Origin: Lysobacteraceae bacterium NML95-0200
GTDB taxonomy: Bacteria; Pseudomonadota; Gammaproteobacteria; Xanthomonadales; Xanthomonadaceae
Direction: 5' to 3'
NCBI GenBank assembly: GCA_002798255.1
Contig: NWQQ01000001.1
Coordinates: 1-45,445, forward strand
DNA length: 45,445 bases
Below, piece after piece: positions 1 through 45,445 of the stretch. The notes below the pieces were generated by a model that saw nothing but the letters and a program-made list of their open reading frames with translations, was not told where the DNA came from and searched no databases. Positions within the stretch are counted from its first letter, which is position 1; each line of letters starts with the position of its first letter. A program made the translations under genes and the position numbers.

Positions 1-118
1 CCTGTCCCGTGATTACGAACGATTGCCGGACGTGCTGGGGGGATTGCACTTTGTGGTCTTCGCCATTCTCATGTTACCCAATGCCATGCCCTTGATTCGA
101 TTGGCACAAAGTTCATAA
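1..118 (+). mobile_element. 3' end of an IS5-family transposase gene (partial IS)
   Basis: The plus strand reads from base 2 without a stop to a TAA at 116-118. The 38 residues include DYERLPDVLGGLHFV, the C-terminal signature of DDE transposases of the IS5 family (IS427-like group); that assignment is from recognition, not a search. Only the tail lies in the window; the catalytic part lies to the left. The element sits in inverse orientation inside the minus-strand jetC gene, and its stop codon is a few bases from the element's edge, which is normal for this group. Confidence 0.8.
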
Positions 119-2405
119 CACGCTCTAATGACACGCCGGAATCATTCTGCAAAAGGGCTTGCAGTCTCTGCCTGCCGTCTTCGATTTGCTTGCGGACGGC
201 AGCCTCATCCACCCTGGCTTCCCGAAGCATCCGGTCAGCATCATCGACACGCTTTTTTTGCTGCGCAAGCTGCGCATTGATTTGCGCCAGGGGAGTATTG
301 CCCTCGCGCGCCTGGCGAATCTGCCGCTCAATGCCGGAAAGGCGCTCCAGCAATGGCAGCACATCCATTTCCTGCCATTGCAGATTTACCAGCGTCTTGC
401 ACTCCATCGCGCGCTCGGCACGCTGGCTGTCCTGCCCGGTGAGTGTGTCGAGCTGCTTGTCGAGGTGCGCAATCGTATCCGCCTGTGCCTGCGCCTGTGC
501 CTGGAAAAGCGCGAGCTTTTCCCGGCTGTCAAAGCCCAGCACCCAGTTTCTCCGGTCACCGATGCGTCTGCGGTCGTCTTTCTCATGCCGGGTTTTGCCG
601 TGCTTGATCTGGCCTTCACGGGTCATGGCACGCTCTGCGCTCCTGAAGGACTGCACGGAATCGACACAGGCATAGTCGAAGCGACGCCGCAGTTCCGCCT
701 GGAGCCAGTCGGCATACCTCGTCCCTTCCTTGATATTCAACTTGAAAACGAGCGAACTGGCGGCGACGGGCTTGGCCTGCCAGGTCTCCACCTGGCCGAT
801 CCGGTAGTACACCAGACGTTGGCCCAGATGAGCGTTGTTGATGTGCTGGCTCAAGGCCGAATACTGGCGCTCGTCCACCAGCAGTGAGAGTGCAAATCCG
901 TGCAGTACGCGCTCGATGGCGCCTTGCCACCCGGCCTCGTCAGGCTTCACCTCAATCAGCTCCCCCACAAATGGCAGCGCCGACACCGGGCTGCCAATGG
1001 CCGCAGCGATGTTCTGACGCATTTCCAGCATATCCGCCGGGATATTCGATGACTGCTGTTGCAGTGCCCGCACTTCCTTCCGCACTTGCGTCAAGGCCAT
1101 CTCGGCATCCTTTTTCTCAGCGGCCAGGCGGAACTGCTCGGTGCGGCTATCGTGGCTGTGCTGCTGCCAGTTTTCGACCTCCTGCCGGGCATTGCCCAAC
1201 AGTTCCGCAAACGCCCGGGGCGAATCCGGCAGTGGCCAGCCCAGCTTCTTGCACGCCGCTTCGACCTGCGCGTGTTTGCGCAGCCGCTCTGTGCGCTGAC
1301 GCTCCAGCTCCGATTTTTCAGCTTCCCACTGTTCAAGCCGGTCGCCACCTGCCTCACGCTGCTGCCGCTCCAGATCGCGCAGGGTTGCAGTATGGTTGTC
1401 CAGAATGCTCTGACGCTGGTTTACCTCCCCTTCCAGGCCACTGGCTTGCGCTTGCAGGGATTCGAGATGCTGTTTCAGCAGCGCAGTGCGCCGGGTCTCA
1501 CGATAACCATCCACCCCCAGCCGGAGCTCATCCAGTCCGCTGCGCTGCTGCTGCAAGGAGCCCCTGCGCTGGTACTGCTCGCGCGCCGGCAGTAGCGTTT
1601 GCACCTGTTCGCGTGCCGTGACCACGGCCTGATGAGCGGCATTGAGTTCGCCAAACTCACTGACCAGACGATCCGCAACCTCGAAGGTTTCGGGCTTGTC
1701 GAGCATGAAGTCGCGCAGAAAGGTATTGAGATCACCAAGGTTCTTGGCCGACTGGGTCTTGTGCAGCAAACGCAGCGCCATTTCGCTTTCGATGCCGAGC
1801 AGACGACAGAAGCGTTCGCAATAAGGACGAAAGTCATCGCGGGCAAACGCCTCGGGAAAGGCCTGTTTGAGCTTGCGGATGTCGAAATTGGACTGGGCAA
1901 AATTTTCCAGTTCGCGCAGCTCAAAAACCCGCTCCATGACCAGGTAATGGCGCTTGACGTCAGTACTGCCGTTGGCATTGCCCCGCAACCAGAACAGTTG
2001 AATCAGCGTCACGGCCTGACCCAGGGCATTCTGGTAGGTCAATGCCAGCGCCGACCAGGTCGTTCCGGTGCGCAGATAGCGGGTTGCAATCTCTCCTGAT
2101 GCCCCATCCTTCTGCTCAGCCCATGCGCCCCGTATATAGGTGACCAGGTTCCGGTCACGCCCACTGCGGTCGGCCTCACGCGCAGCGGCGTTGAAATCCA
2201 CCCATCGCGGTGGTGTCAGCAGCGCCGAGAAGGCATCGAGCAAGGTCGACTTGCCGGCGCCGGAGCGCCCCACGAACAGAAAACCCCGCTCGCTGATGGG
2301 AATATCGTGCAAGCCGGAAAAGGTGCCCCAGTTGTATACCTGCAAGCGCGTCATCCGGAATTGCTCGCGCGCGAACAAGGAAGCAGTTTGCGGTTCCCGG
2401 GTCAT
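69..2405 (-). pseudogene. jetC: JetC, SMC-like ATPase of a Wadjet system, truncated by an IS
   Basis: JetC is the SMC/SbcC-like motor of Wadjet, which extrudes and destroys circular plasmids with JetA, JetB and the nuclease JetD. The N-terminus carries Walker A (GRSGAGKST, residues 46-54), then a long coiled coil from about 260 and a hinge-like globular part around 470-640, followed by the start of the returning coiled coil. The family is usually 1,100 residues or more. Here the reading frame stops after 778, and roughly the last 18 residues are read from IS DNA. The C-terminal ABC signature, Walker B and second half of the head are therefore missing and the ATPase should be dead. The ATG overlaps the jetB stop (ATGA), showing operon coupling. 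jetD would lie beyond the IS and is not visible. Confidence 0.88.
111..127. repeat. Probable terminal inverted repeat of the IS and target junction
   Basis: Read on the minus strand, bases 125-111 are GAGCGTGTTATGAAC, which resembles the tips of IS427-type elements. Just outside are TA or TAA (126-128), a plausible short target duplication for this group. jetC coding sequence is continuous up to about base 128 and turns into IS sequence after it. The partner repeat and second target copy lie outside the window, so the exact boundary is inferred. Confidence 0.55.
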
Positions 2406-3109
2406 TGTTCAGCCTCCGTGTCGGCGTCAACCAGAACCGGCGACATTGCTGCATCCAGATCCGCCATGCGCTGATACAGGCGCGTCAATGCCTGTATTTC
2501 TTCTGCAGAAAACAACAGCTTCAGTGTCGGTGAAATCTCGAAGCGATCCTCGCTTGAACGAATTTTCTGCAAGATGTTGTGCTTCTTGATTTTCTCGATG
2601 GAGGCGTGAACCCGTTTCACGAACCCCGCCCGGTCGGTATTGGCTGCACGCTCATACAGGGCAAGAAATTCGGTGATTTCTTCCGCTGAAACCACGGCAC
2701 GCTCGCCTTGAGCATCTGACTGGGTCAGACGCTGGCGCAGGTGCAGCAGCAGAATCGAATCAATAAAGGTCAGCTGCGCGCGACGCAGCAGCAGCGGCAC
2801 TTCAAGCTCGCCGGTATCCGCCTGACGGGTGAAGGCCACTTGCAGTTCCCGGTCAATCACCAGTTCGAGAAACAGCTCAGCCAGACGCTGCCGGATCAGC
2901 ACTTCGTCCCGTATCAGCACCGGCCAGAGTTTTGCATGCCGACGGCCATCAAGCGATGGTCCGGCCAGGAGCTGCACCAGGGCACGCCGGGTATCCAGGG
3001 GCAGCTCGCCACTGTCACCAAGAAACAGCGTATTGGCTGCTGGCTGGGCGGCATCCGGGTCATGCGCCTCGGCCGATACTGTCGGCTCACTGTTCTCAGG
3101 CCAGTTCAT
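2402..3109 (-). CDS. jetB: JetB, DUF4194 KITE-like subunit of Wadjet
   Basis: The 235-residue protein matches the DUF4194 family, the small winged-helix (KITE-like) subunit that bridges the JetA kleisin and the JetC SMC heads. The body (about residues 35-215) has the typical run of helices, with RRAQLTFIDSILLLHLR and a C-terminal ISPTLKLLFSAEEIQAL stretch. The ATG at 3109 is chosen because GGAG lies seven bases before it; an upstream ATG in the same frame would add 22 residues inside jetA. The start overlaps the end of jetA by 14 bases and its stop overlaps the jetC ATG by four, so the three genes form one translationally coupled unit. It appears intact, but it is unlikely to work without a full JetC. 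Confidence 0.85.
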   Translation of the reverse strand: MNWPENSEPTVSAEAHDPDAAQPAANTLFLGDSGELPLDTRRALVQLLAGPSLDGRRHAKLWPVLIRDEVLIRQRLAELFLELVIDRELQVAFTRQADTGELEVPLLLRRAQLTFIDSILLLHLRQRLTQSDAQGERAVVSAEEITEFLALYERAANTDRAGFVKRVHASIEKIKKHNILQKIRSSEDRFEISPTLKLLFSAEEIQALTRLYQRMADLDAAMSPVLVDADTEAEQ

Positions 3110-4556
3110 TGGCTCGCTCCTGCAAAAAGAAAATTTTCGCGATTTTGGCACTGCGTCGCTGCGCATCGCTGCCAACCCAGTTCACGGTTTCACTGTCACC
3201 GGCCTTGAACCCATAACGACTGCCCAGCGCCAGCAAGCCAATAACACTGCCCAGCCCCTGTGCAGCCGGGAACACTTCCAGCACCTCGGCAATCGAGGCC
3301 TGCGAGCGCTGCGCCAGGAGCGCTCGCACATTGGCCTTCAGTGTCCGGAAATCAATCTCGGACTGCGCCACCAGTTCGCTCACCGAGGCCAGGTCGATGA
3401 CGGGCGCCTCGCCTTCCGACATCTGTCCGGGCAGGGCTTGCAGGGATGGGTCGTGCAGCACCCATTGGGACAGCGAGCGCAGGCGGCTGCTACTGAGCCC
3501 AAGCGTGTACTGCAGGGTTTCCGTGACCCTGACTTCGTCCTTCAGCGCCAGGGCTGCGCGCTGGGCGTTTTTTAACAACTGGTTGAGACGACGCTGCTCA
3601 AGATATTCACGGCTCTGCACGAAGTGCTTCAGGCTGCGCGCGAAAGTCTGCAATACCTCGTGCACCATGCCACCCTGCTCAAGCAGGTTGCGCGTCAAGC
3701 GCAGCAGGAAGCGACGCTCCCTGGCTTCGAGCAGGCCGACAAACTCCCGCGACATGACGCTATTGAGCGCCTGTTCAAGCGTGGCTGCCTGTTCCGGATC
3801 GGTCAGCAAACGCCAGAATGCAGTGAACGTCCTTCCGGCCTCGCTGTCGGAAATCAGGTCGATGCCGGCAAACAGCGCATCCAGCACCTCGCCACGATTA
3901 CCATCGCTGTCCATGATGCGTTCGCGCAGCGCGCGATTGAGCTGGTCAAACTCATCGCGGACACGGCGGAAATCACCAGCCAGATCATCGGCCAGCATGA
4001 TGATTTCACGGATGCGCTCAATCGCACGTGCATCCGGCAGCACCCGCATCTGTCCTTTCTGGATGGCATCAATCTCCCGGTCAATGCGGGTCTGCTCGGC
4101 CATCAGTCGCTCAATGCGGCGAAACTTGTCGCTATCGGTGTCCTCGGCCAGCCGAGCCAGAGCCTCAATGACCAGCGTCAGGCGGCTTTCGGTGGCCGCA
4201 GAATGCGGCTGCACCAAGCCGGAGACAAAGCGGATGGCCTCGACCGCCGCCGTGGAGAGCTCATATTCCTCTTCTGAAGCCCCGGCCGGAAAGCGCCGTT
4301 CAAGGTAGCCATCGGCAAGCCAGCTGGCGACATACGCCTGTGCCGTTTGCGGAAAGTCTTCGCCCTGGGCACGCAACTGCTGCAAATCCCTGGCGATGCG
4401 CTCGTGGAAAATGGAGGCAGGCAGGCTTCGCTCACGCTCGTACAAGTGTGATTGCAGCAGCGCAATGACCACGGGCGCGCTCGTTGCGGCCAGCAAACGC
4501 CATAACGGCTGCGCCCGCATGCGCCGATAGCTGGCAATGGCCTTGTCTGCTTTCAC
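3096..4556 (-). CDS. jetA: JetA, DUF3375 kleisin-like subunit of Wadjet
   Basis: The 486-residue protein belongs to DUF3375 (JetA), the kleisin-like bridge of the Wadjet SMC complex. The N-terminus (PLWRLLAATSAPVVIALL) and the following YERERSLPASIFHERIARDL segment are typical, and most of residues 190-400 is helical and charged, suited to coiled-coil contacts. The open frame extends upstream to 4772, but a GTG at 4556 has GGAG seven bases before it and gives the usual family length of about 490, so that start is used. It is the first gene of jetABC and diverges from sufR across 266 bases. No frameshift is seen in it, so the IS insertion in jetC is probably recent or jetAB is kept for another reason. 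Confidence 0.85.
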   Translation of the reverse strand: MKADKAIASYRRMRAQPLWRLLAATSAPVVIALLQSHLYERERSLPASIFHERIARDLQQLRAQGEDFPQTAQAYVASWLADGYLERRFPAGASEEEYELSTAAVEAIRFVSGLVQPHSAATESRLTLVIEALARLAEDTDSDKFRRIERLMAEQTRIDREIDAIQKGQMRVLPDARAIERIREIIMLADDLAGDFRRVRDEFDQLNRALRERIMDSDGNRGEVLDALFAGIDLISDSEAGRTFTAFWRLLTDPEQAATLEQALNSVMSREFVGLLEARERRFLLRLTRNLLEQGGMVHEVLQTFARSLKHFVQSREYLEQRRLNQLLKNAQRAALALKDEVRVTETLQYTLGLSSSRLRSLSQWVLHDPSLQALPGQMSEGEAPVIDLASVSELVAQSEIDFRTLKANVRALLAQRSQASIAEVLEVFPAAQGLGSVIGLLALGSRYGFKAGDSETVNWVGSDAQRRSAKIAKIFFLQERANELA

Positions 4557-4822
4557 ACCGATACTCCAACTGGGGGCAGTTATTTCGGCAACTACGGTAC
4601 TACCTATGCAAAATTCAGGGCAATTCCCAGCCGCAGTTTCCCAGGGTCTATCCAAAGTTTCTTCCGGTGCCATAAGCAACCCATGCGCAAGGGCTGGCGC
4701 ACCCGCCGCTCCAGTCGCTGACCGGCAGACCGGCCAACCCCGCATGGCAGGTAGTTGGCGCACGCTGCACAAATCAGTACAATTCCAGTCCTGTTTAACC
4801 GGCCAGCCATCGCCACGCCGTC
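4557..4822. other. Divergent intergenic region between jetA and sufR
   Basis: These 266 bases must carry the promoters of both the minus-strand jet genes and the plus-strand suf operon. A good sigma70 promoter is visible for sufR (listed separately). For jetA only weak -10/-35 candidates can be found. No clear IscR-type palindrome is visible. Confidence 0.6.
4755..4783 (+). promoter_or_regulatory. Sigma70-type promoter of the suf operon
   Basis: TTGGCG (4755-4760) and TACAAT (4778-4783) are separated by exactly 17 bases, a near-consensus sigma70 promoter. Transcription would start near 4790, about 33 bases before the sufR ATG. Autoregulation by SufR at this site is inferred from family behaviour. 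Confidence 0.6.
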
Positions 4823-5278
4823 ATGCTTCGTGTCACCAAACTCACCGATTACGCCACGCTCGTGATGAGTGTGCTGGCTGCTGCGCCAGATGCAGAGGCG
4901 GTCATCAGTGCCGCTGAGCTGGCCGAGCGTGCCGGGATTGAGCTGCCGACTGCGGCCAAGGTGTTGAAGCCTTTGGCAGCGGCCGGTTTGGTACAGGGGT
5001 TTCGCGGCGCCAATGGCGGCTATCGCCTTGCCCGTGACCCGCGCCAGATTTCGCTGGCGGACATTGTCACCGCGATGGAAGGCCCTTTGGCGATGACCGA
5101 ATGCAGCATCGACCACGGCCATTGCGAGCTGGAGCCAAGCTGCCATCTGCGCAGCAACTGGCAACGCATCAATGCTGTGGTCGCCGAGGCGCTGGCTGCG
5201 GTCAGCCTGTATTCGATGTTGCCCGGCAACCCCCCCCCAACTGCGGAAAAGCGCATCCCGCTACGCCTTTCCGCCTGA
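4823..5278 (+). CDS. sufR: SufR-type Rrf2 family Fe-S regulator
   Basis: This 151-residue Rrf2 family protein is the presumed transcription factor of the suf operon, related to IscR. A winged helix-turn-helix occupies about residues 1-75 ([14 protein letters not shown] and the RGANGGYRL wing). Three cysteines (C94, C101, C107) have the spacing expected for binding a [2Fe-2S] cluster, so DNA binding probably depends on cluster occupancy. It is the first gene of the operon, eight bases before sufB. The C-terminal tail is encoded across a run of nine C residues (5230-5238), so slippage would alter the last 15 or so residues without touching the DNA- or cluster-binding parts. Confidence 0.9.
5230..5238. 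repeat. Run of nine C at the 3' end of sufR
   Basis: A mononucleotide tract of nine C lies 39 bases before the sufR stop. The sufB reading frame is open from well upstream of this tract (to 5101), so gain of one base would join SufR to SufB in frame. The tract is seen directly; slippage is inference. Confidence 0.8.
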
Positions 5279-5286
5279 GAAACGAC

Positions 5287-6768
5287 ATGAACGCACCCTC
5301 TGCCCCCTTGTCCGCCGATGCGGACAATCCGCAACAGAACGCCGAAATCCATGCCCAGCTTGGCCGCAAATACGAGGCCGGCTTCATTACCGAGATTGAA
5401 AGCGATTCGCTGCCGCCCGGCCTGGATGAAGACATCATCCGCGCGCTTTCGGCCAAAAAAGAAGAGCCCGAATGGATGACCCAATGGCGGCTGGCGGCCT
5501 ATCGCCACTGGCTGACCATGCCGGTACCGGAATGGGCCAAGCTGAACATTGCCCCGATCGACTTTCAGGCGCTCTCATACTACAGCGCCCCTAAAGGGCC
5601 CAAGTACAAGTCGCTGGACGAGGTGCCCAAAGAGCTGATCGACACCTATGACAAGCTCGGCGTGCCGCTGCATGAGCGCGCAAAACTCGCTGGCGTGGCA
5701 GTGGATGCGGTATTCGACTCGGTGTCGGTCGGCACCACGTTCCGCAAGGAGCTGGCCGAGAAGGGCATCATCTTCTGCTCGATGTCCGAAGCCATCCGCG
5801 AGCATCCTGAGCTGGTGAAGAAATACCTGGGCACGGTGGTACCGGTCGGTGACAACTACTTTGCGGCGCTCAATTCAGCGGTGTTTTCCGATGGCAGCTT
5901 CGTGTTCATCCCCAAGGGCGTGCGCAGCCCAATGGAGCTGTCCACTTACTTCCGCATCAATGCCGGGCATACCGGGCAGTTCGAGCGCACCCTCATCATC
6001 TGCGAGGACGATGCCTATGTCTCCTATCTGGAGGGCTGCACCGCGCCGATGCGTGACGAGAACCAGCTGCATGCCGCCGTGGTGGAGCTGGTGGCGCTGG
6101 AAAACGCCGAAATCAAATATTCCACCGTGCAGAACTGGTATCCGGGCGATGAGAACGGCGTCGGCGGTATCTACAACTTTGTCACCAAGCGCGCCGAATG
6201 CCGGGGCGCGCGCAGCAAGGTGGTGTGGACGCAGGTGGAAACCGGCAGCGCCATCACCTGGAAATACCCGAGCTGCGTGCTGCTGGGCGATGATTCGGTG
6301 GGCGAATTCCACTCCGTCGCGCTCACCCACCATCGCCAGCAGGCCGATACCGGCACCAAGATGATTCACATTGGCAAGCGCAGCAAGAGCAAGATTGTCA
6401 GCAAGGGCATCAGCGCCGGTCACGGGCAGAACACCTACCGCGGCCTGGTGAAAATCGACCGTGGCGCAGAAGGCGCACGCAACCATACCCAGTGCGATTC
6501 ATTGCTGATTGGCAAGCACTGCGGCGCGCATACCTTCCCCTATATGGAGGTGAAAAACCCCAGCGCCACCGTCGAGCACGAGGCCACCACCAGCAAAATC
6601 AGCGATGACCAACTGTTCTATTGCCGCGCACGCGGCATTGTCGAAGAAGATGCCGTCAGCCTGATTGTCGATGGCTTCTGCAAGGCGGTATTCCGCGAAT
6701 TGCCGATGGAGTTTGCCGTGGAGGCCAAGAAACTTTTGGATGTCTCGCTGGAGGGCTCGGTGGGATGA
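5287..6768 (+). CDS. sufB: SufB, scaffold subunit of the SufBCD Fe-S assembly complex
   Basis: SufB is the core scaffold on which nascent Fe-S clusters are built, partnered by SufD and the ATPase SufC. The 493-residue length is usual. Typical sequence includes [20 protein letters not shown], the SYLEGCTAP block with its conserved cysteine, and the C-terminal beta-helix ending [18 protein letters not shown]. The ATG at 5287 fits the family N-terminus; the frame stays open upstream into sufR, but that extension is not homologous. It follows sufR by eight bases and its stop overlaps the start of the next gene (ATGA), so the genes are co-transcribed and probably coupled. Confidence 0.96.
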
Positions 6769-7316
6769 GAACCGTCTTGTCATCTCTTGCCCTCGCGCTG
6801 GCACTCTCTGGCTGCGCCGCCCCACGCCAGCCCCAAACGGCACACACCGCGCCGCTCGCCCACCCAGTGCCCATCACCCTATGGGTCAACGAGGGAGACA
6901 AGGAGCACGCACTTCCCCAGGGGGAAGTCCATGACCATCCCTGCGGCCTCACCATCACCGTCAATGCCCTGCACATGCCCCCCGACAGCGCGGCTGTCGA
7001 AAGTGACTTCGTGATTGAATTCGATGCCAGCGGCAAGGAGCTGCAACACTGGCGCATACCGGTAGACACGCAGGTACTTGCCATCAGGGGCAAGCTGCTC
7101 TCCATCAATCTGCCCAACCCAAGTTCCCCGCTATGGCTGGATACCCAGGGCAGGTTTCATCAAAAAGGCGCCGAGGACAGCAGCCCCGAATCAATCAACT
7201 GCCCGGCGCCGGTACTGGAGCGCTTCCAGAATTCCGTCTATCTGCATTGCCTCCGCTATACCGATGGCCAAACCCGCCGCCCGCGCCTTCTTGCGCTGGA
7301 AGGCCCCTGCGCCTGA
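6765..7316 (+). CDS. Small lipoprotein of unknown function inside the suf operon
   Basis: The 183-residue product starts with a signal peptide and a lipobox (ALSGC, cysteine at about residue 17), so it should be an outer- or inner-membrane lipoprotein facing the periplasm. The rest is a predicted beta-rich domain with three further cysteines (near residues 63, 146 and 163) and no motif I recognise. Its ATG overlaps the sufB stop (ATGA). A secreted lipoprotein has no evident role in cytosolic Fe-S assembly, so this looks like a gene inserted between sufB and sufC that borrows the operon promoter. Function unknown. Confidence 0.75.
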
Positions 7317-7325
7317 GAAAAATCC

Positions 7326-7378
7326 ATGCTCAATATCCAAAACCTCCACGCCCGCGCCGGTGAGCGCGACATCCTCAA
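7326..7378 (+). repeat. Direct repeat copy 1 of the sufC 5' end
   Basis: 51 of 53 bases are identical to 7900-7952. Both copies begin exactly at an ATG and the flanks share no similarity, so the duplicated unit is the start of the coding sequence alone. The distance between copies is 574 bases and encloses the ACT_3 gene. Confidence 0.92.
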
Positions 7379-7445
7379 GGTCAGGCCTCCCGGCGGCTAC
7401 CATCTGGCAATCCGCATCGCATCCGGCGCATGGGCGTTCGCATGA
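7326..7445 (+). pseudogene. Duplicated 5' end of sufC leading into the ACT gene
   Basis: From its ATG the first 53 bases match the start of the true sufC at 7900 except at two positions, coding MLNIQNLHARAGERDILK, the first 18 residues of SufC. The frame then runs on in unrelated sequence to a TGA at 7443-7445, giving a 39-residue peptide with no ATP-binding motifs. Its stop overlaps the ATG of the next gene (ATGA). It can be read as the scar of an insertion that duplicated the 5' end of sufC; it may also act as a translated leader that feeds ribosomes to the ACT gene. Confidence 0.85.
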
Positions 7446-7846
7446 GCATGCCCACCGGCGAAACCAGTCTGCCACGCCTGCTGGCCGGGTTATCGCCCGC
7501 GCTGGCACCACACCCGCGTGTAATCCGCAGCCAGGCGCATGCTGCGCCGCTGCACTCCGACGCGATTATGCTGTTCCGCGAAGACGAGGGGATGACCGTG
7601 GTACTTGAGGCCAACGATGCCGATGAACCACTTTGGGCACAAATCACCCTGCGCATCCATTCCAGCCTTGATGCTGTTGGCATGATGGCTGCAATCGCCA
7701 CCGCGCTTGCTGCGCGCGACATTCCCTGCAATGCAGTATCGGCCTATTTTCACGACCACCTGTTCGTGCCCTGGGCACAACGCCACGACGCCCTGGACAC
7801 GTTGGCGGCGCTATCGTCTGTCCAGCCGCCTGACAGGGGCGGCTGA
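7442..7846 (+). CDS. ACT_3 (DUF2241-like) domain protein
   Basis: The 134-residue protein resembles the ACT_3 family (formerly DUF2241), single-domain proteins related to the amino-acid-sensing ACT fold: a GETSLPRLLAGLSPALAP start, the RITLRIHSS-like strand (here QITLRIHSSLDAVGMMAAIATAL), and the AYFHDHLFVP signature near the C-terminus. The reaction or ligand is unknown; small regulatory or ligand-binding roles are usual for ACT domains. The ATG at 7442 overlaps the stop of the truncated sufC copy; 7448 is an alternative start. It lies within the suf operon on the piece bounded by the sufC 5' direct repeats, so it was probably acquired by insertion. Confidence 0.8.
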   Translation: MSMPTGETSLPRLLAGLSPALAPHPRVIRSQAHAAPLHSDAIMLFREDEGMTVVLEANDADEPLWAQITLRIHSSLDAVGMMAAIATALAARDIPCNAVSAYFHDHLFVPWAQRHDALDTLAALSSVQPPDRGG

Positions 7847-7899
7847 TGCCCGCCTGCCGCGCCCTTCCCCACATCTTTCAGTAATTCCGGACTCCCGAC

Positions 7900-7952
7900 A
7901 TGCTCAACATCCATAACCTCCACGCCCGCGCCGGTGAGCGCGACATCCTCAA
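7900..7952 (+). repeat. Direct repeat copy 2 (true sufC start)
   Basis: Second copy of the 53-base repeat, forming the first codons of the functional sufC. See 7326-7378. Confidence 0.92.
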
Positions 7953-8661
7953 AGGCCTGACGCTCAACGTGAAGCCCGGCGAAGTGCACGCCATCATGGG
8001 GCCAAACGGCGCAGGCAAGTCCACACTCGGCAATGTGCTCTCCGGGCGCGATGGCTACGAGATCACCGCCGGTGGCGTGCAGTTCGAAGGCCAGGACTTG
8101 CTGGCGCTGGAGCCGGAAGAGCGCGCCGCCCTCGGCGTGTTCCTCGCCTTTCAGTACCCGGTGGAAATCCCGGGCGTGAACAACACTTACTTTTTGCGCA
8201 GCGCGCTCAATGCGCAGCGCAAAGCGCGCGGCGAAGCTGAGCTCGATTCGGTCGAATTCCTGAAATTGGTACGCGAGAAAATCAAGGTGCTGCACCTGCC
8301 CGACACCCTGCTCAACCGTGGCGTCAACGAGGGCTTCTCGGGCGGTGAAAAAAAGCGCAACGAGATTTTCCAGCTGGCGGTGCTGGAGCCGAAGCTCGCC
8401 GTGCTGGATGAAACCGATTCCGGCCTCGACATCGACGCACTCAAGGCCGTGGCCGATGGCGTCAACGCGCTGCGCTCGCCGGAGCGCGCCTTTATCGTCA
8501 TCACCCACTACCAGCGCCTGCTGGACTACATCAAGCCGGACGTGGTGCATGTACTGGCCGATGGCCGCATCGTCGAAAGCGGCGGCCCGGAACTGGCGCT
8601 GCGTCTTGAAGAACATGGCTATGCCTGGCTGAAAGACCGTCAAGGCCCGGAGGCGGCCTGA
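7900..8661 (+). CDS. sufC: SufC, ABC ATPase of the SufBCD complex
   Basis: SufC binds SufB and SufD and uses ATP to reshape the scaffold during cluster assembly; it is soluble, not a transporter. All motifs are present: Walker A GPNGAGKST (34-42), Q-loop around FQYP (84-87), signature FSGGEKKRNE (146-155), Walker B LAVLDETDSGLD (166-177) and the H-loop histidine (H203). The length of 253 is standard. No strong ribosome binding site precedes the ATG, which fits a gene cut off from its original upstream context by the 7326-7899 insertion. Its stop overlaps the sufD ATG. Confidence 0.97.
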   Translation: MLNIHNLHARAGERDILKGLTLNVKPGEVHAIMGPNGAGKSTLGNVLSGRDGYEITAGGVQFEGQDLLALEPEERAALGVFLAFQYPVEIPGVNNTYFLRSALNAQRKARGEAELDSVEFLKLVREKIKVLHLPDTLLNRGVNEGFSGGEKKRNEIFQLAVLEPKLAVLDETDSGLDIDALKAVADGVNALRSPERAFIVITHYQRLLDYIKPDVVHVLADGRIVESGGPELALRLEEHGYAWLKDRQGPEAA

Positions 8662-9890
8662 TGAGCGCCCTGCTTGATTCGCTGCTGGACGGGGCAGCTT
8701 CCGCCGAGGCGCAGGCCATCCTTGCCGATGGCCTGCCCGGCGCACGCTCGGAAGCCTGGAAATACACCTCGCTACGGGCGCTGGCGCAGCGCCGTTTTGT
8801 GCCTGCCGCCCCTGCACAGGCCGACGCCACACAGCTTGCGGACATCCCCTCACCGCGCATCGTATTCGTCAACGGCCACTTTGATGCCAGCCTCTCGCAG
8901 CTCGATGGCCTGCCTGCCAACATCCATCTGAATGTCGAACCTGCAAGCACCCCAGTGCTGCCACAGTCCGGCAAATCCAACGCCTGGCAGTCGGCCAACG
9001 ACCACTGGTTCGTGCGCATCAACCACCTGCTTGCCAGCGGCATGCGTCTTGAAATTGCAGGCGATGCCGGGGTGCTGCATCTGGTCAGCCTGCAACAAAA
9101 AGGCGAGCACGACCAAGCCGTGCATCTGCATCACCAGATCCAGCTGACCGCAGGCAGCCGCCTGACGCTGGTAGAGCACCAGCTGGGCGATGAGGCCCAT
9201 CGCGGCCTGGATACCGGCCATATGCGCATCACCCTGGCTGATGATGCCCATCTGCAGCATCTGCGCCTGCAATGCGACAGTCCACGCGCGCAACGCTTTT
9301 TGCGCAGCGATGTGCAGCTTGCCGCACGCAGCCACTATCAGCGGCTGGATCTGGAGCTGGGCGCTGCCCTGTCCCGGCATGAGCTGAACGTGCACCTGCA
9401 GGGTGAGGAAGCTCAGGTACAGGCCGCCGGCGTGCTGCTTGGCGATGGCCGCCGCCATCTGGATACCCGGCTTGGCATCCATCACCACGCCGCCAATACC
9501 CGCAGCGAATTGCCGTGGCGCGGCCTGGCTGCCGGACGCGCGCGCGTGGTATTTCATGGCGGCATTCAAATCCATGCCGGCGCCGACGGCACCGAGGCCG
9601 ACCTGCAAAACCGCAATATCCTGCTGTCCGCGCAGGCCGAAGTGGATACCCAGCCGGTACTGGTAATTGATGCCGATGAAGTCAAAGCCGCCCACGGCGC
9701 CACCGTCGGCCAGCTCAATGCTACGGCGCTGTTCTATCTGCGCTCGCGCGGCATCCCCGAAGCCGAGGCACGGCGCATCCTGACGGCCGCCTTCTGCCGC
9801 GACCTGCTGGGACAAGTGCAAGACCCCGCCCTGTACGCGCTTCTGGAAGCCCGGCTGATTGCCGCCCTTGAACGGATTGAAACCGCATGA
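8661..9890 (+). CDS. sufD: SufD, SufB paralogue in the SufBCD complex
   Basis: SufD pairs with SufB to form the scaffold and is needed for iron entry. The 409-residue protein has the GARSEAWKYTSLRALAQR N-terminal helix region, a long beta-helix core and the C-terminal LFYLRSRGIPEAEARRILTAAF block shared with SufB. The start ATG overlaps the last base of the sufC stop, and its own stop overlaps the sufS ATG (ATGA), so B-insert-C-D-S are tightly packed. The middle region is divergent and histidine- and glutamine-rich, common for SufD. Confidence 0.94.
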   Translation: MSALLDSLLDGAASAEAQAILADGLPGARSEAWKYTSLRALAQRRFVPAAPAQADATQLADIPSPRIVFVNGHFDASLSQLDGLPANIHLNVEPASTPVLPQSGKSNAWQSANDHWFVRINHLLASGMRLEIAGDAGVLHLVSLQQKGEHDQAVHLHHQIQLTAGSRLTLVEHQLGDEAHRGLDTGHMRITLADDAHLQHLRLQCDSPRAQRFLRSDVQLAARSHYQRLDLELGAALSRHELNVHLQGEEAQVQAAGVLLGDGRRHLDTRLGIHHHAANTRSELPWRGLAAGRARVVFHGGIQIHAGADGTEADLQNRNILLSAQAEVDTQPVLVIDADEVKAAHGATVGQLNATALFYLRSRGIPEAEARRILTAAFCRDLLGQVQDPALYALLEARLIAALERIETA

Positions 9891-11107
9891 GCACACCTGA
9901 CTGGGCGACCATCCGCCAGGATTTCCCGCTGCTCGAACGCCAGGTACACGGCAAACCGCTGGTGTATCTGGATTCGGCCAATACCAGCCAGAAGCCTGCG
10001 CCGGTGATTGCTACGGTGGATGATTTCTACCGCCAGCACAATGCCAATGTCAGCCGCGCCGTGCACCAACTGGGCAGCGAGGCCACCGCCCTGTATGAGG
10101 GCGCGCGCAAGACACTGGCACGCTTGATTCATGCGCGCGCCGATGAGCTGGTTTTGACCTCCGGCACCACTTTCGCCATCAATCTGGTGGCCTATTCCTG
10201 GGCGCTGCCACGACTCAAGCCCGGTGATGTCATCCTGCTCTCGCGCATGGAGCACCATGCCAATATCGTGCCCTGGCAGCTCATCGCCGAGCGCAGCGGC
10301 GCCACGATTCGCGTCGCCGAACTCACCCCTGAAGGCGCACTGGATCTGGATGCCCTGTGGCAGGCGATGACGCCCGAAGTCAAGCTACTCGGACTTGCCC
10401 ATGTCAGCAATGTGCTCGGCACCGTCAACCCGGTGGCGGAGATTTGCCGCCAAGCGCGCAAGCGCGGCATCACCACGGTGATTGATGGCTCGCAAGCCGT
10501 GCCGCATATGCCGGTGGACGTGGCCGCCATTGGCTGCGACTTCTATGCCGCCACCGGCCACAAACTGTGCGGCCCGACCGGCACCGGCTTTTTGTGGGGC
10601 AGGCGCGAACATCTGGCCGCCATGCCGCCTTTCATCGGCGGTGGCGAGATGATTCGTCAAGTGCGTTTTGAAGGCAGCACGTTCAACGACGCGCCGCACA
10701 AATTCGAGGCCGGTACGCCGAATATCGCCGGTTTTGTCGGCCTGGGCGCAGCTGCCGACTATCTGCAAGGCATCGGTATGAGCGCCATCCAAGCGCGTGA
10801 AGCCGAGCTGTTGGCCTACGCCACCGAAGCCATGCAAAGCATCGATGGCTTGCGTGTCATTGGCACCGCGCCCGGCAAAGCCGCGATTATCTCCTTCCTG
10901 ATTGAGGGCACCCACGCCCACGACCTGGCCACCTTGCTGGACCTGGAAGGCATCGCCGTGCGCTCCGGCCAGCATTGCGCCCACCCGCTGCTGCAATTCT
11001 TTGGCGTGACCGCCACCTGCCGCGCCTCGCTGGCCTTTTACAACACGCACGAGGACATCAACGCCTTCGTTGCCGCCATCCACAAAGTGCGCAAATTGTT
11101 GGTGTAA
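9887..11107 (+). CDS. sufS: SufS, type II cysteine desulfurase
   Basis: SufS takes sulfur from L-cysteine, making alanine and an enzyme persulfide that feeds SufBCD. The 406-residue PLP enzyme shows the PLP lysine in ATGHKLCGPTG (K226), the preceding DGSQAVPHMPVD aspartate/glutamine block, and the catalytic cysteine in RSGQHCAHPLL (C364), whose short loop is typical of type II enzymes that need a SufE- or SufU-type acceptor. No such partner, and no A-type carrier, is encoded in this operon, so they must lie elsewhere. The start overlaps the sufD stop by four bases. Confidence 0.95.
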   Translation: MSTPDWATIRQDFPLLERQVHGKPLVYLDSANTSQKPAPVIATVDDFYRQHNANVSRAVHQLGSEATALYEGARKTLARLIHARADELVLTSGTTFAINLVAYSWALPRLKPGDVILLSRMEHHANIVPWQLIAERSGATIRVAELTPEGALDLDALWQAMTPEVKLLGLAHVSNVLGTVNPVAEICRQARKRGITTVIDGSQAVPHMPVDVAAIGCDFYAATGHKLCGPTGTGFLWGRREHLAAMPPFIGGGEMIRQVRFEGSTFNDAPHKFEAGTPNIAGFVGLGAAADYLQGIGMSAIQAREAELLAYATEAMQSIDGLRVIGTAPGKAAIISFLIEGTHAHDLATLLDLEGIAVRSGQHCAHPLLQFFGVTATCRASLAFYNTHEDINAFVAAIHKVRKLLV

Positions 11108-11137
11108 GTTCAAGCGCCCTGACACGAGGCAATCATC

Positions 11138-12169
11138 ATGCTCAAATGGCTGAGGCAGTTATTGGCAGGCGACCCAAACGCCCCCATCCCCCAAGACGCT
11201 ACCGTGGAGCGTGATGCACAAGGCCGTGTGGTACGCGTGCAGCAAACATTGAGTGCGGCCAGCCCGCAGACACAAACGGTGCAATTGCCCAAGATTGACA
11301 TTGCAGAAAGCGCCAAACCGGCATTGCAAGAGGCCTCGCAGTGGCTATGCGCACAAAACATCCAGGCCGCACGCAGCCTTGGCATCGGCCTTGAAAGCAA
11401 TTTCAGCTTTGACCAAGACGACGGCCTGCTGCGCCTTTATTTCAATGATGGACGGCAGCTGGCGCTGCCTTCACAACTGTTGGGCAGCTTTATGCCGGGC
11501 GATCGCAGCTTCATGTGGGGCTGGCATAACCCCTCGTTTCAGCCAGGCCTGCAAGCTGCCGCACAAAAAGCACGCGAAGCTGGCACTCCACTGGATGCAA
11601 CCGCATTCAATACGCCCTTGCAGCAAGTGACATTTGAAACACTCACACCTTTGCTGGCCTTTGCTGCAAAGGTATCCGACTGTGACGGCGTATACCGCGC
11701 CGTTTTGGAAGACAGCACCTCTGTATTTATCGGCTTTCAAATCCCCGAAGATACCCCCCGGTTACCACCTGTCGATACCGCATTTGAGGCTTTGGCAGTG
11801 GCGCGCGCCGAGAACTATGACCGCGATCAATTGGCTCAGGATGCCTACTACCACGCACAAAAGGAAAACCCCAAAGATGGCCTGCTTCGCGAAGTCATTG
11901 CTGCCAAGATGCAATCTTGGCAACGCGATTGGCTGCGTGATGACGACTATTGGCATCCGTGCTCGGTCGGCTGGCCATCTGATCACGATCGTGCAGCCGC
12001 TCCCATCCAGTTCACCGCACCCCACCCTGATGGCGGTGTACTGGACTGTCGCTTGGGGTCATCTGTACGAAACACCATCTACCACATCAAGCCCGTGGGT
12101 GATGAAGCCAAAATCGTTGACAAACTGATTGAATGGGGCAATGGATTTATCTGGCCGGGCAACGGATGA
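11138..12169 (+). CDS. DUF6882-like protein of unknown function
   Basis: This 343-residue soluble protein has no signal peptide or membrane helix. The FMPGDRSFMWGWHNPSF segment near residues 118-134 resembles the DUF6882 family, which is scattered among bacteria with no known function. The C-terminal third has many W and D/H residues (QRDWLRDDDYWHPCSVGWPSDHD). A GAGG motif precedes the ATG. It follows sufS by 30 bases and its stop overlaps the next gene (ATGA). Nothing links it to Fe-S assembly, so it looks like a further passenger gene in the operon. Confidence 0.65.
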   Translation: MLKWLRQLLAGDPNAPIPQDATVERDAQGRVVRVQQTLSAASPQTQTVQLPKIDIAESAKPALQEASQWLCAQNIQAARSLGIGLESNFSFDQDDGLLRLYFNDGRQLALPSQLLGSFMPGDRSFMWGWHNPSFQPGLQAAAQKAREAGTPLDATAFNTPLQQVTFETLTPLLAFAAKVSDCDGVYRAVLEDSTSVFIGFQIPEDTPRLPPVDTAFEALAVARAENYDRDQLAQDAYYHAQKENPKDGLLREVIAAKMQSWQRDWLRDDDYWHPCSVGWPSDHDRAAAPIQFTAPHPDGGVLDCRLGSSVRNTIYHIKPVGDEAKIVDKLIEWGNGFIWPGNG

Positions 12170-12699
12170 ATACCCTCATGCAACTGACTTTTCGCACTGC
12201 CACCCCAGCCGACATCCCCCAGCTGCTGGCGCTGGTCACAGCCGCCTATCGCGGCGATGCAAGCCGCCAGGGCTGGACAACCGAGGCTGACTTTCTGGAT
12301 GGCCAGCGCATCGATGCCGAACTTCTGGCGGCTGATATTGCAGCTGCCAACAGCCTGATTCTGCTGGGCGAAGAGGCTGGCAAACTTATCGCCTGCGCGC
12401 ATGTAGCCGTGCAGCACGATGCCGGCTATTTCGGCATGTTTTCAGTCTGGCCCCAACTGCAAGGCCAGGGCATTGGCAAGCAGATGCTGCTTGAGGCCGA
12501 GCGCATCGTGCGCGAGGATTTTGCCCAGTCGCTGATGCGCATGCAGGTCATCGACCTGCGCGAAGAACTGATTGCCTTTTATCAGCGTCGCGGCTATCAG
12601 CCCACCGGCCAATACAGCCCGTTTCCCTATGGCGATACCCGCTTTGGCACCCCCAAGCGCAAAGACCTGCGTTTTTTGATTCTGGAGAAACCCTTGTGA
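12166..12699 (+). CDS. GNAT family N-acetyltransferase
   Basis: The 177-residue product has the GNAT fold pattern: RTATPADIPQLLALVTAAY at the start, the acetyl-CoA pyrophosphate loop in the VWPQLQGQGIGKQML segment (near residues 90-105, Q/R-x-x-G-x-G/A type), and the late AFYQRRGYQPTG strand-turn. The substrate cannot be told from sequence. The ATG at 12166 overlaps the stop of the DUF6882-like gene; an upstream ATG at 12133 would overlap that gene more deeply and is less likely. The stop overlaps the GTG of the Rieske gene, keeping the operon unbroken. Confidence 0.85.
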   Translation: MNTLMQLTFRTATPADIPQLLALVTAAYRGDASRQGWTTEADFLDGQRIDAELLAADIAAANSLILLGEEAGKLIACAHVAVQHDAGYFGMFSVWPQLQGQGIGKQMLLEAERIVREDFAQSLMRMQVIDLREELIAFYQRRGYQPTGQYSPFPYGDTRFGTPKRKDLRFLILEKPL

Positions 12700-13031
12700 G
12701 CGATGAAGAACTGCGCGGCTGGGAATATGTCTGCACCGAAGGCGAGCTACTGCCTGGCGAGAAAATCACCATCTGGCATGACGACACCCCGATTTTGGTG
12801 GTGAACCTGGATGGCGAGTATTACGCCGTGGAAGACAAATGCACTCACGAAGACTTCGAGCTGTCCTCCGGCCCCGTGGATGCGGCCACCGGGCAGATTG
12901 AATGCGTGCTGCATGGCGCCCGTTTCTGTCTCAAGAGCGGCGAAGCGCTCAGCCCGCCGGCCTATAGCCCAGTCGCCAAATTCCCGGTCAAACGCCTGAA
13001 CGGTGCCATCTGGACCCGCGACGACCGTTAG
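12696..13031 (+). CDS. Rieske [2Fe-2S] ferredoxin-like protein closing the suf operon
   Basis: The 111-residue protein carries a complete Rieske motif: C49-x-H51 in DKCTHED and C70-x-x-H73 in ECVLHGARF, which ligate a [2Fe-2S] cluster with two cysteines and two histidines. It resembles the small ferredoxin component of ring-hydroxylating dioxygenases, but no oxygenase is nearby. Such a protein at the end of suf operons is common in this group and may serve as an electron donor or cluster acceptor; that role is inference. The GTG start at 12696 overlaps the upstream stop (GTGA). Confidence 0.92.
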   Translation: MSDEELRGWEYVCTEGELLPGEKITIWHDDTPILVVNLDGEYYAVEDKCTHEDFELSSGPVDAATGQIECVLHGARFCLKSGEALSPPAYSPVAKFPVKRLNGAIWTRDDR

Positions 13032-13040
13032 GCCATGCCA

Positions 13041-13844
13041 TCAAATGCTGCCTGCCCGTTTTTTCCAGCTTTTCCACGGCTGGTAGTCGGCAAATGTCAG
13101 CAGATCCACGCCACATTCCAGCCCTTCAAGCCATGCCAGAAAATCTTTCATGGCCTGGCCTGCCAGTGGAAAGCCATGCTGCGGCACAATCATTGCCGGT
13201 GAAATCTCGCGCACCATTTCCACCCAGAGCCGCAGCACTTTGTTGCTGGTCATATAGCGACGATGGAAGCCCTGCATTCTGGGCATATGCGCTTCAAAGC
13301 CATCTTCAATGATGCGGTACGCCTCACCACTGGGCACAAGAGAAGCCCCGATATCCCCGGAAAAAAGTATCTGGCTTACCGGGTCATAAACGCCCAAATT
13401 GCCAACCGAGTGCATGAAATGGCCTGGCACCAGGTACAGGCATGTGTCGTCCAGCCTGACCTCGCCTCCACGGTCGGGAACCAATAAATAGCGATCCTGT
13501 CCGGTGTGCTGCATATAGCCGGGCACCACATGCGGAACAAAGCGTCCCCATAGTTCGGAACAGATGATTCGTGCCTGACTGTACAGCAGCCATTTGTCTA
13601 TCGAACCAACGATATCCGGGTCTTGGTGAGAGCAGATAACATAGTCCAGGTCGGCTGGTTTCAAATAATTGGAAAGCGCCAGCACCAACGGGTTATAGAG
13701 CAGTGCCCCGCCCGGATCCAGCAGTGCATTTGCCTTGCCGTGCTGAATCAAAAATTGATTGGCCTGAACGCCATCCTCACCGCGCACCAAATCATTGAAA
13801 ACAACGCAGCGGTGCTCACCAGACTCAAACAGTACAACAGGCAT
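13041..13844 (-). CDS. ODP-type metallo-beta-lactamase fold protein
   Basis: The 267-residue protein resembles the oxygen-binding di-iron (ODP) branch of the metallo-beta-lactamase superfamily, related to the diiron half of flavodiiron proteins. The ligand pattern is visible: H73-x-D75-x-D77 in SHQDPDIVGS, H145 in GHFMHSVGNL, D164 in FSGDIGAS and H223 in VPQHGF. There is no fused flavodoxin domain, so it is a stand-alone version that could sense or reduce O2 or NO, or act in signalling; the reaction is not known. AAGG precedes the ATG. It converges on the suf operon with only nine bases between stops. Stacked palindromes lie just upstream. Confidence 0.82.
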   Translation of the reverse strand: MPVVLFESGEHRCVVFNDLVRGEDGVQANQFLIQHGKANALLDPGGALLYNPLVLALSNYLKPADLDYVICSHQDPDIVGSIDKWLLYSQARIICSELWGRFVPHVVPGYMQHTGQDRYLLVPDRGGEVRLDDTCLYLVPGHFMHSVGNLGVYDPVSQILFSGDIGASLVPSGEAYRIIEDGFEAHMPRMQGFHRRYMTSNKVLRLWVEMVREISPAMIVPQHGFPLAGQAMKDFLAWLEGLECGVDLLTFADYQPWKSWKKRAGSI

Positions 13845-13859
13845 CTTTTTCTACCTTGA

Positions 13860-13882
13860 TCGCGGCCGCGAATTCTAGAATT
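13860..13882. repeat. Two abutting 12-base perfect palindromes upstream of the ODP gene
   Basis: TCGCGGCCGCGA (13860-13871) and AATTCTAGAATT (13871-13882) are each perfect palindromes and share one base. They sit 16-38 bases before the ATG of the minus-strand ODP gene, where an operator would overlap the promoter. The same 23 bases contain NotI, EcoRI and XbaI recognition sites, which also resembles a cloning linker. Confidence 0.75.
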
Positions 13883-14097
13883 TCCAAAACCCAGGAAATT
13901 GAGTCAGGTCAAACAAAAAGTGCCCCCATAAGCAAGCCGGAGCCGCATCCCTGCGACTCCGAACCTAACTTCCCTGTAGTGCCTCCTGGCACACTCGCGT
14001 CCTTATCCTCAAGTCGCGCGGCTTTCTGCCTGCATCCTCGTGTATTCATCCCTGTGCAGCGCCCACAGGTCGCGGCACGGCTTCCCTGGCGGTTTTA

Positions 14098-14412
14098 CTA
14101 TCTTGTCCTTCGACGCTCTGCCTGCGGCTCCGTCTTGTCACGCAAATCCCCCAGGATGATGCGTTCCCGATTGCGCTCTACCACGCCAAGGTCAATTCCC
14201 TTGACCAAGGCCAGCTGTTCCATGCTCCTGAATGCACCATGCACTCTGCGGTAGTCGACAATCGCCCTGGCTTCCTGCTGGGCTACGCCTTCCAGGGCAT
14301 TGACCAAAGCCGACTCGCTGGCGTTGTTGATATCCACCTTATGCAGGCCGGCGCTCGCCAGACATGGCAGCGCAATCAGCAATAACGCCAAACACACTTT
14401 GAAGCGCCTCAT
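14098..14412 (-). CDS. ComEA-like helix-hairpin-helix protein
   Basis: The 104-residue product has a signal peptide (MRRFKVCLALLLIALPCLASA) and a ComEA-type double helix-hairpin-helix: VDINNASESALVNALEGVAQQEARAIVDYRR followed by FRSMEQLALVKGIDLGVVERN. Proteins like this bind DNA in the periplasm during natural transformation, though many short versions are uncharacterised. The start at 14412 is preceded by GAGAGG at a suitable distance. The C-terminus is basic (ERRRTR). No other competence gene is nearby. Confidence 0.85.
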   Translation of the reverse strand: MRRFKVCLALLLIALPCLASAGLHKVDINNASESALVNALEGVAQQEARAIVDYRRVHGAFRSMEQLALVKGIDLGVVERNRERIILGDLRDKTEPQAERRRTR

Positions 14413-14621
14413 CCCTAAATGCCTCTCCATCCTTCGCTTATTTCCTGTTTTCCGGGCAAGCGCAGTATCCGGCACGCCCTCATCCTGGGATATGGCGAAA
14501 CTCCCCATCATGGGCAAGAAATATCTGACTAGCCTGTAGGAAAAATCTGAAAGCCAACGCAATCCACACTCCTAGGTACAATTCATGACTGCGTTTTACA
14601 GTCAAAAATTGGAGCGACGTT

Positions 14622-16115
14622 GTGGACAGCCAGAAACTCAGCCAGTTCGTGAATGACAAATGGGACAGCGAAATCGTCCCGCAGCTCATTGATTACATCG
14701 CCATTCCCAACAAATCGCCGATGTTTGATGCGCACTGGCGCGAGCATGGCTATATGGAGCAGGCGGTCACGTTGATGGAAAACTGGGCCAAATCGCAAAG
14801 CATCCCCGGCATGACGGTGGAAGTGGTACGGCTGGAAGGACGCACGCCGCTGATTTTCATCGACATCCCGGCCAGCGGCGAATCGGTAGGCGAGGATTGC
14901 GTGCTGCTGTATGGGCATCTGGACAAGCAGCCGGAAATGACCGGCTGGGACGAAGACCTGGGGCCTTGGAAGCCGGTACTGCGTGGCGACAAACTGTACG
15001 GGCGCGGTGGCGCCGACGATGGCTATGCCATCTTCGGCTCGCTCACCAGCATCATGGCATTGCAGGCGCAAGGGCTGCCGCATGCGCGCTGCGTGATTCT
15101 GATTGAGGCTTGCGAGGAATCCGGCAGCTATGACCTGCCCGCCTATGTTGACCATCTGGCCGGGCGCATCGGCAAACCATCGCTGGTGGTCTGCCTGGAT
15201 TCTGGCTGCGGCAATTACGAGCAACTGTGGTGCACCACTTCGCTGCGCGGCCTGGCCGGTGGCAATCTGCGCGTGGATGTACTGAACGAAGGCGTGCATT
15301 CGGGCAGTGCTTCGGGGGTGGTACCGTCCAGCTTCCGTCTGCTGCGGCAATTGCTTTCACGCATCGAGGACGAGGCCAGCGGGCGTTTGACGCTGGAGGG
15401 TCTGCATGTGGACATCCCCGCCGAGCGCATCGAGCAAGCCGAGAAAGCGGCCGAGGTGCTGGATGGAGAAGTGTTTGCCAGCTACCCGACCGTGGATGGC
15501 CTGGTACCCATGCACCCGCAAGTCGCGCAGCAGATTCTTGGCCGCACCTGGTATCCGGCGCTGTCGGTCACCGGCGTGGATGGCATGCCGCCCCTGGAAA
15601 ATGCCGGCAATGTGCTGCGCCCGTTCACCTCGGTCAAACTCTCGCTGCGCCTGCCGCCAACGCTGGATGGCGATGCCGGTGGCCAGCTGCTGCGCGACAC
15701 CCTGCTGGCCAACCCGCCCAATGGCGCCAAGGTGACGTTCGAGCTGGAAAAATCCTCCACCGGCTGGAATGCCCCGGCAATGGCGCCGTGGCTGTCCGAA
15801 GCAGTGGAAGCCGCAAGCCAGGCGTTCTTTGGCAAGAGCGCGATGTATATGGGCGAAGGCGGCTCGATTCCGTTCATGGGCATGCTGGGCGAGAAGTTCC
15901 CCGGCGCGCAGTTCATGATTACCGGCGTGCTGGGGCCGCATTCCAATGCCCACGGCCCCAACGAATTCCTGCATATCCCGATGGGCAAGCGCGTCACCGC
16001 CTGTGTGGCGCAAGTCATCCTCGCCCATCATGCGGCCAGCCTGCGCGGTGAAACCACGGGCGCTGCGGTCAGCCCGGACAGCGGCAAACGCCACGGCGAC
16101 CACGGCTGCTGCTAA
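14622..16115 (+). CDS. M20 family metallopeptidase
   Basis: This 497-residue cytosolic zinc peptidase belongs to the M20 dipeptidase/carboxypeptidase group. Metal ligands and catalytic residues can be seen: H99 and the acid D101 in YGHLDKQP, D132 in GRGGADDGYA, the E165/E166 pair in EACEESGS, an aspartate in CLDSG, and the C-terminal ligand in GPHSNAHGPNEF. A dimerisation domain occupies the middle. Substrates are probably dipeptides or amino-acid amides. GGAG lies seven bases before the GTG start. Unusually, the chain ends HGDHGCC, a short tail rich in histidine and cysteine absent from the core fold. Confidence 0.92.
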   Translation: MDSQKLSQFVNDKWDSEIVPQLIDYIAIPNKSPMFDAHWREHGYMEQAVTLMENWAKSQSIPGMTVEVVRLEGRTPLIFIDIPASGESVGEDCVLLYGHLDKQPEMTGWDEDLGPWKPVLRGDKLYGRGGADDGYAIFGSLTSIMALQAQGLPHARCVILIEACEESGSYDLPAYVDHLAGRIGKPSLVVCLDSGCGNYEQLWCTTSLRGLAGGNLRVDVLNEGVHSGSASGVVPSSFRLLRQLLSRIEDEASGRLTLEGLHVDIPAERIEQAEKAAEVLDGEVFASYPTVDGLVPMHPQVAQQILGRTWYPALSVTGVDGMPPLENAGNVLRPFTSVKLSLRLPPTLDGDAGGQLLRDTLLANPPNGAKVTFELEKSSTGWNAPAMAPWLSEAVEAASQAFFGKSAMYMGEGGSIPFMGMLGEKFPGAQFMITGVLGPHSNAHGPNEFLHIPMGKRVTACVAQVILAHHAASLRGETTGAAVSPDSGKRHGDHGCC

Positions 16116-16124
16116 ATGCCTGCC

Positions 16125-16146
16125 GGGTGGGCATCATCGCCCACCC
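16125..16146. other. Stem-loop between the M20 gene and amgK
   Basis: GGGTGGGC (16125-16132) pairs with GCCCACCC (16139-16146) over a six-base loop. No T-run follows, so it is not a standard terminator; it may stabilise the mRNA end or slow transcription into amgK. Confidence 0.45.
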
Positions 16147-16181
16147 CGACAGCCCCAATAAACCCTCATCCCCACCCCACT

Positions 16182-18548
<2,367 letters not shown>

Positions 18549-18552
<4 letters not shown>

Positions 18553-19739
18553 GCCCTGGGTTGCTCCGTTGATTCGTCCGGCATCAGGATTTTCGTGCCC
18601 GGCTCCGGGGACAGCCCAAGCCCAGACCCTTCACCCACATAGGTTTTGCTGAGGCGATAACGCTCCACGGCAAAATGCAGCATCACATTCATCACTGCGG
18701 CAACCGGCAGAGCCAGCAGCATGCCCAGGAAGCCAAACAGCACCCCGCCTGCCATCACCGCAAAAATCACCGCCATCGGATGCAGGCCAATGCGCTCGCC
18801 CACCAGCTTGGGGGTCAGGATATAGCTCTCCACCAGCTGCGCCACGGTGAACACCACGCCCACGCCCAGCAACATCGGCCAGCCGCCGCCTTGCACCAGA
18901 GCGGCGATGCTGCCCATCACCACCACCGAAGCCGGGCCGACATAGGGCACAAAGCTCAGGATTCCGCCAATGATGCCAATCAACAGGCCCACCTTGACCC
19001 CGACCAGCCACAGTCCAAGGCCATACATCAGACCCAGTGCGGCCATCACCAGGAACTGTCCGCGCAAAAAGCCGCCCAGAACCTCGTCGGACTCCTTGGC
19101 AAGACGGGTCACCGTAGCGATATGGTCGCGTGGCACCAGGGCGGCAATACGCTCGACAAATTTGTCCCAGTCGCGCAGGAAGAAAAACGCCAGAATCGGA
19201 ATCAGCACCAGATTGGTCAGCCACAGTGCGATGCTCATCCCCGAGCGCGACACGAAGCTCAGTACGGATGTAGCCACACCACCAACCCGCTGCCAGTGAT
19301 CGCGCAGCATGCGCAGCAGCCGGTCACTGTCCAGCCAGGCCACCAGGTCAAAATCAAAGCGCGCTTTTATCCAGGGAGCCAATTGCTCATAAAACCAGCC
19401 CTGGAACCAGGCCTGATACGCCGGCCAGGATTCCACCAGCATCATCACCTGTTTGACGATCAGCGGAATCAGAACCAGCAGCACCGCCAGCAGCAGCAGG
19501 ATCATCCCTATGAATACCAGAATGACACCGTTGATTCGCGAATAACCGCGCGACTCAAGCCAGTCCACCAGCGGGTCGCCCAGCCAGCCGAGAATCGCCG
19601 CCGCCACAAACGGGGTCAGAATCGGGGCAAGCAGACTGATGACCCACAGGATGCCGAGCGCCAGCGCCGCCCATTGCACACGGCGGAAGAAGGCAGCGAT
19701 ATCGGCCAGCGATTGCTGGCGGCTGGGAGCAGAATTCAT
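18549..19739 (-). CDS. AI-2E family (PerM/TqsA-like) membrane permease
   Basis: The 396-residue integral membrane protein has about eight helices: two near the N-terminus, a long one around 80-105, then a cluster from about 185 to the end with FVPYVGP and PKLVGERIGLHPMAVIFAVMAGG motifs typical of the family. Members export small molecules, or Na+/H+ antiport in some species; the substrate here cannot be told. The ATG at 19739 follows GAGGATGACCGG, a good binding site. The order DUF2066, permease, hda on one strand diverging from purM is a familiar arrangement in this group. Confidence 0.88.
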
Positions 19740-19749
19740 CCGGTCATCC

Positions 19750-20826
19750 TCAACGCAAAACAAATTGAGTCTTGTCCTCGCCCTCGGCCTGGACAAGCAC
19801 GCCATCGCGGCCCAGTGCACGGGTGAAGCCGGCCAGCCCGGTCTTCAGATGCAGGCGCAGTACCAGCTCGCTATCGGTCGCAGATACCGGCAACACACTG
19901 CCGACCAGCGCATGGCCTTCCAGCCAGCCCATCAGGCGCAGATAGTCATGGGCATCTTTCACGCCGCCGATGGTGAGGGTGAAATCTCCCGGTGGGCTGG
20001 CAGGCGCACTGGCGCGGGCATATTTGCGAATCAGCGCATTGGCCGCCATGTCGGCACCGGCCGCCATCGCCCGGCGGGCATCGCCATCATTGCTGCTGGT
20101 GCGCGCCAGCACTTTGCCGTCATCCACAAAAATCCAGTCCGCACGCCAGCCATTACCGGCGCGATAGAGCTTGCCAAGCAATTGCATCGGTGGCGCATAG
20201 GCGCGTGAAGTGCGGGCAACGGCTGCGGTATCGCCCCGCCAAATCGCCCCGGCCATGGCCTGCTCTGCGGCATTGCCGGCCGGCAAGCCCAGTGCATAGC
20301 CACGCGCACGGGCGCGATCGAGAATGCTGCGCGCGGCATTGTTTTGCTGCAGGCCGACAAGACGCGGGCCAGAGCCATCATCAATCGCCAGCCACAGAAC
20401 CGGCTTGGGACGCGGCGAGGGCCACACCGGCAAGCCCACCATCCTGACCAGCTCATCCACCTTGTCGGGGTGGAAGCGCACCACCATGGTGGTGCTGAAC
20501 GTCGGCGCGCCACTGGCCGAGCGGCCTTCGTCCTGACGATAGTCATAACCTTCCACATATTCCCTGGCGCGCCGCAGCTCCTCGCTCATGCCGGGACGCG
20601 CGCCGGGATTGCGCTCGCCGGACATATTGGCAAGCACCTGCGAAAGTGCGCGGGCAAAGCCGCCATTGCGCTCATTTTCAGACTGCGAACGCACCGTGAC
20701 TTCCGCCTGATAGGCGCCTTGTCCGCGCGCGCGCGCGCCGCTTTCGGAATGGCGCTGCGCCAATGCCGGCAGCATGCCGAGGGTCAAAAACAAGGCCAAG
20801 GCCGATTGGATGACTAAGCGCATCAT
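19750..20826 (-). CDS. DUF2066 periplasmic protein
   Basis: The 358-residue product has a signal peptide ending near ALAQ and then matches DUF2066, a family of unknown function commonly encoded next to purM. Visible blocks include YQAEVTVRSQSENERNGGFARAL at the mature N-terminus and PVLWLAIDDGSGPRLV in the middle. The start at 20826 (two ATGs in tandem) is close to the family start; an open frame further upstream lacks homology. An alternating CG tract (20724-20738) lies just after the signal peptide. It is ten bases upstream of the permease gene. Confidence 0.85.
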   Translation of the reverse strand: MMRLVIQSALALFLTLGMLPALAQRHSESGARARGQGAYQAEVTVRSQSENERNGGFARALSQVLANMSGERNPGARPGMSEELRRAREYVEGYDYRQDEGRSASGAPTFSTTMVVRFHPDKVDELVRMVGLPVWPSPRPKPVLWLAIDDGSGPRLVGLQQNNAARSILDRARARGYALGLPAGNAAEQAMAGAIWRGDTAAVARTSRAYAPPMQLLGKLYRAGNGWRADWIFVDDGKVLARTSSNDGDARRAMAAGADMAANALIRKYARASAPASPPGDFTLTIGGVKDAHDYLRLMGWLEGHALVGSVLPVSATDSELVLRLHLKTGLAGFTRALGRDGVLVQAEGEDKTQFVLR

Positions 20827-20933
20827 CAGGTTCCGGGTCGATTGAACGGCCAATGTTGCCGCAGCCGGGCGCTTACGTCCATCGCCGGGCATTCAGGCGC
20901 TAAAATTGATCCCCCTTGTTGGAGTCGATCGCC

Positions 20934-21983
20934 GTGAACAACCCTGCCCCCCTGACCTACCGCGATGCCGGTGTCGATATTGATGCCGGAAACGAACTGG
21001 TGGAACGCATCAAGCCCTTGGTGAAAAAAAGTTTTCGTCCAGAAGTGATGGGCGGGCTGGGCGGCTTTGGCGCGATGTTCGACCTCTCGGCCAAATACCG
21101 CGAACCGGTACTGGTTTCCGGCACCGATGGCGTGGGTACCAAACTGAAGCTGGCGCAACAACTGGGACGCCATGACACTATCGGCATCGACCTGGTGGCA
21201 ATGTGCGTCAACGATGTGCTGGTGCAGGGCGCCGAGCCGTTGTTTTTCCTGGACTACTTTGCCACCGGCAAGCTGGACATCGACACCACCGCAGCGGTGG
21301 TGGGCGGCATCGCCGCTGGCTGCACCGAAGCCGGTTGTGCCCTGATTGGCGGCGAAACCGCCGAAATGCCGGATATGTACGCGCCGGGTGAATACGACCT
21401 GGCCGGCTTCTGCGTGGCCGGCGTTGAAAAAAGCGAAATCCGCGATGGCAGCCGGGTACAGGCCGGCGATGTGCTGATCGGCATTGCCTCCAGCGGCCCG
21501 CATTCCAATGGCTATTCACTGATTCGCAAGATTCTGGCACGCAGTGGCACCCCGATGGGTTACGACCTCGGCGGGCAGACACTGGAAGATGCCCTGATGG
21601 CACCGACCCGGCTGTATGTGAGGCCGGTGCTGCAATTGCTCGGCGGCGCGCAGGGCAGCGCCATTCATGCCATGGCGCATATCACCGGCGGCGGCTTGAC
21701 CGAAAACATCATCCGCGTCGTGCCGGATGGTTTGGGGCTGGACATCGATGCCCGCACACTCGAGCTGCCAGCGGTTTTCCAATGGCTGCAACGCGAAGGC
21801 GCAGTACCACAGGAAGAAATGTGGCGCACCTTCAACTGCGGTATCGGCTTCGTATTCGTGGTACCAGCGGCGGCCGCGGCGGCGGTCAGCGCCGAGCTTG
21901 ACGGCATGGGGCTTGCCCCACGCCAGATTGGCGAGGTGGTGGCGCGCACCGATGGCGAGCGCGTGCGCTATACCCACACATGA
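20934..21983 (+). CDS. purM: PurM, phosphoribosylformylglycinamidine cyclo-ligase
   Basis: PurM (AIR synthetase) catalyses the ATP-dependent closure of FGAM to aminoimidazole ribotide, step five of purine synthesis. The 349-residue chain has the family N-terminus [29 protein letters not shown], and the phosphate-binding [13 protein letters not shown] segment, with later [15 protein letters not shown] and [12 protein letters not shown] blocks. A GTG at 20934 with GGAG ten bases before is favoured over a TTG at 20916. The stop overlaps the purN ATG (ATGA). Confidence 0.96.
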
Positions 21984-22582
21984 GCCTGCCGCGCATCGCC
22001 GTACTCGCCTCCGGGCGCGGCAGCAATCTGCAAGCCATTCTCGATGCCATCGCCAGCCAACAGCTGGCGGCGCACGTGGTGGGCGTGTTTTCCGACAAAC
22101 CCGGCTGTGCAGCGCTCAACCGCGTGGACGAAGCGCGCCGCTGGGCGCTGGATGCCAAGCAGCAATCCAGCCGCGCCGCCTTTGATGAGGCACTGACCGC
22201 TGCCGTTGCCGCGGTCAGGCCGGACTGGGTGGTCTGCGCCGGTTTCATGCGCATCCTGGGGGACGGTTTCGTGGCGCGCTTTGCCGACCGCCTTCTCAAT
22301 ATCCACCCTTCTCTGCTGCCCAAATACAAAGGTCTGCACACCCACCGCCGCGCACTGGAGGCTGGAGACAGCGAGCACGGCAGCAGCGTTCATTGGGTGA
22401 TTCCGGCGCTCGATGCAGGTGAAGTCATCGCCCAGACCCGCATCCCGATCCTGGCGGACGACACGCCCGAAACACTGGCAGCACGCCTGCTGCCTCACGA
22501 GCATCAGCTAATGGTTGCGGTATTGCAGCGCGCCGTTAGTGGAGAGCTAGCCCCGCCTGTTTCCAAGGCTTCGGGCGCTTGA
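21980..22582 (+). CDS. purN: PurN, phosphoribosylglycinamide formyltransferase
   Basis: PurN transfers a formyl group from 10-formyltetrahydrofolate to GAR, step three of purine synthesis. The 200-residue protein shows [17 protein letters not shown] at the N-terminus, the catalytic [20 protein letters not shown] block with the conserved N and H, and the [15 protein letters not shown] segment holding the catalytic aspartate. It is translationally coupled to purM. The repeat block begins about 40 bases downstream. Confidence 0.96.
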
Positions 22583-22624
22583 AGCGCGCCCATCACCCTG
22601 CGACGAAATCACAACACCCCCTGT

Positions 22625-22702
22625 GTCACCCTGCGCGAAGTCGCAGGGTCTGCTGGGGATGCAGAAAGATTCTGCGACTGCGCTTCGCTTGCGCAGAATG
22701 AC
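22625..22702. repeat. REP/REPIN-like pair of hairpins, copy A
   Basis: Two stem-loops face each other: ACCCTGCG (22628-22635) with CGCAGGGT (22642-22649), and ATTCTGCG (22669-22676) with CGCAGAAT (22692-22699). GTCA and TGAC close the outer ends. This is the architecture of REPIN elements. Related copies occur at 22970-23076 and 35924-36000. Confidence 0.8.
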
Positions 22703-22768
22703 GGCTGCTTTTGCCGTTGCTCTTGCTTTTGCTTTCCGCCCGCCTCGGACGCGCCGAGTACCGCAGCG

Positions 22769-22830
22769 GCCAATGGAAACAAGGCAGGGCGTGTTTGAGC
22801 GCAAGCGAGTTTGCCCTGCCGCCATTGGTC
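22769..22830. repeat. Nested inverted repeat in the centre of the repeat block
   Basis: CCAATGG (22770-22776) pairs with CCATTGG (22822-22828), and inside it GGCAGGGC (22783-22790) pairs with GCCCTGCC (22813-22820). The arms form one long interrupted hairpin, as expected of a structured RNA or a miniature transposable element. Confidence 0.7.
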
Positions 22831-22888
22831 ACGAGGAACGCAGGGCACCTTGCGCAGCAAGGCGCGGTAGCCAGGGCTGGTTTCTTTG

Positions 22889-22918
22889 CCTCCTTTCTTT
22901 GCCGGCAAAGAAAGGAGG
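22889..22918. repeat. Perfect 30-base palindrome
   Basis: The two 15-base halves (22889-22903 and 22904-22918) are exact reverse complements with no spacer, centred on GCCGGC. The half-site is CCTCCTTTCTTTGCC. It would form a cruciform or a very tight hairpin. Confidence 0.92.
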
Positions 22919-22969
22919 TGCGCCGCCGGGCGCAATCCCGGCGTTGAGCAAACATCGAAAACCCGGAAG

Positions 22970-23076
22970 ATTCTGCGACTGCGCTTCGCTTGCGCAGAAT
23001 GACGGGTAATTTTTACCCCAGCCACCTTGCGCAAGCCGCATCCCCCCACCCCGTCACCCTGCGCGTAGTCGCAGGG
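22970..23076. repeat. REP-like pair of hairpins, copy B
   Basis: ATTCTGCG (22970-22977) pairs with CGCAGAAT (22993-23000), and CCCTGCG (23057-23063) pairs with CGCAGGG (23070-23076). The two stems are in the opposite order to copy A (TGAC and GTCA meet in the middle), so the copies flank the centre asymmetrically. About 35 bases around the first stem are identical to copy A. Confidence 0.8.
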
Positions 23077-23249
23077 ACTGCTGCAAATACTGCATAAAAG
23101 ACACATTGCTTCTTGATCGCGCCACGCTCCGCGAGCTTGAACAGGCTCTGAACACCCGGCCATCGCAAAACCGCCACTCATCCACCATTACCCCGCAAGC
23201 CGCTACATTGCCGGTCTCGGCTCAAACCAAGACTTTCAAGGAATTGCCC

Positions 23250-23930
23250 ATGTCCACGACCGCCAGGACGCTTGCCGCCACCAGCCTGCTGCTGGCTCTT
23301 GCCGCCCCCTTGGCCGAAGCCGCCGAGCTGCGCGCCTTTGACGCCACTTATCGCGCCAGCTACAACAATATGGCCGCCGATGCCTCGATGTCATTGAAAA
23401 GCAATGGGCAGAACCGCTGGACTTACACCATGAACGTGCAGAATGCCCTGGTACGGCTGACCCGCAGCGCCGAACTGGATGCTGCAGGCGAGCGACTGCG
23501 CCCGCTATCCAACCGTGAAGACCTCAACCTGATAGTCAGGCGCCGCAACTGGCAAGGGCGCTATGACTGGACAAGCCGCCAGGCACGCTGGAGCGGTGAT
23601 GTCAAAGCCGACCGCCAGGGCCCGATTGCCCTGCAAGCGGGCGATGTCGATGGCATGACCCTGAATCTTGCCATTGTCCAGGATGCACTTGCCAGCCGCC
23701 CAATGCGCTATCGTCTGGTTGAAAGGGGCAAGACCACCCCAATGACCTTCAACATTTCAGGCCGGGAAAGCCTCACAGTGTCCGGCAAACCCACCCCGGC
23801 CATGCGTGTGGTCAGCAATGACGGCGATACCACCCTGTGGATTGCCGAAGGCATCCCGGTACCGGTACGCATCCAGAAACGCGAGGATGATGGCGACACC
23901 ATCGACCTCAGCCTGCAATCCATCCGCTGA
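23250..23930 (+). CDS. DUF3108 periplasmic protein
   Basis: The 226-residue protein has a signal peptide (cleavage near AEAAE, residues 22-25) and matches DUF3108, a beta-rich periplasmic family of unknown function seen near purM/purN in this group. Features are AFDATYRASYNNMAADASMSL after the signal, a WTYTMNVQ strand, and the terminal PVRIQKREDDGDTIDLSLQS. The ATG at 23250 follows AAGGAA; an open frame reaching back to 23106 crosses repeat DNA and is ignored. A strong terminator follows. Confidence 0.85.
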   Translation: MSTTARTLAATSLLLALAAPLAEAAELRAFDATYRASYNNMAADASMSLKSNGQNRWTYTMNVQNALVRLTRSAELDAAGERLRPLSNREDLNLIVRRRNWQGRYDWTSRQARWSGDVKADRQGPIALQAGDVDGMTLNLAIVQDALASRPMRYRLVERGKTTPMTFNISGRESLTVSGKPTPAMRVVSNDGDTTLWIAEGIPVPVRIQKREDDGDTIDLSLQSIR

Positions 23931-23943
23931 ACCTCAGGGCTTC

Positions 23944-23973
23944 AAAAAACGCCGGTTGACCCCGGCGTTTTTT
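23944..23973. terminator. Bidirectional rho-independent terminator
   Basis: AAAAAACGCCGG and CCGGCGTTTTTT form a stem with a short loop (TTGAC and neighbours), flanked by A-run on one side and T-run on the other. It sits between the convergent DUF3108 and SLC13 permease genes and can serve both strands. Confidence 0.88.
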
Positions 23974-23981
23974 GTGTGCAC

Positions 23982-25745
23982 TCAAAATGGAAAATAGCGT
24001 GGAATCAGGAAGATCGCGGCGAGGAAGAACAATATGTTCAATGGAATACCGACTTTCAGAAAGTCTGAAAAACGATAGCCACCAGCCGTATAGACCATGG
24101 TATTGGTCTGGTAGCCTACCGGCGTAGAAAAGCTGGTGGAGGCGGCAAATGCCACGGCAACCAGAAACGGCTTGGGATCAAGCCCTAGTGTTTCGGCCGT
24201 GGCGATGGCAATCGGTGCAATCAATACTGCTGAGGCGTTATTGCTCATCATCTCGGTCATCACCGATGTCAGCAGATAGATGACCGCCAGGGTCAGTACC
24301 GGATTGTTGCTGCCGAACATCGACAGGGCACCATTGGCAACCCACTCGGCACCGCCGGATTTTTGCAAGGCAATGCCCAGTGGCAGCACCCCGGCCAGCA
24401 GCATGATAACGCGCCAGTCGATACCGCCATAGGCGCGCTCCGGGGTCAAGGCTCGCAGCACTACCAACAGTACACAACCAAGCAGCGAGGAGGCCACAAT
24501 CGGCATGATTTCAAATGCCGAAAGTGCAATCGCGCCCACCATGATGGCGACCGAGGTGAACGCGCGCATGCCGTGAACACGTGGTTGCACGCGCTCACGG
24601 GTCAAAATCAGTCCAGGTGTATTGCGCAGCGCTTCCAGTGCCTCAGGCGTGCCATCCACCAGCAGGGTATCGCCGACTTGCAGTGGAGTTTTATGCAATG
24701 GCTGGCGTAATGCCAGCCCGGGGCGTTGCAACCCATGCACCCGTACACGGTGGATATGCCCAAAGCGCAGGCCAGTCAATGTGCGATTCACCAAGGGAGA
24801 GCCAGGCGCGATCAATACCTCGGCATGGACGCGTTCGGCAGCGGGGTTGGCCACCAGGTCGCGGGCCACTTCGTCAAACTGCAGCTTGAGCGATTTGCGG
24901 GTTTTTTCAATTTGCTTCCAGGTGCCGCGCACCAGCAGCCGGTCACCGGCTTCAATCATTGCCGAACGGGGGCGTGCCAGCGTCTGGCCGTTACGGTAGA
25001 TTTCCAGCAGATAGGCATCGGTGATATCCACCGGGATGACGGATGCGCCCAGCTTGCCTACTGCCGGGGATTTTTCACTCACATACAAATCCACCAGCCA
25101 GCGGCCTTGATGCTCATCTTCCTCACGATTGGGCGCAGGATGCGCAGGCAGCAGGAACTTGCCGACCAAAAGCATATAGGCCGTTCCGATTACCGTGAAC
25201 CAGATGCCGAGCTGGGTGAATTCAAACAGGCCAAAACCGGGCAGCCCCGATTGCTGTGCCACCGAGTGCACCAGCAGATTGGTGGAAGTGCCCACCAGGG
25301 TGCATACCCCGCCAAACTGCGCCGCATAAGAGAGCGGAATCAGCATTTTCGAAGGCGCCTGGCCGACGGCGGCGGCGGCGGTCATCACCAATGGCAGGAA
25401 TACCGCCACCACGGCGGTGTTATTGATGAAACCGGATGTGGCAGCGGCCAGCAGCATCATCACCAGGGTGAACAGCCAAAGCCGCCGGATGCGGGCAAGA
25501 TAGTCGCCCAGCTTGGAGAGTACGCCGCTGTGCTGGATGCCGGCACTCAGTACGAACATCGCTGCCACGGTGACGGTCGCCTCGCTGGAAAAGCCCGAAA
25601 GTGCCTCGCGCGGGGTCACAAGCCCCAGCACCATCACCGTGACCAGAACCAGCATGGCCACCACGTCCACCGGCAGTTTTTCGGTGACAAACAGATATAC
25701 CGCACCTGCCAGAACAGCAAAGGTCATCCAGATTTCGGCAGTCAC
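23982..25745 (-). CDS. SLC13-type permease with two TrkA-C domains
   Basis: The 587-residue protein belongs to the divalent-anion/Na+ symporter (SLC13, CitMHS-like) group. N-terminal helices include VAMLVLVTVMVLGLVTPREALSGFSSEATVTVAAMFVL, and SNN- or STN-type substrate loops are seen (FINNTAVVAVFLPL, GTSTNLLVHS, MSNNASAVLIAP, FSTPVGYQTN). The middle (about 200-370) holds two RCK_C/TrkA-C domains, soluble ligand-binding modules. Likely substrates are sulfate, dicarboxylates or similar anions. The GTG at 25745 follows GGGAG and is preferred to the longer frame. Confidence 0.88.
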   Translation of the reverse strand: MTAEIWMTFAVLAGAVYLFVTEKLPVDVVAMLVLVTVMVLGLVTPREALSGFSSEATVTVAAMFVLSAGIQHSGVLSKLGDYLARIRRLWLFTLVMMLLAAATSGFINNTAVVAVFLPLVMTAAAAVGQAPSKMLIPLSYAAQFGGVCTLVGTSTNLLVHSVAQQSGLPGFGLFEFTQLGIWFTVIGTAYMLLVGKFLLPAHPAPNREEDEHQGRWLVDLYVSEKSPAVGKLGASVIPVDITDAYLLEIYRNGQTLARPRSAMIEAGDRLLVRGTWKQIEKTRKSLKLQFDEVARDLVANPAAERVHAEVLIAPGSPLVNRTLTGLRFGHIHRVRVHGLQRPGLALRQPLHKTPLQVGDTLLVDGTPEALEALRNTPGLILTRERVQPRVHGMRAFTSVAIMVGAIALSAFEIMPIVASSLLGCVLLVVLRALTPERAYGGIDWRVIMLLAGVLPLGIALQKSGGAEWVANGALSMFGSNNPVLTLAVIYLLTSVMTEMMSNNASAVLIAPIAIATAETLGLDPKPFLVAVAFAASTSFSTPVGYQTNTMVYTAGGYRFSDFLKVGIPLNILFFLAAIFLIPRYFPF

Positions 25746-25826
25746 TCGCGCTCCCAAAGCATGATTGCAGAACACCATCCTAGCTTAATGAAGGCAAAAT
25801 TGGCTTCCAAAAGACGGGAACAAGAA

Positions 25827-27515
25827 ATGCGCTGTATCCTGCGCGCCATGATGACTTTCGATGCGCGCCGCGAGCGCCTGCTGTTTTGGCTGAGCGCCAC
25901 TGTCGTGTTGTTTGCCGGGCTGGGTTTGCGTGATCCCTGGCCTGCCGATGAGCCGCGTTTTGCACTGGTGGCAAGACAGATGGTGGAAAGCGGCCAGTGG
26001 CTGTTTCCGATGCGCGGTGATGAGCTGTATCCGGACAAGCCGCCGCTGTTGATGTGGTTGCAGGCATTGCTGCTCACACTGACAGGCAATCTGCGCCTGT
26101 CGTTCCTGTTGCCGACCCTGCTGGCCTCACTGGGCACACTGGCCTTGTTGCGCGACCTCGGGCGCAGGCTGTGGAATGCCGAGGCGGGCGCGTATGCCGC
26201 CTGGGCGCTGCTGTTTGCCGTGCAGTTCACCTTCCAGGCCAAGCGCGCGCAGATTGACCCGTTGCTGCTGTTTTGCACCACGCTTTCGGCCTACGGCCTG
26301 CTGCGGCATTTGCTGCAAGGCCCGGATGCGCGCTGGTGGTATATCGGCTGGGCTGCGGCTGGCCTTGGGATCATCAGCAAGGGCGTAGGCGTGGTAGCGT
26401 TGCTGCTGCTCTTGCCTGCGGCCTGGGCGTGGCGGCGGCGCTGGCCGGGCATCACCCGGACAAGCGTACGGCAATGGCTGGGCGGTATCGCCATGCTGTT
26501 GCTGCCAATTCTGGCCTGGCTACTGCCGATGCTGTGGGCGGTCAAAACCAGTGCCGACCCGCTGTATCAGGCCTATGCCGACAATATCCTGTTCAAGCAA
26601 ACTGCCGAGCGTTATGCCAATGCCTGGCATCACCATCAGCCCTGGTATTACTTCATCAAGGTGATGGCAACGCAGTGGTTGCCCGCGATTTTCGTCCTGC
26701 CCTGGGTGATTTCGCATTGGCGCGATGCCCTGCGCGCGCGCGATGCGCGCATCCTGCTGCCGCTAGCAGGCGTGGTCTTGATTGTGCTGTTCTTTTCGTT
26801 TTCCAGCGGCAAGCGCGAGGTCTATATCCTGCCCGCCCTGCCGCTGCTATGCCTGGCCATGGGACCGTGGTTGGCGGAAATCATCCGTCGCCCGGGTGTG
26901 CGTATTACGGCTTTTGTCACGGCACTGGCCTTTGCAGCCATCCTGCTGGCCACCGGGCTTGCCGTGGCATTGGCGCAGCCGGGCTTTGAAGCCAAACTCG
27001 CCGCCATTCGCGGCACTGAAAACGGCAATGCCCTGGGCTGGATGCTGACCATTGCAGGCGCAGCCGGGCTGCTGGCGGCGTTGCTTTTCAGGTCAGCGCG
27101 CGGCGTTGCCAGCCTGAATGCCGTATTGGCCGCACTGTGGCTGAGTTACAGCCTGATAGGCTACCCGGTCTTGAACGATGCCAGCTCGGCGCTCGGGCTG
27201 ATGCGTGCAACCGGGCAGCACATCGGTGCCGATGCCGAGCTGGCGTTGGTGGCATGGAAAGAGCAGAACCTGCTGATGGCCGACCGCCCGGCACGCACTT
27301 TTGGTTTCAAGCGCGAAGCGGCATTGCAGTTGCGTGATGCCCGTGCCTGGCAGGCCGAACGCCCCGAGCAACGCTGGCTGCTTGTGGAAAATGAAGCCAT
27401 CGACAACTGCTTCAAACCCGATAGCCTGACCGCCATGGGCATCTACAACCGCCGCGTCTGGCATCTAGCCTCGGCCGAGGCCAGCCTGCCGGATTGTACG
27501 CCCGTGCGGCGCTAG
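25827..27515 (+). CDS. ArnT/PMT-like GT39-type membrane glycosyltransferase
   Basis: The 562-residue protein has the dolichyl-/undecaprenyl-phosphate sugar transferase layout: a first helix then DPWPADEPRFALVARQM, whose acidic DEPRFA is the catalytic loop, followed by KPPLLMW and about eleven further membrane helices and a C-terminal periplasmic part. ArnT-type enzymes decorate lipid A or other envelope glycans; the exact sugar and acceptor are unknown. The start is uncertain (25827, 25848 or 25851). The frame continues far upstream antisense to the permease gene, which is not real. Its stop overlaps the stop of the convergent GT2 gene by four bases. Confidence 0.87.
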   Translation: MRCILRAMMTFDARRERLLFWLSATVVLFAGLGLRDPWPADEPRFALVARQMVESGQWLFPMRGDELYPDKPPLLMWLQALLLTLTGNLRLSFLLPTLLASLGTLALLRDLGRRLWNAEAGAYAAWALLFAVQFTFQAKRAQIDPLLLFCTTLSAYGLLRHLLQGPDARWWYIGWAAAGLGIISKGVGVVALLLLLPAAWAWRRRWPGITRTSVRQWLGGIAMLLLPILAWLLPMLWAVKTSADPLYQAYADNILFKQTAERYANAWHHHQPWYYFIKVMATQWLPAIFVLPWVISHWRDALRARDARILLPLAGVVLIVLFFSFSSGKREVYILPALPLLCLAMGPWLAEIIRRPGVRITAFVTALAFAAILLATGLAVALAQPGFEAKLAAIRGTENGNALGWMLTIAGAAGLLAALLFRSARGVASLNAVLAALWLSYSLIGYPVLNDASSALGLMRATGQHIGADAELALVAWKEQNLLMADRPARTFGFKREAALQLRDARAWQAERPEQRWLLVENEAIDNCFKPDSLTAMGIYNRRVWHLASAEASLPDCTPVRR

Positions 27516-28279
27516 CGGTGCGCGCTTTGTTCTGCCAATAGACGGTATTTCAACGCTGCATAGCGCATATGTTCGCAGTGGAAGGCCAGCCCCTTGCGGC
27601 CATCCAGAATGCCGCCTCGCAAAATCAGGTTTTTCAGCGCATAGGCACTTGCAGCAAGCAGGCCACGCATCGTCCCGCCGCGCTTGCCTTGGCGCGACTT
27701 CGCCCAAAGCGCGGCATAGCGGGCGAGTTTTTCCCGGTATTCGCGGGCGTTGCGCGCGGTATCGTGCTCCAGGCGAATATGGCTTGCGCGCACCACATGG
27801 CCTTGTGTGTCCAGATACTCATGCACCGGCAAATCCGCATGGCGCAAATGGCTGCGGAACAGGCGCTCAATCGGCTCCCGGCTGAAACTGCCGTAGCGCA
27901 TCGGCTGCCCCAGCCAGTGCGTGCGCCGCTGCAGCAGCCAGACATCGGCGCTTTCCAGCTCACCGGAAAACAGCCTCCGCAAGGCTTGCTGTGCGTCGGC
28001 CTCCAGCCATTCATCAGCATCCAGCAAAATCGCCCAGGCCTGCGAAGCCAAGGCGATGGCAGCGTTTTTCTGGCGAGCAAAGCCATCCCAGTCGCGATGT
28101 TCAACACGCGCGCCCAGGTCTCGGGCAATCTTTACGGTGTCATCGCTGGAGCCAGAATCGAGCACGATGACCTCGGCACAGACCGGCAACAGCGAAGCCA
28201 CGCAGCGGCCAATGCGATCGGCTTCGTTATGGGTAATGACCACCGCAGAAAGTGGCAGTTTTGCGTCTTGGGATTGCAT
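27512..28279 (-). CDS. Family 2 glycosyltransferase, WaaE/KdtX-like
   Basis: The 255-residue GT-A enzyme has SAVVITHNEADRIGRCVASL at the N-terminus, the nucleotide-sugar VIVLDSGSSDDTV block and a DxD-type DADEW motif near residue 85. Length and the C-terminal RHADLPVHEYLD and KNLILRGGILDG segments are those of WaaE-like enzymes that add glucose or heptose to the LPS core. The start at 28279 (MQSQDAK) is chosen; 28297 would add six residues. It diverges from the GT4 gene with only 35 bases between starts. Confidence 0.85.
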   Translation of the reverse strand: MQSQDAKLPLSAVVITHNEADRIGRCVASLLPVCAEVIVLDSGSSDDTVKIARDLGARVEHRDWDGFARQKNAAIALASQAWAILLDADEWLEADAQQALRRLFSGELESADVWLLQRRTHWLGQPMRYGSFSREPIERLFRSHLRHADLPVHEYLDTQGHVVRASHIRLEHDTARNAREYREKLARYAALWAKSRQGKRGGTMRGLLAASAYALKNLILRGGILDGRKGLAFHCEHMRYAALKYRLLAEQSAHR

Positions 28280-28314
28280 GGCGGTGCAGTATGTCATGCG
28301 ACACTTGGCAGATG

Positions 28315-29325
28315 AATGTCTCGCCGCTTTCCATCGCCCATGTTTTGCTGACCCGGCGCTTTGCCGGCAGCGAGCGTCATGCCGTTGAGCTTGCCAATGC
28401 GCAGGCCGAAGCCGGACACGATGTCAGCATGATTCTGCGCCGCGCCGGCGCCCAAAACCGCGCCGATGCCATCGCCGCAAGGCTCTCCCCCAAGGTAAAG
28501 ACCATCGTGGTGGGCAATTTGTTTGCCATCTGGCAGGCCAGACGGGTGCTGAAAAAACTGCGGCCGGATATTGCCCATGCGCATCTGTCCGGCGGCGCGC
28601 GGGCATTGAAAGGCTTGCGCGGCACCCGTACCCGGCGCATCGCCACCTTGCATATCTGCTACAAACCCCAGCAGCATGAAGGACTGGATGGTTTGATTGC
28701 CATCGCGCCCTGGCAATTGCAGGAAATGCCTGCCGATATGCGTGCGCGCAGCGTGCAAATCGACAATTGGACATTACCGCAAACCCCGACGCCCAACGCC
28801 CGTGAGCGCCTGCGTGCAGCGCATGGCATTGCAGAAGATGCCTGGGTATTTGGTGCACTTGGCCGGGTGGAAGAAAGCAAGGGACTGGATGTTTTGCTCG
28901 CCGCCTGGCAGCGTGCGGCACTGCCAGCGGATGCGCGCTTGCTGATTGCAGGTCAGGGCAGTGCCTGGCAGGGATTGCGCCAGCAGGCAGCCGACAGCGT
29001 GCTGATGCCGGGCTTTGTTTCCCGCCCGCGTGATTGGCTGGAAGTCTTTGATGTATTCGTTTCTGCAGCGCGCAGCGAGCCATTCGGGCTGGTGCTGCTC
29101 GAAGCCATGGATAGCGGCCTTCCCATCATCGCCAGCGCCAGCCAGGGCGCTCGTCATCTGCAGGCAGCGATAGCCACGCCGCTGGTGCCGATTGGCGATA
29201 TCGATGCGCTGGCCGCCGCCCTGCAGGCGGCTTATCAGAATCGCCCACCACGCCGCGAATACCCGATGCAGCAGTTCCGCATCGACGACAAACTGGCGCA
29301 AATCGAGGCGTTTTACCGGCGCTAA
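28315..29325 (+). CDS. Family 4 glycosyltransferase
   Basis: The 336-residue GT-B enzyme begins IAHVLLTRRFAGSERHAVELANAQ, a typical GT4 N-domain, and contains the C-domain pattern FGALGRVEESKGLDVLLAAW and the EPFGLVLLEAMDSGLP motif with the E-x7-E nucleotide-sugar site. Together with the WaaE-like and ArnT-like genes it suggests a lipopolysaccharide-core or envelope-glycan locus. The ATG at 28315 matches the family start; the open frame begins further back inside the GT2 gene. A hairpin follows. Confidence 0.88.
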   Translation, partial: NVSPLSIAHVLLTRRFAGSERHAVELANAQAEAGHDVSMILRRAGAQNRADAIAARLSPKVKTIVVGNLFAIWQARRVLKKLRPDIAHAHLSGGARALKGLRGTRTRRIATLHICYKPQQHEGLDGLIAIAPWQLQEMPADMRARSVQIDNWTLPQTPTPNARERLRAAHGIAEDAWVFGALGRVEESKGLDVLLAAWQRAALPADARLLIAGQGSAWQGLRQQAADSVLMPGFVSRPRDWLEVFDVFVSAARSEPFGLVLLEAMDSGLPIIASASQGARHLQAAIATPLVPIGDIDALAAALQAAYQNRPPRREYPMQQFRIDDKLAQIEAFYRR

Positions 29326-29328
29326 ATC

Positions 29329-29354
29329 ACGTGCCCGCCACAAGACGGGCACGT
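29329..29354. terminator. Stem-loop between convergent GT4 and UspA genes
   Basis: ACGTGCCCG (29329-29337) pairs perfectly with CGGGCACGT (29346-29354) over an eight-base loop. It lies between two convergent genes. There is only a weak T-run, so it may be a modest bidirectional terminator. Confidence 0.6.
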
Positions 29355-29364
29355 TGTGCACTCA

Positions 29365-30258
29365 TCAACCGCGCACAATCAGGGTGTCGGTGATGGAGGT
29401 TTCCAAAAGCCGTTTGGCGACGCTGCCAATCAGGGCATCCATGAGGCGATTGCGGCCATGTGAGGCCAGTACCGCCAAATCCAGTCCGGTGTCGATACTG
29501 GCTTGGCGCAGCAGGCGCACCGGGTTGCTCAGTTCGGCGCGCGGCTGCCAGTGCGGGGCAAACAGTTTGGGCAGGCTTTCATCGCGCCATTGCGTCAGTT
29601 CCTGGCGCGCCTGTTGCTGTGCATCTGCCAGTGTCGCCTCCCGGGTTTGCGCATCGCCAGTCAGGTCAGCAAAAGACACGTCATAGCCATGCAGCAATAC
29701 CCGGGTCTTGGCATCATCAAACCATTTGGCCGCCAGCACGGCGGCTTTGGCGGCAGGCTCGGACAGGTCGGTGGCCACGCCCACATGGCGGTAATGCCCA
29801 TGCGGGCGACGCTGCACAACCAGGGTGGGGATGGTGGAATGGCGGCTCAGCCAGACCACGGTGGAGCCCAGCGAAACGCGCTGCAGGGCATCGCTGCGGG
29901 CAATTCCGGTGACAATCAGCCCACAGCCATATTCTTCGGCCACACGCAGTGCGGTTTGGCCGATATGTGCGGAGGCTTCCACATGCACTTCGATTTTGAC
30001 ATCGGTTTCAGGCAGTTCTGCCCGTATCCGCTCGGCAACCAGTTCTTCAACCGTGGCTTCCTCATCATCGTCATCGCCCTGGCTGAAGTGATTGGGTTTG
30101 CTGAAGCTGCTCTCGGCAGAAAGCACCACCAGCAATACCAGCTTGGCCTGCCAGTGCCCGGCCAGTTGCAGCGCGCGGTCGAAGGCGCGGTCAGAGCGGG
30201 CGCTGAGGTCAGTGGCAAGCAAAATCGCTTTCGGGGTATCCAGTGGTTGCGTGCTCAT
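29365..30258 (-). CDS. Tandem-domain universal stress protein (UspA)
   Basis: The 297-residue protein has two UspA domains (about 8-147 and 157-297). Each ends with the ATP-binding pattern near a GS motif: GSTVVWLSRHSTIPTLVVQ and GSVAKRLLETSITDTLIVRG, and the second also has ASHGRNRLMDALIG. The first domain has an unusual acidic insertion (QGDDDDEEATVEEL, around 60-75). Roles are in stress survival rather than a defined reaction. No partner is evident; it converges on the GT4 gene. Confidence 0.93.
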   Translation of the reverse strand: MSTQPLDTPKAILLATDLSARSDRAFDRALQLAGHWQAKLVLLVVLSAESSFSKPNHFSQGDDDDEEATVEELVAERIRAELPETDVKIEVHVEASAHIGQTALRVAEEYGCGLIVTGIARSDALQRVSLGSTVVWLSRHSTIPTLVVQRRPHGHYRHVGVATDLSEPAAKAAVLAAKWFDDAKTRVLLHGYDVSFADLTGDAQTREATLADAQQQARQELTQWRDESLPKLFAPHWQPRAELSNPVRLLRQASIDTGLDLAVLASHGRNRLMDALIGSVAKRLLETSITDTLIVRG

Positions 30259-30352
30259 GGGCGCTCCTTGGGCGGCCTGATGGGGATATACCGAGTTTAG
30301 CGCCCCCCTTGCAGGTTATGCTTTGCGCCATGTCATTTTTGCCATGCCTGCC

Positions 30353-31183
30353 ATGAAAACCGCATTGCTACTGGGGGGAAGCGGCCAGATTGGCCAGGCG
30401 CTGCTGCCTCGTCTTGTAAGCGATGGCTGGCAGGTGCTGGCGGTATCCAGGCGTGCAGCACAAATGCCGCAGATGCCGGGCGTGGAATGGCTGCAAGGCA
30501 GCTTGCAGCAGATGCCGACATTACCGCATCCGCCCGAGGTCATTTTCAGCTGCGGGCCGCTGGATGCTTTTTCGCTTTGGTATGCGCAAAACGCGCAGCC
30601 CGCGGTGCGGGTGATTGCGTTTGGCTCCACCAGCCTGAAGGTCAAACAGGACTCGACCGATGCCGCCGAGCGCGAGATGGCGGCACGTCTTGCGCAGGCG
30701 GAAACGCGACTGATTGAAGCCTGCGCGGGGCTCACCCTGCTGCGTCCCACACTGGTTTATGGCTCAGGCATGGACAAGAGCCTGACACGGATTGTGCAAC
30801 TGGCAACACGTCATGGCCGTTTTGCACTGCCACGCACGGCACTGGGCTTGCGCCAGCCCGTGCATGTGGAGGACTTGGCCGATGCAGCGATGGCTTGCCT
30901 GCATCATGAGCGCAGCATCGGCCGCAGCTATGACCTGCCCGGCGGCGAAACACTCGATTACATCGACATGGTACGGCGGGTGCTGGCAAACATCGACCCT
31001 GCGCCGCGCTTGCATCTTGTACCGCTGCCGGTGTTTTCTGCACTGCTATGGCTGGCGCGCACCAGCGGCAAGGTCAACGGCTTCAACAACGCCATGCTGG
31101 CGCGGATGCAGCAGGACTTGGTATTCGATAGCCAACCGGCACGAGAAGATTTTGGCTACGCGCCACGCGCTTTCCGGCCGTGA
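30353..31183 (+). CDS. NAD(P)-binding SDR-like epimerase/dehydratase
   Basis: The 276-residue protein starts with the Rossmann motif ALLLGGSGQIGQALLPRL and resembles atypical short-chain dehydrogenases (NAD-dependent epimerase/NmrA-like). LLRPTLVYGSGMD is the Y-containing active-site stretch, then QPVHVEDLADAAMACL, but the usual YxxxK is not clear, so catalysis may be changed or lost. The substrate is unknown. The start at 30353 or 30344 cannot be fixed, as no clear binding site is seen. It converges on the DMT gene with a one-base gap between stop codons. Confidence 0.8.
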   Translation: MKTALLLGGSGQIGQALLPRLVSDGWQVLAVSRRAAQMPQMPGVEWLQGSLQQMPTLPHPPEVIFSCGPLDAFSLWYAQNAQPAVRVIAFGSTSLKVKQDSTDAAEREMAARLAQAETRLIEACAGLTLLRPTLVYGSGMDKSLTRIVQLATRHGRFALPRTALGLRQPVHVEDLADAAMACLHHERSIGRSYDLPGGETLDYIDMVRRVLANIDPAPRLHLVPLPVFSALLWLARTSGKVNGFNNAMLARMQQDLVFDSQPAREDFGYAPRAFRP

Positions 31184-31184
31184 G

Positions 31185-32075
31185 TCAGGACTTTTGCGGC
31201 GCGTAATTGGCGCGCTTGCGCAGGGCAATCACCAACACCCCGCCCAGCACCATCGCGCCGCCCAGCCAGACCTTGAAGCCGGGCTTGTCGCCCCAGAACA
31301 CGATGCCAAGGGCAATGGCAATAACCGGAGCCAGCAGCAGCCAGGGCATCAGCACCGCCACCGGGTAGCGTTGCACCAGCATGAAATACAGGCCGTGCCC
31401 CAGCAGCGATGAAGCCAGTGCAGCGTAAATCACCCCGCTCCAGGCCAGCAGGCTGACCTCGGGCAGGGCAGCCAGTGCGCCCGGCTCGAACAGCACCGAC
31501 AGCAGCGCCAGCGGGCCGACGCTGCATAGCGCCATCCAGGCCTGCTGGTTCAACATGCCCACGCCGGAAAGCCCGCGCATCATCACTGTGCCAATGGCAA
31601 TCGCCAGCGCCGATAGCAACAGGGTGATGACCGCCGCAGGCTTTTGCAGCACTTGCGGGTCAAGCGAGAGCACCAGCACCCCCAGAAAGCTCACCGCAAT
31701 GGCAAGCCCGGTGCGCCAGCCGAATTTCTCGCCCAGCCAAACCCAGGCCAGCACCGCTGTCATCGGGATATAGCTTTGCAGCAGGATGGCGGGCGAGGAC
31801 AGCTCCCCGGCCAGCGCCACGCCCCAGAAACACAGCGAAAAATGCACCACACCAATCAGGGTGGAGACGGCAAACAGCCGCCAGCCCTGCCCCGCGGGCG
31901 CGCGCCGTACAAACGGCAGCAGTACCAGTCCCAGGATGGAAAAGCGCAACAAGGTAAAGGTGAGTGGCGGAATTTCCCGGAGGCCAATGGCCGACATCAG
32001 AAAATTCAGCGCCCAAATGAAGCACACCAGCCAGAGCAGCAGCAGGTCACGCCGATTGATATGTGGCAGGCTCAT
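31185..32075 (-). CDS. DMT/EamA family transporter
   Basis: The 296-residue protein has about ten membrane helices arranged as two EamA repeats (about 10-140 and 150-285): LLLLWLVCFIWALNFLMSAIGLREIPPLTF begins the first, and GVIYAALASSLLGHGLYFMLVQRYPVAVLMP lies in the second. Members export amino acids, nucleobases or drugs. The substrate is not predictable. The ATG at 32075 is six bases after the stop of the Mpo1-like gene, so the two are likely co-transcribed. Confidence 0.87.
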   Translation of the reverse strand: MSLPHINRRDLLLLWLVCFIWALNFLMSAIGLREIPPLTFTLLRFSILGLVLLPFVRRAPAGQGWRLFAVSTLIGVVHFSLCFWGVALAGELSSPAILLQSYIPMTAVLAWVWLGEKFGWRTGLAIAVSFLGVLVLSLDPQVLQKPAAVITLLLSALAIAIGTVMMRGLSGVGMLNQQAWMALCSVGPLALLSVLFEPGALAALPEVSLLAWSGVIYAALASSLLGHGLYFMLVQRYPVAVLMPWLLLAPVIAIALGIVFWGDKPGFKVWLGGAMVLGGVLVIALRKRANYAPQKS

Positions 32076-32081
32076 GGCGTG

Positions 32082-32570
32082 TCAATACTTCCAGCCAAGT
32101 TTGCGGTAGAGCTTGTTCAACACCCAGACCGGGCCAATTAGCAGATAGGTCAGGTCAGTGAGAAAGCTTGGCCGCCGCCCCTCAAAATGATGGCCGATGA
32201 ACTGCCCGACCCAGGCCACGGCAAATACTGCCAATGCCAGCCAGACAAGGTTCATCGTGCCAAGCATCAGATGCAGCCAGCGCGTACCCCAGGCAAAGGC
32301 GATGAATACCGCCAGCATGCCCAAACCCAGTGGCCGCGAATGGCGGTAATAGAACGACCAGGTGAGAAACATCGCCAGTGCGGCGAATGCCCCCGGCCCG
32401 AACAAAGTGCCCGGCACCGGGATGCACCATAGCAGCGCCACCACTGCCCATAAAATCAGCGGCACGCAAAATACGTGGAACCACTGATTGATTGCATTGC
32501 GGTGGTCGGCGGAATAGCTGTCGAACCAATGGGTCAGACGGGCTCTGGACTGTTCGCGATTATTGCGCAT
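32082..32570 (-). CDS. Mpo1-like (DUF962) membrane protein
   Basis: The 162-residue protein matches the Mpo1/YGL010w family of small membrane dioxygenases that oxidise 2-hydroxy fatty acids in yeast. Four membrane helices (about 30-50, 55-75, 82-98, 105-128) hold the conserved histidines in INQWFHVFCVP and IGHHFEGRRPSFLTD. The fatty-acid role in bacteria is inference. The ATG at 32570 gives the family N-terminus (HWFDSYSADHRNAINQW); upstream residues in the open frame are not homologous. Confidence 0.85.
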   Translation of the reverse strand: MRNNREQSRARLTHWFDSYSADHRNAINQWFHVFCVPLILWAVVALLWCIPVPGTLFGPGAFAALAMFLTWSFYYRHSRPLGLGMLAVFIAFAWGTRWLHLMLGTMNLVWLALAVFAVAWVGQFIGHHFEGRRPSFLTDLTYLLIGPVWVLNKLYRKLGWKY

Positions 32571-32596
32571 CTGGGGGCTCCTGGCAGGGCGAAAAA

Positions 32597-33505
32597 TCAG
32601 GCGATAAAGTCCGCAGCCCCCTGCGCCAGCAAAGCTGCGGCAACCTGCTGGCCAAGTGCCTCGGCCTGCTGACACGGGGCGTACGCTTCAGCACGCACTT
32701 GGTCGCCGCTTTGCGCATCGCCCACCAGGCCTTGCAAATGCAGCATGTCGCCGTCGAGACCGGCCAGCGCGGCGACCGGCACATGGCAGCTGCCATCCAG
32801 GGCACGGTTCATGGCGCGCTCGGCACTGACACAAACGCGCGTATTGGCATCATCCAGCGCTGCAAACAGCGCCTGCACATCGGCCGCATCCTCACGACAC
32901 TCCACTGCAATCGCGCCTTGCGCCGGAGCGGGCAGCCACTCAGGCGCTTCCAGGCGTGCACGGATACGCGAGGCAAAGCCCAGGCGCTCCAGCCCGGCGC
33001 AGGCCAGCAGGATGGCCTGATATTCTCCGGCATCGAGTTTTGCCAGCCGCGAGTTGACATTGCCACGCAAATCATCAATCAGCAAATCTTGGCGCAGCGC
33101 GCGCAATTGCGCCTTGCGCCGCAGCGATGAAGTGCCCACCCGCGCCCCGGCAGGCAGTGCGGCGATATCGTCAAAATGGTTGCTAACCCAGGCATCGGCA
33201 TGGCTGCCGCGGGCGATGATGGCAGGCATCACAAAGCCCGGCTCCAGCTCCATCGGCACGTCTTTGAGCGAATGCACCGCGCAATCGGCCTCGCCACGCA
33301 GCATGGCCAGCTCCAGCTCTTTCAGAAACAACCCCTTGCCACCAATCGCTGCCAGCGAGCGGTCGAGCAGCTCGTCGCCGCGCGTGGACAGCGGCACGAG
33401 TTGAATCTCAAGCTGCGGGTGTTGGGCTTTCAGCAAAGCGGCGACGTGTTCAGTCTGCCAAAGTGCCAAAGGGCTTTTGCGGGTCGCGATACGAAGTGTT
33501 TTCAT
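32597..33505 (-). CDS. hemC: HemC, porphobilinogen deaminase
   Basis: HemC polymerises four porphobilinogens into hydroxymethylbilane in haem synthesis. The 302-residue chain has [21 protein letters not shown], the catalytic aspartate in HSLKDVP (D82), the phosphate-binding [12 protein letters not shown] and [14 protein letters not shown] segments, and the dipyrromethane cofactor cysteine in [10 protein letters not shown] (C240). Its start is the ATG at 33505; the frame extends further back across uvrD DNA, which is not used. It diverges from uvrD over 142 bases and is followed by the Mpo1-like gene on the same strand. Confidence 0.97.
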
Positions 33506-33647
33506 CGCGGCATTATCGCTGTTCTCCGCATGCTTCTGCCAAAGCATCTCACCTCTGTTGCTGTCTTTGATTTTCATTGCCCCTAAATCCCGATTGCAAA
33601 GAACACCGGGAAATAAAACCCGCCCCGCCACTGGATACAATGCGCCA

Positions 33648-35828
33648 ATGGATGTTTCCCACCTGATTGATGATTTGAACCCGGCGCAGCGCGAGGCGGT
33701 GAGCGCGCCGCCGGGGCATGTGCTGGTACTGGCCGGCGCCGGCTCTGGTAAAACCCGGGTACTGACCCACCGCATCGCCTGGCTCAACGAGGTCTGCGCG
33801 GTGCCTGCGCACGGCATTCTGGCGGTGACCTTTACCAACAAGGCGGCGGGCGAGATGCGTCATCGTGCGGGCAGTTTGCTGCAAGGCGGTGCGCGCGGCA
33901 TGTGGATTGGCACATTCCACAGCATCGCCCATCGCCTGCTGCGGCTGCACTGGCAGGAGGCTGGCCTGCCGGAGGGCTTCCAGATTCTCGACAGCGACGA
34001 CCAGCTGCGGCTCATCAAGCGCGTGGTGCAGCAACTGGAATTTGACGAAGGCCGATTTCCGCCCAAGCAAATCATGTGGTGGATTAACGCGCAAAAAGAC
34101 GAAGGCCGCCGCCCGCAGCATATCCAGCCCAATCCCGCCGACGAATGGGCGCATGTCCGGCTGGCGGTGTATGAGGCCTATCAAGCGCGCTGTGACAATG
34201 CCGGTCTGGTGGACTTTGCCGAAATCCTGCTGCGCGCGCTGGAGTTGCTGCGCGACACGCCGGTATTGCTGGCGCATTACCGCAGGCGCTTTGCCGAGCT
34301 TTTGATTGACGAATTCCAGGACAGCAACGCCATCCAGTATGCCTTTGTGCGGCTCCTGGCCGGAGACAGCGGCCATGTGTTCGCGGTCGGTGATGACGAC
34401 CAGGCCATCTACGGCTGGCGCGGCGCCAAGGTGGAAAACGTGCAGCATTTTTTGCGCGATTTTGCCGATGTCAGCACCATCCGCCTGGAGCAGAACTATC
34501 GCTCCAGCGCCAATATCCTGAATGCGGCCAATGCGGTGATTGCCCATAACCCCGAGCGTCTGGGCAAAAACCTGTGGACCGATTCGGGCGAGGGCGAGCT
34601 GCTGGACTTGTATGCGGCCTATAACGAAATCGATGAAGCCCGTTACGTGATTGAACGCATCCGCCAATGGGTGATGCAGGGCGGTAGCTGGGGCGATGCG
34701 GCCATTCTCTACCGCAGCAATGCGCAGTCGCGGATGTTTGAAGAAACCCTGCTGGCCGAGCAAATCCCCTATCGCGTGTACGGCGGCATGCGCTTTTTCG
34801 AGCGCATGGAAATCAAGGACACGCTGGCCTATCTGCGCCTGATTGCCTCACGCGTGGACGATGCCGCCTTCGAGCGCGCCGTCAACACCCCGGCGCGCGG
34901 CATCGGCGAGCGCACCCTGGACGAAGTACGCCGCATCGCGCGTGGCGCAGGCGTCACACTCTGGCAGGCAGCGGAGCTGGCCATCAGCGACAGCCAGCTC
35001 ACCACTCGCGCCAAAAACGCGCTGAAAGGCTTTCTTGAGCTCATCGCACTGATGCAGCAAGAGGTCGGCGAGCTGTCCTTGCAGGACAAAATCGACCACG
35101 TACTGATGCGCTCGGGACTGCGCGCCCATTACGAAAAAGAATCACGCAACAGCCTTGATTCGCGCGTGGATAATCTCGATGAACTCATCAGCGTGGCCTC
35201 GCGCTTTGTACGCGGCGACGATGAAGACACGCAAGGGCTTTCCGAGCTGGTGGAATTTCTGGCCTATGCCGCGCTGGAAGCCGGTGAAGGCCAGGCCGAT
35301 GCCGGTGATGAAGGCGTGCAACTGATGACCCTGCACAGCGCCAAGGGGCTGGAGTTTCCACTGGTATTTCTGGTCGGCCTGGAAGAAGGCCTGTTTCCCA
35401 ATGCGCGCAGCGTGGAAGAAGCCGGACGGCTGGAAGAAGAACGCCGCCTGGCCTATGTCGGCATCACCCGCGCCCGCGAAAAATTGGTGCTCTCGCATGC
35501 CGAAAGCCGCCGCCTGCACGGCCAGGATCTGATAGGCCTGCCCTCACGCTTCCTGCGCGAAGTCCCTGCCAGCCTGATTCACGAAGTGCGCCCGAAAGTG
35601 CGCACCGCACACGCATTTTCCCAGCCACAGCACAACAGAGGACACGCCTCGCTTGCGCCCAGCGCTCCCGGCATTTCGCTCGGCGCCTATGTACGCCACA
35701 ACACCTTCGGCACCGGCACCGTCACCGATATTGAAGGCAGCGGCGCCCACGCCCGCGTGCAGGTGAATTTTGATGATGTCGGCAGCAAATGGCTGGTACT
35801 GGCCTATGCCAATCTGCGACCGGCCTAA
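33648..35828 (+). CDS. uvrD: UvrD, DNA helicase II
   Basis: UvrD is a 3'-5' superfamily 1 helicase used in mismatch and excision repair. The 726-residue protein has Walker A AGAGSGKT (29-36), the Ia-type [11 protein letters not shown], Walker [10 protein letters not shown], motif III-like [23 protein letters not shown], and [11 protein letters not shown] with [15 protein letters not shown] near the C-terminus. The end ([34 protein letters not shown]) is the tail that marks UvrD rather than Rep. ATG at 33648 gives the family start. It is monocistronic and followed by a REP element. Confidence 0.96.
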
Positions 35829-35923
35829 ACTGCGATTTCGTGATGAATAGCGCCTGATTTTGCCATCAGGGCGCAGCTAACGCCGTGCTCAGCCAACCTG
35901 CATGCAACACAACAACCCAACCT

Positions 35924-36000
35924 GTCATTCTGCGCGTAACGAAGTGAAATCGCAGAATCCATATCGCACACAAAAATCCTGCGGCATCACGCAGGATGAC
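35924..36000. repeat. REP/REPIN-like hairpin pair, copy C
   Basis: ATTCTGCG (35927-35934) pairs with CGCAGAAT (35951-35958), and ATCCTGCG (35976-35983) pairs with CGCAGGAT (35990-35997). The outer ends are GTCA and TGAC, as in copy A at 22625. The first two stems share the same family sequence, so this is a dispersed genomic repeat placed in the 226-base gap between convergent uvrD and sppA. Confidence 0.8.
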
Positions 36001-36013
36001 AAAATGCAATGAA

Positions 36014-36035
36014 AACGCCGGGTTTCCCCAGCGTT
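36014..36035. terminator. Rho-independent terminator between uvrD and sppA
   Basis: AACGCCGGG (36014-36022) and CCCAGCGTT (36027-36035) pair with one mismatch, and the flanks are A- and T-rich (GAAAA before). It is placed between the convergent uvrD and sppA genes. Confidence 0.6.
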
Positions 36036-36054
36036 CTCGTACTTCAGCACTGCA

Positions 36055-37992
36055 TCAAATCCCGCAGAAGCAGTGTGCGCTGGCCTGTACCGGGGCGGCG
36101 TTGGGTTTGCTGGCCTGCATTTCCAGATAACGCAGTGGCTGCTGGATACCGGGGGCGCTGTTTTTCAGGATGCCGCGCAGCAGTGGCGACTCATTGAGCA
36201 GCAAAGCGCCCATGCGTGCCTGGGCAAACCCGCTCATGAAGCTCTCGAACGGGGTCAGCGGCTCTTCCACATAGTGCACATTGTATTTGTCCGCCTCCAG
36301 ATTGCCGAGTTTGGCGGCATGCTCAATGGCCGTTTGCAGGCCACCCAGTTCATCCACCAGACCAAACTGCTTGGCCTGTGCACCACTCCAGACGCGGCCG
36401 CGCGCCACTTCATCGGTAGCTTCAACACTCTTGCCGCGCGCATCGGCCACTTTGCCGATAAAGTCGCGGTAGCCCTTGTCGATGACTGATTGAATCACGC
36501 GGGCGACTTCCGGGTTCAGCGGGCGGGTGGGGTCGAATGCTCCGGCCACGCGGGTGGTGCCGACGCCATCGCTATGTACGCCGATTTTGTCGAGTGCGCG
36601 GGTGAAATTGGGCACCAGGCCAAAAATGCCGATGGAGCCGGTAATGGTGCTGGGCTCGGCATAGATGCGGTCGGCATTCATGCTGATCCAGTAGCCGCCG
36701 GATGCGGCGACATCGCCCATCGACACCACCACCGGTTTGCCTGCGGCCTTGATGGCGGCCACTTCGCGGCGGATTTGTTCTGAGGCGAACACTTCGCCAC
36801 CGGGCGAATTCACCCGCAGCACCAGTGCCTTGACCTTGTCGTCTTCGCGCACATCGCGCAGCAGTGCCGAGAGGCTGTCACCGCCAATCGCGGCACGCGG
36901 CTGCTGGCCGGGGCTGATTTCGCCTTCGGCCACCACCACCGCCACTTGCGGTTTGGAATCCACTTCGACCGGGAATTTCGGCTTGATATGGCCAAGGTAC
37001 TGTGCCCAGTCAATCTGCCGGAAACCGCCTTCGGCATCGGCGTCTGCCACGCCACGCTCGACCATCAGCCTGTCCACTTCTTCGCGCGTGTTGAGCGCAT
37101 CCACCAACTTGTTTTCCAGCGCATAGCGGTTGAGATCGCCGCGCACCGCCTCCACGCCGTCGGCCAGATTGTCAATCGCCGTGGCCAGTGCGGCTGCATC
37201 CAGTTTGCGACGCCCGGCGATTTCGGCCAGATAACGGTTCCAGATGTCATTCATCCAGAACAGGTCGGCCTCCTTGGCTTCGGGCGAAGCCGAATCGCGC
37301 ACGAACGGCTCGGCGGCGGATTTGTATTCACCCACCTTGAACAGATGGAAATCCACGCCCAGCTTGTCCTGCAAGCCTTCGCGGAAATACGGCCGGTGTG
37401 CGGAAAGCCCTTCAAGCACGATGCCGTAGCCATCGGGGTCGAGATGGATTTCATCGGCCTGCGCGGCCAGGAAATACTGCTTCTGCCCCATGCCACGGCT
37501 GACGGCAACAATCTGCTTGCCGGCGGCACGGAAGCGTTGCAGGGCTGCGGCCACTTCTGACATCGAGGCAAAGCCGCCAGGCGAGAGGCCATCCACATCC
37601 AGCAGCATGCGCTCGATGTGCTTGTCCCTGGCGGCGCCGTCAATCACCGCCAGCATGTCGCGCAGCTGTACCTGCCCCTGGCTGTCATCCTTGCTGATAT
37701 CCGCCAGAATCCGGGTCATGGCATCGCGGCTGTCCTGCTCCACCAGCTGCCCGACGGGCGCCAGCACCAGCGTGGTATTGCTGGCGAGCCTGGGTTTGCC
37801 CGATTTGCCGCCTGCGGCCATGCCAATCAGCAGCACCAGCAGGAAGAAAAACAGCAGGCCAAAGAACAGCAGGTTGAGAATCAGCCGGCGGGTGAAGTTC
37901 ATCGCATCCCAAAGGCCGATGAAGAACCGCACAATCGGCCCGCGCTGTGCGGGCAGCGGCGGCGGTATCTGCGGCGGATAAATGGTGTTCAT
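36055..37992 (-). CDS. sppA: SppA, signal peptide peptidase (67K type)
   Basis: SppA is a membrane-anchored serine protease that degrades cleaved signal peptides in the periplasm. The 645-residue length marks the long two-domain form. One N-terminal membrane helix lies at about 36-58. The catalytic dyad is visible: the general base lysine in GEYKSAAEP (K224) and the serine in GDVAASGGYW (S431). GGAG precedes the ATG at 37992. The chain ends in a short cysteine-containing tail (CFCGI). Confidence 0.94.
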   Translation of the reverse strand: MNTIYPPQIPPPLPAQRGPIVRFFIGLWDAMNFTRRLILNLLFFGLLFFFLLVLLIGMAAGGKSGKPRLASNTTLVLAPVGQLVEQDSRDAMTRILADISKDDSQGQVQLRDMLAVIDGAARDKHIERMLLDVDGLSPGGFASMSEVAAALQRFRAAGKQIVAVSRGMGQKQYFLAAQADEIHLDPDGYGIVLEGLSAHRPYFREGLQDKLGVDFHLFKVGEYKSAAEPFVRDSASPEAKEADLFWMNDIWNRYLAEIAGRRKLDAAALATAIDNLADGVEAVRGDLNRYALENKLVDALNTREEVDRLMVERGVADADAEGGFRQIDWAQYLGHIKPKFPVEVDSKPQVAVVVAEGEISPGQQPRAAIGGDSLSALLRDVREDDKVKALVLRVNSPGGEVFASEQIRREVAAIKAAGKPVVVSMGDVAASGGYWISMNADRIYAEPSTITGSIGIFGLVPNFTRALDKIGVHSDGVGTTRVAGAFDPTRPLNPEVARVIQSVIDKGYRDFIGKVADARGKSVEATDEVARGRVWSGAQAKQFGLVDELGGLQTAIEHAAKLGNLEADKYNVHYVEEPLTPFESFMSGFAQARMGALLLNESPLLRGILKNSAPGIQQPLRYLEMQASKPNAAPVQASAHCFCGI

Positions 37993-38058
37993 GATGCAAA
38001 ACTCCGAAAATTGCTATTCAAACTATCCATTGCCAGGCCATATCGCATGTGCCAGATG

Positions 38059-39405
38059 TCACGCTGGCAAAACGCGGCGGGCGCTGCGGGCAAAACGCCA
38101 GGCCAGCAAAGTGGCGGCAACGCTTAGCCCGGCAATCAGCCCAAGCCACATCCCTGGCGGCCCCCAGCCCAGACCCAGCCCCAGTGTTGCCCCCAGGCTC
38201 ATGCCGATGCCCCAATAGGCGAAGGCTGCCAGAAACATCGGCACACGGGTGTCTTGCAGACCGCGCAGGGCGCCATTGGAGAGCACCTGGATGCCATCGG
38301 GGAGCTGAAACACGGCAGCATACAACAGCAGGCTGGCCGCCAGTGCAGCGACTGCGACATCCCGGGTATATAGCGCGGTAATGGCCTGGTTGCCGAGCAC
38401 CATCAACGCACCGGAAAACAGCTGGGTGACCAGCACCAGCACCAGCCCGGCGAAGGCGGCGCGGTAAATATCGGCGCGACTCTGCCGCCCCAGGGCATTG
38501 CCCACACGCACCGTGGTGGCCTCGGCAATCCCGAAGGGAATCATGAAACACAGGCTGGAGATATTGATGGCGATTTGATGCGCGGCCGCCGGCACTTCGC
38601 CCAGACGGCCAATCAGCAATGCGGTGACGATAAACAGGCTGCCTTCCATCGCCACGGTCATGCCAATGGGCAGGCCGGTTTTCAGAAGCTCGCGCTGCAA
38701 GGCCCGGCGCGGCCACTCAAAACGGGCAAACAGCCCAAGCGGCGCAAAGCGCCTGGCAAAGGCCAGATACAGGGCAAAGGCCAGCATTTGCAGCCAGAAC
38801 ATCAGTGCCGAGGCCAGCCCCAAGCCGCCAGCACCCAGCTCGGCAAAGCCCCAGCGGCCAAAGGCCATGGCATAGCCCAGTGGCGCCAGTACCAGCAACC
38901 CGCCGATGCCAAACAGCATGGTCGGCAGGGAAAAATGCAGGCCATCGCAGAGATAGCGCATCGCCAGATACAAGGTCAGCGCCGGTACGCCCCAACGGAT
39001 ACCGTGCAAAAACGCCGTTGCACCGGGGCGGATGCTTTCGGTGATGCCAAACGGCGCCATCGCCAGCGGCAGCAGGCTGACCAATAACCACATCAGCAGC
39101 CCCAGCCCCAGTGCCAGCCACAGCGCCTGCCGGAACAGCGGCGCGATATGCCCCGCTCTGTCTGCGCCATCCAATTCCGACACTTTCGGCGGCAAGGCCA
39201 TCAAGGTACCCAGCGGTATCAGCATCGGCAACCAGAACATGGCCGAGCCCACCGATACCGCTGCCAGTGTTGCCGTGCCATGCCGGCCAGCAATCAGGCT
39301 ATCGACCAACCCCACCATGCCGGTCGCCATATGCCCGGCCACCAGCGGCGCGGCCAGTTTGGCCGTGCGGGAAATTTCATGACTAAAAGGCTTGCGCTGG
39401 GACAT
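38059..39405 (-). CDS. MATE family multidrug efflux protein
   Basis: The 448-residue protein has the twelve helices of NorM-like MATE exporters, which couple drug efflux to Na+ or H+. The N-terminus (HEISRTAKLAAPLVAGHMATGMVGLVDSLIAGRHGTATLAAVSVGSAMF) is a classic MATE helix 1-2 and the repeat is seen again around KTGLPIGMTVAMEGSLF. The start at 39405 (SQRKPF) gives the family length. It is followed at 67 bases by sppA on the same strand and diverges from the DUF3667 gene. Confidence 0.9.
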   Translation of the reverse strand: MSQRKPFSHEISRTAKLAAPLVAGHMATGMVGLVDSLIAGRHGTATLAAVSVGSAMFWLPMLIPLGTLMALPPKVSELDGADRAGHIAPLFRQALWLALGLGLLMWLLVSLLPLAMAPFGITESIRPGATAFLHGIRWGVPALTLYLAMRYLCDGLHFSLPTMLFGIGGLLVLAPLGYAMAFGRWGFAELGAGGLGLASALMFWLQMLAFALYLAFARRFAPLGLFARFEWPRRALQRELLKTGLPIGMTVAMEGSLFIVTALLIGRLGEVPAAAHQIAINISSLCFMIPFGIAEATTVRVGNALGRQSRADIYRAAFAGLVLVLVTQLFSGALMVLGNQAITALYTRDVAVAALAASLLLYAAVFQLPDGIQVLSNGALRGLQDTRVPMFLAAFAYWGIGMSLGATLGLGLGWGPPGMWLGLIAGLSVAATLLAWRFARSARRVLPA

Positions 39406-39507
39406 GGGCAGAGTATCCGCAACTGGCGGACAAAATGACTTTCGGGGGGTGTGCAAACACTGCGGGCTGGCTATCTTAGTGCGCTTTTCTCCCCATCACA
39501 TGCGCGC

Positions 39508-40422
39508 ATGTCAGAACACACCCAGCCCAAGCACTGCGAAAACTGCCAGACGACCCTGCAAGGCGCGTATTGCCACGCTTGCGGGCAGTCGGCGCACAAT
39601 CCGCTGAAGCATCTGGGGCATGCCATTGAGGAAGTATTCGAGTCCTTCTGGCATCTGGATGGCCGGGTTTTCCGCAGCCTGCGCGACACCTGCGTGCCAG
39701 GGCGCATCATCAACCAGTATCTGGCAGGTCACCGGGTGCGCTATCTGCCTCCGCTGCGGCTGTTCGTGATTCTCTCGCTGCTGACGTTCTTTCTTGCAAG
39801 GCTGTGGATGCCCGACATCAATACATCGAAAATCCATATCAACGAGGCACCGCAGGCGGCAAGCCCGCAGGTACTGGAAGTCGACGATGCGCCCCGGCAC
39901 CCGACACACAACCCGATGAAAATCAACAGCCCCTCCGGGAGCAGCAACGCCTGGCTCAATCGCACCCTCCTGCCGCGCCTTGAGCGCAACCTGCCACATC
40001 TCAAAGACCGGGGCTGGTGGCGCGATGCCTGGCTGTCGGCATTGCCCACCACATTGTTTTTTCTGGTGCCGCTATTTGCCCTGCTACTGCGCATCAGCCA
40101 TCTGCGCCCGGCCTGGACGTTTCTGGAGCACATGGTAGTGGCGCTTTACAGCCACTCTTTCATCCTGATTTGGCTATGCAGCCTGATGCTGCTGGAAAGC
40201 CTGGCGCAGTGGTCAGGGGTGGCAGTCTTGGCGCAGGCCAGCGACCACCTGTTGCTGCTGGCGCTGCCCGCACTCTGGCTCTGGCTATGGGTCTGCCAGA
40301 AGCGCGTTTACCGGCAATCAACACTACTGACCACGCTCAAGTTCGTGCTGATTGGCAGTATTTATTCGCTACTGGTTTCGGCAGGCGCGCTACTGACCCT
40401 GGTCTTGGTGCTTTTCAAATAA
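39508..40422 (+). CDS. DUF3667 membrane protein with zinc ribbon
   Basis: The 304-residue protein begins with a four-cysteine zinc ribbon (CENCQTTLQGAYCHACGQS, residues 9-27), a cytoplasmic segment, a first helix around 82-99, and a further group of helices from about 180 to the end. This is the layout of DUF3667, a family frequent in Xanthomonadales and of unknown role. The ATG at 39508 is nearest to the zinc ribbon; an upstream frame opening at 39451 has no homology. It leads into the DUF4286 gene 17 bases later, so the two may be co-transcribed. Confidence 0.82.
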   Translation: MSEHTQPKHCENCQTTLQGAYCHACGQSAHNPLKHLGHAIEEVFESFWHLDGRVFRSLRDTCVPGRIINQYLAGHRVRYLPPLRLFVILSLLTFFLARLWMPDINTSKIHINEAPQAASPQVLEVDDAPRHPTHNPMKINSPSGSSNAWLNRTLLPRLERNLPHLKDRGWWRDAWLSALPTTLFFLVPLFALLLRISHLRPAWTFLEHMVVALYSHSFILIWLCSLMLLESLAQWSGVAVLAQASDHLLLLALPALWLWLWVCQKRVYRQSTLLTTLKFVLIGSIYSLLVSAGALLTLVLVLFK

Positions 40423-40439
40423 ATCAAGGAGACACATCC

Positions 40440-40751
40440 ATGGTGTTTTACGAAGTCAACCTGCGCATTGATACCGCTATCGCCACAGAGTACCGCGCCT
40501 GGCTGGCAGGCCACATCAAGGAGATGCTGGACGTGCCCGGCTTTGTCGATGCCGAAGTGCTGGAAGTCATCGACCCCGCGGCTCCGGCTGATTGCGTGCA
40601 GCTCTCGGTGCGCTACCGGGTGCATGGCATGGCCGCCTTGCAGGATTACTTCGAGCACCGCGCCGCCAAGATACGCGAAGCGGGCACGGCGCGTTTTGGC
40701 GGCCGCTTCCAGGCCGAAAGGCGAGTCTTGCAATCGGCCACGCTCACCTGA
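40440..40751 (+). CDS. DUF4286 small protein
   Basis: The 103-residue soluble protein matches DUF4286 (MVFYEVNLRIDTAIATEYRAWLAGHIKEML then FVDAEVLEV and a ferredoxin-like dimeric alpha-beta barrel pattern). Function unknown; the fold resembles small ligand-binding proteins. A GGAGA site lies eight bases before the ATG. Its last eight bases overlap the end of the convergent DUF3106 gene. Confidence 0.85.
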   Translation: MVFYEVNLRIDTAIATEYRAWLAGHIKEMLDVPGFVDAEVLEVIDPAAPADCVQLSVRYRVHGMAALQDYFEHRAAKIREAGTARFGGRFQAERRVLQSATLT

Positions 40752-41253
40752 CCGGGTTGAGCACCCGCGCCTCGGTCACGCGCGGCTCATCCAGCTGCGC
40801 CATCATCCATGTCAGCCGCTGAGCAGGCGGCTGGCGCAGCAGCGCCGCCCGCAGAGCCGCACGCGCTTGCGGCGGCGTGGAAAACGCAAGCCGCGCCAAT
40901 ATTTCCAGCTCGGCAGGGCTCATCGAATGCAGCAGCCGCAGCAGCTCGTCGCGCTCCTGCTCCGGCACATAGGCCAGCAAAGGTTGCAGCACCGGATACC
41001 AGCGCCCCAGTACCGGCCCCAGCCGCCAGCCGCGCTGCTCATCACCATCCAGGCGCGCAAATTTCGCCCGCAAGGCAGCCTGCTCACTGGCAGGCAGAGC
41101 CGAGAACGCCGCCGCTGATTGCCGCAAGGCCGATTGTTGCGCAGCAGGCAGGCGCAGCCAGGCATGTTTTTCTTCGCGCGCATTTTGCGCCCATGCGCCT
41201 TGCGTCGCCAGCAGCACCGCCAGCAACACACCGCGCCGCAAGCGGTCAGTCAT
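40744..41253 (-). CDS. DUF3106 secreted protein
   Basis: The 169-residue product has a signal peptide (MTDRLRRGVLLAVLLATQGAWAQ) and the DUF3106 body: AWLRLPAAQQSALRQSAAAFSALPASEQAALRAKFARLD, a helical repeat of about 130 residues, followed by LAYVPEQERDELLRLLHSMSP. It is periplasmic with unknown function. The ATG at 41253 overlaps the stop of the sigma-like gene by eight bases, so it is translated from that message. Confidence 0.85.
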   Translation of the reverse strand: MTDRLRRGVLLAVLLATQGAWAQNAREEKHAWLRLPAAQQSALRQSAAAFSALPASEQAALRAKFARLDGDEQRGWRLGPVLGRWYPVLQPLLAYVPEQERDELLRLLHSMSPAELEILARLAFSTPPQARAALRAALLRQPPAQRLTWMMAQLDEPRVTEARVLNPVR

Positions 41254-42157
41254 CCATCGGCTCCGGTAAGGGTTCTTCTTGCCAGTCCGCCGACTCCGGC
41301 GGCAGCTCGATGGGGGCTTCTTCAGGAATATCCGGCAGCAAGCTGCCCGCCTGCCCCAGCCGCTCGGCCTGATACCAGGCAAAGAATGCCGTTTCAGCGG
41401 CAACCGGCGTGTCTTGTACGGAAATCCCCGAAAACTCCCGGTCAACCAGCACCCGCGCAGTCCCGGCATCGTAGCGAGCAGGCGCACGCTCGGCCAAAGG
41501 CTTGGTCTGGATGCGGGGCGGGATTTGATAAGTCGAGTCTTCTGCTTCATTCTCGGGCGGCCAGAACCAGGTCGCCACCAGCGCCATCCCGGTGGCAAGC
41601 GCCACTGCCAGTAGCCACCCCCAGCGCCTTGGCGGCGCTTCCGCCGATGGCTGTAGTGGCCTTTCACCATTCATATATTGCTCAATGCGAGCCCGGCGCG
41701 CCGGCGAAAAACCACGCTGACGCATCTCCAGCGCCGTGCGGCAGGCCTCCAGTTCAGCCGCGCTCAACTGGCGCTGCGCCTGCGCCCACAGCCGCTGACC
41801 GTCTTGGGGAGAAATTTTCAAAAGCGCGGCTACTTCAATCATGCTTCTGCCCGACAGCAGCACCAGCAACAGCATTAAACGCTGCCCTGGACTTAGGCGC
41901 TGCAATGGCTGCAAAGCCTGCCCCATCATCGGCATCTTGCCTGCCTGAAGCCCCGGCATCTCCAGCATTGCCCGCCACGCACGCAGCGGCGACAAACCTG
42001 ATTCCTGCTGCCCTGCCAGCAATACGCGGGCAGCCACGGCATCAGCCAGCACCGCATCACCCAGCATCAGCTCGGCGAAAATCGCCAGGCTCGAAGTCAA
42101 GTCATGGGCAGTATCCGGCCTTGGGGCGGTTGCAACAGGGGAAAGAGGCGCAGACAT
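41246..42157 (-). CDS. Sigma-region-4-like protein with a transmembrane segment
   Basis: The 303-residue protein has no exact family I can name. Residues about 84-132 (LQRLSPGQRLMLLLVLLSGRSMIEVAALL then KISPQDGQRLWAQAQRQL) look like a sigma-70 region 4 helix-turn-helix. One membrane helix follows at 179-199, and the last 100 residues are acidic and proline-rich and would lie outside the cytoplasm. No region 2 of a sigma factor is seen. A DNA-binding head plus a membrane anchor suggests a membrane-tied regulator or anti-sigma-like protein. The gene is directly upstream of DUF3106, where a sigma factor usually stands in this group. Confidence 0.65.
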   Translation of the reverse strand: MSAPLSPVATAPRPDTAHDLTSSLAIFAELMLGDAVLADAVAARVLLAGQQESGLSPLRAWRAMLEMPGLQAGKMPMMGQALQPLQRLSPGQRLMLLLVLLSGRSMIEVAALLKISPQDGQRLWAQAQRQLSAAELEACRTALEMRQRGFSPARRARIEQYMNGERPLQPSAEAPPRRWGWLLAVALATGMALVATWFWPPENEAEDSTYQIPPRIQTKPLAERAPARYDAGTARVLVDREFSGISVQDTPVAAETAFFAWYQAERLGQAGSLLPDIPEEAPIELPPESADWQEEPLPEPMDD

Positions 42158-42434
42158 CGGCAGCGATGATACGCGCTGTCATGCAATACGCCAGCTTTAT
42201 TTGGCAGATGCAGAAAACCATGCCGTTTGCAAGCCTTATCGCGCATGTTGTGCACAATTCCTTGCAAGCCGCGCAGCGCCATACGGCATTCCCCCCACAG
42301 GCCGTACTCACCCGGAAAAAACACATAAATCATTGTTTTTATTGATTCAATTTTGCCTGGCTTTTTTTTCACCAGCCATCTCCAGGCCTGTCATGGCGGG
42401 GGAAATCGCCCTCTTTCCCACAACAATCAACATA

Positions 42435-42459
42435 CTTATCCACAGGCGTTGTGGATAAG
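42435..42459. promoter_or_regulatory. Inverted pair of perfect DnaA boxes, pair 1
   Basis: CTTATCCACA (42435-42444) and TGTGGATAAG (42450-42459) are reverse complements across a five-base spacer. Each holds the perfect high-affinity DnaA box TTATCCACA. Confidence 0.9.
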
Positions 42460-42573
42460 CAGTTTTTTCCTTTTTCAACAAGGCATTGCGGGAGTTTCAC
42501 CAAATGACAGCCTGACCCTCTGATAACAGAGCCGCATCCCGGCATGCAGAAAGCACAGGCAATTGCAAGCCCC

Positions 42574-42615
42574 CAATTCCATGTTTTGCACAAGGGCAGG
42601 CAGAACATGGAATTG
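42574..42615. repeat. Long inverted repeat with a DnaA-box-like core
   Basis: CAATTCCATGTT (42574-42585) and AACATGGAATTG (42604-42615) match perfectly; after one mismatch, three more pairs (42587-42589 with 42600-42602) extend the stem to 15 of 16. A TTTTGCACA that fits the DnaA consensus TTWTNCACA lies at 42584-42592 in the arm and loop. Confidence 0.82.
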
Positions 42616-42683
42616 CACAAAAAATCAATCCCTACAAACAGGTTTCATGCGCGTTTCACGCTCAAGCAATTGTTTTTTATGGG

Positions 42684-42705
42684 AAAATTTGGCATGGCAA
42701 ATTTT
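42684..42705. repeat. AT-rich palindrome
   Basis: AAAATTTG (42684-42691) pairs with CAAATTTT (42698-42705) over a six-base loop. It is part of the DnaA-box region. Confidence 0.75.
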
Positions 42706-42772
42706 TCGCCATCTCCCCTCAAGCCCTATGGTGGCGGGCAAAACCAGCCACTTTCCTGCGGCTATCAACAGA

Positions 42773-42797
42773 GTTATCCACAGCCCTTGTGGATAAC
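42773..42797. promoter_or_regulatory. Inverted pair of perfect DnaA boxes, pair 2
   Basis: GTTATCCACA (42773-42782) and TGTGGATAAC (42788-42797) are reverse complements with the same five-base spacer as pair 1. The first boxes of the two pairs are 338 bases apart. Pair 2 ends 111 bases before the priA ATG. Confidence 0.9.
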
Positions 42798-42908
42798 GGT
42801 ATCTATCCTTTAAAAACAACACATTGCGACATATTCGTCATCTTGGCAGACAACCTTGCCATGCAACTAAGGTCTACCAGCCGGAGCTACCGGCTCTAAA
42901 ATGCCGCC

Positions 42909-45134
42909 ATGCCAAGCGCCTCCACCCTGCAACTTGCCCTGCCGGTGCCACTGCCGCAGCTGTTCGATTACAGCCCGCCCGAGGGGCATGCGCCACAGTC
43001 TGGCGATATCGGCCGGCGTCTGCGCGTGCCATTTGGCAGGCGTGAACTGGTCGGCATCGTGACGGCAATTGGCAGTAACTCCGGGCAACAGGAGTTACGT
43101 CCCGCACTTGACTTTCTCGACGCCGAGCCGCTGCTGCATGGCGAACTCTGGCAATCACTCCAGTGGCTGGCGGGCTATCTGCATGCCCCGCTGGGCGAAG
43201 TCTTGGCCACCGCCCTGCCAACGGCCTTGCGGCAGGGCGAGCCGCTGCCCGATACCGCACTGTATGGCTGGTATCTCAGCGATAGCGGCGAGCAGGCGCT
43301 TGCACAAATGCGCCAAGGCCGTCCCCGGCAGTTGGCGGAATATCTGGCAGCGCATCCGGGTATCAGCGAAAGCCTGCTGGATGCCCAGCAGCCGGGCTGG
43401 CGAACTGCCATGCGTACGCTGGAAAAGCGCGGTCAGGTCGAGCGCCGCATCATGGCTGCACCGACTTCATCCACTCCAGCCAATCGCCGCATCCTGAATG
43501 CCGAGCAGCAAAGCGCCGCCGATGCCATCTGTCAAGCGGAAGGCTTCCAGCCCTTCCTGCTCGATGGCATCACCGGCAGCGGCAAGACCGAAGTTTATCT
43601 GGAGGCCATCGCCGCCTGCCTGGCGCGCGAGCAGCAGGCACTGGTGCTGGTACCGGAAATCGGTCTGACCCCGCAAATGCTTGCCCGTTTCCAGCACCGT
43701 CTGGGGGTGGAAGTGCATGCCCTGCATTCCGGGCTTTCCGATACCGAGCGCGCCCGCGTCTGGGCCGCCGCCTGGCGTGGCCAGGCACAGGTCATCGTCG
43801 GTACGCGCTCTAGCGTTTTCGTCCCCCTGCCCAAGGCTGGCCTCATCGTGGTGGATGAAGAACACGACAGTAGTTACAAGCAATTCGATGGCATCCGCTA
43901 CCACGCCCGTGATTTCGCCCTGGTGCGCGCCAAGGCACTGAACATCCCGGTGGTACTGGGCAGTGCCACCCCCTCGCTGGAAACGCTGGCCAATGCCCGC
44001 CAAGGTCGCTTTCATCGCCTGCGCCTCAGCCAGCGGGCGGCCAATGCGAATCCACCTGCAGTACAAGTCATGGACATCCGCAAGCGCCCCTTGCAAGCCG
44101 GACTCTCGCCCGAAGCCTTGCAAGCCATCAAGGATGCCCTGAGCGCAGGCGGGCAGGTGCTGGTATTCAAAAACCGGCGCGGCTATGCCCCCAGCCTGCT
44201 CTGCCACGATTGCGGCTGGAGCGCCCACTGCCCACGATGTAGCACCGATACTCATGGCAGCGCGATGACGGTTCATGGGCATGGCCGACGCTTGCAGTGT
44301 CATCATTGCGGCCAGCATCGTCCTTCGCCGCCTGCCTGCCCCGCTTGCGGCGGACTGGCGCTGCAACCACAAGGCAATGGCACCGAGCGAATCGAAGCAT
44401 ATCTTGCAGAGAAATTCGCCGATTTCCCGGTTATCCGCATTGATAAAGGCAGCACTCAAGGCCGCAATGCCCTGCAAAAACACTTCGATACACTCGGCAA
44501 CCAGCCCGGTATCCTGGTTGGTACGCAGATGTTAGCCAAGGGGCATGACCTGCCCAATCTCACCCTGGTTGTGGTGGTCGGCATTGATGAAGGACTGTAT
44601 TCGGCGGATTTTCGCAGCCCGGAAAAACTCGCCCAGTTACTCATTCAAGTCGCCGGGCGCGCAGGCCGCGCCAGCAAGGGCGGGCAGGTATTACTGCAAA
44701 CCCACCATCCTGAGCATTGGCTTTTGCAGACGCTGATTGGTGGCGGCTATCACGCGTTTGCCGAAGGCGCGTTATCCGAACGGGAGGCTACAGGTTTTCC
44801 GCCATTTTCTTATCTGGCGTTGCTGCGTGCTGAAGGCAGAGAGGCGGACGTGGCGCTGGCGTTTCTTCAGCAGGCCCGGAAGTTGCTTGAAGCGGGCTTG
44901 GGTAGGCCGGCCTTGCCATTCCATGGCGCAAGCAGTGCGCTGGGCTTGAGTGGCCCGGCGCCTGCACCGCACCCACGGCGGGCAGGTTACCAGCGCGCAC
45001 AGTTATTGATTTCCGCCGCACAACGCAAGCCTTTGCATCAGGCGCTGCGGGCTGTGATACCGCTGCTTTATGCACTGCCGGAGGCGCGCAAAGTACGCTG
45101 GTCTTTGGATATTGACCCGCTGGATTTGCACTAA
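42909..45134 (+). CDS. priA: PriA, primosomal replication restart helicase
   Basis: PriA recognises stalled forks and restarts replication away from the origin. The 741-residue protein has the N-terminal DNA-binding part (LPVPLPQLFDYSPPEG, the 3' end pocket), Walker A GITGSGKT (220-227), DEEH (316-319), the eight-cysteine zinc insertion CHDCGWSAHCPRC with CHHCG and CPACG (around 435-480), and later helicase motifs GTQMLAKGHDLPNL and QVAGRAGRASKGG. The ATG at 42909 fits the family start. It is flanked by a DnaA-box region on one side and by an rRNA operon end on the other. Confidence 0.96.
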   Translation: MPSASTLQLALPVPLPQLFDYSPPEGHAPQSGDIGRRLRVPFGRRELVGIVTAIGSNSGQQELRPALDFLDAEPLLHGELWQSLQWLAGYLHAPLGEVLATALPTALRQGEPLPDTALYGWYLSDSGEQALAQMRQGRPRQLAEYLAAHPGISESLLDAQQPGWRTAMRTLEKRGQVERRIMAAPTSSTPANRRILNAEQQSAADAICQAEGFQPFLLDGITGSGKTEVYLEAIAACLAREQQALVLVPEIGLTPQMLARFQHRLGVEVHALHSGLSDTERARVWAAAWRGQAQVIVGTRSSVFVPLPKAGLIVVDEEHDSSYKQFDGIRYHARDFALVRAKALNIPVVLGSATPSLETLANARQGRFHRLRLSQRAANANPPAVQVMDIRKRPLQAGLSPEALQAIKDALSAGGQVLVFKNRRGYAPSLLCHDCGWSAHCPRCSTDTHGSAMTVHGHGRRLQCHHCGQHRPSPPACPACGGLALQPQGNGTERIEAYLAEKFADFPVIRIDKGSTQGRNALQKHFDTLGNQPGILVGTQMLAKGHDLPNLTLVVVVGIDEGLYSADFRSPEKLAQLLIQVAGRAGRASKGGQVLLQTHHPEHWLLQTLIGGGYHAFAEGALSEREATGFPPFSYLALLRAEGREADVALAFLQQARKLLEAGLGRPALPFHGASSALGLSGPAPAPHPRRAGYQRAQLLISAAQRKPLHQALRAVIPLLYALPEARKVRWSLDIDPLDLH

Positions 45135-45306
45135 AAGTGCTGTCCTGCAGCTGTCTTTTGCTGGCCAGTTGCCGCCCCAGCCAGATTCCTTCCGAGCTGT
45201 AGGTTCATGAGTAGCTCCGCCCCCGCCGTTCCAAGGGCTTTTCGTATCGCACACGCAGAGGCTGAAGCAGTGCCAGGCTTCCTTCGGGATTGGTTATCTG
45301 CAAAGA

Positions 45307-45334
45307 AAAACCCCCGACTTGAGTCGGGGGTTTT
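45307..45334 (-). terminator. Terminator of the rRNA operon
   Basis: The stem AAAACCCCCGACT / AGTCGGGGGTTTT (45307-45319 with 45322-45334) has a tiny loop and ends in a T-run (read on the minus strand). It stands about 12 bases after the 3' end of 5S rRNA. It can also close priA on the plus strand. Confidence 0.88.
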
Positions 45335-45345
45335 GGGAATAAAAC

Positions 45346-45445
45346 TGGCGATGACCTACTCTCACATGCTGGATGCACACTACCATCGGCGCGGCTGCGT
45401 TTCACTTCCGAGTTCGGGATGGGATCGGGTGGTTCCACAGTGCTA
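45346..45445 (-). rRNA. rrf: 5S ribosomal RNA (partial, 5' end outside window)
   Basis: Read on the minus strand, the last 100 bases contain the 5S hallmarks: CCGATCCCATCCCGAACTCG near the 5' side and GAGAGTAGGTCATCGCC at the 3' end. The 5' end (about 15-20 bases) is cut by the window edge. The rest of the operon (16S, 23S) should continue to the right. The gene runs head-on towards priA. Confidence 0.95.

Follow-up and report, generated by a model that had tools for sequence, protein, structure and literature searches.

Positions 42326–42796 of the window (the whole stretch of DNA analysed here, 45,445 nt in length) very probably hold two DARS (DnaA-reactivating sequence) modules in tandem, both of which would work like E. 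coli DARS. A sequence-only reading of this DNA had proposed a DnaA-binding control site such as datA or DARS, a second origin or a relocated oriC, and among these DARS is the one that the architecture strongly supports, both through a layout in which three DnaA boxes are separated by 3 and 5 bp and through recognition by a core matrix. In its favour stand the constant distance of the third box across the elements compared, and the fact that a class-trained core matrix ranks DARS1, and then the DARS2 core, first in E. coli. On this analysis a DnaA-recharging function of the modules has a high probability. DARS constitutes one half of the E. coli replication-timing switch.

Two inverted pairs of perfect DnaA boxes precede priA

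A sequence search of the window located four perfect TTATCCACA 9-mers, at 42436–42444 (+, box II of copy 1), 42450–42458 (−, inverted box I of copy 1), 42774–42782 (+, box II of copy 2) and 42788–42796 (−, inverted box I of copy 2). Both pairs have the form TTATCCACA-N5-TGTGGATAA, with the spacers GGCGT in copy 1 and GCCCT in copy 2, and the pair starts lie 338 bp apart. The description of two perfect inverted pairs with a 5-bp spacer, 338 bases apart and upstream of priA, was thus confirmed in full; the pairs are real, and the ranges first given for them (42435–42459 and 42773–42797) were one base too wide on each side. They are housed in a 751-bp intergenic gap between a minus-strand ORF (41246–42157) and priA (42909–45134, +; NF004067, E 2e-295), which starts 112 bp past box I of copy 2 and whose best-matching named priA genes include those of Luteimonas, Stenotrophomonas and Pseudoxanthomonas, which makes a host within the Xanthomonadaceae probable. 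Genome-wide, 14 perfect TTATCCACA boxes were counted (5 for a reversed control pattern), four of them within the 361-bp stretch upstream of priA, and the inverted perfect pair is confined to this stretch within the 2.38-Mb genome. When up to three mismatches were allowed, the sole extra match in the genome was one 3-mismatch site on contig C6.

An Rfam scan of 42100–43000 and a plasmid blastn search with 42300–42905 gave no match. Three terminator-like calls were obtained in 42150–42920, of which the two at 42433–42461 correspond to the palindrome itself. At 42574–42615, between both modules, two 16-nt arms (94% complementary) form an inverted repeat around a 10-nt loop. As had been claimed, Hda is encoded in the window, at 17851–18552 (−; Hda_lid match), about 24 kb from the sites, and its location gave nothing to link it to them; ORF 22609–23181 was rejected as a candidate for Hda, having no family match.

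A third box and predicted IHF and Fis sites accompany each pair

Both window cores run box III–3 bp–box II–5 bp–inverted box I. With the first base of box II taken as position zero for all offsets, copy 1 comprises a predicted IHF site TAAATCATTGTTT (42326–42338, +; 8/9 to TAANNNNTTGATW; −110), a predicted Fis site GGCTTTTTTTTCACC (42359–42373; 9/11 informative positions; −77) and box III CAATCAACA (42424–42432, +; 6/9), and copy 2 comprises a predicted IHF site CAAGCAATTGTTT (42663–42675, +; 7/9; −111), a predicted Fis site GGCAAATTTTTCGCC (42696–42710; 9/11; −78) and box III CTATCAACA (42762–42770, +; 7/9). Judged by sequence, the order of sites is core–Fis–IHF, both protein sites being on the side of box III. 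That the IHF, Fis and box III sites of the window are all imperfect counts against the DARS reading. The window genome contains a 97-aa frame with a Fis-type HTH and four proteins assigned to the HU/IHF family as a group.

After removal of duplicates and of elements with less than 60 bp of flank, 69 distinct elements were left. Of these, 68 had a box III (at least 6/9) on a single side of the pair, at a distance of exactly 3 bp, compared with 1.4 expected from shuffled flanks, which supports the DARS reading; the sole element without it was L017. At the remaining gaps of 0–15 in the same orientation, a box-III-like 9-mer was found in only 0–9 of the 69. As the element sets were chosen by their perfect pair, boxes I and II are bound to be conserved in them, and some elements are closely related, so that counts are not independent events. 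Among the later in-class elements L249–L254, box III was present in five of six, L249 being the exception; nor were IHF and Fis found at their usual positions in L249 or L250. These absences, of box III in L017 and L249 and of IHF and Fis in L249 and L250, argue against DARS.

Alignment of the elements on their cores revealed, on the side of box III, a stretch of conserved sequence whose end is near −113, with an IHF consensus from about −111 and a Fis 15-mer at −78. The IHF consensus, with at most one mismatch, fell at −113 to −108 in 14 of 25 class elements and in 29 of 52 same-order elements, the latter including both window copies (0.1 expected in each set). Fis, also with at most one mismatch, fell at −79 to −77 in 11/25 and 15/52 elements, respectively (less than 0.1 expected), a statistic that depends on the consensus chosen and is scored on a scale of 11; the strict Fis limit was passed by under half of the elements. 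An independent scan from −150 to about −25 with looser limits detected IHF and Fis together in 51 of 88 elements, whereas 50 shuffles gave a mean of 3.7 and a maximum of 8. The starts of the two sites were offset by 32 or 33 bp in 37 of these 51 elements; the other 14 scatter, a further point against the DARS reading. Five elements (L021, L022, L023, L029 and L030) have both sites nearer the core by about 11 bp, a joint displacement of roughly one helical turn; L030 has an IHF site of only 7/9, and the other four also pass the looser independent scan. This joint shift constitutes a natural helical-phase experiment. Four of the five shifted elements have neighbours that, recognised by eye, we take to be exonuclease I-, RecR- or ComEA-like. 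On the box-I side, TT steps at +50/+51 and +60/+61 from box II, 10 bp apart, occur in about 70–80% of same-order elements; they are weaker outside the same order and match no recognised site.

The ABC-primosome offers the idea of loading at a DnaA-box hairpin. In the window, the arms of each pair form a perfect 9-bp palindrome around a 5-nt loop, adjoining priA, and the pair could on that account act as a single-strand hairpin for primosome loading. We regard this as very improbable, given that such a hairpin has no need for a box III at 3 bp or for phased IHF and Fis sites, and that DARS1 and DARS2 retain the spacing despite imperfect arms.

The module is duplicated in tandem

The two modules are part of a tandem duplication (42208–42883, +) with a unit of about 337 bp, in which the sequence from 42208 is repeated from 42544 and each unit holds one whole module; the repeat blocks lie at a spacing of 336–338 and show 71–75% identity. 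Between copy 1 and copy 2, identity amounts to 197/332 over the unit, 93/135 over the module, 30/35 over the core and 54/96 downstream of the core, and the drop from core to module to downstream stretch is as would be expected if selection kept both copies. Two copies of the module would provide a higher dosage of DnaA-recharging activity.

Arrays were found in four species of the genus: the window genome (2 copies), G001 (2, one arm mismatched), G006 (2) and G010 (3), with copies spaced 336–339 bp, and the other 12 genus loci fetched have a single copy. Such natural tandem arrays are ready dosage experiments. Two DARS cores 305 bp apart were also seen upstream of priA in a named gammaproteobacterial genome (L080), possibly as an independent tandem pair. 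A second DnaA-box cluster is located on contig C6 of the window genome (17794–18114), with two perfect boxes and several with 1–2 mismatches in both orientations. It contains GGTGATTTTTTCACC, Fis-like by eye, precedes a gene that is MarR-like by eye, and scores below 15 bits as a DARS core; it was matched in 4 of 17 genus genomes, exactly the four species with tandem DARS arrays.

Spread of the core among relatives, class and phylum

The comparison with relatives that the sequence-only reading had put forward was carried out in 60 genomes, the window genome itself and relatives, from 12 families. A perfect N5 pair is present in 48 of them, mostly exactly once, with a spacer of variable sequence and constant length. 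Nine of the other 12 have a core with 1–3 mismatches (G052 requiring 3), and three of these nine have priA in the locus; even with mismatches allowed, no core match was obtained in the remaining genomes of the 60 (G014, G021 and G023).

At the level of the class, 143 genomes, drawn with two exceptions from different families, were searched for a perfect inverted pair with a gap of 0–30, which was found in 68 (the reversed control pattern in 2); the 75 without it speak against the DARS reading. Counted by eye, the gap was exactly 5 for 67 out of the 75 listed forward matches, the others being N17 (twice), N22, N24 (twice), N29 and N30 (twice). Both N17 cases are, by eye, box III–box I pairs of a DARS core. 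G095 has, near the starts of contigs C30 and C61, two near-identical DnaA-box pairs whose 30-base spacer resembles an inverted repeat, and which may represent a repeat element that carries DnaA boxes.

Among 150 genomes sampled across the phylum, the N5 pair was present in 22, 9/37 inside the class and 13/113 outside. Of the 13 matches outside, 11 were fetched, and ten of these have box III at 3 bp; in none of the 11 do IHF and Fis occupy their conserved positions, which counts against DARS. The presence of box III where IHF and Fis are not in place suggests that the core may predate the regulated module, so that the bare core may be the older of the two. Three elements outside the class (L256, L257 and L258) have a good box III on both sides, that is, a symmetric four-box core.

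The link to priA

Of 30 loci from the order, 20 have the element upstream of priA, usually at about 70–160 bp, and 2 have it just past the 3' end of priA; in the other 8, the 3-kb locus contains no priA. It is also upstream of priA in all 18 further loci fetched (15 of the genus, 3 of the family) and in 12 of the 26 class-level N5-pair loci fetched, for which at most 30 matches were taken. Conversely, 25 of 80 named priA loci have a core (at least 22 bits) within 800 bp upstream, some of them betaproteobacterial, e.g. Thiobacillus and Chromobacterium; several of the 80 have less than 600 bp upstream and are barely able to show a core, and in L200 and L206 the estimated priA start is seemingly too far upstream.

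This linkage equally suits a promoter role, and it is possible, if rather doubtful, that the site serves above all as a priA operator or promoter under DnaA control, coupling replication-restart capacity to the DnaA cycle. DARS1 offers a parallel, as it precedes uvrB, a gene listed as DnaA-repressed in the part of PMC11317965 available. Arguing against this alternative, a sigma-70-like promoter scan of 42150–42920, a weak test, gave none, and a priA operator leaves the 3/5 spacing common to DARS1 and DARS2 unexplained. Moreover, elements away from priA retain their sites: of the 24 not upstream of it, 23 were scored (L162 was left unscored), and raw counts in the expected zones gave IHF of at least 8/9 in 16 and Fis of at least 9/11 in 20, which indicates that the module is not tied to priA. 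L156, L175, L179 and L167 carry DARS-like modules beside genes that, by eye, we presume to be look-alikes of ksgA/rsmA (twice), dnaQ and lon.

The element is separated from the origin region

A second origin or a relocated oriC had also been proposed, and we find this exceedingly unlikely. The intergenic region does hold perfect DnaA boxes within its 751 bp, and the 50 bp from 42320 are 76% AT, though they overlap the predicted IHF site. Against an origin, the copy number of the module varies from 1 to 3, and dnaA with AT-rich, box-bearing DNA sits elsewhere. The earlier remark that dnaA is absent from the window holds, the genome's single Bac_DnaA match being on contig C10, where the 3' end of dnaA adjoins AT-rich DNA with the boxes TTATCCACA, TTATCCATA and TTTTCCACA; the ORF next to it is presumed, by position, to be dnaN. 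No DARS-core match of at least 15 bits was found in this dnaA region.

The GC-skew check suggested with the origin proposal was run in a closed genome of the same genus (G003), as 20 samples of 17–20 kb. Skew was −0.033 at 150–170 kb and −0.002 at 180–200 kb, and every sample between 250 kb and 1.2 Mb was positive. It thus turns between the 150–170 and 250–270 kb samples, just past dnaA, which is at 148 kb, rather than at the element, which is at 390 kb; the sample at 50–70 kb was positive, against the trend. Hence the skew minimum next to dnaA that characterises oriC is not a property of the element, the skew being that of the same-genus genome rather than of the window genome. In the window, no skew turn was seen at 42 kb, a position followed by only 3 kb. 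Distances between element and dnaA in six single-contig genomes were 58 kb (G039), 151 kb (G029), 193 kb (G013), 243 kb (G003), 263 kb (G012) and 749 kb (G022), or 2.4–15.1% of genome length.

Proposed mechanism and significance

Binding of DnaA, IHF and Fis, release of ADP and an effect on initiation are what we infer for the DARS modules from their likeness to the E. coli sites. ADP-DnaA would occupy boxes I, II and III, and the inverted boxes I and II would place DnaA molecules head to head through their AAA+ domains. This contact would lead to ADP release, after which apo-DnaA would depart and bind ATP, and the rise in ATP-DnaA would favour initiation at oriC. Bound to their sites next to box III, IHF and Fis would bend the DNA, and recharging would thereby depend on cell cycle and growth. 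Bound DnaA may possibly also influence transcription of priA. For DARS itself, a mechanism of head-to-head ADP-DnaA at boxes I and II followed by ADP release is described in the portions of PMC8682772 and PMC5742627 available.

The available portions of PMC5742627, PMC4245941, PMC8682772, PMC5010248 and PMC6090056 report DARS cores conserved beyond E. coli, and place them in beta- or gamma-proteobacteria close to E. coli and in V. cholerae, at positions like those of E. coli. These portions of the five papers contain no mention of priA-linked or tandem DARS, and no DARS at priA or in Xanthomonadales was found in the open literature, whose coverage, itself partial, excludes the founding report of Fujimitsu et al. 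2009. Relative to that literature as available, the location at priA, the order core–Fis–IHF, the tandem arrays of 2–3 copies in one clade and the breadth of distribution are new.

Opinion is evenly balanced, in our judgement, on a broader proposal: that the priA-upstream module, a core with helically phased Fis and IHF sites, represents an ancient and widespread gammaproteobacterial DnaA-recharging switch, of which E. coli DARS1 and DARS2 would be relocated variants, with the bare core extending beyond the class and recharging tuned by copy number, as in the arrays of 2–3 copies. If a module with fixed Fis/IHF phasing does span many gammaproteobacterial families, DnaA reactivation would become testable far beyond the kin of E. 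coli.

Comparison with E. coli DARS1, DARS2 and datA

In E. coli we read DARS1 as TAATACACA-3-TTATCCACA-5-AGTGGATAA and DARS2 as TTCTTCACA-3-CTATCCACA-5-GGTGAATAA; boxes I–III with identical spacing, box I being reversed, are described as common to both in the available part of PMC5742627. A 35-bp core matrix was built from 25 elements found in genomes of the class's other orders, possibly with an E. coli relative among them, and was used to scan 106.5 kb of E. coli K-12 comprising DARS1, DARS2, datA, other ChIP-bound DnaA loci (from Table 1 of PMC11317965, a paper available in part) and priA. DARS1 scored 39.0 bits, the DARS2 core 24.9 and a second DARS2 site 24.2, followed by datA at 16.0 and by opposite-strand readings of DARS sites at 15.7 and 13.2; lower scores were those of polA (11.7), another site near polA (9.1) and nrdA (8.5), and oriC was not among the 14 best matches in the 106.5 kb. 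No core match of at least 15 bits was found in the 12 kb around E. coli's own priA. A rebuilt matrix scored the window copies at 42.8 and 40.4 bits and gave no match of at least 20 in 1.45 Mb of shuffled sequence; rebuilds differ slightly in background and training rows, and scores are comparable between runs only roughly.

These scores bear on a datA-like role, in which the site would act as a DnaA sink or inactivating site that lowers free or ATP-bound DnaA. The window resembles datA as an intergenic DnaA-box cluster with IHF, and its high-affinity boxes and predicted IHF site would suit such a role, as would the origin-proximal place of the element in the six single-contig genomes. We nevertheless consider it unlikely, and the datA option raised at the outset fits poorly, in that datA falls well below both DARS cores in matrix score, has no head-to-head core and lacks an inverted box I at 5 bp. 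Head-to-head boxes I and II are a prominent DARS feature in the part of PMC5742627 available, and a predicted Fis site belongs to the module.

With DARS1, the top match of the E. coli matrix scan, the window module shares the III-3-II-5-inverted I boxes and an intergenic location, the differences being that DARS1 lies beside uvrB, whereas the window module lies beside priA, and that box I of DARS1 is one mismatch off. With DARS2 it shares the core spacing and, as predicted sites, IHF on the side of box III and Fis. A consensus scan of DARS2 placed IHF-like sites at −99 (+) and −83 (−), with 3 bp between them, in agreement with the 3 bp given for IBS1-2 in the available part of PMC4245941. According to the same partial source, displacing an IHF or Fis site of DARS2 by 5 bp was more harmful than by 10 bp in two of three comparisons, both being harmful in the third, and the joint 11-bp shift of Fis and IHF described above agrees with part of these results. 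DARS2, upstream of mutH, differs from the window in its order, core–IHF–Fis in that source as against core–Fis–IHF here with IHF at −110/−111, a point that counts against the DARS reading, and the window has two whole modules in tandem. IHF and Fis at fixed places on the box-III side bring the module near the DARS2 subtype at the level of predicted sites, and its order keeps it from being filed as DARS2; it lies upstream of priA rather than of uvrB or mutH. What points to DARS is the three-box 5/3 spacing, recognition by the core model and the non-coding location: the core is identical in layout to that of DARS1 and DARS2, and its arrangement and place are new.
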